Source: Nitratireductor sp. B36 (GTDB lineage Bacteria; Pseudomonadota; Alphaproteobacteria; Rhizobiales; Rhizobiaceae). From it: a stretch of DNA of 64,000 bases. Below the pieces are notes generated by a model. That model searched no databases, was not told the origin of the DNA, and was given only the letters and a program-made list of their open reading frames with translations. Positions 1-64,000 of this stretch are shown here, piece by piece; within the stretch, counting starts at the first letter, position 1; every line of letters starts with the position of its first letter. The stretch is taken from NCBI RefSeq assembly GCF_020833685.1, contig NZ_JACKZY010000001.1, forward strand, positions 1,004,578 to 1,068,577, written 5' to 3'. Both the position numbers and the translations under genes were made by a program.

Positions 1-175
1 GACGGGTGTACCAGCGTTGTCGGTCCCGGCCGGGCGGCACTCATCCGGCCTGCCTTTCGGCGTACAATTCATCGGCCCCGCCCATTCGGAGGCGGTGCTC
101 CTGAAACTGGGGCAGTTGGTTGAAGGCATCACCGGACGGATGCCAATGCCTGCACCGTTTGCCATATGCGCCTGA
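1..175 (+). CDS. Amidase family protein, C-terminal fragment (5' end outside window)
   Basis: An open frame enters the window at base 2 and stops at a TGA at 173-175, giving about 57 C-terminal residues. The segment PALSVPAG followed by GLPFGVQFIG matches the conserved C-terminal region of the amidase signature (GatA-like) family, where this stretch follows the catalytic Ser-Ser-Lys core. The catalytic residues lie outside the window, so the substrate cannot be judged. It is convergent with pcaB, and a strong hairpin separates the two. Family assignment is fairly safe; the specific function is unknown. Confidence 0.7.
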   Translation, partial: TGVPALSVPAGRHSSGLPFGVQFIGPAHSEAVLLKLGQLVEGITGRMPMPAPFAICA

Positions 176-188
176 CTGGATTGAGCGA

Positions 189-226
189 CCGCTTTGAGGC
201 AGCGTTTCGGCGCTGCCTCAAAGCGG
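189..226. terminator. Perfect 16-bp hairpin between convergent genes
   Basis: The arms at 189-204 and 211-226 are perfect reverse complements with a 6-base loop (TTTCGG). It lies 13 bases after the amidase stop and 6 bases after the pcaB stop, so it probably ends transcription in both directions. Neither side has a long T run. Confidence 0.75.
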
Positions 227-232
227 CGCAGC

Positions 233-1321
233 TTATCGATGATCGCGACGGGTGGTTTTTCCGTCCGCAGACGGTTCGCCAATCCATGTTATCGCTTGAG
301 ACAGGTCCCTGGCCGCTGAAAGCGCGCGCGCAGTCGCCATCAACATTTGCGGAAGCACCATCCACTCAAGGCTCCACGCTGCCCCCGAACGCTCCTGCTC
401 ATGGATCACTGCATGATGCATGGCCGAAACCTGCGTGGCATTGAAGCGAGCAAGCGTTACCAGAAGTTCACCCAGAACCGGGTTCTGCTTGTGAGGCATT
501 GCCGATGACCCTCCGCCGCCCGAAAGCGCGATCTCGTCGATCCCCTGCTGCGCCATCAGCACCACATCCTGCCCGAACTTGCCGAGAGTTCCTGTCACAA
601 GGGAAAGGAACGATGCGTAATCGGCGATGCCGTGGCGCATGGCGTGCCAGGCCTTGGCTGTGGGGGCGAGCCCAAGGACTTGCGCAACATTCACGACGAC
701 GGTGTCAGCCTGAACGCCCAATGCTTTGCGGTCACCAGATGCGCCACCAATCTGGACCCGCTCGACATCAGAGCGTAGCGCGGTTAGCCGCTTCAAATGA
801 TCATCCAACGGCAGACGCCAGGTTTTGATCCGGTCGCCAGCCGTAATCATGGTGGCAGCCTGCATGCGCGTACGTCCCATCAGAGGCGCATCCCCGAAAC
901 GACTGATGAGTTCATCGAGCGATGCCGCCAGCGCCTTGATGCGCGCTTCCAGAAGATCGGAGGCTTCTTTCAGGGTGAGGGCCAGCGCCGTGTCCACGAC
1001 ATCCTGAGATGTGGCATGACGATGAACCGGATCGGGACCCGCTACGGCCTTCAACTGCCGAACCAGGCGCGGCACCGGCACACCGTCCTGCGCCATGCCG
1101 GCTGCAATATCCGTCAAGTCGATCCGTGCATTCTCGATTGCAAGCGCCGCCGCCTCAGCCTCTCCCTCATCGAAAAGACCTGCCCGGCCACAGGCCCGCG
1201 TCCAAGCCGCCTCGAAGGCGAGCATGTGGCGCATCTGCTGATCCGGGCCCAGGAGCGTGGCCATCTCCGGGTCGCCGAACAAGCCCGCCAGCCATGGATG
1301 ATCAAAAACGGAGACGTCCAT
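233..1321 (-). CDS. pcaB: 3-carboxy-cis,cis-muconate cycloisomerase
   Basis: Cyclises 3-carboxy-cis,cis-muconate, the product of protocatechuate 3,4-dioxygenase, to gamma-carboxymuconolactone in the cytoplasmic beta-ketoadipate pathway. The fumarase/aspartase superfamily signature GSSAMPHKQNP is present in the C-terminal half, and the N terminus MDVSVFDHPWLAGLFGD fits the family. I chose the ATG at 1321 (362 aa) because the frame upstream of it has no family resemblance and runs into pcaG. It is the last gene of pcaC-pcaH-pcaG-pcaB, 64 bases after pcaG, and is followed by the strong hairpin at 189-226. pcaD, pcaIJF and the usual pcaQ regulator are not in the window. Confidence 0.92.
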   Translation of the reverse strand: MDVSVFDHPWLAGLFGDPEMATLLGPDQQMRHMLAFEAAWTRACGRAGLFDEGEAEAAALAIENARIDLTDIAAGMAQDGVPVPRLVRQLKAVAGPDPVHRHATSQDVVDTALALTLKEASDLLEARIKALAASLDELISRFGDAPLMGRTRMQAATMITAGDRIKTWRLPLDDHLKRLTALRSDVERVQIGGASGDRKALGVQADTVVVNVAQVLGLAPTAKAWHAMRHGIADYASFLSLVTGTLGKFGQDVVLMAQQGIDEIALSGGGGSSAMPHKQNPVLGELLVTLARFNATQVSAMHHAVIHEQERSGAAWSLEWMVLPQMLMATARALSAARDLSQAITWIGEPSADGKTTRRDHR

Positions 1322-1385
1322 CCCGAAGCGCCTTTCGACATTGTTCGCGTCGCCTTGATCGGCGCTGCACGGTGAGCTGCATCTT

Positions 1386-1991
1386 TCAGAGATCAAGAAA
1401 CACCGTTTCGTGATCGCCTTGAAGGCGGATGTCGAAACGGTATTTCCCATCGGCAACTTTCTTCGCGATCAGCGTTTCCACGCGCGTGCGCTGTTCGATG
1501 CGGCTCAGCAGCGGATCGCCAGAATTATCCTCATCCTCGAAGTAGATCCTGGTGTTGAGCCCGGTGTTGATGCCGCGCGCGACGATCCACAATGAGATGT
1601 GAGGGGCGCTTCTTACCCCTCCCCGCCCCACATAGCTGCCGGGCTTGACCGTCGTGAGCCTGAACTCGCCGGTCGCCTCATCGACGGCAAAGCGGCAATG
1701 GCCCGAAACATTCGGGTCGGCACCCTCCTCCCCCGGGAACCTGCCGCCTCCGTCGCACTGCCAGCTTTCAATCAGCGCGTCGCGCAGCACCCATCCGGTG
1801 CCATCAAAGACAGAGCCCACAATGTCTATCATCTGCCCGTTCACCTTACCTGTGACAGGCGACGCGCCGATCTCCTGCGGGAAGGAGCCGGCATTGCCTG
1901 CATAAGTGGGCATCAGGCCGATGTGAACGTATGGACCTGCGGTCTGTGAGGGCGTTTCAGCAAGAGTCGTCAGCTTCTGCACCATGATCAC
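1386..1991 (-). CDS. pcaG: Protocatechuate 3,4-dioxygenase alpha subunit
   Basis: Alpha subunit of the Fe(III) intradiol dioxygenase that opens protocatechuate between its two hydroxyls. The 201-aa protein has the family N terminus (TPSQTAGPYVHIGL), the WQCD segment, and GEFRLTTVKPG followed by APHISLWIVARG. The alpha subunit lacks the full set of iron ligands, which the beta subunit supplies. Its start overlaps the pcaH stop by four bases (ATGA), so the two subunits are translationally coupled. A second in-frame ATG two codons downstream is an alternative start. Confidence 0.95.
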   Translation of the reverse strand: MIMVQKLTTLAETPSQTAGPYVHIGLMPTYAGNAGSFPQEIGASPVTGKVNGQMIDIVGSVFDGTGWVLRDALIESWQCDGGGRFPGEEGADPNVSGHCRFAVDEATGEFRLTTVKPGSYVGRGGVRSAPHISLWIVARGINTGLNTRIYFEDEDNSGDPLLSRIEQRTRVETLIAKKVADGKYRFDIRLQGDHETVFLDL

Positions 1992-2716
1992 ATCCCCTCC
2001 AGCTTGTTTTCAAACATCGTCTGCCGGCGACCGCGCAAAACGATATCGAACTTGTATGCGAGAAAATCGAGTGGGCGTGATTTCGAGAGGTCAAGAGGTG
2101 CCACAAGGCGATCAAGATGGCTGCGATCCCTGACGGTCGCTGCGATCGGGCAATGGGCAATCAGCGGATCCCCCTCGAAATACATCTGCGTGACCAGGCG
2201 CTGGCCGAAACTTTGGCCATAGATCGAAAAGTGGATATGCATCGGGCGCCAATCATTGGCACGGTTCGGCCAGGGATATGCGCCCGGCCGTATCGTGAGG
2301 AATTCATAATAGCCGCTTTCGTCCGTGAGCGTGCGGCCACATCCACCGAAATTCGGGTCGAGCGGAGCGAAATAGGTATCCTTGACATGCCGGTAGCGCC
2401 CGCCGGCATTTGCCTGCCAAATCTCGATAAGCGCATTCGGCACTGGGCGGCAATTCTCATCCAGTACGCGGCCATGCACAAGAATGCGCTCACCCACGGC
2501 AGGTGCCAGCCCCTTGGACCAGTTGAGAATGAGGTTGTTGTCGAGTTCGCCGATCAATTCGGCTCCGAAAACAGGACCGGTTTCCTCCGATGGCGTGCTC
2601 TCCATCGAAAGAAGCGGCAGATTGGGCGAACGCGTCACGCTGGTCTTGTAGTCCTCAGCATAAGGTGCCGGATGAACCGCCCGGTTGCGTGGGATGAGTG
2701 GTCCGAGATCGCTCAT
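1988..2716 (-). CDS. pcaH: Protocatechuate 3,4-dioxygenase beta subunit
   Basis: Catalytic, iron-binding subunit of protocatechuate 3,4-dioxygenase, 242 aa. The intradiol pattern is visible: GERILVHGRVLDENCRPVPN, then YYEFLTIRPGAYPWPN, and HIHFSIYG, which together supply the tyrosine and histidine ligands of the Fe(III). It overlaps pcaC upstream and pcaG downstream by four bases each, giving a tightly coupled pcaCHG unit. The product is 3-carboxy-cis,cis-muconate, which goes to PcaB. Confidence 0.96.
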   Translation of the reverse strand: MSDLGPLIPRNRAVHPAPYAEDYKTSVTRSPNLPLLSMESTPSEETGPVFGAELIGELDNNLILNWSKGLAPAVGERILVHGRVLDENCRPVPNALIEIWQANAGGRYRHVKDTYFAPLDPNFGGCGRTLTDESGYYEFLTIRPGAYPWPNRANDWRPMHIHFSIYGQSFGQRLVTQMYFEGDPLIAHCPIAATVRDRSHLDRLVAPLDLSKSRPLDFLAYKFDIVLRGRRQTMFENKLEGM

Positions 2717-3096
2717 TCCTCATTTTTCTCCATCTCTGCATAAGTCTGTTTGGCGAGTTTGAGAGCGTGATTGGCCTTCGGAACGCCGGCGTATATGGCA
2801 ACGTGTTGCAACGCTTCCGCGATGTCCTCCCGGGAGGCACCTGTGCGTGTGGTGGCCCGGATATGCATGGGGATCTCCTCGAAATTGCCAGTCGCTGCAA
2901 GAAGCGCGATCGTCAGCATGGACCGCTCGCGGCGGGTAAGGCGGTCAGACGCCCATACCGTGCCCCAGGCCCCTTCGGTGATCAGCGCCTGAAACGGCTG
3001 GTCAAATTCGGTCTTGGCGGCCTCTGCCCGATCCACATGAGCATCTCCAAGCACCTCGCGGCGGACCTTCATGCCCCGTTCAAACCTGTCGCTCAA
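2713..3096 (-). CDS. pcaC: 4-carboxymuconolactone decarboxylase
   Basis: Decarboxylates gamma-carboxymuconolactone to beta-ketoadipate enol-lactone. The 127-aa protein has the whole carboxymuconolactone decarboxylase fold: RREVLGDAHVDRA near the start, the substrate segment FDQPFQALITEGAWGTVW, and the family pattern HIRATTRTGASREDIAEAL. First gene of the pca unit; the ATGA overlap with pcaH implies coupled translation. Its promoter should lie in 3097-3309. None of the IclR-type inverted repeats found elsewhere in the island occurs there, so control may be separate. Confidence 0.93.
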   Translation of the reverse strand: MSDRFERGMKVRREVLGDAHVDRAEAAKTEFDQPFQALITEGAWGTVWASDRLTRRERSMLTIALLAATGNFEEIPMHIRATTRTGASREDIAEALQHVAIYAGVPKANHALKLAKQTYAEMEKNEE

Positions 3097-3309
3097 TGCC
3101 GCATCCTTTCCAAAAACCTTTCAGTTCCGCCGCAAAGTCACTCAGTCGCTTCATCCGGGCAAAAGACCGGCGCCATCCAACAGCCGCAAGTCTGTCTCAG
3201 TCGAGTTTACAAATACGGAAGGGATGACCGCGCCAACCAAGCGCTGAATCTGCATTCGGTCCCAATCGCGCTTCAACACCTGCATTCCCTCCCCCCGAGC
3301 CGAAGCTTG

Positions 3310-3332
3310 CCGCCCCCGCTCTGCGGGGGCGG
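3310..3332 (-). terminator. GC-rich hairpin after the amidohydrolase gene
   Basis: Arms CCGCCCCCGC (3310-3319) and GCGGGGGCGG (3323-3332) are perfect complements with a 3-base loop, six bases beyond the amidohydrolase stop codon. No T run follows on the minus strand. It probably separates the tct/amidohydrolase transcript from the pca transcript. Confidence 0.55.
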
Positions 3333-3338
3333 ACGGCA

Positions 3339-4352
3339 TCAATCGATGCGGAACAGCTTCTGAGCGTTCTTGTAGCAGATTTTCTCCATATCTTCGCGCG
3401 CCAGGTCCAGGGACTTCAAAACGGCGATCGTGTCGCGGATATATCCCGGACCTTTTTCGGGGTCGAAGGGGCTGTCAGACGCAAACAACACTTTGTCCAC
3501 CCCGTAGAACTCCAACCCGCAAACGGTGGCCGCGCGAGAACCGAAAACCGCAGTATCCGCATAGAAGTCCTTGAAATAATCGAACGGGCGCTTCTTGAGC
3601 CCTTTCAAAACATACGAAAGATCCTCGGTGGACGTACGCTTGCCGAGTTGATCCTGCCCCGGCCCGACGCGCCCTTCGAAGAAGGGAACCATGGCGCCCA
3701 GATGATGAGCTAGAACCTTGAGCCCGGGCAGCTTGTCCATCATTCCAGACAGGGCGATCCGTGCCATTGCCGCGCTGGTTTCGTAAGGCCATCCGAAGGT
3801 CCACCAAATCTCATAACGGGATTTCGACTCGGTGAGATAATCCGGCATTTCCTCTCCGCGTGAGGGATGAAGAAACACCGGCCTATCGAACTTGGCCGCC
3901 GTTTCGAAAATCGGAAAAAACTGCTCATCATCAAGCGGTGCACCGTTGACGTTCGTGTGAATCTGAACGCCGACGGCGCCATCGTTGGCAGAGAATACGC
4001 GTTCCAGTTCAGCGACGGCGGCGGAGGGATTGTTCATCGGCAGCGCGGCGAGATAACCTGGAAAATGTTGGGGATGCTTGCTGACAAGCTCGGCAAAACC
4101 CTCATTGCCGAGACGTGCAAGTTCAGGTGTTTTGTCCGGCGTTCCCATCTGCTCGATGGGCGGCATGCCCAGACTCAGGATCTGCCGATAATTCTCAAAG
4201 GGTTCGATAACTCTGAACCGCTCCTCCAAATCGAAGATGCAGGGGATATTCTGCATACGCTTGCCGATATTTTTGCCGGCACCTTCGAAGGTCTGAATCT
4301 TGTCCCAAAGCGGTTTCGGGAAGAAGTGATTGAAGGCATCAATGTACTGCAT
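3339..4352 (-). CDS. ACMSD-like amidohydrolase, probable aromatic-acid decarboxylase
   Basis: A 337-aa member of the amidohydrolase-2 family. Relatives include aminocarboxymuconate-semialdehyde decarboxylase and 2,6-dihydroxybenzoate-type decarboxylases, which remove a ring or side-chain carboxylate using one metal. Family blocks seen: VFLHPSRG, LKVLAHHLGAMVPFFEGR and LFASDSPFDPE, the last providing the metal-binding aspartate. The usual N-terminal HxH pair reads FNH (residues 7-9), so the first metal histidine is Phe. It lies 99 bases downstream of the tctAB fusion gene and ends at a GC hairpin, which places it last in the transport operon. Decarboxylation of a phthalate-like acid is inferred from context. 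Confidence 0.75.
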   Translation of the reverse strand: MQYIDAFNHFFPKPLWDKIQTFEGAGKNIGKRMQNIPCIFDLEERFRVIEPFENYRQILSLGMPPIEQMGTPDKTPELARLGNEGFAELVSKHPQHFPGYLAALPMNNPSAAVAELERVFSANDGAVGVQIHTNVNGAPLDDEQFFPIFETAAKFDRPVFLHPSRGEEMPDYLTESKSRYEIWWTFGWPYETSAAMARIALSGMMDKLPGLKVLAHHLGAMVPFFEGRVGPGQDQLGKRTSTEDLSYVLKGLKKRPFDYFKDFYADTAVFGSRAATVCGLEFYGVDKVLFASDSPFDPEKGPGYIRDTIAVLKSLDLAREDMEKICYKNAQKLFRID

Positions 4353-4429
4353 CTCTCGCTCTCTCTTTATAAAGTGGGTTTCAGCCCCGGCGCTTCGTTC
4401 AGCACCGGCACGATTGGGGAATTTGGAGA

Positions 4430-4446
4430 TGCAGGCTCTGCCTGCA
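4430..4446 (-). repeat. Short inverted repeat between tctAB and the amidohydrolase gene
   Basis: TGCAGGC and GCCTGCA pair across a 3-base loop just after the tctAB stop. It could be a weak terminator, an mRNA-stabilising hairpin, or chance. Confidence 0.3.
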
Positions 4447-4451
4447 CCCGG

Positions 4452-6500
4452 TTAAACCGACGGAATAACGGTCAATGCGGGGAACCACTGGCCTAAGAGT
4501 GTCTGTGGCCAGGGTATGCGCAAAAGCTGGTCGAAGATCAGGTAGACAGTCAGTGTGAGTGCGGCTGCATATCCTGCGATCAACTGCCATTTTTCACGCC
4601 CTTCGATGCGCATGAAAACCGCAACGAACAGTGGAACTGTGGGGATAAGACCGATCACCGCCATCATCGCGATGAAAAGGACGAGAAAGGCAAAGAACCG
4701 TGCCGCGCGCAGAGCAACTGTTTTCAGCGTAATGTCGCCATGATCGACGGATGTATCCATGTGTACTTCTTGCCGAATCTCTCCAGCGTCGGCCCGCGCC
4801 CGCTGTACTGACCGCGTAAAGACCTGATTGAGGAAACTCAGCACACAGAAACTCAGCGTCAGTATGCCAACACTCAACGGTCCGACCTTCGCGCCCCAGG
4901 GCCACTGGAGCGCTTCGGCAACCATGACACCCGCCAAGGCCAATACGCCGACATAGAGCAGATCCGACCATTGAAGCCGCGGTGTCCCAACATAGCTTGC
5001 GATACCCTTGAAACCGCCGAGCGCTCGAACATGGCGGATGAGCGGGCCGGCCAGCACGATGACCGCCATGGTGAAAAGCACGACGACGAGCGGGCGCAAC
5101 ATCCACTCGAAACCATATCGGGTGGTCGAGATGAACATGTAGCGTTCAATCAGGGCGCCAAGCACAAAGCCCAGAACAAGTGGTGGCCGTGGCCAGCGCA
5201 ATTGCTTCATGATCCAGCCGACAGCGGCAAAGATCAAAAGCGCGTAGAGATCTCCCCAATTGCGTGAGGACTGGAATGCTCCGACATAGACAAATATAAG
5301 AACAGCCGGCAGGATCAGCGTGTAGCGAAGAACTGCAATCTTTGCCAATTGCCCGGAAAACAGGAAGCAAAGACCTGCGCCCAGAATATTGGCGATCGCG
5401 ATCGACCAAACCATCGAGTAGGTGACGTCCAGGTTGGTTGTCAGCATCTCGGGCCCCGGCACGAGGCCGTGGATCAGGAAAACGCTAAGCAGAATGGCCA
5501 TGGACGCCGATCCGGGCACACCGAAGGCTATCGTTGGAACAAGTGAACCCGCAGTGATTGCATTGTTGGCCGCCTCAGGGGCGATGACGCCGCGCACATC
5601 GCCTTTGCCGAAAGTCTTGTCCGCACCCTTTGTGGTCTGGAAAGCCCAACCATAAGCAATCCAGTCGACAACGGAAGAGCCAAGCCCGGGTATGGCACCG
5701 ACCCCTGCGCCTAACCCGCCGCCACGCAGGACAAGCCACCAGTTCCTGAGGGCATCGCGGAGCCCTTCGCTCATTCCCTTGCGGGTGTCATATTTGGATT
5801 CCGAAGCAATGGCGGACCTTTTGATCGCAAGGTCTGCCAGCTCAGGCAAGGCGAAAAGGCCAAGAACGAGCGGCACGATCGGAAGCCCGTCCCATAGATA
5901 AAAACTTCCCATCGTATAACGCAGCGTGCCGGTTTGCGGGTCAGCGCCGATCATGGAAATCATGACACCGATTCCAGCGGCAACCAGACCTCGCAGTGGC
6001 GAGGTTCCTGACAGAACCGCCACCATTGCTATGCCGAATACAGAGAAGCCTAGAAGTTCCGGTGAGCCGATATAGAGCATGAATGGACGCAATACCGGCA
6101 CGGTCAGGGCCAGCAGCAGCGCGCCGACCAGCCCCCCGAAAAGAGACGATGTGAACGCTGCACTCAGTGCTCTGCCAGCCTCCCCGTTTTTTGCCATGGG
6201 ATTGCCGTCCATCACGGTCGCCTGGGCGCCGGCTGTACCGGGAACGCCGAAAAGCACAGCCGGGATCGTGTCGCTTGTACCCGTGACTGCCGACATCCCG
6301 AGCAGCATGGCGAAGGCCGCATAAGAATCCATCGTGAACGTAAATGGCAGCAGCAGCGCCATGCCTGCCAGCCCGCCAATCCCGGGGATGATGCCGAGAA
6401 AGAGCCCAAACAAGACGCCGCAACCCAGCATGAGAAGCCGGAACGGGTCTGCAAGTGCCACGATGGCATCGCTTGCTGCGCCGAGAACACTGATATCCAT
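4452..6500 (-). CDS. Tripartite tricarboxylate transporter, fused TctA-TctB membrane protein
   Basis: A 682-aa inner-membrane protein. Residues 1-500 are a TctA large permease with the typical LGIIPGIGGLAGMALLLPF loop and, in the second inverted half, GAIPGLGSSVVDWIAYG. After residue 500 come about four further hydrophobic segments (YVGVLALAGVMVAEALQWPW; FLVLFIAMMAVIGLIPTVPLF) that match the small TctB subunit, normally a separate gene of about 150 aa. A single chain would therefore provide both membrane subunits for a periplasmic TctC protein. The natural partner is the TctC at 7328-8365, with an aldolase-family gene between. The substrate is probably an aromatic di- or tricarboxylate, judged from neighbours. 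Confidence 0.88.
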   Translation of the reverse strand: MDISVLGAASDAIVALADPFRLLMLGCGVLFGLFLGIIPGIGGLAGMALLLPFTFTMDSYAAFAMLLGMSAVTGTSDTIPAVLFGVPGTAGAQATVMDGNPMAKNGEAGRALSAAFTSSLFGGLVGALLLALTVPVLRPFMLYIGSPELLGFSVFGIAMVAVLSGTSPLRGLVAAGIGVMISMIGADPQTGTLRYTMGSFYLWDGLPIVPLVLGLFALPELADLAIKRSAIASESKYDTRKGMSEGLRDALRNWWLVLRGGGLGAGVGAIPGLGSSVVDWIAYGWAFQTTKGADKTFGKGDVRGVIAPEAANNAITAGSLVPTIAFGVPGSASMAILLSVFLIHGLVPGPEMLTTNLDVTYSMVWSIAIANILGAGLCFLFSGQLAKIAVLRYTLILPAVLIFVYVGAFQSSRNWGDLYALLIFAAVGWIMKQLRWPRPPLVLGFVLGALIERYMFISTTRYGFEWMLRPLVVVLFTMAVIVLAGPLIRHVRALGGFKGIASYVGTPRLQWSDLLYVGVLALAGVMVAEALQWPWGAKVGPLSVGILTLSFCVLSFLNQVFTRSVQRARADAGEIRQEVHMDTSVDHGDITLKTVALRAARFFAFLVLFIAMMAVIGLIPTVPLFVAVFMRIEGREKWQLIAGYAAALTLTVYLIFDQLLRIPWPQTLLGQWFPALTVIPSV

Positions 6501-6512
6501 AGTCCGAAGGTC

Positions 6513-7265
6513 CTACTCTCGATTTCTCGATGCAGCGTCCCGGAGGCTGGCACTCCAGGACTGAGGTATGACATTTCCCGATTGCGCCTGGCGAATGTAG
6601 AAGTTCCACAGCTTAGCGATATGAAAGCCTCTTGGGCTCGATATTTGCGCAATCTCTTCTGCGGTGAGCGGCATCGGTTCCTGCCCTGCCTGAAGGACCA
6701 TCATGTGCTGCCTGGCATTCTCGAGAAAATGCACGGCATCCACGAACAGGGCAGGCACCGTTTCAGCTGTCATCACCAATCCGTGCGCGCGGATCAAAGC
6801 GGCATCGTGCTGTCCAAGCGTCTCCGCCAGAGCTGCGCCCTGTTCGGTTGTGGTTATCAGACTTGGATCAGGATGCGTGGGTATGCCTGAGGCCCAGCGC
6901 ACCGCGCGCGCCCGCATTGGCTTCAGCTGGATGCCCTTCATCAAGGTGAAGGTGATCGCCAACTCCATGTGGCAATGCAATACGGCTCCCACATCAGGCC
7001 GGGCGCGGAGTATTTCCGTGTGCAACGCCAATTCGAGTGGTGGCTTCAGATCACCGTGAATGACCTTGCCATCCATATCAACAACAAGCAGCCGTGACGG
7101 ATCAAGTTCACCGCGCGAGTCCGAAGCCGACTGAATCATAAAATGCTCGCCGTCCGGCATGCGCGCGCTGATATGGCCGCTGTAGTCAAGTATGCCGTGA
7201 GCGACGAGCATTCGGGTCGCCGCAGCAATTTGTTCGGCCAGAATGGCGTGAGGGTCGTTATCCAT
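6513..7265 (-). CDS. Class II aldolase/adducin family protein
   Basis: A 250-aa cytoplasmic protein of the class II (Zn-dependent) aldolase fold. The metal-binding histidines are visible in VLHCHME and in IRAHGLVM; the N-terminal YSGHISARMPDGEHFMIQ block is typical. The family includes fuculose-phosphate aldolase but also non-oxidative decarboxylases such as the 3,4-dihydroxyphthalate decarboxylase of phthalate pathways, and the neighbours favour the decarboxylase reading. It sits between tctC (62 bases upstream) and tctAB (12 bases downstream) in one operon. A second member lies at 14157-14900. Exact substrate unknown. Confidence 0.75.
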   Translation of the reverse strand: MDNDPHAILAEQIAAATRMLVAHGILDYSGHISARMPDGEHFMIQSASDSRGELDPSRLLVVDMDGKVIHGDLKPPLELALHTEILRARPDVGAVLHCHMELAITFTLMKGIQLKPMRARAVRWASGIPTHPDPSLITTTEQGAALAETLGQHDAALIRAHGLVMTAETVPALFVDAVHFLENARQHMMVLQAGQEPMPLTAEEIAQISSPRGFHIAKLWNFYIRQAQSGNVIPQSWSASLRDAASRNRE

Positions 7266-7327
7266 GATGAAACATGCTCGCTATGCCGGAGGACAGGGCG
7301 CGCAGCGCGGCACACCCTGGTTCAGGG

Positions 7328-8365
7328 TTAGTCCGATACGCCGATGAATTCGCTCAAGCGTGCAGCCACTTCCGGCTTGGTTGCCAGAATTTCACTGACG
7401 GTTTTCTGCAATTGCTCGCCAGACAACGGGATGACGGAAAGTCCCTCATCTGCAGCGGCTTGGGCGAAGGCCGGGTCTGCCACCATCTCGTCAAACGCCT
7501 TGCGCAGGGCCTGCAGGCGCTCTTCCGGAACATTCGGCGTGGTAAAAATCGGCCGGCCCATGGCGGTCGGGGCAGACAGCAGCCGCAACAGCTGCTCATC
7601 TTCGTCTGTCGATGCCAGCTCATAAAGCAATGGTACATCGGGAAGATCTGCCTCCCGCTGAAGACCGATCTGCACCAGCACGTTTATGAGGCCCTCCTCG
7701 TACCAGCCGAGTGGTTTCAACGAGGCCCAGTTTACACTCCCGCGCCCGTCGACTTCCCCCGTTTCCATCGCGTAGTTTATATCATTGCCGCCAGGATATC
7801 CGCTTACGATCTCAAACTTCGTCCCCAGCAATGCATTCATGATCGATGGATATTGCGAAGAGGTGGACCCACCTGTTGCTCCGATAGGGATAGCGATCTG
7901 CTTGGCTTCATCGACTGACGAAACTTTAGAAGTATGCCAGGTGATAAGGACATTGTTTTCCATCGTGGGACTGCCGATGTAGCCGAACGCGCTTGCATCG
8001 AGTTCGAGCGACTCTCCCATCGCCTGCGCCACCGACAGCGACTGGTCCGCGGTGCCGAGAACCGTACCATCCTGTGGTGCAACATTGTAGATGTAGCCAG
8101 CGGCAAGTCGGCTGGACGCTCCAGGCATGTTGCGGGGCACGATCTCTGGATTGCCTGGGATATATTTTCCAAGATGTCTGGCGACCAGACGCGCATATCG
8201 GTCATATCCGCCACCGGAAGAGTATCCGATGATCATATCGATCGTCTTGCCCTGGTAGAACGCCTCGACCGTCTCCTCAGCGTGACCAGGAGCCGCACAA
8301 ACGGACCCAATCAGCATTGCTCCCAATAGACCCGACAGACCCGGAAGCCTTGATGCAAACGCCAT
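7328..8365 (-). CDS. TctC-type periplasmic substrate-binding protein (first copy)
   Basis: A 345-aa Bug/TctC receptor of a tripartite tricarboxylate transporter. It has an N-terminal signal peptide ending near CAAPGHAEE, then the family opening VEAFYQGKTIDMIIGYSSGGGYDRYARL and the block PGNPEIVPRNMPGASS. It would bind a carboxylate in the periplasm and hand it to the TctA-TctB fusion at 4452-6500. The ATG at 8365 follows a strong ribosome site (GGGGAGGAG). One of the island's inverted-repeat operators lies 94 bases upstream, so it is probably the first gene of the operon tctC-aldolase-tctAB-amidohydrolase. Confidence 0.92.
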   Translation of the reverse strand: MAFASRLPGLSGLLGAMLIGSVCAAPGHAEETVEAFYQGKTIDMIIGYSSGGGYDRYARLVARHLGKYIPGNPEIVPRNMPGASSRLAAGYIYNVAPQDGTVLGTADQSLSVAQAMGESLELDASAFGYIGSPTMENNVLITWHTSKVSSVDEAKQIAIPIGATGGSTSSQYPSIMNALLGTKFEIVSGYPGGNDINYAMETGEVDGRGSVNWASLKPLGWYEEGLINVLVQIGLQREADLPDVPLLYELASTDEDEQLLRLLSAPTAMGRPIFTTPNVPEERLQALRKAFDEMVADPAFAQAAADEGLSVIPLSGEQLQKTVSEILATKPEVAARLSEFIGVSD

Positions 8366-8458
8366 GTTCTCCTCCCCAATTGTGTCGGGCGGCCCCTCCT
8401 GCGCCCTACGACGTAATTAGCACCCTTCCTGGTGCATCCGTCAAGCAAATATCAAAAA

Positions 8459-8479
8459 ATTCCCTTATTATGAGATTTT
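8459..8479. promoter_or_regulatory. IclR-type operator candidate, copy 1
   Basis: Reads ATTCCCTT-ATT-ATGAGATT, aligned to the shared inverted repeat AATCyCAT-N3-ATGAGATT. It lies in the AT-rich gap before the first tctC operon. Seven such sites occur in this island, all in intergenic gaps; the IclR gene at 15128-15877 is the likely binder (inference). Confidence 0.55.
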
Positions 8480-8577
8480 CAAATTAAAGATCAGAGCGCT
8501 AAATATCACTCGCATTTGCGAATATCATTTTGATAAATATATATTATTTTCGTTTTCGTCTTTTGATTTTCGCTTTT

Positions 8578-9657
8578 TCATTCTCTTTTTATCCCGAATA
8601 ATGGCATAAGAGACCTGGCGCAGATGACAACAAGAAATATGCGCAGAACGTGGTGCGTCGACACCAGCGCCACATCCAGATGCAATGCCAAGGCCAGGAC
8701 ACCCATCTCTGCCAATCCTCCCGGAGAATAGGCCAGGAGCAGTTCCGTCAAGGTGTACTCCGTGAGATGAGAGACACCAAAGGCGAAGGCGCAGCTCAGC
8801 AGGATCATCAAGAAACAGGACCCCAGTGAGGCCAGGAATATCTGCAGGATGTCCACGGTTCTGCTGCCTGCGAACCGGCAGCCGATCACCGAACCGAGGA
8901 CCAACTGGGCCAAGGCAACCAATTCCCAGGGCGGCTTGAATGTCGAAATGCCGCTGATGTGAACAATCACACTGACGATCAGCGGCCCAAGAAGGTACCG
9001 CGCAGGCAGATTGACCAGCCCTCCGAGCACCAGGCCTCCAGAAAACGTGACAAGCAACCAGAGAAGGGAATCAGCCCGCATGTCCAACAGCGAGGTAGAA
9101 GAGGTCGCGGAGCGGACGATCTGCCCTCCTTCCACCCATTGGACGATAAACGGAATCGAGAACACGGTGAAAACGATGCGTGCGGCGTGCACAAGTGCAA
9201 CGCGGCGAAGGTCAGCCCCACTGTTCTCACCGAGCAGCACCATCTCCACGACCCCGCCGGGCATGCCGGCAAAATAGGCTGTGGGAAAATCATACCGCGC
9301 CACGCAACGAAAATATGCCACGCAGACCGCGCCAGCCACCAGCATGAAGGCCAGCAGCCCGGCGATCGTGGCCCACCAGTTTGCTACATATCCCAACAAT
9401 TGCGGCCCGTAGCCCGACCCGAGCATCACTCCGATCATGGCAGCCATGGGGGAACGAAAAACGGTCGGCGCGGCCAGCGGAGCGCCCAGCAAGCTCGCTA
9501 TCAGGCAACCGGCTAGCGGACCGAGCATCCAAGGCATGGGCGCTCCGATCCAAAGGAAGAGGAGCGCCCCCGCTACCCCCACGCACAGAGCCAGCGAAGT
9601 GCGCGGATAATTTACCCGTTTAACTTGGGCAAACCAGGAACGCAGCCCACCTTTCAT
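8578..9657 (-). CDS. AbrB-family membrane permease
   Basis: A 359-aa integral membrane protein of the AbrB/'putative ammonia monooxygenase' family, with two similar halves of about five helices each. Each half carries a glycine-rich reentrant-like segment: GAPMPWMLGPLAGCL and FAGMPGGVVEMVLLGENSG in the first, YLLGPLIVS and AYSPGGLAEMGVLAL in the second. The molecular role of the family is unsettled. Next to binding proteins and catabolic genes it could move an aromatic acid or a pathway intermediate. It starts three bases after the aldehyde dehydrogenase stop, so the two are surely co-transcribed. Confidence 0.8.
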   Translation of the reverse strand: MKGGLRSWFAQVKRVNYPRTSLALCVGVAGALLFLWIGAPMPWMLGPLAGCLIASLLGAPLAAPTVFRSPMAAMIGVMLGSGYGPQLLGYVANWWATIAGLLAFMLVAGAVCVAYFRCVARYDFPTAYFAGMPGGVVEMVLLGENSGADLRRVALVHAARIVFTVFSIPFIVQWVEGGQIVRSATSSTSLLDMRADSLLWLLVTFSGGLVLGGLVNLPARYLLGPLIVSVIVHISGISTFKPPWELVALAQLVLGSVIGCRFAGSRTVDILQIFLASLGSCFLMILLSCAFAFGVSHLTEYTLTELLLAYSPGGLAEMGVLALALHLDVALVSTHHVLRIFLVVICARSLMPLFGIKRE

Positions 9658-9660
9658 CTC

Positions 9661-11139
9661 TCACCGTTTGCCGGAGAAGTTGATATGGATGGTCTTCTCC
9701 TGAGTGAACTCCAAAAGTTCACTCAAGGATTCTTCACGGCCCAAACCCGACTGCTTGTACCCGCCAAACGGGGCACCGGGAAAATGCTTGGAGACGTCGT
9801 TGACCCATACATAACCCGCCTCCACAGCCGCAGCTACGCGATGGGCCCTTGCAAGATCATTTGTCCAGATGGAACAGGTCAGCCCGTAGTCGAGACCATT
9901 CACTTGCGACAGCAAGCTCGCTTCATCCTGCCAGTCGAAGACCGAAAGCACCGGGCCGAATATCTCTTCACGCGCGATCCGCATGTCAGATGTCACGCTG
10001 GTAAATACGGTCGGCTCGATAAAGCAGCCGTCCGCAAGCTCAGGCTCCGAAGGATGCCTGCCCCCCAGAAACAGCTTGGCGCCCTCTGCTTTCGCTCCAT
10101 CGATATAGGCCATGACACGCTCATACTGCGCACGGTTGATCAAAGCGCCCATTGTGGTTTGGGGGTCCGTCGGCAGGCCGGGTTTGTATACCGCGATCTT
10201 TTCCGCCAACTTCTCCAGTACGGCATCGTGGATATCGGCATGAAGGAAAGCGCGGCTGGTGGAGCCACAGCTTTGTCCACACCAGGTGAAATTCATACCA
10301 TCCGCCAACGCCTCGGCGACCCGCTCGGGTTCGGCATCGGGAAAGGCGATCAGCGCATTCTTTCCACCAAGCTCCAGAAGCACCGGTTTCAGCGTGTCCG
10401 CCGCCGAACGCATGACCGCCTTGCCCGTCGGAACGCTGCCGACCAATCCGACCATTGCGATATCCTGATGCGCTGAAAGCGCTTCTCCGACCTCCCGCCC
10501 GCCAGTGAGGACGGAAAACGCGCCGGCAGGCAGCAACCCACCGACCAGTTCCGCAAAGAGAACGCCGGAAAGAGGAGCCTGCTCCGGCGGCTTTACGATA
10601 CAGGCGTTGCCGGCCGCCAAGGGTGCCGCCATCCGGCTGGAGGTGAACATGAAGGGATGATTGAAGGCCACGATGCGCGCTACGACCCCCCGGGGCTCGC
10701 GCTGCGTCAGCGTGAGTGTTCCCTCTCTCCCTGGAATGGTATCGCCCTTCATCTCTGTGATGAGGCCGGCAAAGAAGTCGAACCGCTGCGCGCCCTGCAT
10801 CACATCGGCGCGCACCTTCGTGATCGGATTTCCAGAGTCCGCAGCTTCGATTTCACTCAACCTATCCACATTGGCGCGTATGACCCGGGCAATCTCTCGA
10901 AGGACGGCGGCACGTTCCGTCGGCGGCACGGCTCGCCAGGCGGCAAACCCTTCGCGTGCCGCAGAGACAGCAGCAGCGACATCATCAGCATCACCCTCAG
11001 CCACCCGTCCGATCACTGCCCCGGTGGCCGGATTTATGGTTTCAAAGGTTTTCCCATTGATCGGAGCATGCCAGGCGCCTCCATAATAAAGTTCCGGCTT
11101 CGAAACGAATGATCCCGACGAGGCATGATGGGCAACCAC
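9661..11139 (-). CDS. NAD(P)-dependent aldehyde dehydrogenase
   Basis: A 492-aa aldehyde dehydrogenase of the betaine/aromatic aldehyde type. Catalytic features: the general-base glutamate in LLELGGKNA, the nucleophile cysteine in WCGQSCGSTSR, the cofactor segment AFNHP, and EEIFGPVLSVF. It would oxidise an aldehyde produced in the island, perhaps by one of the ThDP enzymes, to the acid. The start is a GTG at 11139 with GGAG about 8 bases before it. It lies downstream of the terminator that follows the second tctC, so it either has its own promoter in 11140-11199 or relies on read-through. Confidence 0.88.
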   Translation of the reverse strand: MVAHHASSGSFVSKPELYYGGAWHAPINGKTFETINPATGAVIGRVAEGDADDVAAAVSAAREGFAAWRAVPPTERAAVLREIARVIRANVDRLSEIEAADSGNPITKVRADVMQGAQRFDFFAGLITEMKGDTIPGREGTLTLTQREPRGVVARIVAFNHPFMFTSSRMAAPLAAGNACIVKPPEQAPLSGVLFAELVGGLLPAGAFSVLTGGREVGEALSAHQDIAMVGLVGSVPTGKAVMRSAADTLKPVLLELGGKNALIAFPDAEPERVAEALADGMNFTWCGQSCGSTSRAFLHADIHDAVLEKLAEKIAVYKPGLPTDPQTTMGALINRAQYERVMAYIDGAKAEGAKLFLGGRHPSEPELADGCFIEPTVFTSVTSDMRIAREEIFGPVLSVFDWQDEASLLSQVNGLDYGLTCSIWTNDLARAHRVAAAVEAGYVWVNDVSKHFPGAPFGGYKQSGLGREESLSELLEFTQEKTIHINFSGKR

Positions 11140-11199
11140 GGCAACACTCCAGTCATGAATTGAGCAAAAGAGACGGCGGCTCCGGCGCGCCTCGACTTG

Positions 11200-11230
11200 A
11201 AAAAACGGCGGGGCGCCTGGAGCCCCGCCG
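11200..11230 (-). terminator. Intrinsic terminator after the second tctC
   Basis: Arms CGGCGGGGC (11206-11214) and GCCCCGCCG (11222-11230) pair over a 7-base loop. On the minus strand the hairpin is followed by six T (the A run at 11200-11205). It begins 8 bases after the tctC stop, a classic Rho-independent arrangement. Confidence 0.85.
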
Positions 11231-11237
11231 CAGCAGT

Positions 11238-12311
11238 TTATTGCGCCACCACATACGGCTTGACGCGATCAATCACCTCTTGCGGGTAATTCATCTGCTC
11301 TTCGATCTTGGCCTGCAGCTCCTCGCCGGTAAGCGTATCAATCAAATGATTGCGTTCCTTTGCTGCCGCAAGAAACTCCGGATCGGACACCATTGCGTTG
11401 AAGGCAGCACGAAGCGCTTCAACGCGATCTTCAGGCACATTGGGCGTGGTAATAACGGACCGACCGATTTCGGCGGCGCTGGCAACGAGGCGCAGGGCCT
11501 GCCGGTCCAGATCATTCTCACCGAGTTGCCCCACCGCAGGAACATCGGGCAGCAATTCATGCGGCGTCAAGCCAAGCTGCCAGACGACGTTCACAACACC
11601 TTCGGGTATCCAGGTCGGACGAGAAGCGCTCATGCCGGCTATACCCTGCATGGCACCATCGACCTCCCCCGTCTCCAATGCCATCATCGCTGCGTTGGCG
11701 CCCTGATAGCCCTGAATAACTTCAAATTTGGTACCCACCATGTCGTTGAGCATGCGTGGAACGAAACTCGAAGCCGATCCGGCCCCCGTGGAGGCGAAGC
11801 TGACCGATTTCTCCTTGATCTCGTCCAGTGTGGTGATGCCAACATTCGACCAGATCATTCCAAGCTCGTATTCAGGCGTGATGCGGCCGATCGCGTTGAA
11901 TTTGCGCGCGTCCAGATCGCCGGGCAGAACATTGAGCAGGCTATCCAGCGCCATCGACTGGACGGGAACGCTAAGCGCTGTGCCATCCTGCGCGGCCACA
12001 TTATAGAGAAACTGGATAGCAGTCCGCCCGCCCGCGCCCGGCATATTTTCCACGATCACTTCGGGATTGCCTGGGATATGCCGCCCCAGGAATTCGGACA
12101 CCAGCCGCGCATATAGATCGTAGCCTCCGCCCGGCCCAAAACCGACATAGATGGTGACCGTCTTGCCGCTGTAGAAATCCTCCACAGTCTCCTGGGCTGC
12201 TACGGGTACGGCCTGCGTCGCAGAAAGCGCAGAAAGCCCCAGCGCCAGCGCGCCTGCCAACAGCCCGCGCCTGCTGATGCGCTGCAAAATCCCCAAACGT
12301 TCGTTTCTCAT
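11238..12311 (-). CDS. TctC-type periplasmic substrate-binding protein (second copy)
   Basis: A 357-aa TctC/Bug receptor. A twin-arginine-like stretch (QRISRRGLLAGALALGLSAL) precedes a cleavage region near VPVAAQE. It continues with VEDFYSGKTVTIYVGFGPGGGYDLYARL and PGNPEVIVENMPGAGG, typical of the family. I preferred the ATG at 12311 because AGGGAGAG stands seven bases before it; the frame continues upstream without family features. No TctA/TctB genes adjoin it, so it either shares the fused permease at 4452-6500 or is an orphan receptor. It is third after the aldolase and ThDP genes and is followed by a strong terminator. Confidence 0.9.
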   Translation of the reverse strand: MRNERLGILQRISRRGLLAGALALGLSALSATQAVPVAAQETVEDFYSGKTVTIYVGFGPGGGYDLYARLVSEFLGRHIPGNPEVIVENMPGAGGRTAIQFLYNVAAQDGTALSVPVQSMALDSLLNVLPGDLDARKFNAIGRITPEYELGMIWSNVGITTLDEIKEKSVSFASTGAGSASSFVPRMLNDMVGTKFEVIQGYQGANAAMMALETGEVDGAMQGIAGMSASRPTWIPEGVVNVVWQLGLTPHELLPDVPAVGQLGENDLDRQALRLVASAAEIGRSVITTPNVPEDRVEALRAAFNAMVSDPEFLAAAKERNHLIDTLTGEELQAKIEEQMNYPQEVIDRVKPYVVAQ

Positions 12312-12354
12312 TTTTTTCTCTCCCTGTTCTGGCAAAAGCGCCTCCTCCCAAATT

Positions 12355-14157
12355 TCAGCCTTTGGTTGTGCCTGTAAGCGCATTGACCAAAGTGGCTGGA
12401 TAGCTGGCGTCGGTAATCACCTCGACCACCGCCACCCTTCCCTCCTCGACCGCTGCTATGGCCTGCGTGATGGCGCTTTCGAGCTCCGCCTGGGTCGTGG
12501 CCGGCCCAAAGGCCGCGCAACCCTGCGCCCTTGCCATATCAGCGAGGGCTATCTCCGGATCGTCCATCCGCATGCCGATCCATTTGTTCGAGACATCGCG
12601 CCCCCGCATGCGTGCGACTTTTTCCTGGTGAACCTCATCGTTGAAGAATGAGCGGTTGTTGGCGACGATCATCAACAGCGGGATTTTGTAGTGCACCGCG
12701 GTCCATAGGGCGGTAACCCCCATCAGGAAATCACCATCACCGCATATGGCGACCGGGAGACGGTCTGCGCCCATGTCCCGCAGTGCAAGAGCCGCCCCCA
12801 CAGCGTGGGCAGGACCAGCCCCCAAACCTCCTCCTCCATCCGAGCCGAGATAATCGAGTGGATGGTCGAACGGCCAATAACTGCCGTCCCAGGAAAGAGT
12901 CACATGTGTCAGGCAGCTCTGCCTTCCTCCCAGAAAATGCAGGAGGGTTCGAGCGATCGCTTCTACAGTCAGTTGTTTGCCGTCCTGCGCCGATAGCTCG
13001 GGGGTGCATGCACGGGCGGGCTTTGCGTTTGTTCCGCAAAGTTTTGCGCTGCCGATCATAAGCGCGGTGAATCTATCCGGATCCGTACTGACCACCAGAT
13101 CAGCAGGTGGATGCGCCTGGTGATCCATACTCCAGCCATTGTGGCTGTGATGATCGAGCCCGACACGAATAACTGTGCATTCCGGCCCCGCTGGACCGAA
13201 GGCCGCTGTCAAGGTGCCATTCAAATCGACCCAGTCCAGGGCTATCACCAGGTCGGCGGCCTTGAGAACCTCGAGCGTCGCTGCGCCATTTCGTCCACGC
13301 AGGTCGCCGGCATACGCGTCGTGACTTGTGGGAAAGGCTGCGGCGACCTTCAGGTCGGTAATCACCTTGGCCCCCATGGCTTCCACCAGAGCCACACGCC
13401 TGTGCCAGCTAACCTCGTCACGGGAGACACGACCTGCCAGAACGACCGGACGCCGCGCCTTCCTGATCAATGCCCATACCTCTGAGACCGTCTCCTGATC
13501 GACGCCCGACCGGGCAGTACTGAGATAACGGCTGGCGTCAACTGACGGCAGCTCGGCATCGATCCCGCTTTCCTGCATTTCCGCATCGAGATTGATATAG
13601 ACCGGCCCCATGGGCGCATTCTGCGACAGCCACACACCCCGCAACACGGCTTCCCGGGCGGCTGCAGCCGAAGCAGGCTGGTTGTCCCATTTGACATAAT
13701 TGCGGACCAGCGCGCCCTGATCAGCGGCGGTGTGGATCCAGTCGATCCACGGACGGCGCTTGCTGGCATCTACGGGCCCCGTGGCTCCAAGAACCAAGAC
13801 AGGCATGCGGTCGCACCATGCATTGAAGACCGCCATGGTGGCATGCATCAGCCCAACGTTCGAATGCACTGCGGCTGCCATCGGCCGCCCGGTCACCTTG
13901 GCATATCCATGGGCGAGCCCCACGGCACTTTCCTCATGAAGGCAAAGGAGGATTTGCGGTGATCTGTTACCAAGAAAATTGACCAGGCTGTCATGCAGCC
14001 CACGGAAGCTCGCCCCCGGATTGAGCGCGACATAGTCAATGCCCGCATCGCGGAGAGTCTGGGCCACGACATCCGATCCAAACTGCGCCTTCTCGGCGGC
14101 GGCGCCGGAAGGACGCTCTATATCATCAAGCTGGGTCACGGTGGTCGAGGCAACCAT
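12355..14157 (-). CDS. Thiamine diphosphate-dependent enzyme, decarboxylase/carboligase-like (first paralogue)
   Basis: A 600-aa protein of the acetolactate synthase/benzoylformate decarboxylase superfamily. The N-terminal PYR domain has the cofactor-activating glutamate in CLHEESAVGLAHGYAK; the C-terminal domain has the ThDP motif GDGDFLMG followed about 25 residues later by VANN. It is clearly paralogous to the protein at 21082-22833; both begin with NPGASFRGLHDSL. Decarboxylation of an aromatic 2-oxo acid, feeding the aldehyde dehydrogenase, is plausible but unproven. Its ATG shares one base with the aldolase stop (TGATG), so the two are translationally coupled. Confidence 0.85.
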   Translation of the reverse strand: MVASTTVTQLDDIERPSGAAAEKAQFGSDVVAQTLRDAGIDYVALNPGASFRGLHDSLVNFLGNRSPQILLCLHEESAVGLAHGYAKVTGRPMAAAVHSNVGLMHATMAVFNAWCDRMPVLVLGATGPVDASKRRPWIDWIHTAADQGALVRNYVKWDNQPASAAAAREAVLRGVWLSQNAPMGPVYINLDAEMQESGIDAELPSVDASRYLSTARSGVDQETVSEVWALIRKARRPVVLAGRVSRDEVSWHRRVALVEAMGAKVITDLKVAAAFPTSHDAYAGDLRGRNGAATLEVLKAADLVIALDWVDLNGTLTAAFGPAGPECTVIRVGLDHHSHNGWSMDHQAHPPADLVVSTDPDRFTALMIGSAKLCGTNAKPARACTPELSAQDGKQLTVEAIARTLLHFLGGRQSCLTHVTLSWDGSYWPFDHPLDYLGSDGGGGLGAGPAHAVGAALALRDMGADRLPVAICGDGDFLMGVTALWTAVHYKIPLLMIVANNRSFFNDEVHQEKVARMRGRDVSNKWIGMRMDDPEIALADMARAQGCAAFGPATTQAELESAITQAIAAVEEGRVAVVEVITDASYPATLVNALTGTTKG

Positions 14158-14900
14158 CAGACATCACCGTCCAGTTGCCGCGGCTCGACCCCTGCCTGGT
14201 GACACCAATACTCCCAGGCTCTGTTATAGCCCTCACCCGGTTTGGCATCCGCCAAGCGGGACTGGATCTTTTCAACCTCTCCGGCCGTCAGGAAGGTAAT
14301 CGGACCGAGTGCGGACGCGGCGATCTGAAGGCTCGCGTTCACCTCGAGATAGACGGCCGTATACACTGCTTCGCGGATCGAAGCGCCCACCACAGTGGAA
14401 CCGTGCCCGCGCATCAAAGCGCTGTTTCCCTTGCCCAGCACGGAAGCAAAATCCTGCCCCATAGCCTGGTTGGAGATCAGCAGGTTGGTATCTCCAAAGC
14501 TGGTCTGAGCGTCCCAGACCGGCACCGCATGGCCGATGGTCGCACAGCTGTGAACCAACGGGCGCAGTTTCGCCTGCGTTACAGTGAAGGGGATGACACT
14601 GCGTGAGTGACTGTGAATGACGCAATGAACATCCGCGCGTTCCGCATAAAGCGCCCCATGAATGAACCGTTCCAAAAACGGCTTGCGGCTATCACCATGC
14701 ATCGGCGTTCCATCGAGATCAAACTCCATGATGTCTTCGCGCTCGACCAATTGGGGCGCACGCGCTCTCGAAAGCAGGTAGGCATTCGGATTGTCGGGAT
14801 GGCGCACACTGATATGGCCGAAAGCGTCGCACACCCCCTGCGACGCCAGTATCCGGTTGGCCGCGACCATGTCGCTCAAAAGATTCTCGTATGTCGACAC
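14157..14900 (-). CDS. Class II aldolase/adducin family protein (second copy)
   Basis: A 247-aa class II aldolase-fold protein, with metal-site histidines in CVIHSHSRSV and RGHGSTVVG and the N-terminal block FGHISVRHPDNPNAYLLSRA. As for the copy at 6513-7265, a ring-carboxylate decarboxylase role is possible. I chose the GTG at 14900 because GGGAGG lies nine bases before it; an ATG at 14909 abuts that same ribosome site and a GTG at 14930 is a further alternative. It is first in the operon aldolase-ThDP-tctC, with an operator candidate about 100 bases upstream. Confidence 0.75.
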   Translation of the reverse strand: MSTYENLLSDMVAANRILASQGVCDAFGHISVRHPDNPNAYLLSRARAPQLVEREDIMEFDLDGTPMHGDSRKPFLERFIHGALYAERADVHCVIHSHSRSVIPFTVTQAKLRPLVHSCATIGHAVPVWDAQTSFGDTNLLISNQAMGQDFASVLGKGNSALMRGHGSTVVGASIREAVYTAVYLEVNASLQIAASALGPITFLTAGEVEKIQSRLADAKPGEGYNRAWEYWCHQAGVEPRQLDGDV

Positions 14901-14997
14901 GCCTGCCATCCTCCCGCAAATCCGCTCCACCGCCGGAACTTGATTGCTGCAAAGGCTAGAATTTCTAGGCCTGAGGAGTCAACAGAATTATCGCAAT

Positions 14998-15018
14998 AAT
15001 CCTATAATATGCGAATTT
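14998..15018. promoter_or_regulatory. IclR-type operator candidate, copy 2
   Basis: Reads AATCCTAT-AAT-ATGCGAAT. It lies in the gap upstream of the aldolase-ThDP-tctC operon and downstream of the IclR gene. It also contains TATAAT, so part of the similarity could reflect a -10 element. Confidence 0.5.
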
Positions 15019-15127
15019 CCTTAAATCTTAACCGATAGTGTACCCCGCAAAATGCAGCGCGTGCGCACGCACGAGCTGCGTACGAATCGCACATCCAGCC
15101 CGGAAATGAGATCACTGCCAGCCAGGG

Positions 15128-15877
15128 CTATTCGAGCGATTTGGAGATGATACGCGAGCAGAAAACCACACGCTCGGCGATCGCTTCCTCGCGTTCGGCA
15201 GGCATGCTCGTTTCCGGCAGGGTCAGGCTCAGGCTACCAATGATTTCTTTTTTGCCATCAAAGATCGGCGCGGCGATACCAGTGACCCCTTTGGTGACTT
15301 GACCTGTCGTCTTGACCCATCCGCGCTGCCTGATGCCCTTAAGCGTTTCGCGGACTTCGGGCAGCGTATCCCCCAATCCGGCCAGCGCAAATTCACCAGA
15401 CTGCTCATCATAAAGCTTTGTGAGCTGATAGGTGGAGAAATGCGCCAGCACCGCCAGCGAAGCCGCGCCCTGCAACAACGGACGCGCGCGGCCACGCTCA
15501 TAGGTCGACCGGAACTGATCCGTGCTGGTTTCCTGATGAATACACAACACTTTCTGCTTGTATCGGCGACATAGAAGGCTGACGCCAGAATAGCCGAGCA
15601 CAAGCTCATTCATGACGGGACGCGCCACATGTATCAAAGGATCTGTAGCAACAATCTGGTAGTCGAGCTCGATAACGCGCGGGCCAAGTGAATACCCACG
15701 CCCCGGAAACGTGGTTAGAAACCCGGCATCAGTCAAGGTCTTGAGATAGCGGTAAAGCGTCGATCGGGAAAAACCCAACTGCGCATGCATCTCATCAAAG
15801 CTCCACTCCGGCCGCTCCAGATCAAACAGATCAAGGACACTGAGCATTCGTTCGTGACTGAGCATAATCGACACCAT
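15128..15877 (-). CDS. IclR-family transcriptional regulator of the aromatic-acid island
   Basis: A 249-aa IclR regulator. A winged helix-turn-helix occupies about residues 8-70 (the recognition region includes FSRSTLYRYLKTLTDAGFL), followed by the effector domain with GVTGIAAPIFDGKKEIIGSL. Such proteins often control aromatic catabolism in response to a pathway intermediate. It is divergent from the monooxygenase gene at 16089, and one of seven copies of the inverted repeat lies in the shared gap, which fits self-control plus control of the island. The other copies sit before the other catabolic units. Effector unknown. Confidence 0.88.
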   Translation of the reverse strand: MVSIMLSHERMLSVLDLFDLERPEWSFDEMHAQLGFSRSTLYRYLKTLTDAGFLTTFPGRGYSLGPRVIELDYQIVATDPLIHVARPVMNELVLGYSGVSLLCRRYKQKVLCIHQETSTDQFRSTYERGRARPLLQGAASLAVLAHFSTYQLTKLYDEQSGEFALAGLGDTLPEVRETLKGIRQRGWVKTTGQVTKGVTGIAAPIFDGKKEIIGSLSLTLPETSMPAEREEAIAERVVFCSRIISKSLE

Positions 15878-16025
15878 CCCAAAGTTCGGAGAGGGCTCTG
15901 CGCAAAGCTGCCCTGATGCGGGCGCCCCTCCCCTTCGTCCTTATAGCCCGACTTCGAAACAGGCATCAATCTTGAGCCGAACGCAGCGCAAAAGGAAACA
16001 GGTGCAAGCCTTTTGGATCATCTTT

Positions 16026-16046
16026 AATCCCATAAAATGAGATTTT
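16026..16046. promoter_or_regulatory. IclR-type operator candidate, copy 3 (best palindrome)
   Basis: Reads AATCCCAT-AAA-ATGAGATT; the two half-sites match at 7 of 8 positions as an inverted repeat. It lies in the divergent gap between the IclR gene (start 15877) and the flavoprotein monooxygenase gene (start 16089), about 40 bases before the latter. Confidence 0.6.
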
Positions 16047-16088
16047 TATTGACTGTCATTTACTCGACCGCTAATTACCGGGAAACGG

Positions 16089-17750
16089 ATGATCGGGATG
16101 AGTAGAAACATGAAGACCGAAGTACTTATCGTTGGCGCAGGGCCAGTGGGGCTGACCTTGGCCATTGACCTTGGGCAGCAAGGCATCGACTGCATACTCA
16201 TCGAGAAGAAGGCAGCACCGGAGTTTCTTCCAAAGATGGAGCGCTGCAACGCTCGCACCATGGAAATCTATCGACGCCTGGGCATCTCCGATCAGATCCG
16301 CAAGGCCGGCCTTGATGGCGACGTTCCGATGGACGTTTTTGTCATTACCAATATGACGGAACCGCCACTGCTGAGACTAGAGTACGATTCTGTCAACAAG
16401 GCTTTGGCTGAGATCAAGGCCAGCGACGACACGTCTCAACCGGCCGAGCCCTATCAACTCGTCTCCCAGTACACTCTGGAGCCGCTGCTCAAATCCGTTG
16501 CCGAGGCCCTCCCCTCCGTCAAGGTGATGTACGGAACGGCGTTTGAATCCTTCGTCCAGGATCAATCCGGCGTGACAACCACAGTCCTTGGTTCGGACGG
16601 CTCCCGTTCTACCATCCACTCCAGCTATATGGCAGGCTGCGACGGCGGATCGAGCCAGGTTCGCAAAGCACTCGATATTTCGCTGCGGGGTGAAGGAAAT
16701 CTTCTCAAGTTGCGCCAGGCGCTCTATCGATGCGATGAGTTGTTTGACCGTATCCCTATGGGAGACGGACCCGGGCATGGGCGACACTACCACGTGGCCG
16801 ACAATCAGGCCTCGTTTTTGATCATGCAGGATTCCACCAAACACTGGACATTGCACGCCGTGGTCGAGGACGATGCCGCAATGGCAAGGCAGTTCGAGAA
16901 AATCATTGGCGCGCCGATCCACTACGAAATGCTCTATGTGGGTGAGTGGAAACAGAACCTGCTTCTGGCCGACCGGTATGGCGAAGGCCGTGTATTCCTG
17001 GCAGGTGACGCAGCCCATCTGGTCATCCCAACGGGAGGACTGGGCATGAACACCGGCGTGGGCGATGCCATCGACCTGTCATGGAAACTTGCTGCCACAC
17101 TGCGGGGCTGGGGAGGCCCTAGACTCCTGGAGTCTTATGAAATCGAACGCCGCCAGATCGGGGATCGCAACATTGGCGCTTCGCGCTATGCATCGCTGGG
17201 TCGGCGCAAATGGCGCGCCCAGTGGGCGCCAGGTTTCAATGACGACACGCCTGATGGCGCCGCATTGCGACAGAATCTGGCCGAGGTGGCAGACATCGAG
17301 CAGCGCAAGACCAATGAAATGATCGGCGCCGAACTCGGCTATCGCTATGTGGATAGTCCGCTTATATGGGACGAACCCGGCGGTCCTGAACACTTGTTCC
17401 GAACGTATGAAGCCTCGGCCTGGACGGGTACCCGGTTACCCCACATCTGGGTCAAACCCGATGTCTCAGTGAACGACCTGATTGGCAGGACCTATGCAAT
17501 CGTGAGGATGGGACCCGGCAACGACGCGGTGGATGCAATGGTCGACGCCTTTCGCCAGATCGGGGCGCCCATCACCGTAGTTGACCTTCCCGATGAGCGT
17601 TATCGAAAGCTCTATGGCAGTTCCTATTTTCTCGTCCGACCGGACCTTCACATCGCGTGGCGCGGTGAGGCGCTGCCTTCTGACCCAGCCAAACTGGCTG
17701 CCCTTGCGACAGGCCACTCAGTCGACAAGATGGCGCGGTACCACGCCTGA
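16089..17750 (+). CDS. FAD-dependent aromatic monooxygenase (PheA/TfdB family)
   Basis: A 553-aa class A flavoprotein hydroxylase that would add a hydroxyl to an aromatic ring using NAD(P)H and O2. The FAD-binding Rossmann motif VGAGPVGLTLAIDL is at about residue 15, the DG motif in AGCDGGSSQVRKAL, and the second FAD motif RVFLAGDAAHLVIPTGGLGMNTG. The C-terminal thioredoxin-like region, typical of the phenol hydroxylase type, follows. ATGs at 16089, 16098 and 16110 are all possible starts and none has a strong ribosome site. It is the only plus-strand gene in the island, divergent from iclR, and ends at a hairpin. Confidence 0.88.
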   Translation: MIGMSRNMKTEVLIVGAGPVGLTLAIDLGQQGIDCILIEKKAAPEFLPKMERCNARTMEIYRRLGISDQIRKAGLDGDVPMDVFVITNMTEPPLLRLEYDSVNKALAEIKASDDTSQPAEPYQLVSQYTLEPLLKSVAEALPSVKVMYGTAFESFVQDQSGVTTTVLGSDGSRSTIHSSYMAGCDGGSSQVRKALDISLRGEGNLLKLRQALYRCDELFDRIPMGDGPGHGRHYHVADNQASFLIMQDSTKHWTLHAVVEDDAAMARQFEKIIGAPIHYEMLYVGEWKQNLLLADRYGEGRVFLAGDAAHLVIPTGGLGMNTGVGDAIDLSWKLAATLRGWGGPRLLESYEIERRQIGDRNIGASRYASLGRRKWRAQWAPGFNDDTPDGAALRQNLAEVADIEQRKTNEMIGAELGYRYVDSPLIWDEPGGPEHLFRTYEASAWTGTRLPHIWVKPDVSVNDLIGRTYAIVRMGPGNDAVDAMVDAFRQIGAPITVVDLPDERYRKLYGSSYFLVRPDLHIAWRGEALPSDPAKLAALATGHSVDKMARYHA

Positions 17751-17769
17751 CATTATTGGCATAAGAAGA

Positions 17770-17791
17770 GCCCGGCATTCGCACGCCGGGC
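17770..17791. terminator. Bidirectional hairpin between convergent genes
   Basis: GCCCGGC and GCCGGGC pair over an 8-base loop, 20 bases after the monooxygenase stop and 41 bases from the stop of the convergent decarboxylase-like gene. Confidence 0.65.
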
Positions 17792-17831
17792 CTTCGCCAA
17801 TCTCCCTCACCAATCTCATTGTGGGTGAAGT

Positions 17832-18821
17832 TCAATATCGCGAGGCGTCACCGCGCCCACGCCCCTCATCGAGGGGTAAAAACAGATCCTCAGCCTTCAT
17901 CAGCCTACTGCTCAGTCCCTGTTCGAACGAGTAACGCGCCAAAGTCTCGATATTGGTGCGGTTTTGTGGACCCAGGCCGTAGGCCCAGGGGTCTTCGCCA
18001 AGGATCGCTTCCTGCTCTTCCCATGCCTCGCGATACCATGCCAGCGGCACGATGCGCGGATTGAGCATGCGCTGCATCGCCATTCGCCGCGACGCATCAA
18101 ACGCTTTATAGAGATTGATTGCCACCCAGGGATGGCGCTGCACAATCTCGCGCTTCAGCGCCGTGACGTGCATGATCGGAAAAATTCCGGTCCGTTGAAA
18201 ATAAGCAATTTCCTCGGCCTTGTGATCCTTAAACAAACGGCCGACACGGGGGTCGTGGGTCTGAATGGATTTGATGATATCGGGATGAAGCAAGGCATCG
18301 ATCTCGCCCTCGGCGAGCATGTCTTCGATGTTTTTTCCCTCGCTGATCTTGGACAGTTTCAAGCCAGACGGCAGGGAAAGATCCACGTCTTCATCGAGCT
18401 GCGAATACCAATCGATCGACTGGTGAGGAACACCATAATGTTCCTCCAGAATCCCGCGCAACCACAGCGTCGCGGTGACAATATAGGATTTCACGCCAAC
18501 CTTGCGGCCAATTAGATCCTTTGGCTTCCTGATGCCCGAGGCGCTGTTCGTGAAGATAAAACCGTGCCGAAACCGCCTATGGAGAAAAACGGGAATGGCT
18601 TCAAGGTCCTGCCCAGCAGCCTTTGCTGCGATGTAGCCCGAGGCAGAGACTTCTGCGACGTCGAATTCTCTGTTTCGCAGAAACCGCCAGTGGCGTGTGG
18701 TCGAATCCATATTCGTGATGAAGGTGAGATCGATGCCATCCGCCTTCACCAGCCCCTCGCGCAATGGTCTGATGATTTCATAATCGCCGCAGGCCAGGGT
18801 GAGATGTAAATTCTTGGACAT
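17832..18821 (-). CDS. 4,5-dihydroxyphthalate decarboxylase-like protein
   Basis: A 329-aa protein with a periplasmic-binding-protein-like fold but no signal peptide, as expected for the cytoplasmic Pht5/OphC-type 4,5-dihydroxyphthalate decarboxylase family. Family-like features: LTLACGDYEIIRPLREG at the start, VAEVSASGYIAAKAAG, IPVFLHRRFRHGFIF, and IGRKVGVKSYIVTATLWLRGIL. In phthalate pathways this enzyme yields protocatechuate, the substrate of the PcaHG encoded at 1386-2716, which makes the assignment attractive. It follows the third tctC by 60 bases, so uptake and decarboxylation would be co-expressed. No phthalate dioxygenase is in the window. Confidence 0.8.
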   Translation of the reverse strand: MSKNLHLTLACGDYEIIRPLREGLVKADGIDLTFITNMDSTTRHWRFLRNREFDVAEVSASGYIAAKAAGQDLEAIPVFLHRRFRHGFIFTNSASGIRKPKDLIGRKVGVKSYIVTATLWLRGILEEHYGVPHQSIDWYSQLDEDVDLSLPSGLKLSKISEGKNIEDMLAEGEIDALLHPDIIKSIQTHDPRVGRLFKDHKAEEIAYFQRTGIFPIMHVTALKREIVQRHPWVAINLYKAFDASRRMAMQRMLNPRIVPLAWYREAWEEQEAILGEDPWAYGLGPQNRTNIETLARYSFEQGLSSRLMKAEDLFLPLDEGRGRGDASRY

Positions 18822-18881
18822 TCGCTAACTTTCAAACGACATCCCGGCCCCACCCGATTGCTGCGGGGCCGGAAACTGGAA

Positions 18882-19907
18882 TCACGGAGTGAGAATTCCC
18901 TTCACCCGCGCAGCAAGCGCCTCGGTTGTGTTGGCATAAACATCCTCCACGATGGACTGTATCTTCTCACCGTTCAGATAGTTGAGTTCAAGCCCGGCTT
19001 GTTCTGCTTCCTTGACGAAATCCGGGTCAGACAAGGTCGCCTCGAACGCGTCGCGTAGCAGACGAATACGCTCCTGTGGAACATCCGGCGGGGCAAGATA
19101 GGGGCGCCCAAGTGCCTGTCGGGCCAGAATAAGATTGACCAGAGCTTTGTCCTCAGGAGTTTCTATGAGGCTGGACAGGGTCGGTACATCAGGTAGGTCC
19201 GGGTGCGCTGTGCTGCCCATTTGCACGAGGACCTTGATGCGCCCGCTGTCCAGCCATTCCTTTTGCGATGCCACGACACTTGACCACGACCAGCCGCAAC
19301 GACCTTCAACCTCACCATTCTCCATCGCCAGGTTGATAGCGCCGCCGCCGCCATATCCACTGACGATCTCAATCTTCGTTCCAATCACCTCATTCATGAC
19401 ACGGGCAAATTGCTCCCCGTCCGCGGTTGGCCCGTCTCCGCCCATAACCATCCCTCTGGTCATGAGATCATCGAGGCTTCCAATGCCGGACTCAGCCCAG
19501 GCCACACACACGCTGACTTCATCATTGGCGCTGCCAATCCAATTGAATTTGGTCGCATCAAACTGAACCGAGCCGTCGTCCTGACCGGTCAACGCGAAGA
19601 AAGGGACGGCGCGGCTGATCGTGGCGATGGCAGTGCCATCTTTCGGTGCCACGTTGTAAAGCCAGTTTGTAAGCAGCATCGAGCCGGCGCCCTCCATATT
19701 CATGGGGATCACGCTCGGCTCACCAGGCAGATGCTTGCCCAGATGGTTTGCGATCAAGCGGGCGTAAAGATCATAGCCGCCGCCCGGACCGAACCCGATA
19801 TAGAGTTTTACCTCCTCCCCCGCGAAGGTTTCTTCTTGTGAGAATGCCGGCGCTGCCACCGCCCCGATCGTCAGGGAGAGCGCAACGGAACATAGAAGTG
19901 ATTTCAA
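18882..19907 (-). CDS. TctC-type periplasmic substrate-binding protein (third copy)
   Basis: A 341-aa TctC/Bug receptor. The open frame extends to an upstream codon at 20042, but the real start is very probably the TTG at 19907: AAGGAGGAGG stands eight bases before it, and translation from there gives a clean signal peptide (KSLLCSVALSLTIGAVAAPAFSQ). The family opening EEVKLYIGFGPGGGYDLYARL and the block PGEPSVIPMNMEGAGS follow. It is paired with the dihydroxyphthalate decarboxylase-like gene. Two operator candidates lie 56 and 197 bases upstream. No adjacent TctA/B, so it may use the fused permease at 4452-6500. Confidence 0.9.
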   Translation of the reverse strand: MKSLLCSVALSLTIGAVAAPAFSQEETFAGEEVKLYIGFGPGGGYDLYARLIANHLGKHLPGEPSVIPMNMEGAGSMLLTNWLYNVAPKDGTAIATISRAVPFFALTGQDDGSVQFDATKFNWIGSANDEVSVCVAWAESGIGSLDDLMTRGMVMGGDGPTADGEQFARVMNEVIGTKIEIVSGYGGGGAINLAMENGEVEGRCGWSWSSVVASQKEWLDSGRIKVLVQMGSTAHPDLPDVPTLSSLIETPEDKALVNLILARQALGRPYLAPPDVPQERIRLLRDAFEATLSDPDFVKEAEQAGLELNYLNGEKIQSIVEDVYANTTEALAARVKGILTP

Positions 19908-19962
19908 TAGATTTTCCTCCTCCTTGCATGGCTCTTCGGCCATCACGATCTCACTATATACT

Positions 19963-19983
19963 AATCCTATAATACGAGATAGA
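19963..19983. promoter_or_regulatory. IclR-type operator candidate, copy 4
   Basis: Reads AATCCTAT-AAT-ACGAGATA, 56 bases upstream of the TTG start of the third tctC. It is paired with copy 5, 141 bases further upstream. Confidence 0.5.
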
Positions 19984-20103
19984 TATCTAAACCCTTTGGA
20001 GGAATTCTTAGGATTCTGCGTGAGTTTCTGGAATTTTTCCATTAAACATATGTTTTATTTTCGTTTTTTTTGAGCGCACTCTTCGGAAACGAAAGAATGG
20101 CAT

Positions 20104-20124
20104 AATTCCATATTACAAGATTTT
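20104..20124. promoter_or_regulatory. IclR-type operator candidate, copy 5
   Basis: Reads AATTCCAT-ATT-ACAAGATT. It lies in the same 310-base gap (19908-20217) as copy 4. Apart from the two sites and the hairpin at 20130-20174 the gap is AT-rich and shows no gene. Confidence 0.5.
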
Positions 20125-20129
20125 TATAA

Positions 20130-20174
20130 TCTCGCGCCATCGCCATCGAGAGATCGGCTCTCTATGCCGCGAGA
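20130..20174 (-). terminator. Nested hairpin downstream of the dehydrogenase gene
   Basis: An outer stem TCTCGCG/CGCGAGA (20130-20136 with 20168-20174) encloses an inner stem GAGAG/CTCTC (20148-20152 with 20158-20162). On the minus strand it is followed by an AT-rich tail. It probably ends the ThDP-dehydrogenase transcript. Confidence 0.4.
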
Positions 20175-20217
20175 GATGCTGCGGGTTCGCGCTTGAGCTA
20201 TCCGCCACGCCGTGCGC

Positions 20218-21069
20218 CTACGCCCGCGCCTTCCTGATTGAAGGCATAGGAATGCCGTTGCGGATTTTGTACCCCTTGATAACTTCCGAGACCGTGCCGG
20301 CGAGGGGCAAGCTTATGCGCGCATGGTCGGCTTCATCGAGCGCTATGCGCATGTCCTTTTCCGACCAGGGCATCGGCTTTTCTTCGGCTCGCGTCGTGAG
20401 AGACCAATTTTGAGCGCTCGAGAGACAGAGGGCTTCACGCACCTTCTGCGGATCCACCCCCATTTTCTCCACCAGACGCAGCGCCTCGTCATTGGCCGAC
20501 ATGCAGGCCCAAAGGATCATATTGTTGGCCATCTTCGCGACCTGCCCGGCACCAAATCCGCCAAGATGAAAAATATCGCTGGCGAAGGTTTCGAACGCAG
20601 GACGCCATTTTTCGAACAACGCCGTATCCCCACCCCCGAAAAGCAGAACATCCCCGGTTTCCAACGCCGCTTCGCCGCGCGCCGAAGGCAGGTCAATCAA
20701 CCCAACACCGCTCCCCACCAGACGCTGCTCCAGTTCCCACGCATAGCTGGGGGATATGGTCGATCCAATCGCTATATCGACCTCGCCCTTCGCACCCGCC
20801 AGAATACCGTCATCAGAGAACAGAACCGCCTCGACTTCGTTGTCGAACCCGACGAGAATGAGGACGAGGTCGGCAACCCGCCCCACCGCCGCCGGTCCGT
20901 CGAGTACGGTAATTCCGACTTTGGCGGCCTCAGAGCGCGCCGCCTCGACCGGGTCGCATCCGACCACGGCGTAACCCGCCGCAAGGAGATGCCTGCCAAC
21001 AGGCCGCCCCATCTTCCCTAACCCGACGATGCCAATGGTTGTCTGCTTCCCGGTGGCGGCTTGTTTCAT
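20218..21069 (-). CDS. NAD(P)-dependent 3-hydroxyisobutyrate dehydrogenase-family oxidoreductase
   Basis: A 283-aa beta-hydroxyacid dehydrogenase. The N-terminal Rossmann motif is GIVGLGKMGRPVGRHLL (residues 12-28); the catalytic lysine lies in GAGQVAKMANNMI, the usual position between the two domains. The substrate-binding segment reads DLPSARGEAALETGDVLLFGG instead of the usual D-x-P-V-S-G-G pattern, so the substrate probably differs from 3-hydroxyisobutyrate. It might reduce or oxidise a 3-hydroxy acid or semialdehyde made by the ThDP enzyme. It follows the second ThDP gene by 12 bases. Confidence 0.82.
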   Translation of the reverse strand: MKQAATGKQTTIGIVGLGKMGRPVGRHLLAAGYAVVGCDPVEAARSEAAKVGITVLDGPAAVGRVADLVLILVGFDNEVEAVLFSDDGILAGAKGEVDIAIGSTISPSYAWELEQRLVGSGVGLIDLPSARGEAALETGDVLLFGGGDTALFEKWRPAFETFASDIFHLGGFGAGQVAKMANNMILWACMSANDEALRLVEKMGVDPQKVREALCLSSAQNWSLTTRAEEKPMPWSEKDMRIALDEADHARISLPLAGTVSEVIKGYKIRNGIPMPSIRKARA

Positions 21070-21081
21070 TGTCGACCAGCC

Positions 21082-22833
21082 CTAGCGATGCTGCGTGATG
21101 ATGTCGACAAGCGCTGGCCTGCCGGCTTTTACCTCGGCAAGCGCGCGCCGGATTGCCGGACCGACTTCTTGAGGATCATCAATCGGGCCTTCGCCATACA
21201 TCCCCATGGAGCGCGCCAACGCACCGAAATCCGGGTCGGGCCCGAACAGATCCATACCAATATGCGCCCTGGCTTCGTCGGTATTGCGGTCGCGCGCCAC
21301 GGCAATCTGATGGTCCCAGTCATTGTAGTATGCGCGGTTGTTGAACATCACGATCAGGATGGGGATTTCGTATTTTGCGGCAACCCACAGAGCCCCCGCG
21401 TCGAACATCAGGTCGCCGTCAGGTTGAATGTCGACGACAATACGGCCCGTTCCCTTGTGCGCCAGGGCCACGCCCAGTGAAATCCCGATCTGGGTGGCGG
21501 TACCCAGATCAGTGCCGGGATGCTGATGCGGCTTGTCGAAGGTCCAGGTCTTTCGCGCCCATTCTTTCAGGGTATGACCCGAAAGCACCCAGTCTTCATC
21601 CCTGATCGCATCCCAGATTTCCAGCGACAGGCGACCAAGGCTTACCGGAGAGCTATCCCAGTTTTCCCTGGCCTTGTCCTGCCATTCATTCCAAAGCTGC
21701 TGCTGACGCCTTCCCTGCTTCTCTTTGCGCGCGGCAATTCGTGCCTGCGCGGCCGGGTCACGCGCAATGCGCTGTGCACATAGGCGCGTCAATTCAGGGA
21801 TTCCCAATATGGTGTCGCCCAAAGCCCGAATGGAGCAATGCTGCATCCGCCCATAGTCGAACGACCATTTCGAGATGCCCACCTCGGCAATGCCAATTTC
21901 AACCCACTCGCAACTGTCCGGCGCAAGAGGGCGCACAGCGCGTTCCGTCATCACATATTCGCAGGTCTCCTTCTCCCAGTCGCGCATATCGAGCCCGACA
22001 ATGAGATCTGCATTTCGGAACACGGATTTGTCGTAGCTGGCGTTTAATGGATGTCGGTTGGGAAAGTTCAGAGCGCTTTTCGCGTCCCATACGGGCGCAC
22101 CCACTGTTTCAGCGAGCGCGATCATGTTTTCGAACCCACCCTTTTGACGCCCCACATACTGAGCAATCAATACAGGATGCTCAGCCGCCACCAGCTTGTC
22201 GGCGATCGCTTCAAGCGCGCGCGGATCCGGCATCATGGGAGTTGGGGTTCGGGCAGCGTCCGGCGGCGGAAGAGCAACGGGACTTTTGAGTTCCTCTTCC
22301 TGCATGGCCGCATCGTAACACATATAGATCGGCCCCTGGGGCTGCGTTGTCATGATGGAATAGGCCCGCGCGAAGGATTCCGGTACGCCCTCAATCGCCG
22401 TGGGCTGGTAATCCCACTTGGTATAGAGGCGAACGGCATCGCCCTGAACGAGAGCTGTGTGAGTCCAGTCGATCATCGGGCGACGCTCACCTTCATGCAT
22501 CGGTCCCGTCGCGCCCATGATGAAGATCGGCACCCTGTCGATGAAGGCGTAGTAGATCGCCATATTCGAGTGCAGCAATCCGACAAGATTGTGAAGGATA
22601 ACCGCCATCGGCTCGTTCGTTGCCTTGGCATAGCCGTGCGCAATCTGAACAGCTGTTTCCTCGTGCTGGCACAGCATCATGGGAGGTTCATTGTTTCCGT
22701 AATTGATCAGAGAATCGTGCAGACCCCTGAAGCTCGCTCCCGGATTCATGGTGATGAAGGGAAATTCATAACGTTTGATCAAGTCGACGATAACGTCGGA
22801 ATTGTACCCCTTGTATGCCCCTTCATCCGACAT
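21082..22833 (-). CDS. Thiamine diphosphate-dependent enzyme (second paralogue)
   Basis: A 583-aa ThDP enzyme, paralogous to the one at 12355-14157 (shared NPGASFRGLHDSL, HEETAVQIAHGYAKAT and GATGP). The activating glutamate is present in QHEETAV. The ThDP/Mg motif reads PDGDLMFDAG, with VMFNN about 25 residues later: the first glycine of the usual GDG is proline. I placed the start at the ATG at 22833 because GGAGG lies five bases before it; an upstream codon at 22845 is less likely. Two operator candidates lie upstream. It forms a two-gene unit with the dehydrogenase at 20218. The substrate is probably an aromatic 2-oxo acid (inference). Confidence 0.83.
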   Translation of the reverse strand: MSDEGAYKGYNSDVIVDLIKRYEFPFITMNPGASFRGLHDSLINYGNNEPPMMLCQHEETAVQIAHGYAKATNEPMAVILHNLVGLLHSNMAIYYAFIDRVPIFIMGATGPMHEGERRPMIDWTHTALVQGDAVRLYTKWDYQPTAIEGVPESFARAYSIMTTQPQGPIYMCYDAAMQEEELKSPVALPPPDAARTPTPMMPDPRALEAIADKLVAAEHPVLIAQYVGRQKGGFENMIALAETVGAPVWDAKSALNFPNRHPLNASYDKSVFRNADLIVGLDMRDWEKETCEYVMTERAVRPLAPDSCEWVEIGIAEVGISKWSFDYGRMQHCSIRALGDTILGIPELTRLCAQRIARDPAAQARIAARKEKQGRRQQQLWNEWQDKARENWDSSPVSLGRLSLEIWDAIRDEDWVLSGHTLKEWARKTWTFDKPHQHPGTDLGTATQIGISLGVALAHKGTGRIVVDIQPDGDLMFDAGALWVAAKYEIPILIVMFNNRAYYNDWDHQIAVARDRNTDEARAHIGMDLFGPDPDFGALARSMGMYGEGPIDDPQEVGPAIRRALAEVKAGRPALVDIITQHR

Positions 22834-22899
22834 GCCACCCTCCACTTCCTTCAGTTACGGACAACCGCAATACAAAAGAGAGGGCCGCAAGTCAAAAAC

Positions 22900-22920
22900 A
22901 ATCCCGTTTTATGAGATAAT
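22900..22920. promoter_or_regulatory. IclR-type operator candidate, copy 6
   Basis: Reads AATCCCGT-TTT-ATGAGATA, 67 bases upstream of the second ThDP gene. Confidence 0.5.
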
Positions 22921-23009
22921 TATCTCTCTTATCCTCTGCTTCCGCCATACCAGTCGATGAATTTTGAGAAAAAAATCAGTGACTATCCGCTCCGCACGGA
23001 CCGATTGCT

Positions 23010-23030
23010 TATCGCAGAAAATGAGATTTT
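23010..23030. promoter_or_regulatory. IclR-type operator candidate, copy 7
   Basis: Reads TATCGCAG-AAA-ATGAGATT; the right half-site is perfect, the left half weak. It lies 110 bases upstream of copy 6. Confidence 0.4.
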
Positions 23031-23241
23031 ATACTGAACTTCTACAGCTTTGAGGCCAGGCGAATACACCCCGACTGGTTAGCCTTGAAACCGGTGTCCA
23101 TCAGCACTCTCGGTGCACCAACAAGGCCACGGGCCGTTGCGGGACTGGGCGAGTCCCACAGCTTGTTTGCCACATTCAACGCCGATGGAAATCTCGTGGG
23201 TCGCCTGCCCACGCACCGCCATATGCTTCATGCAGCTGCAA
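23031..23241. other. Non-coding boundary between the catabolic island and the phosphonate genes
   Basis: Together with 22834-23030 this makes a gap of about 400 bases. Beyond operator copies 6 and 7 nothing is firm. A 64-codon minus-strand frame (23079-23273) has no recognisable family and overlaps the end of phnF; it could be a gene remnant or chance. Confidence 0.4.
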
Positions 23242-24036
23242 TCAATCATTGATCGCAAAAACCAATTCCACACTCGCCATGGGCCAGCAACCGCGATTGA
23301 ATTCTATCACTTTTCCAGAGGCGTCGCGGTTGATCGAAGTGACGTATTGGACCGGGGTCTGCGGTGAAATCTCAAGAATTTCCGCCTCTTCCTTGCTGGC
23401 AAACCCACCAAGAACGCGTGTTTCGGAGCGGCGATAGTTCTCGATACCGGCGCTGCGGAAGACTGCGCGAACCGAGCCGCTTTCATGGTAGCGCTCTTCG
23501 AAATCGGGAAAACGGGAGATCGGAAACTCTTTGCGCGACACATAGATCGGCGCGCCGTCCAGCTGTCGGAGGCGATGGAGAAATATCACCGGCTCACCAG
23601 GTTCGATTTCGAAGAGATCCGCAGCCTCCGCACTGGCCCTGCCCCGCCCCAGCCACAGGTTTTTTGAGGAGATGCTTCCCCCGTCGACGAGCAGCGATTC
23701 GGCAAACTGCATGTCGTTGCGGATGAGAAAGCGACGCGGGCGCTGTCGCACAAAAATACCCACACCCTTGCGCGCCTGCAGAAGACCCTCGTTCTGATGC
23801 AGTGCCAGCGCGCGCCGCATGGTGATCCTGCTCACGCCGAAAAGATCAGCGAGATACACTTCGCCGGGCAAACGCGAGCCGGGGGGCACCAGCTCCTGCC
23901 GAATGGCATCCGCAAGGCGGTCATAGATCTGCAGCCATATGGGGCGGGCCGATCTCGGTGCGTAGGGCCTGGCCGCGAGCGCTGCAAGTTCCGGGTTTTC
24001 TGCCTTCACCAGATCGCCCGCCAGCAATTCAGCCAC
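23242..24036 (-). CDS. phnF: GntR/HutC-family phosphonate regulator
   Basis: A 264-aa GntR-family repressor. The winged helix has the pattern LPGEVYLADLFGVSRITMRRAL, and the C-terminal UTRA effector domain ends with VQYVTSINRDASGKVIEF. Its position next to phnM and the divergent phnDCE identifies it as PhnF-like. The frame is open to 24102, but the GTG at 24036 gives the usual eight-base overlap with the phnM stop and has an AAAGG ribosome-like site, so I prefer it. Probably co-transcribed with phnM, and autoregulated through the phnM-phnD gap. Confidence 0.82.
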   Translation of the reverse strand: MAELLAGDLVKAENPELAALAARPYAPRSARPIWLQIYDRLADAIRQELVPPGSRLPGEVYLADLFGVSRITMRRALALHQNEGLLQARKGVGIFVRQRPRRFLIRNDMQFAESLLVDGGSISSKNLWLGRGRASAEAADLFEIEPGEPVIFLHRLRQLDGAPIYVSRKEFPISRFPDFEERYHESGSVRAVFRSAGIENYRRSETRVLGGFASKEEAEILEISPQTPVQYVTSINRDASGKVIEFNRGCWPMASVELVFAIND

Positions 24037-25153
24037 GCTCGAAAACCTTTCTGCCTGCAACAAACACGGCACGAATGTCGCGCGTCCTTTGGTCGATGAC
24101 AAGCAGATCTGCCCGCAGGCCCGGGGATATTCGACCGCGATCAGTCAGACCAACAGCTTCCGCGGGGTTGCTCGATACGATTTTCCAAGCCTCTTCCAGT
24201 GGCAGCACACCCTCATCCACGAGCCGGAATGCAGCATGGCGTTGCGCAGGGTAGTAATAGTCGGAAGCGAGTATGGAACAGTGCCCCGAGCGCACCGCTC
24301 CGGTGGCGCACATTGCGCCATTATGACTACCGCCCCGCACCACATTGGGCGCCCCCATCACCACATGCTCCCCGGCTGAGCGTGCGGCCGCGGCCGCCGC
24401 CTCGGTCAGCGGGAATTCGGACACGCTGACGCCCTTGCCGCGCGCCTCGATCCTGTCTTCCACGGTCTCCTCGTCATGGGCGAAAACGGGCGCGTCGTGC
24501 TGAAGCGCACCCTCGCAAATGCGCCTGATCGCGGGCGGCACTTCATTGCGCCGCGCCCACACATCGTCGATGAGCCCCTTAACCTGCCGCGAGGACATCC
24601 CCATGCGCGCAGCCATCCGCTCCAGTTTCGGCGCACCGATTTCCAACGCGCGGTTGGCAGTCGTATGGTCATTGATCGACAAGATATCGCCAGCTCCATT
24701 CTGCAACCATGCCAGAACCTCGTCCACGTGGTCGACGGCGAACGTTTCCCAGCGGATGTTCAAACGTGTGTCGGTGGCAAGGCCGGGCGCATATTCACGA
24801 TGTGCAGAAACGATCTCGCGTGCGCACTCGATGCTGCGCAGGCCCGGTTCCCACGACACGGTGAGACCGTGATAGGCGGTGGTTATTCCATTCGCCAGAA
24901 GCTGTGAGCCTGCTTCGGCAAAAGCCACCCCCGCAGGAAATCTCACACCCGGTCGCGGTTCGATGATCCTCTCGAAAGCATCGCCATGAACATCGATGAT
25001 CCCGGGCAGCACCCAGGCTCCCGATGCGTCCATAGCTCGTGTTGCCTCGCCGCTTTCCCACTGAATGATCCCCTCGGCCAGGTTCAGGCTCCGCACTGCA
25101 AAACCTTCTTCAGTCAGGACCTCGCCACCTGAGATCGTCCATTCGTCCATCAT
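24029..25153 (-). CDS. phnM: Alpha-D-ribose 1-methylphosphonate 5-triphosphate diphosphatase
   Basis: An amidohydrolase-superfamily enzyme of the C-P lyase pathway that removes diphosphate from ribose methylphosphonate triphosphate. The metal site is visible in LPGIIDVHGDAFER; other family blocks are LSINDHTTANR, VFAHDEETVEDRIE, the GAPNVVRGGSHNG loop and ILASDYYYPA. I took the ATG at 25153 (374 aa), close to the usual family length and leaving a 97-base divergent promoter gap before phnD. The C-P lyase core (phnGHIJKL) is absent from the window, so it must be elsewhere or phnM serves another use. Confidence 0.9.
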   Translation of the reverse strand: MMDEWTISGGEVLTEEGFAVRSLNLAEGIIQWESGEATRAMDASGAWVLPGIIDVHGDAFERIIEPRPGVRFPAGVAFAEAGSQLLANGITTAYHGLTVSWEPGLRSIECAREIVSAHREYAPGLATDTRLNIRWETFAVDHVDEVLAWLQNGAGDILSINDHTTANRALEIGAPKLERMAARMGMSSRQVKGLIDDVWARRNEVPPAIRRICEGALQHDAPVFAHDEETVEDRIEARGKGVSVSEFPLTEAAAAAARSAGEHVVMGAPNVVRGGSHNGAMCATGAVRSGHCSILASDYYYPAQRHAAFRLVDEGVLPLEEAWKIVSSNPAEAVGLTDRGRISPGLRADLLVIDQRTRDIRAVFVAGRKVFERG

Positions 25154-25224
25154 GTCGGATACCGCTCTGTTCGTCACGAAAGTGTTATGGGCATCCTCTA
25201 TGAACGCGGTGTGTGACATCCCTG

Positions 25225-25232
25225 TGTATACA
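25225..25232. promoter_or_regulatory. Palindrome in the phnM-phnD gap, PhnF operator candidate
   Basis: TGTATACA is a perfect 8-base palindrome in the divergent gap 25154-25250. GntR/HutC-type repressors often recognise GT-x-TA-x-AC-like sites, so this is a reasonable but short candidate. Confidence 0.3.
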
Positions 25233-25250
25233 GCAATTCTTGGAGAGAAG

Positions 25251-26102
25251 ATGATCCGCTCACTTGCCACCGCCGTCGCTCTGGTGTTCGCCGGGGCCGT
25301 TCAGGCCGCCCCCCTCAAATTCGCGGTAACCGACATTGAGGGTCTGGAAGCACTTCAGCAGGAGTTTGCGCCCTTCGAGGAGGCTCTCGAGGCGGCCTCA
25401 GGACAGGACATTGAATTGCTGCCGGTCAGTTCCCGCACCGCCGCCGTCGAGGCGTTGAAGCAGGGCCAGGTCGATCTCGTTCTAACGGGGCCGGCTGAAT
25501 ATGTCGTCATCGACGGCCTGACGGACGCGGAGATCGTCACGGCCTGGCAGCGCCCCAATTATTATGCGCAGATCGTCGTCATGTCTTCAGGGCCCATCAA
25601 GACCGTTCAGGATCTCAAGGGCAAGACGGTCACATTCGGTTCCGTTGGGTCCACATCCCAGCATCTCGGGCCGGCGCAGGTTCTGGCTGATTTCGGGCTG
25701 GCATACGGCTCGGACTACAAGCCCCAGATCATTTCCCGCAATGTGGCAGCGGAAGCTCTGATACGCGGGGATGTGCAGGCCATCGGGATGAACGAGGGGC
25801 ATCTTTCCTCCATCCGCGAAGCTTTCCCCGACCAGTCCTTCACCGTCATCGCGCGTGGACGCGACCTGCCCAATGATGTGCTTGTGGCGCGGAAGGATGC
25901 CGACCCCGAAGCGATTGCGGCTGTCAAAAAGGCGTTTGTGGAACAGTCCGACAAGCTCATGGCTGCAGTCCTCAAAGGCGACGACAACCAGAAGTACAAG
26001 GGCGGTTTCTTCCTCAACGAGGTGAGTGACAGCGACTACGACTACGTCCGGTCCATGTATGCCACGATCGGTGTCGACAGCAATGCCTTCGTCGGCGAGT
26101 GA
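25251..26102 (+). CDS. phnD: Phosphonate ABC transporter, periplasmic binding protein
   Basis: A 283-aa PhnD-type receptor. A signal peptide (MIRSLATAVALVFAGAVQA) precedes the mature start APLKFAVTDIEGLE. Family blocks seen: LELLPVSSRTAAVEALKQGQ-like region, DLVLTGPAEYVV, LKGKTVTFGSVGSTSQHLGP and the C-terminal YDYVRSMYATIG. The start at 25251 has GGAGAG just before it; the longer frame back to 25065 overlaps phnM and lacks a signal sequence. First gene of phnD-phnC-phnE, divergent from phnMF. Confidence 0.92.
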   Translation: MIRSLATAVALVFAGAVQAAPLKFAVTDIEGLEALQQEFAPFEEALEAASGQDIELLPVSSRTAAVEALKQGQVDLVLTGPAEYVVIDGLTDAEIVTAWQRPNYYAQIVVMSSGPIKTVQDLKGKTVTFGSVGSTSQHLGPAQVLADFGLAYGSDYKPQIISRNVAAEALIRGDVQAIGMNEGHLSSIREAFPDQSFTVIARGRDLPNDVLVARKDADPEAIAAVKKAFVEQSDKLMAAVLKGDDNQKYKGGFFLNEVSDSDYDYVRSMYATIGVDSNAFVGE

Positions 26103-26202
26103 AGCTCTTCTTGAGCGCCCCGTGCAGGAACCCCAGCCGGGGATTCCGGCACGGGTGTGCCCGCCAATGCCGGACGCATCCGGTCAAGGCGGGGAAAGCG
26201 CG

Positions 26203-26946
26203 ATGGTTGTCGATGCCAGGAGCCTGCGCAAGTCCTACGAAAACCGTTCTGAGGTGCTCAAAGGGGTGGACCTCAAGATCGCCGCTGGCGAGCGCGTGGC
26301 GCTGATCGGCGCGAATGGCTGCGGCAAATCCACCCTTTTGCGCTGTCTGATCGGTCTTCACGACATATCGGGGGGCTCCCTGGCCACAATGGGGCACGAT
26401 CTGACGGCTGGACGACACACGGCAGCGCGGCGCCATGTCCGTCTCCAAACAGGGTTTGTGTTTCAAAGACATTGCCTCGTTCGCCGAAGGACCGTCCTCT
26501 CGAATGTTGTTCATGGCTTCTTCGGCGACGCCGGAAGCTGGCGTGCCCATGCGCATGGACTGGCGCCTGCCGCCTGGCGCAAGCGCGCCATGGAGGTTCT
26601 GGAAGAGGTTCGCCTTTCCGACCGCGCACTGAGCCGCGCCGACACACTTTCCGGCGGGCAACAGCAGCGTGTCGCAATTGCGCGCGCTCTGGTGCGCCGC
26701 CCTCGCCTTCTCATTGCCGACGAGCCGGCTGCGAGCCTTGATCCATTGTCCGGGAAAAACGTGATGGAGCTGTTTACCGGGCTGTGCTCCTCACATGACA
26801 TCACACTGCTTTTCACCTCGCACGACATGGAGCATGCGCTGACCTATTCGAGCCGGGTTGTGGCTCTGCGGAACGGACGCATTCTCTTCGACAAGGCGAG
26901 CGGCAAGGTTTCGCAAAGCGATCTGAAAGACACATTCGATGGCTGA
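26203..26946 (+). CDS. phnC: Phosphonate ABC transporter, ATP-binding protein
   Basis: A 247-aa ABC ATPase. Walker A is GANGCGKSTLL, the signature is LSGGQQQRVAIARAL, Walker B is LLIADEPAASLDP, and the switch histidine is in LLFTSHDME. It powers uptake with PhnE and PhnD. I chose the ATG at 26203, preceded by GGGGAAAG; earlier in-frame ATGs at 26083 (overlapping phnD) and 26167 are possible. Its stop overlaps the phnE start by eight bases. The partner phnE is frameshifted, so the transporter may be inactive. Confidence 0.9.
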   Translation: MVVDARSLRKSYENRSEVLKGVDLKIAAGERVALIGANGCGKSTLLRCLIGLHDISGGSLATMGHDLTAGRHTAARRHVRLQTGFVFQRHCLVRRRTVLSNVVHGFFGDAGSWRAHAHGLAPAAWRKRAMEVLEEVRLSDRALSRADTLSGGQQQRVAIARALVRRPRLLIADEPAASLDPLSGKNVMELFTGLCSSHDITLLFTSHDMEHALTYSSRVVALRNGRILFDKASGKVSQSDLKDTFDG

Positions 26947-27740
26947 ACACAGGCACATGGCTCCCAGCCGCCTTTCGGGGATCACACCCCTCCATTTTGT
27001 GGTTCTCGTCACGCTTGCGGCTGTGATCCTTGGCTCCATGGGGCAGGTTGCGCCTTCGCCCGGGCAACTCGCCGCGGGCGCGCCGGGCATGGTCAATCTG
27101 GTGGGCCGGATGATGCCGCCAAACCTCGAGCCGGACTTCCTCTGGCGGATTGCCGTGCGCATTCTCGAGACCTTTCAGATCGCTTTGGTCGGGGCAGCCA
27201 TCGGTATTGCCATCAGCCTGCCTGTCGGCTGGCTTGCAGCGCGCGGCGTTTCTCCGCTCGGACGGGGCCACTATGTGTTCAAGATGCTGACCTCGCTGCT
27301 GCGCACCGTGCCCGATCTTGTCTGGGCGCTGCTTTTCGTGGCAACGGTAGGACTGGGCGCCGTCGCCGGGACGATGACAATCGTCGTCGACACAATCGGG
27401 TTTTGCGGCCGGTTCTTTGCGGAAGCCATGGAGGATGCGGAGAAAGAGCCCCAGGAGGCGCTGGCAGCCATCGGGGCAGGACGCGGGTTCCATCCTTCTC
27501 GGCGCCGTGTTGCCCGATGTCGCGCCCTCGCTCACGAACTCGGCGCTCTTCGCGCTCGAAAAAGCCGTTCGCTCATCCGTGGTGCTCGGATTGGTCGGTG
27601 CCGGCGGGATTGGCCAGGAACTGAAGGTCGCGTTTGATCTCTTCCAGTATCGCAATGCGTCGACCATCATTCTGGTGATCTTTGCGATCGTGCTTGCGAT
27701 GGAATTCATCACCGACCGGCTGCGCGCACGCATCCAGTAA
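26939..27740 (+). pseudogene. phnE: Phosphonate ABC transporter permease, broken by a one-base frameshift
   Basis: The N-terminal part reads normally from the ATG at 26939 to about residue 182 (GFCGRFFAEAMEDAEKEPQEAL), with several membrane segments and the start of the EAA loop. After CGC at 27482-27484 the frame is lost. Reading one base later restores the PhnE C terminus (SILLGAVLPDVAPSLTNSALF, then EKAVRSSVVLGLVGAGGIG) to a stop at 27740. Removing one G from the GGG at 27485-27487 would join the two parts into a full-length permease of about 266 aa. Either a real mutation or a sequencing error; both halves are otherwise intact, so any lesion is recent. Confidence 0.88.
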
Positions 27741-27768
27741 GATCAAATGGCGATGAGCCTCTGCTGCT

Positions 27769-27795
27769 GCCGAGGATCGCGGTGAGATCCTCGGC
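27769..27795. terminator. Perfect hairpin between convergent phnE and guaA
   Basis: GCCGAGGATC (27769-27778) and GATCCTCGGC (27786-27795) are exact complements over a 7-base loop, between two convergent genes. No T run; probably works in both directions. Confidence 0.7.
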
Positions 27796-27804
27796 GGCCG
27801 CCCA

Positions 27805-29364
27805 TTACTCCCACTCGATCGTGCCCGGTGGCTTGGACGTCACGTCGTAGACAACGCGGTTGATGCCCTTCACCTCGTTGATGATGCGGGTGGCCGCACG
27901 GCCGAGGAATTCCATGTCGTAGTGATAAAAATCCGCAGTCATCCCATCGACAGACGTCACCGCCCGCAGCGCGCAGACGAATTCGTAGGTGCGCCCGTCG
28001 CCCATCACGCCCACCGTCTGCACCGGAAGGAGCACGGCAAAGGCCTGCCAGATCGCGTCGTAGAGGCCGGCCTTGCGGATCTCGTCCAGATAGATCGCAT
28101 CGGCGGAACGCAGGATTTCGAGCTTCTCGCGCGTGACGCCGCCGGGGCAGCGAATGGCAAGTCCCGGCCCCGGGAAGGGATGGCGGCCGATGAAGCTGTC
28201 GGGCAGGCCAAGCTCCTTGCCAAGCACGCGCACCTCGTCCTTGAAGAGTTCGCGCAGCGGTTCCACCAGGCTCATATTCATGCGCTCGGGCAGACCGCCC
28301 ACATTGTGGTGCGACTTGATGGTCACGGACGGACCGCCCGTGAAGGATACGCTTTCGATCACGTCGGGATAGAGCGTGCCCTGCACCAGGAAATCGGCGC
28401 CACCGAGCTTTTTCGCCTCTTCCTCGAACACTTCAATGAACAGGCGACCGATGGTCTTGCGCTTCTTTTCCGGGTCACTCTCGCCTTCCAATGCACCGAT
28501 GAAGCGGTCGGAGGCATCCACCAGGATCAGCGGCAGATTGTAGTGCTCGCGGAACATGGCGACCACTTCGGACGCCTCGTTCTTCCGCATCAGGCCATGG
28601 TCGACCAGAATACAGGTGAGCTGATCGCCAACGGCCTCATGCGTCAGAAGGGCTGCCACGGAGGAATCGACACCGCCCGAAAGCGCGCAGATCACCTTGC
28701 CGTCGCCGACCTGCTTGCGGATCGCCTCAACCGCCTGTTCGCGGTAGGCGGCCATCGTCCAATCGCCTGAAAGGCCGGCGATCTTGTGCACGAAATTGGA
28801 AAGCAGCTTTGCACCATCTGGCGTGTGGACCACTTCGGGGTGGAACTGGACCCCGTAATATTTGCGATCATCATCGGCAATCGCCGCAAAGGGTGCTCCG
28901 GTCGAGGTGCCGACGACGCGGAAGCCCGGCGGAATGGCCGTCACCCGGTCGCCATGGCTCATCCACACCTGGTGGCGTGTGCCCTTGGCCCAGACACCTT
29001 CGAACAGAGGACAATCGTCTTCGATCTCGAGGAAAGCGCGGCCAAACTCACGGTGGTCGGAGCCTTCGACCTTGCCGCCAAGCTGCGCACAGATGGTCTG
29101 TTCGCCATAGCAGATGCCAAGCACCGGAAGGCCCGAATCGAAGATGATCTGCGGCGCGCGCGGGCTGCCGATATCAACCGTTGAGGCCGGGCTGCCCGAA
29201 AGAATGACCGCCTTGGGCGCAAGGCGCCTGAACGCCTCTTCCGCCGACTGGAAGGGTGCGATTTCGCAATAGACTCCGGCCTCGCGCACCCGCCGCGCAA
29301 TGAGCTGCGTGACCTGGCTGCCGAAATCAACGATGAGAACTGTGTCGGGATTGGATATCGTCAT
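27805..29364 (-). CDS. guaA: GMP synthase (glutamine-hydrolysing)
   Basis: Converts XMP to GMP. The 519-aa protein has an N-terminal class I glutamine amidotransferase domain (nucleophile in [16 protein letters not shown]; His/Glu in [11 protein letters not shown]), then the PP-loop ATP pyrophosphatase domain with [13 protein letters not shown], and the C-terminal dimerisation domain ending KPPGTIEWE. Length is as usual. Last gene of an apparent rsmB-like, thioesterase, nucleosidase, guaA run on the minus strand; ends at a hairpin. Confidence 0.98.
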
Positions 29365-29419
29365 GGCGAGCCTTTAGAGAAAGAAGCGTTTGGGTGCAAG
29401 CGTCCGGGCTGTTTTTTGG

Positions 29420-30061
29420 TCATAGAAGGCCATCGGCGATGGCCTGTTCGAGGCGGTCCACCGCATCGGCGAGCTTTTCGTCGATGACATGCAGATATTC
29501 GGTCCAGTCGCTGACATGCTGAAGTTCGGCTGCACCATCGGAAATGCCGCGCAGCGCCACCAGATCGAGGCCGAAACGCTGGCAGGCGCGCAAGGCGGCA
29601 AAGGTTTCCATATCCACCATGTCGGCATTGATGGCGTCGTAGGCAGCCCCTGAAATCACGTTGCCGCCGGTCGAAAGCGTGGCTTCCCGGATGCCCGGAA
29701 TGCGATGTGGCAGGGGCATGATCGCAGGATGATCGAGAAAGGGCGTGACACCCTTTTCGAAACCAAGCGGCGAAGCGTCCATGTCGCGATAGGAAACGGC
29801 GGTAGCCTGATAGACCTCCGTCTGTTCGAGACTGCGGCTCCCGGCAGATCCAAGGGAAACGAGGAGATCCGGCAGACGGCCCTCGGCATCGAGAAGGGCG
29901 AGCTCTGCACCGAGCACCACCCCCGCCTCCACGGGGCCGACACCTGTCATCAGGGGTTTGAAGCGCTTTTTAAGATGTGGGCCATATTCGGCTTCAGCCG
30001 CCATGACGAAGAGAACGCGTTTTCCGGCAAGAATTGCCGGTTCCACCGGTGCCCGCATCAT
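29420..30061 (-). CDS. mtnN: 5'-methylthioadenosine/S-adenosylhomocysteine nucleosidase
   Basis: A 213-aa nucleosidase that splits MTA or SAH to adenine and the thioribose, recycling methyl-transfer by-products. Family features: FVMAAEAEYG near the N terminus, MTGVGPVEAGVVLG, LVSLGSAGS, VDMETFA (the ribose-binding Met-Glu), and RGISDGA, which holds the catalytic aspartate. Its start overlaps the stop of the upstream thioesterase gene by four bases. The exact substrate preference (MTA, SAH or futalosine) cannot be read from sequence. Confidence 0.85.
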   Translation of the reverse strand: MMRAPVEPAILAGKRVLFVMAAEAEYGPHLKKRFKPLMTGVGPVEAGVVLGAELALLDAEGRLPDLLVSLGSAGSRSLEQTEVYQATAVSYRDMDASPLGFEKGVTPFLDHPAIMPLPHRIPGIREATLSTGGNVISGAAYDAINADMVDMETFAALRACQRFGLDLVALRGISDGAAELQHVSDWTEYLHVIDEKLADAVDRLEQAIADGLL

Positions 30062-30510
30062 CCCTCGATCCCTTCACGTCCGATGATGGTCATCATAGTT
30101 CCCGTCATCGTGGCAATGAGTTTGGCATCGCCTTCAGCGGAATAGGCATAGGCCTGACCGTCTGCCACGACGATGGTGCGGCCGGGCTTGGTGACGGTGC
30201 CACGGAACAGAAAGCGCTCGCCGCGCCCCGGCGCGAGGAGGTTGACCTTGAACTCGATGGTCAGGACGGCAGCATCGTCCGGCATCAACGAGAACGCAGC
30301 ATAGCCACAGGCTGAATCCAGCGCCGTCGAAATCACACCCGCATGGAGAAACCCATGCTGCTGCGTCAGCGCATCCGCATAAGGCATCTCGATCTCGACA
30401 ATGCCCGGCGTCACGAGCGTCAGCTCGGCGCCGATGGTTGCCATCATCTTCTGACGGGCGAAGCTTGCCCGAACACGGGCTTCGACATCTGCGGGGTTTG
30501 GCTGGTTCAT
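30058..30510 (-). CDS. PaaI-family hotdog thioesterase
   Basis: A 150-aa single-hotdog protein; relatives hydrolyse acyl- or aryl-CoA thioesters. The characteristic HGFLHAGVISTALDSACGYAAFS segment holds the catalytic helix. I took the ATG at 30510, since upstream codons of the same frame lie within the rsmB-like gene. The four-base overlap with mtnN suggests coupled translation. The natural substrate is unknown; it may simply be a housekeeping acyl-CoA hydrolase. Confidence 0.8.
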   Translation of the reverse strand: MNQPNPADVEARVRASFARQKMMATIGAELTLVTPGIVEIEMPYADALTQQHGFLHAGVISTALDSACGYAAFSLMPDDAAVLTIEFKVNLLAPGRGERFLFRGTVTKPGRTIVVADGQAYAYSAEGDAKLIATMTGTMMTIIGREGIEG

Positions 30511-30527
30511 CGTCTGGCCGTTGGTTT

Positions 30528-31814
30528 TCAACTCCGCTCCAGCGCGGCAAAATGAAAGCCGTCCGTCGCTGTGCGGTTGGGAGAGAGGGCAATACCCGTG
30601 GTCTTGCCTATTCTTGCCTTGGCGGATTGCCCCGGGAAGTGCCTCTCCCATAGCGCCTCATGGTCCACCGGACAGAAATCCGAATTGGCTTTGAGAAAGG
30701 CGCGCACCTGGTCGTCGTTCTCCTCGGCGAAGACCGAGCAGGTGATGTAGGCCAGCCGCCCACCCTGCCGCACGAAGCGTGCTGCCCGCGCGAGAATTTC
30801 GGCCTGCTCCGCCTGCCGCTGTTCCAGCTGTTTTTCGCCAAGCCGCCATTTGGCGTCCGGTCTGCGCCGCCAGGTGCCCGCTCCCGTGCATGGCGCATCG
30901 ACGACCACGAGATCGAACTGGCCCTCATGCGCGGCCAGCGCCTCCGGGTCGGCTACAGCCTGGACGTTCCGGCAACCGGCCCGCTTCAGTCGGTCGAATA
31001 TGGGAGCAAGCCTCTGCTTTTCAGCATCGAAGGCCCGAATCTGGCCGGTGTTCTCCATTGCTGCCGACATGGCGAGCGACTTGCCGCCGGCTCCCGCGCA
31101 ATAGTCGAGCACCTGCATGCCAGGCGCGGCTTCGGTAAGGGCGGCAACGATCTGCGAGCCCTCGTCCTGAACCTCGAACCAGCCCTTTTGAAAGGCCGGT
31201 TCTGCCTGCACATTGGGATGCCGCCCCTGCCCTTCGATCGGACCGATCCGCAACCCCTGTGGCGCAAGCTCGCTCTCGTGAACGCCGGTGCGTGCCAGCG
31301 CTTTCGCCACCTTGTCGCGCGTCGACTTCAACGTGTTGACCCGCATGTCGAGCGGCGGGCGCTCGGCAAGGGCCGCCGCCTCGGCCACCCAGTCATCGCC
31401 CCAGGCTCGCTGAAACAGCGGCTCGCACCATTCGGGGCATTCCGCCCGCACGCCGTCAGGCGCTTGATCCAGTCGGTGCGCCGCAATGCGGTCCGCTTCC
31501 TCGCTGGAAATCGGTTGCGGTGCGAAATTGTCTTCCGCCAGGGCTGCATTCAGCGTTTCGGGATCATATCCCGCCTCGATCATGAGGGCGCCGAAGGCAA
31601 GAGCGCGCGGACTTTCTTCCTGAAACAGCCATGCCGCAGAGCGTTTTCTGCGCAACGCGTCATAGACGAAATTGCCAATGGCCGCCCGGTCCTTGGAGCC
31701 GGCAAAGCGGTGTGACAGACCCCAGTCTCTCAGCGCTTCCGCCGCCGGTCGATAGCGCCGGTCAATGTCTTCCAGAATTTCAATGGCCGCAGCCAGACGT
31801 CCGCCAAGTCGCAT
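30528..31814 (-). CDS. RsmB-like rRNA (cytosine-C5) methyltransferase
   Basis: A 428-aa Fmu/Sun-family SAM-dependent methyltransferase. Residues 1-130 form the NusB-like N-terminal region (RYRPAAEALRDWGLSHRFAG); then come the SAM site VLDYCAGAGGKSLAMSA, the proline-cysteine motif DAPCTGAGTWRRRPDAKW and the second cysteine in AYITCSVFAEEND, which together form the m5C catalytic centre. The start is the ATG at 31814; the frame stays open into katA without family similarity. It heads the group leading to guaA. Confidence 0.88.
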   Translation of the reverse strand: MRLGGRLAAAIEILEDIDRRYRPAAEALRDWGLSHRFAGSKDRAAIGNFVYDALRRKRSAAWLFQEESPRALAFGALMIEAGYDPETLNAALAEDNFAPQPISSEEADRIAAHRLDQAPDGVRAECPEWCEPLFQRAWGDDWVAEAAALAERPPLDMRVNTLKSTRDKVAKALARTGVHESELAPQGLRIGPIEGQGRHPNVQAEPAFQKGWFEVQDEGSQIVAALTEAAPGMQVLDYCAGAGGKSLAMSAAMENTGQIRAFDAEKQRLAPIFDRLKRAGCRNVQAVADPEALAAHEGQFDLVVVDAPCTGAGTWRRRPDAKWRLGEKQLEQRQAEQAEILARAARFVRQGGRLAYITCSVFAEENDDQVRAFLKANSDFCPVDHEALWERHFPGQSAKARIGKTTGIALSPNRTATDGFHFAALERS

Positions 31815-31873
31815 GTGACACCTTTGCCGGTTACCCGAATGGCGCACAGCTAGCCGGTAGCGAGCCTTTAGAC

Positions 31874-31906
31874 AAGCAAAACGGGCGTGGATTGCTCCAC
31901 GCCCGT
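31874..31906 (-). terminator. Terminator downstream of katA
   Basis: ACGGGCGTGGA and TCCACGCCCGT (31881-31891, 31896-31906) form a perfect 11-bp stem with a 4-base loop. On the minus strand it is followed by TTTGCTTG. It lies 28 bases after the katA stop. Confidence 0.8.
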
Positions 31907-31933
31907 ACTTTATCAAGGCCTTTTCACGTCTGC

Positions 31934-33439
31934 CTATTCGGCAGCGCGCTGCGGCGTATTGCCGGTCACGGGCACGGCATTGGGCTCGTAGCCGTGCGCT
32001 TCCTTCAGCGCCTTGCGCACCCCATTGCCATAATCGGGATGAACCTTGTCGAAATGCGCGAGCTGGCGCTCGATGATCTCGCCGGGCACGCCGTCCATCG
32101 CAGCAGCAATGTTGGAGAACAACCGGTTCTTCTGTCCCTCGTCGAAGAGGTTGAAGAGCGCGCGCGGCTGGCTGTAGTCGTCGTTGCCGATGCGATGGTT
32201 GTAGCGGTCCGCATCGCCAGAAATCTTCAGCGGAGGCTCCTTGGCTGCCGGTTTTTCCACCGGGCCACCGAAGGAGTTCGGCTCGTAATAGGCGTCGGGG
32301 TTGCCTGTCTTGATGCCGCCGAACGTGTTCATCTCGCCATCGCGGTGGTAGTGATGCACCGGGCATTTCGGCTGGTTGACCGGGATCGTCTCGTAATGCG
32401 TGCCAAGCCGGTAACGGTGCGCATCCGCATAGGAGAAGATGCGCGCCTGTAGCATCTTGTCGGGCGAATAGCTGATACCCGGCACGATGTTGGAGGGCGA
32501 AAACGCGGCGTTCTCGATTTCGGTGAAGTAATTGTCCGGATTGCGGTTGAGCTCCATCACGCCAATGTCGATCGGCGGATAGTCCGCATGCGGCCACACC
32601 TTGGTGAGGTCGAAGGGATTATAGGAGGTCTTCTCCGCATCCGCCTCGGGCATGATCTGCACCTGCACTTTCCACTTCGGGAACTCGCCGTTCTCGATCG
32701 CGCCGTAGAGCGCTTCCTGATAGCTTTCGCGGGTCTTGCCCACCACCTGCTCGGCCTCCGCATTGGTGTGGTGCTTATGGCCCTGCATGGTCTTGAAATG
32801 GAATTTGACCCAGAAGCGCTCGCCTTTGTCGTTCCAGAACGAATAGGTGTGGGAGCCGTAGCCATTCATGAACATGGGTGCAGTCGGCAGACCGCGATCC
32901 GACATCAGGATCGTCACCTGATGGAGGCTTTCCGGTGAGAGCGACCAGAAATCCCACATGGCCGTCGGCGAACGCATATTGGTGCGCGGATGGCGTTTCT
33001 GCGTGTGAATGAAATCGGGAAATTTGAGCGGATCACGGACGAAGAACACGGGCGTGTTGTTGCCCACGAGATCCCAATTGCCGTCCTCGGTGTAGAATTT
33101 CAGCGCAAAGCCGCGCACATCGCGCTCGGCATCGGCTGCACCCTGCTCGCCGGCAACGGTGGAGAAGCGCGCGAGCATCGGTGTTTCCGCGCCCGGCTGA
33201 AGCGCCTTGGCAATCGTGTACTTCGAAATGTCACCGGTGATCTTCAAAACGCCATGCGCGCCCCAGCCCTTGGCGTGAACCACACGCTCGGGAATGCGTT
33301 CGCGGTTCTGATGTGCAAGCTTTTCGATGAGCTGGTAGTCCTGAAGCAGAACCGGGCCCCGCTCACCCGCGGTCACGGTGTTCTGGTTGTCGCTGACGGG
33401 CGCGCCAGCAGACGTGGTCATCGTGGGTTTGTCTGCCAT
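31934..33439 (-). CDS. katA: Catalase (haem, small-subunit type)
   Basis: Breaks down hydrogen peroxide. The 501-aa protein has the active-site block [16 protein letters not shown] (catalytic His near residue 55), the distal asparagine in [20 protein letters not shown], and the haem-ligand tyrosine in [14 protein letters not shown]. The ATG at 33439 has AAGGGAG eight bases before it; the longer frame upstream has no family features. It is divergent from oxyR, which almost certainly controls it, and ends at a good terminator. Confidence 0.96.
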
Positions 33440-33565
33440 AAAAAAACTCCCTTGCTTGCTTTCCGGTTTTGCCCGGCTGCCGGTCTCACCTGCGGCGTGG
33501 CTTGGAACGGTTCCAAGGTATCGACGCCTTTTGATAAATTCCAATTGTCTTTGATATTCGATGCG

Positions 33566-33580
33566 ATAATTTAAACTTAT
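33566..33580. promoter_or_regulatory. OxyR/LysR-type site candidate in the katA-oxyR gap
   Basis: ATAA-N7-TTAT is an inverted repeat in the 139-base divergent gap, of the T-N11-A kind used by LysR-type regulators. It overlaps the oxyR start codon, which would suit autorepression. Short motif in an AT-rich gap, so uncertain. Confidence 0.3.
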
Positions 33581-34490
33581 GATACGCTTGACCATCAGAC
33601 AGATGCAGTATTTCGAACGTCTGGCCGAAACGCTGCACTTCGGACGCGCCGCCACGAGCTGTGGCGTCACGCAGCCCGCGCTCTCTGCACAGATTTCCGA
33701 AATGGAAGCTCAGCTTGGCTTCAAACTTTTCGAGCGTGGCGGCGGTGCCGTGCGTCTCACGGCCGAAGCGCAGTCTCTTTTGCCTCGCGTGGCGCGGATC
33801 CTTGCCGAGGTACGCGATCTGGAAGGTGAGGCGCGCAGGGAGCGCAAGGCGCTCGAAGGCCGCTTTCGGCTGGGGGTGATCCCCACCATCGCGCCGTATC
33901 TTCTCCCTGAGCTTCTGCCGCTCCTCAAACAGAGATTTCCGCTGCTGCGCCTTGAGGTGCGTGAGGCGGTCACCAACGCATTGGCCGAAGATACGGCGAC
34001 CGGTCGGCTCGACGCCATGATCGCAGCCGATCCCATCGACGATAACCGGCTCGCGCCGGATATTCTTTTTGAGGACCCGTTCTACCTTGCGGTACCAACA
34101 GGCGATGCCGCACGGATAGCCCCGCCCGTGGCGCAGGAGAGCATGGCGCTCGAGAGGCTGATGCTTCTGGAAGACGGGCACTGCATGCGCGGCCAGGCGC
34201 TCGAAATCTGCGGGCGCGTCAAACCTGTGACGATGGAGACTTTTGGAGCGACCAGCCTGACAACTCTTTTGCACATGGTGTCGCATGGGATGGGTGTCAC
34301 CCTCATACCGCAAATGGCGCGCGCCTCGGCAAACCTTTTGCCATCCGTCAGCGTGCTTCCGTTTCTCGACCCCAGCCCTTCCCGCAGCATATGCCTTGTC
34401 GGACGGAAGTCCAACCCACGCAGAAACGACTTCGCGGCTCTGCGCGAGACTGTGCTGGAGGCCCACCAGGCGCTGCTCGCCCGCGTCTGA
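33579..34490 (+). CDS. oxyR: Hydrogen peroxide-sensing LysR regulator
   Basis: A 303-aa LysR-type regulator. The N-terminal helix-turn-helix contains [25 protein letters not shown]-type features (about residues 19-43). The effector domain carries two cysteines at 202 and 211 in [13 protein letters not shown], nine residues apart as in the redox switch of E. coli OxyR (Cys199/Cys208). That, plus the divergent catalase gene, supports OxyR rather than a generic LysR protein. Oxidation of the pair should activate katA. Confidence 0.92.
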
Positions 34491-34493
34491 ACG

Positions 34494-34913
34494 TCATCCG
34501 GCATTCCACAGTTTCAGCGCGAGAAGCACCCACATGGCGGCCAACGCCAGAAATCCCAGCACGAACAATGGCTGCCGATAGCGGATCCTGTTGGACGTGA
34601 CGTGTACATAAGCATGTGCATAGCGGGAGAGCACAAAGGCCCACGCCAGCCAGATTGCCACCGTCCCTGCGCCTTCCACCGCAAAAAGTGCCAGACATAC
34701 CGAATGGAAGAGCACGGGCAGTTCAAACTGATTGGCCAGATTGTTCCGCACAAACAGGCTTTCAGGCGGTTCCTCACGGTTTTCCCTGAATTGGGAAACG
34801 CGCGCGCTCCCCGTTTGCACGGCCTTCTTCCGCCGCAGGCCGATCAGCACATACACGGCGTAGACGAGTGCCACATGGGCGATCATCGGCCAGAAGATTG
34901 CGTGTTGAGACAT
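34494..34913 (-). CDS. MAPEG-family membrane protein
   Basis: A 139-aa protein with four predicted membrane helices and the MAPEG pattern: RNNLANQFELPVLFHSVCLAL in helix 2, and SRYAHAYVHVTSNRIRYR before helix 4. Eukaryotic MAPEG members act on glutathione conjugates or eicosanoids; bacterial ones are mostly uncharacterised. It is convergent with oxyR, only three bases apart, and divergent from the aquaporin gene. A link to oxidative stress is possible from position only. Confidence 0.75.
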   Translation of the reverse strand: MSQHAIFWPMIAHVALVYAVYVLIGLRRKKAVQTGSARVSQFRENREEPPESLFVRNNLANQFELPVLFHSVCLALFAVEGAGTVAIWLAWAFVLSRYAHAYVHVTSNRIRYRQPLFVLGFLALAAMWVLLALKLWNAG

Positions 34914-35020
34914 GTCTTTCCCTTCCCGTCTTCACGGTTTCCCGTCTCAATTCCTGATTTCACCATCAGCATCGAAACGAAGACGCTTGGCAAGGGTGGC
35001 CTTATCGCAAGGATGAAACC

Positions 35021-35701
35021 ATGAAAGCTTACGTCGCCGAGTGTTTTGGAACGTTTTGCCTGGTCTTTCTGGGATGCGCCAGTGTGACGGTTGGTGGGTT
35101 TGGAAATCTCTTGCCGCTGGGGGGCCTGGGTATTGCCATCTCGTTTGGCGTTGCAGTGATTGCCATGGCCTATGCCATAGGCCCCGTTTCCGGCGCTCAC
35201 CTCAATCCCGCTGTCACGGCCGGGGTTTTTCTGGCCGGTCGCATGCCTCTCAAAGACGTATTGCCCTATATGGTCGCACAATTGGCTGGAGCTTCACTGG
35301 CCGCTGCATCACTTTGGGGCATGGCAAAGGGCTCTGACGCCGTCGCGCCCGTGTCCCGTGCAGCCAATGGCTGGGATGCAGCAGGACTCTATCCAATGCC
35401 GACAGCCTTCGCACTCGAAACCTTGGGCACTTTTATTTTTGTCACCGTCATCCTCGGAGTGACAGCGTCAAAACACCGGACACCTTTGTCCGGTGTCGTG
35501 ATCGGCCTCACACTCACAGCAATACACCTCTGCCTGATCCCGGCGACCGGGACATCAGTCAATCCCGCGCGTTCAATCGGCCCTGCCCTTTTTTCAGGTG
35601 CACGTGAGATGAACCAGCTCTGGCTCTTCATCGCTGCGCCCTTTGTCGGTGCAGCTGTTGCGGGGGTCGTTGCCAAAACGACATTGATGGAACGCATGTA
35701 G
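35021..35701 (+). CDS. aqpZ: Aquaporin Z-like MIP-family channel
   Basis: A 226-aa six-helix water channel. Both pore signatures are present, HLNPAVTAG in the first half and SVNPARSIGPAL in the second; the latter ends with the selectivity-filter arginine. The Thr-Gly-Thr-Ser before the second NPA and the overall length favour an orthodox water channel over a glycerol facilitator. It ends at a hairpin shared with guaB. Confidence 0.9.
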   Translation: MKAYVAECFGTFCLVFLGCASVTVGGFGNLLPLGGLGIAISFGVAVIAMAYAIGPVSGAHLNPAVTAGVFLAGRMPLKDVLPYMVAQLAGASLAAASLWGMAKGSDAVAPVSRAANGWDAAGLYPMPTAFALETLGTFIFVTVILGVTASKHRTPLSGVVIGLTLTAIHLCLIPATGTSVNPARSIGPALFSGAREMNQLWLFIAAPFVGAAVAGVVAKTTLMERM

Positions 35702-35708
35702 GGACAAG

Positions 35709-35732
35709 AAAAAGGGCGCTGAGGCCCTTTTT
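35709..35732. terminator. Bidirectional terminator between aqpZ and guaB
   Basis: AAAAAGGGC (35709-35717) pairs with GCCCTTTTT (35724-35732) over a 6-base loop. The A/T tracts give a T run in both directions, 8 bases after the aqpZ stop. Confidence 0.85.
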
Positions 35733-35758
35733 CAAATGGCAATGGGACCCAACCCGCC

Positions 35759-37261
35759 TTACGCGCCGCCGGGATAGTTCGGGCTTTCGCGTGTGATGGT
35801 AACATCATGCGCGTGGCTTTCGCGAAGGCCTGCTCCCGAGATGCGCACGAAGGTCGCTCGCTCACGAAACTCCGCCAGATTGGCCGCGCCGACATATCCC
35901 ATGGCAGCCTTCAATCCACCGGTGAGCTGATGAAGAACTCCACCGGCAGGCCCCTTGTAAGGGACCTGTCCCTCGATACCCTCAGGAACGAGCTTCAGCG
36001 TGTCACGCACCTCGGCCTGGAAATAGCGGTCGGCCGAACCGCGTGCCATCGCTCCGACCGAACCCATGCCGCGATAGGCTTTGAAGGAACGTCCCTGATG
36101 CAGGTAGACCTCCCCCGGGCTTTCATCGGTGCCCGCAAGAAGCGAGCCGACCATCACGGCTGAGGCACCGGCGGCGAGCGCCTTGGCCAGATCGCCGGAG
36201 AACTTGATGCCGCCATCCGCGATCAGCGAGATGCCTTCCTTATCCGCGACCTCGACTGCGGACATAATGGCCGAAAGCTGCGGCACACCGACACCGGCGA
36301 CGATGCGGGTGGTGCAGATGGAGCCGGGACCGATGCCGATCTTGACGCCGTCGGCTCCCGCATCAATCAATGCCTTGGTGCCATCGGCCGTTGCTACATT
36401 GCCGGCGATGATGCGCACGTTGTTTGACAGCTTCTTGGCGCGCGCCACAGCATCAAGCACACGCTGCGAATGGCCATGAGCGGTGTCTATCACCAGAAGG
36501 TCCACGCCGGCATCGATCAGGCGCTCGGCGCGTTCGAAACCATCATCACCAACACTGGTTGCCGCTGCAGCGCGAAGCCGTCCCTGGGCATCTTTCGACG
36601 CATGAGGATTGAGCTGCGATTTCTCGATGTCCTTGACCGTGATCAGACCAACGCAGTTTCCCGCATCATCGACCACCAGAAGCTTCTCAATGCGGTGTTG
36701 ATGCAGAAGCCGCTTCGCCTCGTCCTGCGCCACGCCGTCCTTGACCGTCACCAGGTTCTGATGGGTCATCAGTTCGCGTACCGGCTGTTCAGGATCAGAG
36801 GCAAAACGCACGTCACGGTTGGTCAGGATGCCAGCCAGGCGACCGGTCGTATGGCCGCCGGCACCGCCGTTTTCCACCACCGGTATGCCCGAAATGCCAT
36901 GCGCGCGCATCAGCGCCTGTGCCTCGGCCAGCGTTGCATCGGGACCTATGGTGATCGGGTTCACCACCATGCCGGACTCGAACTTCTTTACCTGCCGCAC
37001 CTCTTCGGCCTGCTCAGCCGGGGAGAGATTGCGATGAATAACGCCGATGCCGCCGGCCTGGGCCATGGCGATCGCAAGGCGTGCTTCCGTCACCGTGTCC
37101 ATAGCCGCCGAGAGAATCGGAATGTTGAGGTCGATGTCGCCGGCGATGCGCGTGCGCACGTCCGTCTGACCGGGCATCACTTCGGAATGGCCGGGCTGCA
37201 GGAGCACGTCGTCGAATGTAAGCGCCTGGGCGCCGGTTGCTGTTTCGATGATTTTCGCCAT
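35759..37261 (-). CDS. guaB: IMP dehydrogenase
   Basis: Oxidises IMP to XMP, the step before GuaA. The 500-aa protein has the N-terminal [19 protein letters not shown], a CBS-domain pair at about residues 95-210, the active-site loop [20 protein letters not shown] with the catalytic cysteine, and [19 protein letters not shown]. The ATG at 37261 was chosen from family length; the open frame to 37471 upstream is not family-like. Ends at the terminator shared with aqpZ. Confidence 0.97.
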
Positions 37262-37558
37262 GGCCGACCCTTTGGAATAAGAGGACGCGCGACCCCGCCA
37301 TAAAATGGCACGGCCCCGCTTGTGTGATTCCCTTTCAGGATTGGCGCTGGCTGGTACCACGGAAGCGCCGGCTTGAAAAGGAGGTCCTCCTCTATGAGGG
37401 CGGAATGTTTCATCCACACAACATGACAGCACCAACACAGCACCGCCTCTGCCACAGGACAAGCCGTACATCTCATGCTATAGCCCGCATGCTGATCCGG
37501 CCTGCCCGCAGTTTCCCTCCCAGCCCCACCTGGCAGACCGGCACAGGGACAGAATGCC
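37262..37558. other. Divergent promoter region of guaB and the MFS gene
   Basis: A gap of 297 bases. It holds a short CCAT-AAA-ATGG inverted repeat near the guaB start and GGAGGTCCTCC around 37380. I see no riboswitch-like architecture and no gene. Confidence 0.4.
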
Positions 37559-38974
37559 TTGAACCGCACATTACCACTGATACTCGCCGTCGCGCTCTTC
37601 ATGGAGCAGATGGATTCAACCGTCATCGCCACATCGCTTCCGGCCATCGCCGCCGACATCGGCACAAGCCCCGTGACGTTGAAACTTGCGCTGACCAGCT
37701 ATCTCGTTTCACTCGCCATCTTTATCCCGATCAGCGGCTTCATGGCTGATCGTTTTGGGGCAAAAAAGGTCTTCCGAATTGCGATCGCGGTGTTCGTCCT
37801 CGGTTCAATCGCCTGCGCGTTCTCCAATTCTCTGGCTGCTTTCGTCCTCTCACGGTTTTTGCAGGGGATGGGCGGCGCAATGATGACCCCGGTTGGCCGC
37901 CTTGTTCTCGTGCGGGCCGTGCCGCGCGAACAACTTGTAAAAGCGATGGCCTGGCTGACTGTCCCCGCTCTGATCGGCCCGATCGCCGGCCCGCCGCTCG
38001 GGGGATTCGTCACCACCTATTTTTCCTGGCACTGGATCTTCCTGATCAATGTGCCGATCGGGCTTCTGGGCATTCTCCTTTCTGGCTATGTCCTGCCTGA
38101 CTTTGCCCGCGAGGAGACTGGGCCTTTGGACCTCTCCGGATTTCTGCTCTGCAGCATCGGTGCATCCGGGCTCGTGTTCGGTCTCTCCGTCATCAGCCTG
38201 CCGGCATTGCCTCCCATCGTCGGTGTGGCGACAGTGGTGCTCGGTGTCCTGGCCACGGCTTTCTACATCCGCCATGCACTCCGCACCCCCGCGCCCATTC
38301 TCAATCTCCGCCTTTTTGCCAACCGCGCGTTCCGCTCGGCAATCCTCGGCGGCGCCCTCTTTCGCATCGGGGTCGGTGCGGTGCCCTTTCTGCTACCGCT
38401 CATGTTTCAAGTGGTGTTCGGCCTGACACCGTTTCAATCGGGCCTCCTCACCTTCGCATCGGCATTCGGTGCCATCGCGATGAAATTCATCGCCACCACA
38501 GCTTTGCGGCTCGGCGGTTTTCGGGTCGTTCTGGTTGCCGCTTCGGTGCTTGGCGGAGCGAGCATTGCCGTAAACGCATTGTTCACGCCGACCACACCGC
38601 ACTGGATTATCATCGTCGTGCTTATCGGCTCGGGCCTTCTGCGCTCGCTCTTCTTCACCTCGGCCAACGCGCTCGTATTTGCCGAGCTTGGTGACCGTGA
38701 GGCAAGTCAGGCGTCGACCATCTCAGCGGCAGCCCAGCAGGTCAGCATCGCCCTTGGGGTCGCGGTCGGCGGCGGCATACTTGAGATGTCCGCCTTCATC
38801 ACCGGCACGGAACTCGGTATGGATGCCTTTGTCAGCGCTTTCCTGATCGTGGCTGCGCTTTCCGCTCTGGCCGCCATCCCGTTCCTTTCCCTGCCACCAG
38901 AGGCAGGGAGCCGCGTTTCCGGTCACATCAAGCGGCGCAACACCGTTGACACGCCGGCTCCCGCCGGCGAATGA
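37559..38974 (+). CDS. MFS drug/metabolite exporter, DHA2 (14-helix type)
   Basis: A 471-aa major facilitator with about 14 hydrophobic segments. It has the DHA2-type opening LFMEQMDSTVIATSLPAIA, motif A in FMADRFGAKKVFR, and motif C in TVPALIGPIAGPPLGGFV. Proton-driven export of a drug-like compound is the usual role; the substrate is unknown. The start is a TTG at 37559, kept because it precedes the first helix; the next in-frame ATG (37601) would cut that helix. Its stop is 10 bases from the stop of convergent rlmE. Confidence 0.82.
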   Translation: MNRTLPLILAVALFMEQMDSTVIATSLPAIAADIGTSPVTLKLALTSYLVSLAIFIPISGFMADRFGAKKVFRIAIAVFVLGSIACAFSNSLAAFVLSRFLQGMGGAMMTPVGRLVLVRAVPREQLVKAMAWLTVPALIGPIAGPPLGGFVTTYFSWHWIFLINVPIGLLGILLSGYVLPDFAREETGPLDLSGFLLCSIGASGLVFGLSVISLPALPPIVGVATVVLGVLATAFYIRHALRTPAPILNLRLFANRAFRSAILGGALFRIGVGAVPFLLPLMFQVVFGLTPFQSGLLTFASAFGAIAMKFIATTALRLGGFRVVLVAASVLGGASIAVNALFTPTTPHWIIIVVLIGSGLLRSLFFTSANALVFAELGDREASQASTISAAAQQVSIALGVAVGGGILEMSAFITGTELGMDAFVSAFLIVAALSALAAIPFLSLPPEAGSRVSGHIKRRNTVDTPAPAGE

Positions 38975-38984
38975 GGCAAGGGCT

Positions 38985-39707
38985 TTACAAATCCTTTTCG
39001 GAACGTTCTTCGGAACGTCCCTTGAACCCCTTGGCGAGAAGGTAGAGCTCCACTGATTCGGCGCGCGAGGCCTGCGGCTTCACGTGGTGGACGGACTTGA
39101 AATTGCGCTTCAATTGATCGAGCAGGCCGGTCTCGGCGCCGCCCTGGAAGGTCTTCGCCAGGAAGTGTCCGCCAGGTTTCAGCACGGAAAGCGCGAAATC
39201 CGCCGCCGTCTCGCACAGATGCATGGTGCGCAGATGGTCGGTCTGGCGATGCCCGGTGGTCGGCGCAGCCATGTCGGAGATGACCAGATCCGGCGCTTCA
39301 CCAAGCGTCTCCAGAAGGCGCTGTGGAGCGTTGTCGTCCAGAAAATCCATCTCCAGAACGATGGCGCCGGGCACCGCATCCATACCCAGATAGTCTATGC
39401 CGACAACGAGCGGGTTTTCAGGTGTGGACCCCACCCGCTCGGCCGCAACCTGGCACCACCCCCCAGGAGCGGCACCCAGATCGATCACCCGCGCGCCGGG
39501 AAAGAGCAGCTTGTGGCGATCGTCGATTTCCGTCAGCTTGTAGGCTGCGCGCGAGCGCATTCCCTCAGCCTGTGCGCGATGCACATAGGGATCGTTCAGA
39601 TGCCGTTCGAGCCAGCGGCGGGACGAATTCTTCAGCCCACGCTTTTTCTTGACCCGTGTTTTGAGCGCACGAGCGCCGCCGCCCGTCTTGGCCGGTTTCT
39701 TGCTCAT
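38985..39707 (-). CDS. rlmE: 23S rRNA (uridine-2'-O-)methyltransferase
   Basis: A 240-aa RrmJ/FtsJ methyltransferase acting on the ribosomal A-loop. The SAM motif is [17 protein letters not shown]; the catalytic Lys-Asp-Lys-Glu set is expected from [25 protein letters not shown] and [10 protein letters not shown], all present. A basic N-terminal tail ([17 protein letters not shown]) is common in alphaproteobacteria. The ATG at 39707 puts it ten bases after the ppx/gppA stop, probably one operon; earlier codons in this frame lie within ppx. Confidence 0.94.
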
Positions 39708-39717
39708 CCGCACAACC

Positions 39718-41184
39718 TCATTTGCCTCGTCCCGTCTGCCGCCGGCGGCGCCACGCGCCATCAGCGGCCATCATTTCGTTCAACATGCCTTCGCGCAGGC
39801 CACGGTCCGCGACCCGCAACCGCTCCGAAGGCCAGCGCCGGCGGATCGCCTCCAGAATTGCACAACCGGCAAGCACGAGGTCGGCCCGATCCGCGCCGAT
39901 GCAGGGATTGGCCTTGCGTTGCTCAAAATCCCATGAAAGCAGGGTGTCGATCATGCGGTCCACATTGTCCCGCTCCATCCAAAGCCCGTCGACCTGCCGG
40001 CGATCATAGCGCGCCAGGCCCAGGTGGACACCGGCGAGCGTCGTCACTGTTCCGGAGGTACCGATGAGATGAAACCGCCCTCCGGCAGCGATCTTCGAAA
40101 GCCGTCCGCCATCGTCAAACCGGTCAAGCATGTCGCTCACCGCATCGACCATGGCCGAAAAGCTTTCGCGTGTCACATGATGGCCGCCGAAGCGCTCTGC
40201 AAGCGACACCACGCCTACAGGCAGCGACGTCCAGGCGACGATATGATCAGCAAGCCGCGGGGTGCGGTGGCGTGAAATGTCCACCAGAGCGATCTCGGAC
40301 GAACCGCCGCCAATGTCGAAGAGAACCACGCCCTCCGTACCTCGGTCCACCAGCGTGCTGCAGCCAGCAACGGCCAACCGTGCTTCCGTCTGCCGGTCGA
40401 TGATTTCAAGGGTGAGCCCGGTCTCGTGTTTCACGCGCTCGATAAAGGCTTCGCCATTTTGGGCCGAGCGGCAGGCTTCCGTCGCGATCAGCCTCATACG
40501 CCGGGGCTTTCGATGCCCCAGTTTTTCGGCACAAATGGCAAGAGCACTGACGGCTCTGTCCATCGCCGCTTCGCTTAGCCGCCCTTCGCGGCTCAGCCCT
40601 TCTCCGAGTCGTACGATCCGCGAGAAAGCGTCCACCACGCGAAAATGTCCGGGTCTGGTCGGCACGGCCACCAGCAGGCGGCAATTGTTCGTGCCGAGAT
40701 CGAGCGCCGCATAGGATGTGCGCTGGCCATCCTGCTCTGATTCGCCCCGTCTTCCCGCCTGAAGCCTGGCCGGCTTCCCCGTGTCGACTTGAGGTGGGGT
40801 TTCCTTGGTGGTCGGTTCAACCACCGCATCACGCACGAACGCACGGCGCCTGCGCCGCTTGCGGCGTTTTCTTTTCGGAGGAGTTTCCTCCGGTCGCGAA
40901 GCACCATTCCGATCCGCTTTCCCGTGCTGCAATCGCTCAGGCGAAGCGTGATCTTCGGATGCGTCTTTTGAAGCCTCGCCCGAGGTCCCGGGCGACGCGG
41001 CGCGAGAGCGTGAGGCTCTTTTTCTGCGCGTTCTTTTTCGCTGGGGCAAAACATTCGTTTCACCCACAAGAGCAGGTTGTCCGGCCGACCGATCGTCGAA
41101 GCCGGGGGAAGAGCCCCCATCCGACGCGGCATCCCGGACGACCCTGTCTAACGGGGAGACCCCGCCATGGTCGTGGTTTTCCAC
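39718..41184 (-). CDS. Ppx/GppA-family phosphatase with a long basic N-terminal extension
   Basis: An exopolyphosphatase/guanosine pentaphosphatase-like protein, 488 aa. The catalytic core starts near residue 157 with [16 protein letters not shown] and includes [16 protein letters not shown] and [13 protein letters not shown]. Before it lies about 155 residues of low-complexity, Arg/Lys- and Ser-rich sequence (for example [11 protein letters not shown]), probably disordered and nucleic-acid or polyphosphate binding. I prefer the GTG at 41184 because GAAGGA lies six bases before it; a TTG at 41208 is an alternative. Likely co-transcribed with rlmE. Confidence 0.85.
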
Positions 41185-41419
41185 CGCTATTCCTTCGCCG
41201 CCGCGCAAGCCCTTCAGGGCGCAGCAGGCAGCTCATTCCGTTTAGTTGACACCAGAGTATCAGCCATAGCTGGTTTCACCAAGAGTGGTGTTCGCCGGAA
41301 ATGCAATCATCTTTGCGTGGTCGGGAAAATTGTCGTTCCTCGAATTGAATCCGGATCCGCCCTTGACTATAAAACTCATATCGCTAAATAGCGTGGCGAA
41401 AGCGGCCAGCGCCGCCTGC

Positions 41420-41493
41420 TGGGGAATAGGTTAACGGTAGACCCACGGACTCTGACTCCGTTAGTCCTGGTTCGAATCCAGGTTCCCCAGCCA
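41420..41493 (+). tRNA. tRNA-Gln (anticodon CUG)
   Basis: A full cloverleaf can be folded: acceptor TGGGGAA with TTCCCCA, anticodon stem ACGGA/TCCGT around loop CTCTGAC (anticodon CTG), and T arm CCTGG-TTCGAAT-CCAGG. Discriminator G and an encoded CCA (41491-41493) follow. The U1-A72 pair and G73 are glutamine identity features. Confidence 0.95.
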
Positions 41494-41917
41494 ACTTCTT
41501 TCTCGAGAATATTCAAGCACCAGAAGCGCTTTTGCGGAGAGCGCCCACCCACTTCGTGCCGGGCTTTCACAGTCGCTAGACAGGTTGCCTGCAACGCGTG
41601 GGCTTGTTGCTCGCACGCTCCGTCCAGAATAAAGCCAGGCGATCCTGCCGGCGTTGGAAAAATGCGCCCTCACCTGGCGCATCGTGATCAAGCCCCTCTT
41701 TCGTTGAGGCCGCAGCTTCCCTGGCCATCATCGTTTGCTGGCACTGTCCGATGCGCCGGTTGCTGCAGGAAATTTAGCCGGATTACCCTGGTAACCATTG
41801 GTTAACCATCTCGGCGCATCGTGTCCCCATACGTCTGCCTGGATCGGTTGTTGACCGGTTCGACCAGTTCAGCGTTGGCAGCTGTTTTGCGTTTGCTCAC
41901 ACTGTCCGGAGTTGTGA
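41494..41917. other. Gap between tRNA-Gln and the secretion locus
   Basis: 424 bases without a convincing gene. It contains a perfect inverted repeat ATGCGCC-N7-GGCGCAT (41662-41682) and a TTAACCAT motif near 41801-41808 next to a second GGTAACCA copy. TTAACCAT resembles half of a CtrA site in alphaproteobacteria, but the spacing to a second half is not canonical. The promoter of the TolC-like gene should be here. Confidence 0.35.
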
Positions 41918-43381
41918 ATGCGTCAGCTCGACGAATTGTCTCTCGCGTTCGGCTGCGCTCTGATGGCGCTGCTTTGCGGATGTGCGAGCACGCCCACAAC
42001 GAAGCCTGCCGACGCACTCAACGGGCAGCCAAGCAGCGAAATAACCGGATCGATCACACCGTCAACCGACGCGCCGAGCGCAGCGGATGAAGCATCGCCT
42101 GCCCGAAGCGGGCAAAGCAAGATGCCCCAATTGTCTGCCGGGCCTGGTGGCGGGCAAAGCCCTACCGGCCTGGCCGCGCTGGTACGCCGTGCATTGACCT
42201 GGCACCCTTCGGTGAAGGAAACGGTTGAGCGTCTGAACCAGCAGAATGAGATCGTGGAGCAAGCACGGGCCGGTTATCTGCCGCAGGTGAATTGGGGCGT
42301 GAACTCCTCCTATGGAAGAGACGCGAATGAAAGCGGATACAGCCCCACCGTCAACCTCTCCGCATCACAGATGGTCTACGATTTCGGTAAGGTCGACCAT
42401 AAGATAAAGGTTGAGCGAGCTGGTGTTGAGGGCCGCAGATCGCAAGTGCTGCTCCGGGTGGATGAATTGATCCGCGATACCGTTCTGGCTGTCACCGAGG
42501 TGCAGCGCAATCAGGCACTCGGCAGGATTGCTCAAGATCAGGTCCGCGATACCCACGCCATTCTCGACCTCGTGCGCGCCCGCACCGACAAAGGTGCAAG
42601 CACGCGTTCCGATCAGCTTCAAGCCGAGGCGCGGGTGCAGGCAGCGCGCGCAAAGGAACTCGAAATAAAAGCCCAGGCGCGGCGCTGGCAGAGCAGGCTC
42701 GACACTCTTACCGGAGGGGCTGCCCGTGCCGGAACACCCGCTGTTGTAAAAGCACCGAAATGGCTGAGCGAGGCCTGCGCGGTCAATAAGCCGGACTGGT
42801 CGCAGATTCCCGCGATCATGCAGGCAGACGCCGAACGGGCAGCCGCAACTGCGCAAGTCGATCTGAGCAAGGCAGAGGGCCTGCCCACCTTCTCGCTTGA
42901 AGCCAGTGTGGGGGCCGACCTCCTGGAACTGGATGATAGCGATCCCGAATACAATATCGGTGTGAATGTTAAGGGGAGCCTCTACAACGGCGGCGAGAAC
43001 GCGGCCCGCAATCGCGCAGCCAACCGGGCTTTGCTCGCATCATCACAGGCACGCGATCGTGTCCGGGTGGAGGTCGAAGGCAAGCTGCTTGAGGCCAACG
43101 GACAGATTGCCAGCTATCGGCAGCTTCTCGAATCCATTACCTCGCGTGAAGCGATGATGAAGCAGACACGTGACCTTTATCGCAAACAGTATCTGGATCT
43201 GGGCACGCGGACACTTCTGGACCTCCTCAACGCGGACCAGGAATTTCATGCCGCCCGTTTTGAAGCAGCAAACATCCGCTACGACCTGCAGAAACTGAAC
43301 GTGGACTGCGCATTTCAAACAGGGCTGCTGCGCCGCTACCTCTCTCTGGAGGGAGAGCAACTCCACGGTGTTCGCCTTTAG
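41918..43381 (+). CDS. TolC-family outer-membrane efflux/secretion lipoprotein
   Basis: A 487-aa outer-membrane factor for type I secretion. The N terminus has a lipobox-like LLCGCAS (residues 19-25), a Pro/Ser-rich linker to about residue 85, then two TolC-like repeats with long coiled coils (for example RVQAARAKELEIKAQARRW) and porin segments (VNLSASQMVYDFGKVD; IGVNVKGSLYNGGEN). It should form the exit duct with the ABC and HlyD proteins at 47168-50562. A CGGAG ribosome site precedes the ATG. It may be a separate transcript, since a 367-base AT-rich gap follows. Confidence 0.88.
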   Translation: MRQLDELSLAFGCALMALLCGCASTPTTKPADALNGQPSSEITGSITPSTDAPSAADEASPARSGQSKMPQLSAGPGGGQSPTGLAALVRRALTWHPSVKETVERLNQQNEIVEQARAGYLPQVNWGVNSSYGRDANESGYSPTVNLSASQMVYDFGKVDHKIKVERAGVEGRRSQVLLRVDELIRDTVLAVTEVQRNQALGRIAQDQVRDTHAILDLVRARTDKGASTRSDQLQAEARVQAARAKELEIKAQARRWQSRLDTLTGGAARAGTPAVVKAPKWLSEACAVNKPDWSQIPAIMQADAERAAATAQVDLSKAEGLPTFSLEASVGADLLELDDSDPEYNIGVNVKGSLYNGGENAARNRAANRALLASSQARDRVRVEVEGKLLEANGQIASYRQLLESITSREAMMKQTRDLYRKQYLDLGTRTLLDLLNADQEFHAARFEAANIRYDLQKLNVDCAFQTGLLRRYLSLEGEQLHGVRL

Positions 43382-43748
43382 GGCGCTTCGCAGCTCCATC
43401 CTGCCTGTCCGTCTGTCTGACCTCTGGACTCGGCACCAGAGGCGCGAATTCCGCCGTTCTTGCAACGACAAATCAACCCTGAGTTTTACTGTAATATATA
43501 TTTCAATTACTATATTTATATTTTTAATAATCAAATCAATGAATCAAAAACAATGAATTTGCGAAAAAACATCAATAATCCACCACTATCTAATTGAAGC
43601 TGCGATGTTTTTAGATCCAGCCGATTCTACCCGTACTAAATATCCACGCATTTCTTTTTGAAACGTATTTTGTCTACACTATTTGTATTTCAAGTTATTT
43701 ATTGAAAACGAATTCTTTTAGGACAACATTGTTGACAGAGGTGATCTC
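43382..43748 (+). promoter_or_regulatory. AT-rich leader of the Asp-Ala repeat protein gene
   Basis: A 367-base gap much richer in A and T than the rest of the window, without a gene. A promoter-like pair TTGAAA (43658-43663), 16-base spacer, TATTTG (43680-43685) lies about 65 bases before the GTG start. AT-rich leaders of surface-protein genes often bind nucleoid proteins such as MucR or H-NS-like factors; that is inference here. Confidence 0.45.
43421..43442. terminator. Hairpin after the TolC-like gene
   Basis: CCTCTGG (43421-43427) pairs with CCAGAGG (43436-43442) over an 8-base loop, 40 bases after the stop. No T run immediately follows, but the DNA soon becomes strongly AT-rich. Confidence 0.4.
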
Positions 43749-46700
43749 GTGGCAGCTGTAATTTCAGTTAAAGGGACCGGGAGCGAGAGAACCGCAGCTC
43801 TTGACGCTATCGTTCTGGATGCGCCGAGTGTCGTCACGCTGAAAATCTCTCCTGCAGCAGTGGATAGTTTTACCCGGGAAGGCAATCACCTTCTCTTGAA
43901 GCTGCATGACGGGCGCCTGATCAGAATCGCGAATTTCTATCTTGAAAGTGAAGGTGCCAAAAGCGACCTGGTTCTAGAGGATCCAAGCGGGAATCTCTGG
44001 TTTGGAGATCACACGGCGGGTCTCGCTGACTTTCAGTTCTCCGAAATTGCCTCTGTCGATCAGCTTGTGGGGGGTGGGGCAGGCGGTTCCTCGCTGCTAG
44101 GTTTGGCAGGCCTCGGCCTTCTCGCCGGCGGTGCCGCCGCGCTTACCGGTAGCGGCTCGAAAGCTGACGACAGTGATGCGGATGCCGATGCCGATGCCGA
44201 CGCAGATGCTGATGCTGACGCGGATGCTGACGCAGACGCAGATGCGGACGCAGACGCAGACGCAGACGCAGATGCCGATGCCGATGCTGACGCGGATGCA
44301 GATGCGGACGCCGACGCGGATGCAGATGCTGATGCGGATGCTGACGCAGATGCAGATGCAGATGCAGATGCCGACGCGGATGCGGATGCCGACGCCGATG
44401 CCGATGCGGATGCTGACGCCGATGCCGACGCTGATGCAGATGCAGATGCCGACGCGGATGCAGATGCTGACGCGGATGCCGATGCTGATGCAGATGCGGA
44501 TGCCGATGCAGACGCGGATGCGGATGCTGACGCAGATGCAGATGCAGATGCAGATGCCGACGCGGATGCGGACGCCGATGCCGATGCCGACGCAGATGCG
44601 GACGCGGACGCAGATGCTGACGCCGATGCGGATGCCGATGCAGATGCAGATGCCGATGCCGACGCTGACGCTGATGCGGATGCGGACGCCGACGCGGATG
44701 CTGACGCCGATGCCGACGCGGATGCAGATGCCGATGCGGATGCTGATGCTGATGCGGATGCAGATGCCGACGCGGATGCCGATGCAGATGCCGATGCCGA
44801 TGCCGATGCTGACGCAGACGCCGATGCGGACGCTGATGCAGACGCGGATGCAGATGCTGACGCAGACGCCGATGCAGATGCCGACGCAGATGCCGACGCT
44901 GATGCAGATGCTGACGCTGATGCCGATGCGGACGCCGACGCAGATGCCGATGCCGATGCCGATGCCGATGCCGACGCGGACGCTGATGCCGACGCCGACG
45001 CTGATGCAGATGCTGATGCAGACGCCGACGCTGATGCAGATGCTGATGCAGACGCGGATGCTGACGCCGATGCAGATGCTGACGCCGATGCAGATGCCGA
45101 CGCGGATGCCGACGCAGACGCGGACGCGGATGCTGACGCCGATGCAGACGCGGACGCGGATGCCGACGCAGACGCGGACGCCGACGCCGACGCCGACGCC
45201 GACGCTGATATTCAGGCCTATGATGATTTTGCCAGAGCTGAGGTGAATATTCTTCCGACGGCCTCATCAGTCGATCACGGCAGCGCAAATTATCTGGCAC
45301 TCGTTTCAATCGGTGTGTTGGACCTGCAGGCCGAAGTTCTGGGAACCTCGACCGTCAACTTCAGCGTTGAAGAAAATCACACTCTGGAAGCGGACTTCGA
45401 TTACAGCGCTCTCGCCTCTCTGGGCGTCCTCAGCGACTATTCGCTGGTCATCCAGAAATGGGATGGCACGCAATGGACCGGCATTGACGGCACCGGTGAA
45501 GCGACGCTGCTCGAGCTTGGCTTGTTGAGCGGAAACGAATACCGCGTCGAGCAACTCCTCGAATCCGGCCAGTACCGGGCCTTCATGACATTCGAAGGTG
45601 TCGGGGCCGGTGTGCTCGGCGACCTGCAGGTGTCTGGCACGGACTACGATTACACCGAGATCGGGGGTTACGATCCGGTTCCGGTTTCCGGCAATGTCAT
45701 CACGGATGTGAATGACGACGGGCAGCTCGATGACGTCACGCCCACAACAGTGATCGCGCAGGTGAACGGAGAAGCGGTGGCCGGACCGGGAACCACCATC
45801 GTCGGCACCTATGGCACGCTTACCATTGGTCCCGACGGCAGCTACACCTATACGCCCAATGCAGCAGGCGATGGTATCGGGCAGGTGGATGCGTTCACCT
45901 ATACGCTGAACGATCCTGAGACAGGAAATACCTCGACAGCGACGCTCTATGTGCAGATCGACAGTGCCGGGCAAGGCCTGGTGTGGAACGACCTCGATCC
46001 GACACAACCCGCCACGCTCGACATGAGCGCAGTGGACGACGCTGGAACAGCCGGGATCGACACGACCTATGTCGTCACCACCCAGCAGGTCGACAATGCC
46101 ATCCAGTACACAAACGTGTTGGGCGGTGGCGAAGGAAGTTATGATTTCAACGTTGCGGATCAGGTCGAGACCGACCTGTCCATTGCAGTCAGTTCTTCCA
46201 GTCTGCTCAATCTTCTTGAGGCCATCGAGTTCTCGCTGGAACAATTCATTGACGGCGCCTGGGTGGAGATCGCGAACAGCAGCGAGGGCGGGCTGATCGA
46301 CGTGATCGGTATCGTTGGCGAATCAATCGAAGCGACGATTGATGACCTGCCGACAGGTCAGTATCGCCTAAATGTCTCCAATAGCGGGATCGCCATTGGC
46401 GTCACCGTTAGCGCCGACCTGACCTTCGAAAACAGCGATCTGACGCAGATCGTGGCGGAGGGTGGCGTATCAACACAGGGCAACGTGCTCGAGGACGATA
46501 CGCTGGGCTCGACCTATACGGTGCTTAAAGTGGCGCCTGACGGCGTGACTTATGAAGAGCCTGCGCAGGCAGGAACGCAGCTTGTGGGCACGTATGGCAC
46601 ACTCACGATTTTCGCCGATGGTCGGTACAGCTACGCACCGGATCCCGACACGGCATCGATCGGTCAGTCAGACGTCTTCACCTATCAGCTGGAGCACCCG

Positions 46701-47093
46701 AACGGCACGACCGTCGAAGCCACGCTCACCATAGAGATCCAGCATGGCGCCGGGCCGGGTACCTTTGCCGCATTTGCATCGACCCAGCCGCTGTTTGCCA
46801 CAGACGATGTGATCGGGCTCGACAGCCTCGACCAACCGAACGAGGAGGATAGCAGCCCCGGCAAGACCACATCCTCAGACGGCCCAAGACTGTTTGGCCT
46901 GCTTGAGGATGGAGGCAGTCCGGACGTGCCCTTGGACAACATCGAAACGCTTTCGCAGCAGACAGAAAGCGCTGCGGCCAAAGGCGCGGTCAGCGATGGA
47001 GCATCCGAGCTTGGCGAAGGCGTGCCGGTCGATCCCTTCGGCCACCTGGTGCAAGAAGACGACCTGGATGACACCGGATCGGCTGGCGTGTAG
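43749..47093 (+). CDS. BapA-like secreted surface protein with a (Asp-Ala)172 tract
   Basis: A 1114-aa protein. Residues 1-105 resemble the prefix domain of BapA/LapA-type adhesins ([45 protein letters not shown]). A Gly/Ala-rich hydrophobic stretch follows (residues 108-136, including [11 protein letters not shown]). Residues 143-486 are 172 uninterrupted Asp-Ala dipeptides. Residues 487-1010 hold two tandem modules, each ending in a VCBS-like unit ([38 protein letters not shown]). The last 100 residues are acidic, without RTX nonapeptides. The GTG start has AGAGG before it. It lies between TolC-like and ABC/HlyD genes, so type I secretion is the obvious route. The tract gives a net charge near -172. 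Confidence 0.85.
44175..45206 (+). repeat. 172 tandem GAYGCN hexanucleotides coding for (Asp-Ala)172
   Basis: 1032 bases made only of Asp codons alternating with Ala codons. Both Asp codons and all four Ala codons are mixed, so DNA-level identity is broken while the peptide is perfect; the longest run of one identical hexamer I noticed is five. Larger internal duplications are visible: about 50 bases around 44341 recur with an offset of 186 bases (31 units), and a 30-base period repeats near 44995-45055. Because the unit contains no stop in any frame, long false frames appear on both strands. Confidence 0.97.
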
Positions 47094-47167
47094 CCCCAGA
47101 CACTTCGTCGTGCGGTTGCAAGATCGCGCGACCGAAACACATTGATTGATCAACCGAAGGGGATCGC

Positions 47168-49372
47168 ATGATGGGCCCCGACATGGAGCAGGTGGAACTA
47201 CCTGATCGAGATAGGCCCGATCTCTCGGCCTGGATCGAGGCGCTGGAACATGTGGCGCGGCACTACAACGTGCCGTTTTCCGCACAGGGTGCCCGCCAGC
47301 TGGCGCAGGCCCTGGAAACGCCCGACAAAGCCGAGAGCATCATCAGGGTGTCCCGAAAACTGGGGCTGCGGGCAAAGCCAGTGCGGCTTCGCAAGCTCCA
47401 TAGCTGGCGCCTGCCGGTTCTGGTCGAGTTCGAAAACGGGCTTGTCGGGGTTGTAGTTGCACTGAGCGCAGAGCGACACGCATCTGTGGTCTTCAGCGGT
47501 GATGCCGGCCAGCCCACCCCCATCCCGCTCGACGACCTGTTGAACGAAACGCGGCTGATGGTGCTCGCCCGCCCTCAGCGCGCAATCGCCGATGAACGCG
47601 TGGACGCCTATATCGCTCCCTATCGCAGGAACTGGTTCCGGCGCATCGCTCTGCGTGATCTGCGGCCCTATGCCCATGTGATGCTGGCCTCGCTCATGGC
47701 CAATCTCCTCGCGCTGGCCGGCATCATCTTCTCCATGCAGGTTTATGACCGGGTGGTGCCAGCAAACTCGATGAACACCCTCTTCGTCCTGTTTTCAGGT
47801 GTGTTGCTGGCAGTGCTCTTCGATTTCATCATACGCCGGCTGCGAACAGGCATTCTCGACACGGTGGGCAAGCGCGTCGACCTGCGGATGTCCGACGTTC
47901 TTTTTGGCCATGCATTGCGGGTCAAGAACACAGCCCGACCGACATCCACGGGGACGTTCATTGCGCAACTGCGCGATATGGAACAGGTCCGCGAATTGCT
48001 GACGTCGACAACAGCGTCGGCCGTCTCGGACCTTCCATTCTTCTTTCTCTTCCTCGGTATATTCTGGCTCATTGGCGGACCGCTGGTCATCATTCCCGCC
48101 GCGGCCCTCCTTCTGTTGGTCGCTCCGGGGCTGATGGCTCAAGGCAAGCTGCGCGCCAGTGCGCGCGAAGCCATGCGCGAGGCCTCGTTGCGCAATGCGA
48201 TGCTGGTCGAGGCGGTGCAGGGCATCGAGGACGTGAAAGCGTTGCAGGCGGAGGAGCGCTTTCAGCAACGCTGGAACCATTTCAACGCCGTCGCAGCCGA
48301 GGCCCAGCTGCGCCTCCGCTCGATCACCAGCGCGCTCACGGGATGGGGCCACACGGTGCAGACAGGCACGTTCGCTGTCATCGTTTTCTTCGGTGCGCCG
48401 TTGGTCATGAATGGTGACATGACTACGGGCGCTCTGGTTGCCTGTTCCATTCTGGGCTCGCGGATGATGGCGCCCATGGCGCAGATCACTCAGGTGTTTG
48501 GCCGTCTGCAGCAGGCAAAAGTCGGACTGAAAAGCCTCAACGCGATCATGGAGATGCCGGTAGATCACCCCGATACCGAGGTGCGGGTGTCGGCAACGGC
48601 TCTGCGCGGCGCATACCACATGCGCATGGCCGTGTTCACCTATGGCGATTTCAGCATGCAACCGGCGCTGACGGTAAAGGATCTGGACATAGAAGCCGGG
48701 GAGAAAGTCGCCGTTCTGGGTAAGAATGGCGCCGGCAAGTCCACATTTTTGCAAGCGCTTTCAGGCATGATGGAACCATTTTCTGGAGATGTGACCCTGG
48801 ACGATCTCGCGCTTGGCCACATCGATCCTGCGGATGTCAGACGTGATGTCGGTCTGCTCACACAGAACGCGCGGCTCTTCCATGGCACCATCCGGGACAA
48901 TGTCACGCTTGGAGCACCACATGCTTCGCAGGACGCACTCTTCGAAGCTCTGGCCATGGTGGGCGCAGATGAATTCATACGCCGCCTGCCGCAAGGTCTC
49001 GATCATCCCATCCAAGAGGGTGGCCTCGGGCTTTCAGGCGGTCAGAGGCAGTCACTGTTGCTGGCTCGTCTGCTGATCAGACAACCGACAATCATCCTTC
49101 TCGACGAGCCCACCGCGGCAATGGATGAGGCGACCGAGCGCCAGTTCATAACGCGCTTCAACGATTGGGCCGCGGACCGGACAGTGGTGATCGCCACACA
49201 CCGCATGCGCATTCTCGATCTGGTCGAGCGGATCGTTGTGTTCGACAACGGTCAGGTGGCGCTGGATGACAGAAAGGATGCGGCCTTGAAGGTGCTGCAA
49301 GGCGTGAAAAAGGTCGTCCCGGCCAATCGACCGGGCAATCGTCAAGCCGCGAATGAGGAGAGCCGATCATGA
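47168..49372 (+). CDS. Type I secretion ABC exporter (LapB-type) with degenerate peptidase-like domain
   Basis: A 734-aa permease-ATPase. Residues 1-140 form a C39-peptidase-like domain without an obvious catalytic cysteine at its start, typical of exporters of large adhesins. About six membrane helices occupy residues 165-430. The ATPase has Walker A LGKNGAGKSTFL, signature LGLSGGQRQSLLLARLL, Walker B IILLDEPTAAMD and the H-loop in VVIATHR. It sits 74 bases after the repeat protein and overlaps the HlyD gene by four bases. It should drive export of the (Asp-Ala) protein. Confidence 0.93.
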   Translation: MMGPDMEQVELPDRDRPDLSAWIEALEHVARHYNVPFSAQGARQLAQALETPDKAESIIRVSRKLGLRAKPVRLRKLHSWRLPVLVEFENGLVGVVVALSAERHASVVFSGDAGQPTPIPLDDLLNETRLMVLARPQRAIADERVDAYIAPYRRNWFRRIALRDLRPYAHVMLASLMANLLALAGIIFSMQVYDRVVPANSMNTLFVLFSGVLLAVLFDFIIRRLRTGILDTVGKRVDLRMSDVLFGHALRVKNTARPTSTGTFIAQLRDMEQVRELLTSTTASAVSDLPFFFLFLGIFWLIGGPLVIIPAAALLLLVAPGLMAQGKLRASAREAMREASLRNAMLVEAVQGIEDVKALQAEERFQQRWNHFNAVAAEAQLRLRSITSALTGWGHTVQTGTFAVIVFFGAPLVMNGDMTTGALVACSILGSRMMAPMAQITQVFGRLQQAKVGLKSLNAIMEMPVDHPDTEVRVSATALRGAYHMRMAVFTYGDFSMQPALTVKDLDIEAGEKVAVLGKNGAGKSTFLQALSGMMEPFSGDVTLDDLALGHIDPADVRRDVGLLTQNARLFHGTIRDNVTLGAPHASQDALFEALAMVGADEFIRRLPQGLDHPIQEGGLGLSGGQRQSLLLARLLIRQPTIILLDEPTAAMDEATERQFITRFNDWAADRTVVIATHRMRILDLVERIVVFDNGQVALDDRKDAALKVLQGVKKVVPANRPGNRQAANEESRS

Positions 49373-50562
49373 CGCTGCTTCACAAGGACGACACGCACGG
49401 CTGGGAGTATGGCGATCACGACGATGTCCGGCTGTCACGATCCACACGCATTGTGCGGGTTCTGTGCTTCCTGCTGGCGGCAGCGCTTGTATGGTCGTAT
49501 TTCGCAACCCTCGATGAGGTGTCTTCAGGCAGCGGACGCGTTATCCCAACCAAGCGTGAACAGGCGATCGAATCCTTCGAAGGCGGTATTCTTGCCGCGC
49601 TTCACGTTCGTGAAGATCAGGTGGTGAATCCGGGCCAGTTGCTGGCGCAGCTCGACCCCACGAGAAAAGCGTCCGACGTAGAAGAAAGCGCAGCCAAGTA
49701 CCGGGCCGCCCAGGCCGCGTCCGCGAGACTGCAGGCAGAGGTCAATCAGACACCGCTTCGGTTTCCTGAAGACCTGCAGGAATATCCAGATCTGATCAGA
49801 GCGGAACGCGAGCTCTATGAGGAGCGACGGCGCTCCTTGCGTGCATCGCTGCGTTGGATCGAAGAATCACTCCTCCTCGTCACCAAGGAGCTGGAGATCA
49901 ACAAATCTCTGTCTGCGATCGGCGCGGCGAGCAATGTCGAAATCATCCGCCTTCAGCGTCAGGCCGCCGAGCTGGAACTCAAGAAAGCCGAAGTCAAATC
50001 CGAGTACCTTGTTCGCGCCCGGGAGGAACTCTCCGAAGCCAACGCCGAGATGAGCGCTCTTTCCCCGGTTGTCCGAGGCCGCTCCGACAGTCTCGCCCGG
50101 TTGACCCACCGCTCGCCAGTGCGCGGCATCGTCAAGAACATCGAGGTTTCCACCATCGGGGGCGTCGTCCCCCCGAACGGGAAGCTAATGGATATCATTC
50201 CACTTGATGATCAACTGCTCATCGAGACCCGCATCTCGCCGCGCGATATCGCCTTCATCCATCCGGGCCAGAGAGCGAACGTCAAGATCAGCGCCTATGA
50301 CTACGCCATCTACGGAGACATTGACGGAGAGGTGACAACCATCTCACCGGACACAATCCAGGACGAGGTGGAGAAGGAGAAATATTACTATCGCGTCTTT
50401 ATCGAAACCGATGATGACGCCCTCGTCAACGAGGCTGGAAAGCGTTTTCCCATCGTGCCGGGGATGGTCGCCACCGTCGACATTCACACCGGAAGCAAGA
50501 CCGTTCTGGACTACCTCATCAAACCTTTCAATCGCGCGCGCGAAGCACTGCGTGAACGTTAA
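49369..50562 (+). CDS. HlyD-family type I secretion adaptor
   Basis: A 397-aa membrane fusion protein: a cytoplasmic N terminus, one membrane helix (residues 29-47, VLCFLLAAALVWSYFATL), a lipoyl half-domain (GRVIPTKREQAIESFEGG), a coiled coil (residues 105-230), then the second lipoyl half and beta barrel (LTHRSPVRGIVKNIEVST; GQRANVKISAYDYAIYG). It bridges the ABC exporter and the TolC-like duct. Start overlaps the ABC stop (ATGA); the Mur-ligase gene follows 10 bases later, so these three genes form one translation-coupled unit. Confidence 0.94.
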   Translation: MTLLHKDDTHGWEYGDHDDVRLSRSTRIVRVLCFLLAAALVWSYFATLDEVSSGSGRVIPTKREQAIESFEGGILAALHVREDQVVNPGQLLAQLDPTRKASDVEESAAKYRAAQAASARLQAEVNQTPLRFPEDLQEYPDLIRAERELYEERRRSLRASLRWIEESLLLVTKELEINKSLSAIGAASNVEIIRLQRQAAELELKKAEVKSEYLVRAREELSEANAEMSALSPVVRGRSDSLARLTHRSPVRGIVKNIEVSTIGGVVPPNGKLMDIIPLDDQLLIETRISPRDIAFIHPGQRANVKISAYDYAIYGDIDGEVTTISPDTIQDEVEKEKYYYRVFIETDDDALVNEAGKRFPIVPGMVATVDIHTGSKTVLDYLIKPFNRAREALRER

Positions 50563-50572
50563 GGCAGAACCT

Positions 50573-53500
50573 ATGCGACACGAGAAATTCGACGGCTTGT
50601 CAGAAATCAGAACGGCTCTGCGCAAAGGCATCGTGCCGCTTCAGGCACCGTTTCCGGCGGTGGTGTTGTTTTTTTCCGTTTCCGACGGCGAGATGCGTGC
50701 GCGCGTGGTCTCTGCCACCGGCGCCACCCTCGAAGCCGCATGGCAAAAAGGGCTGGCGCAACTTCGGCAAGTCATGCGCAAGGACAGGCTCGAAGGGCGA
50801 TGGCTGCGGGTGGACTGGATTGATCGCGCCGAGGCCTGCAGTTGGAAGGATTTGCGTGAGAGTCTGACCCGTACCAAGCGAAATTATTTTCGATGCGGTA
50901 TTGCGCTCGATGCAGGCTTTCACAGGGCCTTCTTGGAGCAGGAGCTGAATGCGAATGCGATGCTTTATGGCGGCAATCGCATGGCCCACGCCACACTCAA
51001 CGAGAAGAATTTCGCACGATATGCTGGTGCGAAATATCCCGGCACCGCCGCCATGGATTTCAATGACGAGCGGGCGGTTTTCATATTCTCCACAAAAGGC
51101 GTGTTCCGCGATGTCGATGGCGGTCTGCATCCACTCAACGAAGCGGGACCGGATGCGGGACGGCGGCACGTCGAAGACCTCGACGCCCCTCTCGTCGATC
51201 ATCTGGTTCGATCGGCCTCTGGATATCTCGCCCGGCAGGTGGGAGATGATGGCGCATTCGTTTACGGGTTCCACCCCTGTTTCGACCGGCGCATTGAAGC
51301 ATACAACACGCTGCGCCATGCAAGCACCACCTACGCCATGCTTGAAGCCTGGGAAGTGACGCGCGAGGCGACACTGAAAAGCGCCATAGATCGCTCCATT
51401 GGGCGTATGAATCGGGAGTTCATTCGCGAAGCTGATCTACCGGATGGCGGGCGGGCTGCATTCCTGGTGGATGTCGGCGACGAGATCAAGCTGGGTGGCA
51501 ATGCCGTCGCTCTGCTGGCGCTCAGCAAATATACGACCACCACCGGCGACCAGACCCATCTTCCGTTGATGGAAAAGCTCGCGCTCGGCATTCTTTACAT
51601 GCAGGATCGGCGAACCGGCTCGTTCAACCATGTGCTGCACTTTCCCTCCTTGGAAATGAAGACGGCTTTCCGCACCATCTACTACGAGGGCGAAGCTGCC
51701 TTCGGCCTGATGCGTCTCTATGACATCACCAGGGATCCTCGTTGGCTGGATGCCGTGGAAAAGGCGTTCGACCATTTTATCGCCCAAAACCACTGGCGCC
51801 ATCACGACCATTGGCTGAGCTATTGCGTCAACGAACTGACCCGCCATCGACCGGAAGAGCGCTATTTCATCTTCGGGCTGCAAAATGTCGCCGGTCATCT
51901 GGATTTCGTGCGGCAGCGCATCACCACTTTTCCCACGCTTCTTGAACTGATGATGGCTGCACGCTCTTTGATCAGTCGGATCGGCGATTTTCCCCAGATG
52001 ACGCATCTTCTGCGCAGGATCGATCTTGTCGCGTTCAGTGAAGCGCTCGAGTTTCGTGCCCGATACCTGTTGAACGGGTTCTTCTGGCCGGAGACAGCGA
52101 TGTTCTTTCGAACGCCGAACCGGGTGGCGGGGAGCTTTTTCATTCGCCACCATGCGTTCCGGGTGCGCATCGACGATGTGGAGCACTATTTGTCCGGCTT
52201 CATAGCATACCGGAATTATCTCCAGCTGCGCCCCGGTTTCCAGTCACTGGTGGCGCAGCATTCACGTGATCCTGCTGACCGTAGACCTCTTCTGCGCACG
52301 TCGACCGCCGCCATCTGGAACTCGTCCACCGTTGCCGAGGCAACGGGCGGCCACTGGATCGTTCCGCCGGAGACTGGCTGGACCGCTACGGGACTGTGCA
52401 TTCACGCTCCCACGCGCAAGCCCGGGCAAATGGTCACCATGCGTGTCGGAAAGACCGGTAGAGGAATACCACCGAACGTGATTGCCGGCATGAAGCCGCC
52501 ACCGGCGGCTATCATCACGGATAATCCCCAGGCCCCGGTCCCAGACAATATTCCCGTTCTTGCGGTGAGAGATACCGGAGCCGCCATTCTCGCCCTGGGG
52601 CGCTATGCGCGCCAGCGTATGAGCGGCAAGCTTCTCGCCATCACGGGTAGCGCCGGAAAGACGACATCCGTCGCAATGCTGGCCCACGCACTGTCGCCAT
52701 ATGGAAGCGTCGCCCAGACCGCGCACAATGCCAATCTTCCACACGGTGTGGCCTGGAATCTTGCCTCGATACCTGCTGCGACAGATCACGTGGTGCTCGA
52801 GCTGGCGGTCGGCCGCATGGGTCAGAGCGCGCGCATGGCGAAAGCGGATGTCGCCATTTTTACCAACATAGCGCCAGCGCACCTCTCCGAGACAACCACG
52901 CCGCGCGACATCGCCGTGACAAAAAGCGCGATCTTTGAGGGCATGACTTCGGGTAGCGTGGCAATCCTCAACCGCGACATGCAGGAGTGGGATGTGGTCC
53001 ACGCCGCCGCTCGGGCCCGCAACCTGAAAATCCTCCATTATGGCCTCGGCGAGGAGTGCGAATATCGGCTTATCAATTACGACGCGCAAAACGGATCTGT
53101 TGAGGCCCGCGTCAATGGGCAGGCAGTGCGGTATGCGCTTGGTGCCGCCGGCGAGCACATGGCGCTTAATAGCCTCGCCATCCTTGCTGCTGTGGCGGCC
53201 CTCGGGCACCCGCTTGATGCGGCCCTAGACCAATTGGCCAGTTTCTCGCCCCTGCCCGGACGCGGTGCAGAGCACCGGCTGACCATCAACGGGTGCACCA
53301 TTCATCTGATAGACGATGCCTACAATGCCAACCCAGCCTCCATGAGAGCCGCCTTTGCCAATCTCGGCAAAAGAACCGGGGCTGGTCGGAGGATCGCTTT
53401 TTTGGGCGAGATGGCAGAGCTGGGTGCTCAAAGCCGGGATTTTCACACCGGTCTGGCACCCCTGATCGAGGCAAATGGCATCGACCGGGTTTGCGTGCTC

Positions 53501-53686
53501 GGAACACTTTACGAAGATTTCTGGGCCGCCCTGCCGGATGCCTGCAAAGGAGTTTACGCGAAAACACTGGAAGAGATGCACCAAGCATTTCTTGCAGATA
53601 TCCGGAATGGCGACATTGTGTTGATCAAGGGATCCAACAGCACCAGACTGCATACCCTTGCAGGCGCCATCGCGAATATCCGTTGA
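50573..53686 (+). CDS. MurF-like ligase fused to a large alpha/alpha-toroid-like N-terminal region
   Basis: A 1037-aa protein. The C-terminal part, from about residue 660, is a complete Mur ligase core like MurF: P-loop ITGSAGKTTSVAML (about 690-703), HNANLPHGVAWNL, IFTNIAPAHLSE, the carbamoyl-Lys region TKSAIFEGM, DDAYNANPASMRAA (from 914), FLGEMAELG and VLIKGSNSTRLH. The MurF UDP-substrate domain is absent. Residues 1-200 are unrecognised; about 240-400 show repeating helix pairs (GGNAVALLALSKYTTTTGD; YYEGEAAFGLMRLYDITRD), as in alpha/alpha toroids of glycosidase or LanC type. It starts ten bases after hlyD. ATP-dependent amide ligation is expected; the acceptor is unknown, and the Asp side chains of the repeat protein are my candidate. 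Confidence 0.8.
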   Translation: MRHEKFDGLSEIRTALRKGIVPLQAPFPAVVLFFSVSDGEMRARVVSATGATLEAAWQKGLAQLRQVMRKDRLEGRWLRVDWIDRAEACSWKDLRESLTRTKRNYFRCGIALDAGFHRAFLEQELNANAMLYGGNRMAHATLNEKNFARYAGAKYPGTAAMDFNDERAVFIFSTKGVFRDVDGGLHPLNEAGPDAGRRHVEDLDAPLVDHLVRSASGYLARQVGDDGAFVYGFHPCFDRRIEAYNTLRHASTTYAMLEAWEVTREATLKSAIDRSIGRMNREFIREADLPDGGRAAFLVDVGDEIKLGGNAVALLALSKYTTTTGDQTHLPLMEKLALGILYMQDRRTGSFNHVLHFPSLEMKTAFRTIYYEGEAAFGLMRLYDITRDPRWLDAVEKAFDHFIAQNHWRHHDHWLSYCVNELTRHRPEERYFIFGLQNVAGHLDFVRQRITTFPTLLELMMAARSLISRIGDFPQMTHLLRRIDLVAFSEALEFRARYLLNGFFWPETAMFFRTPNRVAGSFFIRHHAFRVRIDDVEHYLSGFIAYRNYLQLRPGFQSLVAQHSRDPADRRPLLRTSTAAIWNSSTVAEATGGHWIVPPETGWTATGLCIHAPTRKPGQMVTMRVGKTGRGIPPNVIAGMKPPPAAIITDNPQAPVPDNIPVLAVRDTGAAILALGRYARQRMSGKLLAITGSAGKTTSVAMLAHALSPYGSVAQTAHNANLPHGVAWNLASIPAATDHVVLELAVGRMGQSARMAKADVAIFTNIAPAHLSETTTPRDIAVTKSAIFEGMTSGSVAILNRDMQEWDVVHAAARARNLKILHYGLGEECEYRLINYDAQNGSVEARVNGQAVRYALGAAGEHMALNSLAILAAVAALGHPLDAALDQLASFSPLPGRGAEHRLTINGCTIHLIDDAYNANPASMRAAFANLGKRTGAGRRIAFLGEMAELGAQSRDFHTGLAPLIEANGIDRVCVLGTLYEDFWAALPDACKGVYAKTLEEMHQAFLADIRNGDIVLIKGSNSTRLHTLAGAIANIR

Positions 53687-53929
53687 GAACACCGGATACG
53701 TGGACGCCGGTTGCATCGTTAAAGACCGTAGGGAGAGCGCCTGAAGCGTGCACGTTCGGCGCGGGCAGGCAAAACAAACAATCCGATTATTGGTAGCCAC
53801 AACGGCAAAGTCCCTGCCACCCCGGCAAATAAGCGTGACATTTGCGGCATTCATCAAGCCAGCCTGCTACTGGTCTCTGTTCAAATATGATAATTGTGAG
53901 CAAATAAGACCGATTCAGCGGGGCCGTAA

Positions 53930-54748
53930 GTGGCAGAAGAGCATAAAGCAGAGACAAAAGAACCCCTTTACGTGGTTCCCCCGGTGACCAGAGCAATTGC
54001 GCTGCTTCGCTATATCGCGGCGGGCAATCGGTGCCGCAACATAAGCAATGCGGCGAAGGCGCTCGACATCAACCGCACGACGCTCATCCGTCTGCTTGCG
54101 ACGCTCGAGGCAGAAAGCATGATCGAACCCATTGCCGATGATGGCGGATATCGTCTCGGCACCGGCCTCATCGCTCTTGCCTCGGAGGCCCTGAACGAGC
54201 GAAGCATACTTCAGGTCGCGCGGCCCTTCCTCAAGCAGCTTGTCGAATCACTCAATCTGTCGGCGCATCTTGGCGTTCTGGAGGGTCGGGAGATTGTCTA
54301 TCTGGCGCGTGAAACACCGAATTCACACCTTGCCAGCACCGTGCGCGAGGGAACCCGGCTGCCGGCGCATGCGACCACCATCGGTCGCATCCTTCTGGCG
54401 GAACTGCCGATTGCCTCACTCCGGTCCTTATATGCCGGTCAGACGATGGAATCGTTTACGACCAAAACACGCACCACACTTGCGGATCTGGAAAAGCAGC
54501 TTCAGTCCGACCGGGCCCGTGGGATTGCGTGGAGCGTTGCTAATTTTGAGCGCGAGATCGGCTCCGCTGCAGTCGCAATTCACGACCATCAGGCACGTGC
54601 CGTTGGTGCCATCAACGTGACCGGTCACGCGAGCATTTTTGATGAAAACAGTCCCAATGCAGGGAAAATCGAGCAGGAGCTCAAGACCGTCGCCCGCGCC
54701 ATGTCCGAAGCTTTGGGCTATCGCGGCTGGTCAGCCGATCAACTGTAG
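53930..54748 (+). CDS. IclR-family transcriptional regulator (meta-cleavage locus)
   Basis: A 272-aa IclR regulator. The winged helix is at about residues 15-80 (NISNAAKALDINRTTLIRLL), then the effector domain with LARETPNSHLASTVREGTRLPAHATTIGR and GAINVTGHAS. The start is a GTG at 53930, without a strong ribosome site. It is convergent with the aromatic operon at 54739-64000 (3' ends overlap by 10 bases), so a regulatory link is plausible from position. It is distinct from the IclR at 15128. The 243-base gap before it shows no gene and none of the island's inverted repeats. Confidence 0.85.
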   Translation: MAEEHKAETKEPLYVVPPVTRAIALLRYIAAGNRCRNISNAAKALDINRTTLIRLLATLEAESMIEPIADDGGYRLGTGLIALASEALNERSILQVARPFLKQLVESLNLSAHLGVLEGREIVYLARETPNSHLASTVREGTRLPAHATTIGRILLAELPIASLRSLYAGQTMESFTTKTRTTLADLEKQLQSDRARGIAWSVANFEREIGSAAVAIHDHQARAVGAINVTGHASIFDENSPNAGKIEQELKTVARAMSEALGYRGWSADQL

Positions 54749-55341
54749 GTGTACCCATAGGAAAGCGGGAAGGCGCTGCTTTGCAGCCGCCTGTTTCCCA
54801 CGACAGCGTGACGCAGCCACAGGCGGCCATGAACCTGGGTGTCCGCAAAGTCGGCGTTCTCAGGCAATTGTGCCGCCTCGCACCATAGCCCCCCCAACCA
54901 TTCGGCTCCCTGAAACTCCGCCTGCTTGCGCATCCACACGCCGTGCAGGGAGAAGTTTCCGTAACATGCAACGCTGCGAAAGTTCGCTCCCGAGACGAAG
55001 TCACCGCGGTCGAACCGTGCGATACCGCGGAACTCGGCGCGTTCAAATGATGCCTTGCCGGAAAAGGTGGCCTGATCGAAGCGGGCATCATTGGTAAACA
55101 CGGCTTCTACGAAGCTGGCGGCCTTGCCGAAATGACCATGGCTGAACCAGCTCACGCCGCGAAAACGAGCGCCTGATGCATCAAAGCCATCGGGGAAAAA
55201 TGCCCCTGTGAAATTCACGCCCGTCACATCACATCCGGCGAGATCCAGCGCCCCCTCGCAAATGACGCCCGAGAGGTCGACGCAATCCCCATGGTGCCAT
55301 GGTGTACAAACCAGTTCTCGAATTTCGGCGGCCTTCATCAC
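54739..55341 (-). CDS. Pentapeptide-repeat protein
   Basis: A 200-aa protein made largely of pentapeptide (A/C-[DN]-[LF]-x-x-like) repeats, for example VNFTGAFFPDGFDASGARFRG and ASFERAEFRGIARFDRG, which should fold as a right-handed quadrilateral beta helix. No signal peptide or membrane segment. It is last in the long minus-strand operon and overlaps the flavodoxin gene by four bases. Its role is unknown. Some family members mimic DNA and protect gyrase, but nothing here points specifically to that; coupling to flavodoxin hints at a partner or scaffold function. Confidence 0.8.
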   Translation of the reverse strand: MMKAAEIRELVCTPWHHGDCVDLSGVICEGALDLAGCDVTGVNFTGAFFPDGFDASGARFRGVSWFSHGHFGKAASFVEAVFTNDARFDQATFSGKASFERAEFRGIARFDRGDFVSGANFRSVACYGNFSLHGVWMRKQAEFQGAEWLGGLWCEAAQLPENADFADTQVHGRLWLRHAVVGNRRLQSSAFPLSYGYTYS

Positions 55342-55805
55342 GCGGTCTCGCCCAATTTTTCCTCAGCCAGCGCCACGATCTGCGCTGCCCAGGGGAATGC
55401 CAGGTCCTCGGCCATGTCGCTGCCCGAGGCGTCATGCGTGATGCGTTCGCCGATCTGTACCGCCCCTCTTGCGCTCAAAAGCTCCGCAAGGCTTTTGCTT
55501 CCGAAGCCGAATGTCTCTTCATATTCCGTGTCTCCCAGGCCAAAAATACCGAAATGAACACCAGTCAGGTCCGGCGTGTTTGCCTGTAGCGCTTCGGCAA
55601 AGGGCTGGGCTGAAGCCGGGAGCTCTCCGTCGCCATATGACGAGCAGACGATCAGGTAAAGCCGCCCGGTATCAAAGGCATCCGGCGCAAAATCCGACAG
55701 ATTGCTGCAGGCGACATCATGTTCGCCCTCGAGCTCGGACATGATGTCCTCGGCCAGCATCTCGGCATTGCCGGTCTCGGTGCCGTATAGAACCGTAATG
55801 TTCAT
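55338..55805 (-). CDS. Flavodoxin/MioC-like electron-transfer protein
   Basis: A 155-aa FMN-binding flavodoxin-like protein. The phosphate loop is YGTETGNAEMLAEDI (residues 7-21); later flavin contacts lie in SSYGDGELP and FGIFGLGDTEYEETFG. It is bracketed by four-base overlaps with the reductase gene upstream and the pentapeptide-repeat gene downstream. With that reductase it would form a NADPH-reductase-flavodoxin chain for an oxygenase such as a P450, not present in the window. Confidence 0.88.
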   Translation of the reverse strand: MNITVLYGTETGNAEMLAEDIMSELEGEHDVACSNLSDFAPDAFDTGRLYLIVCSSYGDGELPASAQPFAEALQANTPDLTGVHFGIFGLGDTEYEETFGFGSKSLAELLSARGAVQIGERITHDASGSDMAEDLAFPWAAQIVALAEEKLGETA

Positions 55806-57052
55806 TGTGAAGGCTCCTGTTTCTCAATGGCGAGCGCCAGCATGGCGTCGCGCGAAGCAATCTTGGCGCGGCAACGATTTTCCGGAGCTGCCGCAAGTTC
55901 AGCAGCGTCAATACGTTTCCAGCCCTGATAGTCAACCGCATGCCTCCAGTCCGGAAAAGCGCTCCGGCCGGGTTTTGGAGGCGAACCCTCCCCTGCCTGA
56001 AAATCCGCAAGGATACGCTCTGCCAGACGCTGTGCATCGGCGCGATTGTCCGGGATCGTTCCGCGCGGGCCGCGACGGAACCACCCCGTTGCATAGAGCC
56101 CCGTATCGAGAACCCCGAGTTCCCTATCCCTCGCCGCGCCAATTAGCGCATCGCGTGGCAAGCCATCCTGGGCGCCGAAACCGATCGCGGTGATAAAGGC
56201 GCTGCATGGCAGGGACACCGTGTTGCCCTGCCCGTCCTCGAACTGCGCTTCCTTCAGATTACCATCGATGCCGGAAAGCTCTTTTGGCGTGAGACCAAAT
56301 CGGAACGTTATGCGGCGCGGGCCGGAACCATGACCGTCAACCGCTGCAAGGGCTGCAAGTTTCTTCGCCGCCTCCGGATCATCGCCCTCGCCCGCATCGA
56401 TAACGCGAATGCGCACACCCTCGAGCTTGGCCAATTCCTTGATCATGACGGGATCGAACTTGGCCGCTGCTGCCGGCGAGCGGCCAACAATCTCGATCTC
56501 CTCGATTGCGGAACCGGCAAGCCAGGCGGTCGGCCCGGCACCAAGATCGGAGCCGGCCAGTTCTTCCGGGGTCTTGGCGAGCAGGCGCAGAATGTCGATG
56601 GCGACATTGCCATTGCCCATGATGACCACCCGCGATCCCAGTTCGGGCAGAGGCTCTGCATCGGGATGCTCATAAAGCGCGCGCGTCAGACGCCCCGCAC
56701 GATAAACGCCCTTGAGCGTTTCGCCGGGAATGCCAAGGGCGCGATCGGCGGACAGGCCGGCGGCGAGCACCACGGCATCATAGGCCGCGCGCAGCTCATC
56801 GAGGCTGACATCCTCGCCGATTGAAACATTTCCGATGAAGCCCGCACCCTGTCGCTCGAACAGTCGTTCGAACTGCCGGATCACCCCCTTGGTGCCCTGA
56901 TGATCGGCCGCCACGCCATAGCGCACGAGCCCATAGGGCACGGGCAGGCGGTCGATCAGATCGACGCTGAGGTCCGGCTCTGCCTTCAGGAGCGCTTGCG
57001 CCAGATAGCAGCCGGACGGCCCCGACCCGACAATGGCGACCGCGCGGCTCAT
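55802..57052 (-). CDS. Ferredoxin/adrenodoxin-type NADP+ reductase (FprA family)
   Basis: A 416-aa flavoprotein. The FAD motif is AIVGSGPSGCYLAQAL (residues 6-21), followed by VPYGLVRYGVAADHQGTKGV, diagnostic of the adrenodoxin reductase family; the NADP site has VVIMGNGNVAIDILRLL, and the C-terminal FAD contact is LYATGWFRRGPRGTIPDNR. I used the ATG at 57052, which overlaps the aldehyde dehydrogenase stop by four bases. It should pass electrons from NADPH to the neighbouring flavodoxin. Confidence 0.9.
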   Translation of the reverse strand: MSRAVAIVGSGPSGCYLAQALLKAEPDLSVDLIDRLPVPYGLVRYGVAADHQGTKGVIRQFERLFERQGAGFIGNVSIGEDVSLDELRAAYDAVVLAAGLSADRALGIPGETLKGVYRAGRLTRALYEHPDAEPLPELGSRVVIMGNGNVAIDILRLLAKTPEELAGSDLGAGPTAWLAGSAIEEIEIVGRSPAAAAKFDPVMIKELAKLEGVRIRVIDAGEGDDPEAAKKLAALAAVDGHGSGPRRITFRFGLTPKELSGIDGNLKEAQFEDGQGNTVSLPCSAFITAIGFGAQDGLPRDALIGAARDRELGVLDTGLYATGWFRRGPRGTIPDNRADAQRLAERILADFQAGEGSPPKPGRSAFPDWRHAVDYQGWKRIDAAELAAAPENRCRAKIASRDAMLALAIEKQEPSQ

Positions 57053-58542
57053 TGGGTCTTCACCGTGGCTGCCGCCCAGGGGTGCGGCGCGCCCGAAAGA
57101 TCGGTGTAGAAGGATTTTTGCGCCATATAGGCGCGGATGCCATCGCGGCCTTTCTCGCGCCCCATGCCGCTTTCCTTCTCGCCACCGAAGGGCGTTGAGA
57201 TCGAAAACTGCTTGTAAGTGTTGATCCAGACGGTGCCTGCCCCGATGGCATTGCCGACACGCCAGCTTTTCGGGAAATCGCGGGTCCACAGGCCGCACGC
57301 CAGACCATACTCGTTATCATTGGCCTGCGCGATGACGTCTTCCTCGCTGTCGAATGGCAGGACGACGAGAACCGGCCCGAACACCTCTTCACGGCAGATG
57401 CGCGCCGTGTTGTCGACACCGGCAAGAATGGTGGGCAGATAATAAGCACCCTTGTCGAAAACATCGCCTTCGGGCGCTTTGCCGCCGGTCAGGAGTTCGG
57501 CTCCCTCTTCAATCGCCCTTCTGACATGCTCTGCGACACTGTCGCGGTGATCGAAGTGGACCATCGGCGCGACCTGCGTCCCCGCTTCGAAGGGATGTCC
57601 CACTTTCAGGCGCTCTGTCGCCGCCACGAGGCGCTCGACGAACTGATCATAAATCGGCCGCTCGACGAAGAGGCGCGCACCGGCGATGCAGCTCTGACCC
57701 GTTGACGAGAAAATGCCGAACAGCACGCCGGCCAGCGCCTGCTCGATATCGGCATCGGCAAAGACAATGGTCGGAGACTTGCCACCAAGCTCCAGCGACA
57801 CCGGCATCAGTTTCTGCGCGGCCTTCACGGCAAGCGCACGGCCCGTCGCCGTGCCGCCGGTGAAGCTGATTTTTGCGATATCGGGATGCTCGACCAGAAG
57901 ATTCCCGATCTCCCGGCCCGATCCCGGCAGCACCGAGAACAACCCCTTGGGCAGGCCCGACGCCTCGACGATCCGCGCCAGTTCAAGAGAGACCAGCGGC
58001 GACCAGGAGGCCGGCTTCAAGAGCACCGCGTTTCCGGCAGCCAGCGCCGGAGCAACCTTCTGCGCATCCGAGGCGATCGGAGAATTCCACGGCGTGATCG
58101 CGCCCACAAGGCCGAGTGGTTCATGAACCGACATGGTCAGGGCGTCGCCACGCTGGACCGTCAGCGTCTCGTCAGAACTCTCCAGCACCGCGCCGAAATA
58201 GCGAAAAGTGCCGGCAGCGGAAGCGGCCAGCGCACCTGTCTCCCGCAGGGTCTTGCCCGTGTCACGGCTCTGGATATGGGAAATACGTTCGGCATTCGCC
58301 TCGATGCCGTCGGCTATGGCGTAGAGAAAGCGCGCCCGCTCATGCGGTTTGAGATTGCGCCATGCCGGATCTGCCTGCGCCTTCTTCGCGCGCTCGATGG
58401 CACGTTCTCCATCGGCGATGCTTGCACCACGAAGCACGCGGTTGACGCTGCCGTCAGCAGGGAAGATCGAGGTGATTTCGGCACCACTTCCCTCTTCCCA
58501 TTCTCCGCCTATGAAGAGCTTATTCTGGGGCAGTTCGATCAT
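57049..58542 (-). CDS. NAD(P)-dependent aldehyde dehydrogenase (second)
   Basis: A 497-aa aldehyde dehydrogenase. The catalytic cysteine is in STGQSCIAGARLFVE, the glutamate in SLELGGKSPTIVF, the cofactor segment in ITPWNSPIASDAQK, and EEVFGPVLVVLPF is conserved. In a meta-cleavage operon it probably oxidises a ring-cleavage semialdehyde or a product of the ThDP enzyme. The start 14 bases after the aspartate dehydrogenase-like gene fits co-transcription. Confidence 0.9.
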   Translation of the reverse strand: MIELPQNKLFIGGEWEEGSGAEITSIFPADGSVNRVLRGASIADGERAIERAKKAQADPAWRNLKPHERARFLYAIADGIEANAERISHIQSRDTGKTLRETGALAASAAGTFRYFGAVLESSDETLTVQRGDALTMSVHEPLGLVGAITPWNSPIASDAQKVAPALAAGNAVLLKPASWSPLVSLELARIVEASGLPKGLFSVLPGSGREIGNLLVEHPDIAKISFTGGTATGRALAVKAAQKLMPVSLELGGKSPTIVFADADIEQALAGVLFGIFSSTGQSCIAGARLFVERPIYDQFVERLVAATERLKVGHPFEAGTQVAPMVHFDHRDSVAEHVRRAIEEGAELLTGGKAPEGDVFDKGAYYLPTILAGVDNTARICREEVFGPVLVVLPFDSEEDVIAQANDNEYGLACGLWTRDFPKSWRVGNAIGAGTVWINTYKQFSISTPFGGEKESGMGREKGRDGIRAYMAQKSFYTDLSGAPHPWAAATVKTQ

Positions 58543-58556
58543 GTTCGCCTCCCTTT

Positions 58557-59381
58557 TCAGATCGCCACCGGTCCGATCCGGTTCCGGATCTCGCGCAGAA
58601 CGCTGTAGACCGTTGAAACGGATGTCTTGGCATTGCCGGCGGATGGCAGGTTCTCGATCCGCATCGAATATTTCGCCAGCGGTGAGACGACCGAGTATTC
58701 GTGCACATTGCCGGGTGCGGCGGGATCGGCGACCAGCTCCACATGGGTCGCCTCGAACCCGGCTCCCGCCAATGCCAGCGTTGCGGCAACATTGGCGTTC
58801 TTGGGAAAGTCGCGTGCGGCTTCGCGGGCGTTGCCCGTGAAGAATGTGGTTGCATCGGTCAGGTTCGCCAGATCGACCGCCTCTTCGGCGGGTGTCCCGC
58901 TCCAGGCGCGCGGCGGTTTGGAACCGCGATAGCGCACCTCCAGCCCGCCTGCCGCTCCCAGAGCGGAGAGCAGGTCAATACCGCCAACAGCACCGGCGGG
59001 CAAAACGAGGCGCGCACCGCCGGCGCTGGCGGCCGCCCGAAGATCGGTCTCGAGCGCCGCATCGGAGAGCGCGCCGATCGACACGATGATCACGTCCGTG
59101 CCAGCGCGCAAAACCGGCGGCACATGTGCCACCACGGCCCCGTGGCCCGCGCATTCCACCACCAGGTCCGGCTTTTCGGCGAGCAGCGCTTCGGCATCAC
59201 CGACAACGGAAATGTCCTGCGCCACGGCACCAAATTCCGCCCGAAGGCGCGCCTCCGTTTCGGCGGCAAACTCCGGCAGCGTCACAACACACAGATGAGC
59301 CAGCGGCGCATCGAGTGTCTTTGACAGCAGGTCGAGCAGCGTCCCGGCGATGTTGCCAAAACCGATCAGTCCGAGCCTCAT
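58557..59381 (-). CDS. Aspartate dehydrogenase-like oxidoreductase
   Basis: A 274-aa member of the NadX-type L-aspartate dehydrogenase family. The Rossmann motif LGLIGFGNIAGTLLDLL opens the protein; the C-terminal domain has VLPAGAVGGIDLLSA and GNVHEYSVV, which holds the presumed catalytic histidine. Inside an aromatic degradation operon it may deaminate aspartate or act on a similar amino or imino acid; a nitrogen-containing substrate for the whole pathway is conceivable. Three bases after the ThDP gene. Confidence 0.82.
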   Translation of the reverse strand: MRLGLIGFGNIAGTLLDLLSKTLDAPLAHLCVVTLPEFAAETEARLRAEFGAVAQDISVVGDAEALLAEKPDLVVECAGHGAVVAHVPPVLRAGTDVIIVSIGALSDAALETDLRAAASAGGARLVLPAGAVGGIDLLSALGAAGGLEVRYRGSKPPRAWSGTPAEEAVDLANLTDATTFFTGNAREAARDFPKNANVAATLALAGAGFEATHVELVADPAAPGNVHEYSVVSPLAKYSMRIENLPSAGNAKTSVSTVYSVLREIRNRIGPVAI

Positions 59382-59384
59382 TCT

Positions 59385-61058
59385 CTACGCCTCCTTGCCC
59401 GCGGCGCCCGCAGGCGGGCCGGCAAAGGCTTCGTTGAACGGGCCAATGGCGCACATATCGATCTCAATGAGCTGCGGTCCGTCAGCGGCGACAGCTTCAT
59501 CAAAGGCTGTGGGGAAGTCTGCGACGTCGCTGATCACCCGGTGGGGCATACCGATCGACTTGCAGAACCCGGCAAAGTCCGGCGTCGCCAACGCCGAATA
59601 GTGACGGCGGCTATCATACTGTGCATCCTGGATGTTCTGGATCACGCCATAGGCCTTGTCGTTCATCAGGAGATAGACGAGCGGCGCGTTCTCTTCGACC
59701 GCGGTGATCATCTCGGCCAGTCCGAGCATGGTTCCGCCGTCGCCCAGAAGCGTGATCGCCTTCGCCCCCTTGGACGCAACCGCCGCCCCGACGCCCATCG
59801 CGACGCCCTGGCCGATGCCGCCGCCCAGCGCGTGAACGCCGAGATTGGGTGCGGCAATGCGCACATAGCGGTTGCCGAAGGTGGAGTTGGAGATGGTGAC
59901 GTCCCGTACCCAGGCATGGCCATTGGTGAACACCCGGTCAGCCAGCGTGTCGGCCACAACCCGGTAGGGTCCAAGCACATCGCGCATCCGGCCTTCGGCC
60001 TGTGCCCGTGTGCGGGCGATGTCGAAGGAAAGATTGGTGTCGGTGTCGAGCGTGTCCGGCAGGCGCTCAAGCAGGCGCGCCAGCGTGTCTGCGGCATCGC
60101 CATGGGCAAACACGTCAACCGGATAGTTGCGCCCGCCCTGTGCAGCGTCAGCGTCGATCTGGATCAGCGGCCGGGGCAGCGGCATCTTGTTGTTGCGCGT
60201 TTCATTGCCGCGAAGGCGCGAACCGACAACGATCATCAGGTCACAGCTCTTGTAGAGCTCGACGGCCTCCGGCGTCATGTTGAAGGCGCCGAGGCTGGCA
60301 GGCTCCGCTTCCGAAACAATGGCGCGGCCATTGGTCGAGGTCACAATGCCGAAACCGCGGCGCATCAGTTCGGTCGCTTCCCCGCCGGCTTCGCTGGCAC
60401 CACCGCCCAGCCAAAGAAGCGGGCGTTTTGCCGCCTTCACCAGTTCGGCGATCTCGTCGATCACGCTGTCGGGCGCCACCGGGCGAATCGGCTGCGGCTT
60501 GTGAATGCGCGCAGTCGGGCAGGCAGGCGACCTTTGAACGTCGACCGGTATTTCCAGGCTGACCGGCCCGCTCGGTGCCGAAAGTGCCGCAGATACCGCA
60601 GCGGTCAACGCCCCCACCGCGCCATTGGCGTCCCACATGCGGAACACAGCCTTGGAGACGCCGCGCAGCATTTGTGGCTGGCGTGGCACATCGTGGATGG
60701 CGGCGCGGTCGCGGTCGGCGAATTCCAGATCAACCTGCGTCGTGATGTGCAGAACCCGCGAGCCGGCGGTGAGCGCTTCGGCCTGTGCGCCGGCCGCGTT
60801 GCCGGCAGCGGTGCCGGTGGAGGTCAGGCAGACACCCAGCTCTCCCGAAACACGTGCATAGGCATCGGCCATGTTCATGGCGCCCGCCTCGCCGCGCGCC
60901 GGCACGAACCGGATGCGCTGCTGCCGTGCAATCGCATCAAGGATCGGCATGTTGTGAATGGAGATGACCCCGAACACCGTGGTAACGCCGATTTCTGCGA
61001 GATAGCGGGCGATGAGGTCCCCGACCGTCTCGGTGGCTGTGATTGTCTCGAGTTTCAT
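59385..61058 (-). CDS. Thiamine diphosphate-dependent enzyme, acetolactate synthase/benzoylformate decarboxylase-like
   Basis: A 557-aa ThDP enzyme of a different branch from the two in the first island. The N-terminal domain has VFGVISIHNMPILDAIAR and the activating glutamate in ARGEAGAMNMADAYAR; the ThDP motif is LGDGGTMLG followed by LMNDKAYG. I chose the ATG at 61058, ten bases after the SDR stop; the open frame further upstream lies inside the SDR gene. Likely role: decarboxylation or carboligation of a 2-oxo acid formed after ring cleavage, feeding the aldehyde dehydrogenase (inference). Confidence 0.85.
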   Translation of the reverse strand: MKLETITATETVGDLIARYLAEIGVTTVFGVISIHNMPILDAIARQQRIRFVPARGEAGAMNMADAYARVSGELGVCLTSTGTAAGNAAGAQAEALTAGSRVLHITTQVDLEFADRDRAAIHDVPRQPQMLRGVSKAVFRMWDANGAVGALTAAVSAALSAPSGPVSLEIPVDVQRSPACPTARIHKPQPIRPVAPDSVIDEIAELVKAAKRPLLWLGGGASEAGGEATELMRRGFGIVTSTNGRAIVSEAEPASLGAFNMTPEAVELYKSCDLMIVVGSRLRGNETRNNKMPLPRPLIQIDADAAQGGRNYPVDVFAHGDAADTLARLLERLPDTLDTDTNLSFDIARTRAQAEGRMRDVLGPYRVVADTLADRVFTNGHAWVRDVTISNSTFGNRYVRIAAPNLGVHALGGGIGQGVAMGVGAAVASKGAKAITLLGDGGTMLGLAEMITAVEENAPLVYLLMNDKAYGVIQNIQDAQYDSRRHYSALATPDFAGFCKSIGMPHRVISDVADFPTAFDEAVAADGPQLIEIDMCAIGPFNEAFAGPPAGAAGKEA

Positions 61059-61068
61059 CCCGTGTCCT

Positions 61069-61857
61069 TCAAATGTAACGAGACAGGCCGCCCGAAACTT
61101 CGAGCTGGGCGCCTGTGATGTAGCTCGCCGCAGGCGAACCGAGAAAAGCGATGGCGGCGGCCGCTTCCGCCGGATTGCCGAGGCGGCCGAGCGGAATGCC
61201 CTTTTTGGCCGCCAGAGCGCCATACCATTCGGCGCGGCTCTGGCTCTGGTCCTCGCGTTCGGCAAAGCGGCGCGACCACTGACCGGAACCGACCAGACCA
61301 AGCAGGATCGAATTGACCCGAACATCGGGTGCCAGTTCGACGCTCAGCGATTTGACGAGGTTCTGCACCCCGGCCCGCGCTGATGAGGTGCAGACCATGT
61401 GCGGCTCGGGCTGGTAGGCCAGAAGCGAGTTTACCGCGACGATGGCGCCCTTCGCCCTGCGCAGCATGGGCAGGAAGGCGCGGGTTGGATGGATCTGGCT
61501 GAACAGCTTGAGTTCGTATTCGGCGCGCCAGTCCTCGTCCGATGTGTCTTCAAACGTGGAAATGCGTCCCTGCCCGGCGTTGTTCACCAGAAGGTCGCAG
61601 CCACCGAAGCGGTCTTCCACCGATCTGGCGAAATCCTTCACCGCCTCCGGTTCGAGAACCGAAAAGGCCTTTGCCATCACCCGTTCTTCGCCATGATCGC
61701 GGATGAGGACCGCGGCCACGTCGTTCAACCGGCTTTCGGTACGGGCGCAGAAGGCGACTTTCGCGCCCGACTGGAGCAGCGTTTCTACCGTTGCCAGACC
61801 GATCCCGGACGAACCGCCGGTGACCACAGCAACCTTGCCGTCATATCCGTAGTGCAT
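61069..61857 (-). CDS. SDR-fold protein lacking the catalytic Tyr-x-x-x-Lys
   Basis: A 262-aa short-chain dehydrogenase/reductase fold. The cofactor motif is TGGSSGIGLATVE (residues 13-25), LLVNNAGQG and the C-terminal GAQLEVSGGLSRYI are normal. Where the catalytic YxxxK should be, the sequence reads TSSAR in HMVCTSSARAGVQNL: Tyr is Thr and Lys is Arg. It may bind NAD(P) without classic dehydrogenase chemistry, or use another mechanism. Its start shares one base with the extradiol dioxygenase stop. Confidence 0.85.
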   Translation of the reverse strand: MHYGYDGKVAVVTGGSSGIGLATVETLLQSGAKVAFCARTESRLNDVAAVLIRDHGEERVMAKAFSVLEPEAVKDFARSVEDRFGGCDLLVNNAGQGRISTFEDTSDEDWRAEYELKLFSQIHPTRAFLPMLRRAKGAIVAVNSLLAYQPEPHMVCTSSARAGVQNLVKSLSVELAPDVRVNSILLGLVGSGQWSRRFAEREDQSQSRAEWYGALAAKKGIPLGRLGNPAEAAAAIAFLGSPAASYITGAQLEVSGGLSRYI

Positions 61858-62783
61858 CAGACATTCCCCCCGGTTGGTGCGAGTTCGGGGAAGCCGGGAT
61901 CGGGCCTGCCCTGCATCACGGCGCGTTGGGCAGGTGTCGGGGGGCCCGCCGTCATCCAGCGATCCATCGCTTCGGGCTTGTCGCGTGGCCAGACCTGGGC
62001 CTCGTGCGTTTCCTCATCGATCTGCTGCAGCTCGGAGGTGAACTCGATGACAAAGCCCGATGGCGAGACGAAATAGGCGAAGGGGTTGTTGCCCGGCCCA
62101 TGCCGCCCTGGCCCCCAGGTCGGCACATGACCCTTCTGTTTCATGCGGCCGATGCCGCGCATGAACTCGTCGATCGAGGGCATTTCAAACGCAACGTGAT
62201 TGACGCTTGCATAATTGCCCCGCACAAGCGCGATGGAATGGTGATCCGAATTACACCGCAGGAAGACCATTTGGTCGGCGGAGTAATCGGAAACGCGGAA
62301 ACCCAGAACATGGGTGTAGAATTCCTGAACGCCTTCCATGTCCGGCGTGTTCAGCACCACATGGCTCACCTTGCGCGGCTTGGCCCATTCGGGTTCCTCG
62401 TCAAGGCTAAGGGCATCGGTGCGGAACCGAAGGCGCCTGTTGTCCGGATCGAGCATCTCGAAACCATAGCCGCCGGCGTAATCGTCAAATGGTCCCGGCT
62501 CACCAAGCACCACGCCTCCACGCTCGATGATCTGGGCATGGAGCGCGTCCATCGAAGCGCGGTCGGGCATCGCAAAATGCACATATTCGATGCCGTAGAC
62601 GGGTCCGTCCTTCAGGCCGTAAAGGAAAGGCTCACTTCCGGTGCCGCGCAGAAGCGCCAAGCCGTCTTCCTTGTGAGCGAGGCTCAGCCCCCACATATCC
62701 TCATAAAACGGCAGCGTGCCGGTGATGCCAGGCCCACGCATCATGATGCCCCGAAGGCTGCCGACGCGAACTGTATCTGCCAT
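61857..62783 (-). CDS. Type I extradiol ring-cleavage dioxygenase (VOC superfamily)
   Basis: A 308-aa two-domain vicinal-oxygen-chelate protein. The second domain has the iron ligands: His in KVSHVVLNTPDMEGV, His in NSDHHSIALVRG, and Glu in GFVIEFTSEL. This is the 2,3-dihydroxybiphenyl/catechol 2,3-dioxygenase pattern, so it probably opens a catechol ring beside the hydroxyls. I used the ATG at 62783; upstream codons in the frame lie in the hydrolase gene. The hydrolase follows the usual logic of a meta-cleavage pathway. The natural catechol is unknown. Confidence 0.85.
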   Translation of the reverse strand: MADTVRVGSLRGIMMRGPGITGTLPFYEDMWGLSLAHKEDGLALLRGTGSEPFLYGLKDGPVYGIEYVHFAMPDRASMDALHAQIIERGGVVLGEPGPFDDYAGGYGFEMLDPDNRRLRFRTDALSLDEEPEWAKPRKVSHVVLNTPDMEGVQEFYTHVLGFRVSDYSADQMVFLRCNSDHHSIALVRGNYASVNHVAFEMPSIDEFMRGIGRMKQKGHVPTWGPGRHGPGNNPFAYFVSPSGFVIEFTSELQQIDEETHEAQVWPRDKPEAMDRWMTAGPPTPAQRAVMQGRPDPGFPELAPTGGNV

Positions 62784-62803
62784 GCTCGTTCCTCCTGCCG
62801 GCT

Positions 62804-63616
62804 TCAGCCGGCTGTTTCCGCAAACGCGTCCAGCGCCGCTGCAAAGGCGGCGGGCGACTGTTGGTAAAGGGCGTGCCCGGCACCCGGCACCAGCGTGAGC
62901 GCACCACGCCATGGCTGGCGCAACGCCGCATGGGCACGGCGGGCAGAATCGGGCGGCGTCACGACATCCTCCGCACCGACGATGACGTCTGTCGGCACCT
63001 GCAGGCGTTCCGCATCATCCAGAAGACGGCCGGACGCCAGCATGCGCGCTGCCTGCGGGTAGCCCGGCACGCTCACCTGCGCCATGCCATGGCGCACACG
63101 GTCCACGATGTCGGTGTTGGCTTCCGGTTCGAAGACCAGCCGCGGCGCGCGCAGCGCGGCGAATTTCTCCGCGCCCAGTGCCTCAAGGTCGTCAATGCGC
63201 GCCTGAGCAGCGGCACTCAAAGCGGCCCCGCGCGGCACGCCATGGCCAAGTGCCGGCGAACTCAAAAGGAGATGCGCGACGCGGTCGCGATGTGTGCTCG
63301 CAAAGGACGCCGCCATCAGGCAGCCGAGCGAGTGGCCTGCGAGAAAGACCCTATCCAGTTCCAGCCGGTCGAGAAACGCCTTCAGCGCCTCGGCATAATC
63401 GCTTGCCAGCGGCCAGTCCGCATCGAGCGGAGCCGATCCGCAATAGCCCGGCGCGTTCCAGGCGACGACGCGCCAGTCCCGCGGGAGATGCGGCAGAAGC
63501 GGTACGAAGGAGGCCGCGTTGGAGCCGACCCCATGCAGCATCACCAACGTCGGCCCGCCCGAACCTAGGCGCTCGAGATAGGCGATATTGCCGGATATGT
63601 GCTCTTTGAACGTCAT
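62804..63616 (-). CDS. Alpha/beta hydrolase, probable meta-cleavage product hydrolase
   Basis: A 270-aa alpha/beta hydrolase. The oxyanion motif is LVMLHGVGSNAASF, the nucleophile elbow LAGHSLGCLMAAS, the acid lies in VIVGAEDVVTPP, and the histidine in VPGAGHALYQQ. Relatives include MhpC/BphD C-C bond hydrolases and beta-ketoadipate enol-lactone hydrolase. The extradiol dioxygenase 20 bases downstream favours the C-C hydrolase reading. The ATG at 63616 leaves seven bases to the preceding SDR gene. Confidence 0.85.
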   Translation of the reverse strand: MTFKEHISGNIAYLERLGSGGPTLVMLHGVGSNAASFVPLLPHLPRDWRVVAWNAPGYCGSAPLDADWPLASDYAEALKAFLDRLELDRVFLAGHSLGCLMAASFASTHRDRVAHLLLSSPALGHGVPRGAALSAAAQARIDDLEALGAEKFAALRAPRLVFEPEANTDIVDRVRHGMAQVSVPGYPQAARMLASGRLLDDAERLQVPTDVIVGAEDVVTPPDSARRAHAALRQPWRGALTLVPGAGHALYQQSPAAFAAALDAFAETAG

Positions 63617-63623
63617 GACCGCC

Positions 63624-64000
63624 TCAATTGAAGACAAAACCATTGTTGACCGGCAGGATCTGCCCGGTGAGCGCGAGCGCGCCCTCGCTGAGCAGAAAGG
63701 CAATGGTTTCCGTGATCTCGTCCGGGGCCTGTGCTCCAGGCACTGCCCTGCCCTCGGCATAAAGCCGGTGGCGGGCTTCCGGTACGTAATCCGTGGACTC
63801 CGTCGTCAGAATGCCCGGGGCAACCGCCGTCACGCCGATACGGTCGGGACCGAGTTCGCGCGCCAGCGACCGCGTCATCGACATCATCGCTCCCTTGCTG
63901 GCGACATAGGACAGCAGGCGCGGCGCGCCCCAGAGCGCCGTGTCAGATGCGACATTCACGATCCGGCCTGAGCCCGCAGCCTTCAAAAGCGGCGCGACCG
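63624..64000 (-). CDS. Short-chain dehydrogenase/reductase, C-terminal part (cut by window end)
   Basis: About 124 C-terminal residues of a classical SDR running off the right edge. The active-site serine region IVNVASDTALWG and the intact catalytic motif YVASK are present, then VAPGILTTESTDYVPEARH and GQILPVNNGFVFN. It would be the fourth or later oxidoreductase of the meta-cleavage operon, possibly a dihydrodiol or alcohol dehydrogenase. The N terminus with its cofactor motif is outside the window. Confidence 0.85.
   Translation of the reverse strand, partial: VAPLLKAAGSGRIVNVASDTALWGAPRLLSYVASKGAMMSMTRSLARELGPDRIGVTAVAPGILTTESTDYVPEARHRLYAEGRAVPGAQAPDEITETIAFLLSEGALALTGQILPVNNGFVFN

Follow-up and report, generated by a model that had tools for sequence, protein, structure and literature searches.

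By sequence, one gene of the 64,000-nucleotide stretch of Nitratireductor sp. B36 DNA analysed here (the window) joins a module common to staphylococcal adhesin-modifying genes to a cell-wall-type ligase, not to a sugar transferase. We consider it fairly probable that the fusion protein is a modifying enzyme for the neighbouring adhesin, in which the N-terminal module (N) engages an alternating Asp-X tract and the MurF-derived half ligates an amine to Asp.

A MurF-like fusion gene in an adhesin secretion cluster

The genes of the cluster and the parts of the fusion gene are as follows.

41918..43381, + strand: TolC-type outer membrane protein (TIGR01844, 228 bits)
43749..47093, + strand: BapA/Bap/LapF-type adhesin, proposed substrate (1114 aa; PF22783 BapA_N, 84.7 bits; NF045619, 425 bits)
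44169..45206, + strand: Asp-Ala tract of the adhesin, proposed modification site (346 aa: 173 D, 172 A, 1 S)
47168..49372, + strand: type I secretion ABC transporter, LssB type (TIGR03375, 768 bits)
49369..50562, + strand: HlyD-type membrane fusion protein (TIGR01843, 327 bits)
50573..53686, + strand: N + MurF-like fusion gene (1037 aa; ORF with Pfam and NCBIfam matches)
50573..51172, + strand: extra alpha/beta domain, tentatively of AMMECR1-like fold (residues 1-200, structure match)
51170..52246, + strand: predicted (alpha/alpha)6 toroid, AGE / cellobiose 2-epimerase type (residues 200-558)
52307..53677, + strand: full-length MurF-like ligase, one loop of domain 1 altered (residues 579-1035)

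The fusion ORF starts 10 nt past the HlyD-like gene, and the adhesin gene lies three genes upstream. That it is the last gene of the adhesin/type I secretion cluster had been overlooked in an earlier note on this DNA. Within the Asp-Ala tract, codon positions 1 and 2 are constant except in one codon, third positions vary, and all eight of the eight synonymous Asp-Ala hexamers are used. A chance DNA repeat was ruled out as an explanation of the tract, since the variation is essentially confined to third codon positions. In 44 genomes with relatives, the adhesin model NF045619 matched 24 (six above cut-off) and gave no separation of tract-bearing from other adhesins.

By alignment, the ligase half retains MurF domain 1

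Pfam placed Mur_ligase_M at residues 690-873 and Mur_ligase_C at residues 904-1021, and found no family in residues 1-640 (E<=0.1), in agreement with the unfamiliar N-terminal region described in the earlier note. That note had also read the protein as a Mur ligase without the UDP-substrate domain of MurF. The alignments do not support this. MurF of the same genome (residues 2-465) aligns end to end with residues 579-1035 at 33% identity, and the alignment to the NCBIfam MurF model PRK14093 begins at model position 2; on these alignments a MurF-type domain 1 is present. It comes after N, which rules out the N-terminal residues as its substitute. A loop of domain 1 differs, GERFDGHDF in MurF being GKTGRGIPP in the fusion protein, so that UDP-MurNAc recognition is probably changed. 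The idea of a changed acceptor, which the note drew from a changed N-terminal domain, survives in spirit.

Of the ligase motifs listed in the note, P-loop TGSAGKTT, the KSAIF lysine region and DDAYNANP are present. In an alignment of the ligase halves of the window protein and 33 of 58 available relatives (A2, 34 rows), the P-loop GK[ST] is kept in 31/34, as is the carbamoylated-lysine position, judged by sequence position, which agrees with the note's view that catalysis is likely intact. Mutation of these residues in most homologues was not found; both features are lost in 3/34, all Variovorax/Xenophilus fusions (L026, L030, L032). One of these, L026, lacks P-loop and lysine, yet a 112-aa tract adjoins it, which counts against our preferred reading. 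The fusion protein shares with MurF the whole aligned length, the P-loop, the carbamoylated-lysine region and the C-terminal NANP block, but differs in the replaced UDP-side loop, the attached N, its place in an adhesin operon and an NCBIfam murF score (256.7 bits) below the cut-off of 288.6. Six Mur_ligase_M matches were found in the genome, the fusion gene included, and the match at L002 aligns as MurF. The Pfam and NCBIfam matches of the fusion protein include no ATP-grasp family, hence no CphA-type chain of ATP-grasp and Mur.

N is predicted to contain an alpha/alpha toroid

N (residues 1-560) forms a family of its own. In an AlphaFold2 model of residues 1-571 (pLDDT 94.0, pTM 0.93), residues 200-558 are predicted to fold as an (alpha/alpha)6 toroid. 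The closest structure is a cellobiose 2-epimerase (321 residues superposed with rmsd 2.7 A, Z 26.9), with GH76 and others as the next structural matches. This bears out the toroid suggested in the earlier note. Of the families proposed there for comparison, an epimerase-type fold is found in the predicted model but no family by sequence: Pfam is silent as stated above, and the PDB sequence matches (E<=10) of a 56-row N profile include no epimerase. The underlying alignment (A1; window protein and 55 of 78 available relatives) has 59 invariant columns, many of them polar, and 56 of the 59 lie within the toroid region. Around residues 437-532 there is a weak recurring likeness to YceG/MltG (PDB 2r1f, E 0.008; NCBIfam PRK10270, E 0.007 and 0.001). 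Sub-threshold GH88 matches occur in four N relatives (L038, L036, L045, L196).

Residues 1-200 (AlphaFold2 model of residues 1-205, pLDDT 90.5) match best to 1vaj (Z 7.5, below 8; rmsd 4.0, 149 residues); an AMMECR1 protein matches 1vaj, 1zq7 and 1wsc. By sequence, hhalign gave AMMECR1 a probability of 0.1, and AMMECR1 is absent from the Pfam matches at E<=1. As a likeness of fold only, the identification is tentative and was not counted.

Some N homologues are annotated as poly(glycerol-phosphate) alpha-glucosyltransferase or GT4. The annotation of N as a glycosyltransferase in staphylococci, Listeria and Acinetobacter was rejected, since no GT domain was found and the predicted fold is a toroid. 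The N-only proteins of S. simulans and A. baumannii gave no Pfam match (E<=0.05), and the N proteins of L222 and L232 no NCBIfam match (E<=0.01).

GtfC of Staphylococcus aureus belongs to the N family

Published primers identify S. aureus GtfC as a member of the N family: S. aureus plasmid pWBG759 carries an N gene that primer GtfC-F matches at all 26 of its bases, and the translations of three published primers are N-family peptides. Allowing 3 mismatches did not place primer GtfD-mutF in L222 (it has 4 there), and GtfD-F and GtfC-mutR had no close match in seven loci (5-9 mismatches). In PMC5230774, GtfC is called a glycosyltransferase from BlastP likeness, while CAZy predicted none. Full glycosylation of the Asp-Ser adhesin Pls needs GtfC, which raises GtfD activity; with GtfC but without GtfD, Pls is not PAS-positive (unglycosylated). 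In S. aureus strains that received pls but not gtfC/gtfD, SdgA/SdgB glycosylate Pls (PMC5230774); N is thus dispensable for some tract modification, which counts against our preferred reading. So does the finding that mild-acid Pls peptides bore HexNAc only, though the pls locus in question has gtfC and gtfD and no Mur gene (PMC5230774).

Like the N of the window, GtfC (SACOL0051, 538 aa, in pls-gtfC-gtfD) belongs to the N family, and it lies directly downstream of a tract adhesin. The Pls tract is Asp-Ser with some Asp-Ala, whereas the window tract contains a single Ser among its 346 residues, and GtfC acts with the glycosyltransferase GtfD on Ser and without a Mur half, whereas the window N is fused to a MurF-like ligase. 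SdgA/SdgB on Sdr adhesins are likewise a dedicated Asp-X tract modification, but they transfer GlcNAc to serine, involve no ligase and modify Pls without GtfC. In L232 an SdgB-like GT4 gene (611 bits) adjoins N.

Could N itself be the enzyme, an AGE/GH-like toroid epimerising, trimming or transferring sugar on Asp-X tracts, with the Mur half secondary? The ranking of cellobiose 2-epimerase and GH76 among the structural matches, the GH88 hits, the many polar invariant columns and the presence of N where no partner was found all point in this direction. However, a fold match does not imply activity, ordinary O-glycosylation would find no hydroxyl in Asp-Ala tracts, and GtfC left Pls PAS-negative when GtfD was missing. 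We regard this as unlikely.

N exchanges its partner domains

N is found alone or fused to MurF-like ligases, CapA (PF09587), ATP-grasp ligases or GT4 glycosyltransferases, and occurs in Proteobacteria and Firmicutes. It is rare: a class sample of 385 genomes gave one full match (the own genome) and two partial ones, and in a family sample of 295 genomes the centre genome alone reached E<=1e-50. The window N is 39.2% identical to an S. simulans plasmid protein over 83% of residues 1-571 (tblastn). On a FastTree tree of 116 N domains the fused partner changes at least 22 times, and in 42 of the 116 genes none of the domains searched for is fused to N. The partners beside Asp-Ala tracts include carboxylate-amine ligases of two unrelated folds, Mur and, in L230, ATP-grasp. 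The L230 partner resembles cyanophycin synthetase (375 bits, below the model cut-off) and matches PF14398 above its cut-off. Three fusions have a gene for a D-Ala-D-Ala ligase in their vicinity (L011, L021, L025; by clustering, Pfam-checked in L021). In L031 (Pfam), L211 and L009, Mur is followed by a D-Ala-D-Ala carboxypeptidase-like domain, L009 having itself served to build the profile. Behind N, L198 (E 6e-4) and L037 (E 4e-3) give a hint of an Asp/Asn beta-hydroxylase-like tail, both matches being below the Pfam cut-off; L045 gave no match.

The repeated swapping of partners, the partnerless N genes and the raised GtfD activity (PMC5230774) would also suit a non-catalytic N, an escort that holds the unfolded, very acidic tract so that it can be secreted or acted on by other enzymes, with partners that are loosely associated. 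The invariant toroid columns, many polar and catalytic-looking, and the fusions to ATP-dependent ligases, which would be odd for such a role, speak against this, and we give it a rather low probability.

N is associated with Asp-X tracts

An Asp-X tract was found in 71/117 pooled N neighbourhoods, which are non-independent (many Variovorax, Agrobacterium and Staphylococcus) and whose flanks were lengthened mainly for tractless loci, a bias towards finding more tracts. The table leaves out L001-L006 and small adhesin loci, and the ligase-only locus L084 was swapped for the N locus of the same genome. Tracts lie near N in 34 of the first 80 loci, in 18/18 plasmid loci examined (from 54 records) and in 6/8 additional genomes of a Bacillota sample. 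At the A. baumannii plasmid locus the tract is just 16 aa long and about 17 kb upstream of N. The tract is absent in 46/117 neighbourhoods; 24 of these have CapA and Mur and are mostly from Variovorax, and some others sit at contig ends. No Mur, CapA, GT4 or S11 was found in 30 neighbourhoods, of which 21 have a tract; a linked ligase is therefore not necessary everywhere.

As a control, 31 genomes with BapA_N matches, the window's own excluded, were compared. N is present in five, all with a tract (5/5), and without N a tract was seen in 1/26 (Fisher 3.5e-5; 1.1e-3 after removal of two genomes known beforehand), where loci reach about 1.5 kb past each BapA_N match, some stop at contig edges (e.g. 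L170), three second matches were given no locus and L165 (G578) has 1,000 masked bases. This rules out that every BapA adhesin carries a tract. A Ser share of the tract above 0.9 was found in 4/5 GT4 neighbourhoods versus 1/66 others (Fisher 2.5e-5, the GT4 profile being built from a single protein), and in G552 a GT4 fusion beside an Asp-Ser tract was predicted before the gene was read. Glycosyltransferase partners accompany Asp-Ser tracts and ligases mostly Asp-Ala tracts; two Ser-rich tracts accompany Mur instead of GT4 (L211, L223). Clustering of N and tract alone could reflect a common surface-display role.

These neighbourhoods also bear on another reading, in which the product of the Mur half would be a capsule or a free amino-acid polymer resembling cyanophycin or poly-gamma-glutamate, and the adhesin no more than a neighbour. 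The CapA fusions and the cyanophycin synthetase-like ATP-grasp partner fit this, but tracts occur in 33 neighbourhoods with Mur and without CapA, and those with CapA and Mur are the least tract-linked (4/28), making a free polymer improbable. A MurF paralogue acting on UDP-MurNAc peptides in peptidoglycan synthesis and in the adhesin operon by chance, as the end-to-end alignment and the MurF C-terminal block might suggest, is very improbable, as the UDP-side loop is rewritten, a separate murF lies elsewhere in the genome, the N/Asp-X pairing recurs in two phyla and GT4 can replace Mur.

A proposed modification of the Asp-Ala tract

We favor tract modification by the fusion protein, which is presumably cytoplasmic. 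N, the same module as GtfC, would bind or present tracts of alternating Asp-X dipeptides in surface proteins, and the partner domain would perform the chemistry. A long chain as toroid ligand, imagined in the earlier note, fits this and would likely be the adhesin's tract rather than a sugar polymer, the note's other suggestion; the Asp-Ala peptides that the note named as test substrates were well chosen. With ATP, the MurF-derived half would join an amine to the side-chain carboxylates of Asp in the 346-residue tract before the adhesin is exported by its type I secretion system. The amine would most likely be D-Ala-D-Ala or a similar small amine, because the MurF C-terminal block is kept.

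In cyanophycin synthetase (CphA), Mur-type and ATP-grasp ligases form amide links on Asp carboxylates, and the enzyme synthesises its own backbone. Some ATP-grasp partners of N resemble CphA; unlike in CphA, the Asp-Ala backbone is ribosomal here and the window protein is without an ATP-grasp domain. As a more tentative extension, which we hold possible though with less confidence than the modification as such, a captured MurF would attach D-Ala-D-Ala, or some other amine, to the Asp side chains of ribosomal Asp-Ala tracts. This would be a new protein modification and would yield a cyanophycin-like brush, built on a template and resembling the stem ends of peptidoglycan. N would serve as a general reader of Asp-X tracts, and the enzyme would be matched to the alternating residue, a glycosyltransferase for Ser and a carboxylate-amine ligase for Ala. 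If true, the brush might be recognised by penicillin-binding proteins, tying the adhesin to the wall, or it might plug the type I channel as a bulky stopper.

Biofilm formation is driven by adhesins with Asp-Ala or Asp-Ser tracts (e.g. PMC5588039, PMC5230774). Glycosylation of Asp-Ser tracts is established; for almost purely Asp-Ala tracts, no modification was found described in the literature consulted, and the N/tract association leads to a specific prediction of one. Paracoccus denitrificans BapA resembles the window adhesin in its Asp-Ala tract (891 repeats) and adjacent type I secretion system; it runs anomalously in SDS-PAGE, significantly above its mass, and its authors leave modification possible (PMC5588039). 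Tract modification could account for this. GtfC would gain a new structural identity, as a predicted toroid module rather than a glycosyltransferase, and the association suggests that a cell-wall ligase has been recruited into protein modification.

The fusion gene and the tract of the neighboring adhesin

The window gene encodes a 1037-residue protein whose residues 1-560, called N here together with their homologues, precede a MurF-like half. It lies in the following neighborhood, in which an adhesin contains a long run of Asp-X dipeptides (tract):

41918-43381, + strand, TolC-type protein
43749-47093, + strand, BapA/Bap/LapF adhesin
44169-45206, Asp-Ala tract of this adhesin, 346 residues (173 Asp, 172 Ala, 1 Ser)
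47168-49372, + strand, LssB-type ABC exporter
49369-50562, + strand, HlyD-type adaptor, directly before the fusion gene
50573-53686, + strand, N + MurF-like fusion, ORF beginning 10 nt past the HlyD-type gene
53930-54748, IclR regulator, downstream of the fusion gene

All eight synonymous Asp-Ala hexamers occur in the tract, and codon positions 1 and 2 are invariant except in one codon. Since these positions are fixed while the synonymous hexamers vary, selection likely acts on the peptide rather than on a DNA repeat. The genome holds six Mur_ligase_M matches, fusion gene included.

N is predicted to contain an AGE-type toroid

An AlphaFold2 model of N, built from a 56-row alignment, reached pLDDT 94.0 and pTM 0.93. 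In the predicted structure, residues 200-558 superimpose on AGE proteins, cellobiose 2-epimerases among them (Z 26.9, rmsd 2.7 Å, 321 residues; Foldseek with the N model, 3wkf, E 1e-7), followed by GH76, YihS and terpene-cyclase toroids. The toroid suspected in the earlier note is thus borne out in the predicted model. Modelled separately, residues 1-205 gave pLDDT 90.5 and no Foldseek match at E<=0.001. Their best aligned chain was 1vaj (Z 7.5), which, like 1zq7 and 1wsc, is matched by an AMMECR1 protein (PF01871). Because sequence comparison lends this likeness no support, AMMECR1 is only a lead for residues 1-205. Residues ~437-532 bear a weak, unexplained likeness to YceG/MltG-type proteins (2r1f, E 0.008; PRK10270).

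The MurF-like half retains domain 1

At 33% identity, residues 579-1035 of the window protein align with residues 2-465 of the MurF that this genome encodes, and the alignment to PRK14093, the NCBIfam MurF model, begins at model position 2. Since both start at position 2, MurF domain 1 is present, and the UDP-substrate domain that the earlier note had reported missing is in fact there. Its loop GERFDGHDF reads GKTGRGIPP in the window protein. We aligned the ligase half of the window protein with 33 of the 58 others available, 34 in all. The GK[ST] of the P-loop and the carbamoylated-lysine position are each present in 31/34, NANP in 24/34 and DANP in 3 more. In three Variovorax/Xenophilus N+Mur proteins (L026, L030, L032) the P-loop and lysine are gone and N is retained, as though these proteins could do without the ligase.

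N is combined with exchangeable partners

The genome collection yielded 89 relatives, of which 80 were kept. Profiles revealed N alone, N+Mur, N+CapA, N+CapA+Mur, N+Mur+CapA, N+Mur+S11 and N+GT4, where S11 is a D-Ala-D-Ala carboxypeptidase domain following N+Mur (Pfam-checked in L031). One further gene (L230, 9806-14947, + strand), near a 504-aa Asp-Ala tract protein, encodes N fused with three ATP-grasp domains that are similar to YheC/D and cyanophycin synthetase. At least 22 switches of fused partner are seen on a FastTree phylogeny of 116 N domains. D-Ala-D-Ala ligase genes lie close to N in three Paraburkholderia loci (L011, L021, L025; by clustering, with Pfam for L021).

Several other arrangements were seen. 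ATP-grasp genes of ~670-700 aa adjoin N+CapA+Mur genes (L035, 14628-16637, - strand; L077, 8599-10719, - strand), and one of the two proteins has an acylphosphatase domain. Behind N, L037 (8962-11313, + strand) and L198 (13320-15803, + strand) encode a ~220-residue tail with an HxD...H pattern and a sub-threshold Asp/Asn beta-hydroxylase match. L199 (5298-10047, - strand) has a tandem pair of N genes, then a stand-alone MurF-like ligase gene, with a 278-aa Asp-Ala tract near. At least two N matches per genome occur in 11/44 genomes (e.g., G393, G410, G412, G414, G417, G419).

N genes often lie beside Asp-X tracts

Fetched DNA was scanned in six frames for at least 8 consecutive D-[AGSTDNVE] pairs. 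A tract was found in 34/80 loci, plus the window. Wider flanks gave further tracts, among them those of L037, L038, an Atlantibacter locus (950 residues) and each of the five Variovorax N+Mur loci inspected (L140-L144). A plasmid search with N returned 54 records from ten genera, and all 18 plasmid loci examined had a tract. Staphylococcal tracts sit in Sdr/Pls/SdrF-type and Rib/alpha-like proteins, those of Listeria and Enterococcus in LPXTG or adhesive-domain proteins, and others in proteins, some unannotated, of Klebsiella, Agrobacterium, Sulfitobacter, Nitratireductor and Rhizobium. In Acinetobacter the tract has just 16 residues and lies 17 kb upstream of N; A. baumannii BAP has a 38-residue insertion, chiefly tandem Asp-Ala, in its N-terminal region (PMC4647330). 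Three records filed as plasmids (NZ_CP030101.1, NZ_CP104448.1, LR134125.1; 0.8-4 Mb) resemble chromosomes or large chromosome pieces. Among 299 Bacillota genomes, N occurred in nine, one already known, and a tract adjoins N in 6/8 of those newly met; L214 had none within ~9 kb, and in L218 the N gene is cut by the contig end.

Pooled, 71/117 neighborhoods have a tract. Of the 46 tract-less ones, 24 carry both CapA and Mur, mostly in Variovorax, where a second N gene is frequent. Several Variovorax genomes have one tract-linked N+Mur gene and one N+CapA+Mur gene lacking a tract within ~9 kb.

If tracts were merely common in such adhesins, they should also occur in adhesins without N. Our control comprised 31 genomes with a BapA_N adhesin (PF22783): 29 of the 198 that share a family with Pseudomonas sp. 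MYb185 (G400), and 2 from the class sample. All five genomes with N had a tract, compared to 1/26 without N (G473, 40 residues; Fisher 3.5e-5, or 1.1e-3 minus two genomes picked for having N). A substrate link between N-type proteins and dipeptide-tract adhesins is well supported.

Partner type tends to follow tract composition

A Klebsiella locus that combines an Asp-Ser tract with an N-GT4 fusion suggested that GT4 might pair with serine and Mur ligase with Asp-Ala. In G552, examined after this prediction, the locus of the Asp-Ser tract likewise contained an N-GT4 fusion. Across the 71 tract neighborhoods, the Ser share exceeds 0.9 in 4/5 with GT4 (0.37 in the fifth) versus 1/66 others. Exceptions are L211 (0.93, Mur+S11) and L223 (0.70, Mur). 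The GT4 adjoining N in S. epidermidis (L232) scores 611 bits with the SdgB model, below the cut-off of 800.

GtfC of S. aureus is an N protein

Primer GtfC-F is identical to the N gene of plasmid pWBG759 at 26/26 bases, and GtfC-F, GtfC-R and GtfD-mutF encode STNFLQNM, YETTHLL and KNPSRILG, peptides present in several staphylococcal N proteins. Judged by these matches, GtfC of the pls locus belongs to the N family. A helper role is published: no glycosylated Pls was seen without GtfD, glycosylation by GtfD on its own was weak with the COL genes and absent with the 1061 genes, and GtfC together with GtfD gave full glycosylation; GtfC is not predicted as a glycosyltransferase by CAZy, and SdgA/SdgB can glycosylate Pls without GtfC/GtfD (PMC5230774). 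These genetics fit N as a tract-handling module that aids its partner and is not a general requirement.

A proposed modification of the tract

On balance, we favor a scheme in which N of the window protein would bind the adhesin tract, and the Mur half would convert Asp carboxylates to acyl phosphates and then add an amine to the activated Asp. The Asp carboxylate is the probable target, since it is the sole reactive side chain in Asp-Ala tracts, and among the partners at such tracts are ATP-dependent carboxylate-amine ligases of two unrelated folds. D-Ala-D-Ala is weakly suggested as the amine by the retained C-terminal block of MurF, by Ddl genes in the vicinity and by domains resembling D,D-carboxypeptidases.

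Paracoccus BapA, with 891 Asp-Ala repeats, is required for biofilm and migrates above its mass, and its authors did not exclude modification (PMC5588039). Two putative glycosyltransferase genes adjoin sesJ (PMC7029136, PMC4850167). The passages of PMC13235738 do not mention modification. Among the literature matches listed, titles and abstract openings did not tie Mur ligases to Asp-X adhesins, and no paper combined "Mur ligase" with "dipeptide repeat"; "Mur ligase" occurred in none of the best 15 of 296 matches. Dedicated modification of dipeptide-tract adhesins is already known, and the window protein would be a variant of such systems whose proposed chemistry on the tract is potentially new.
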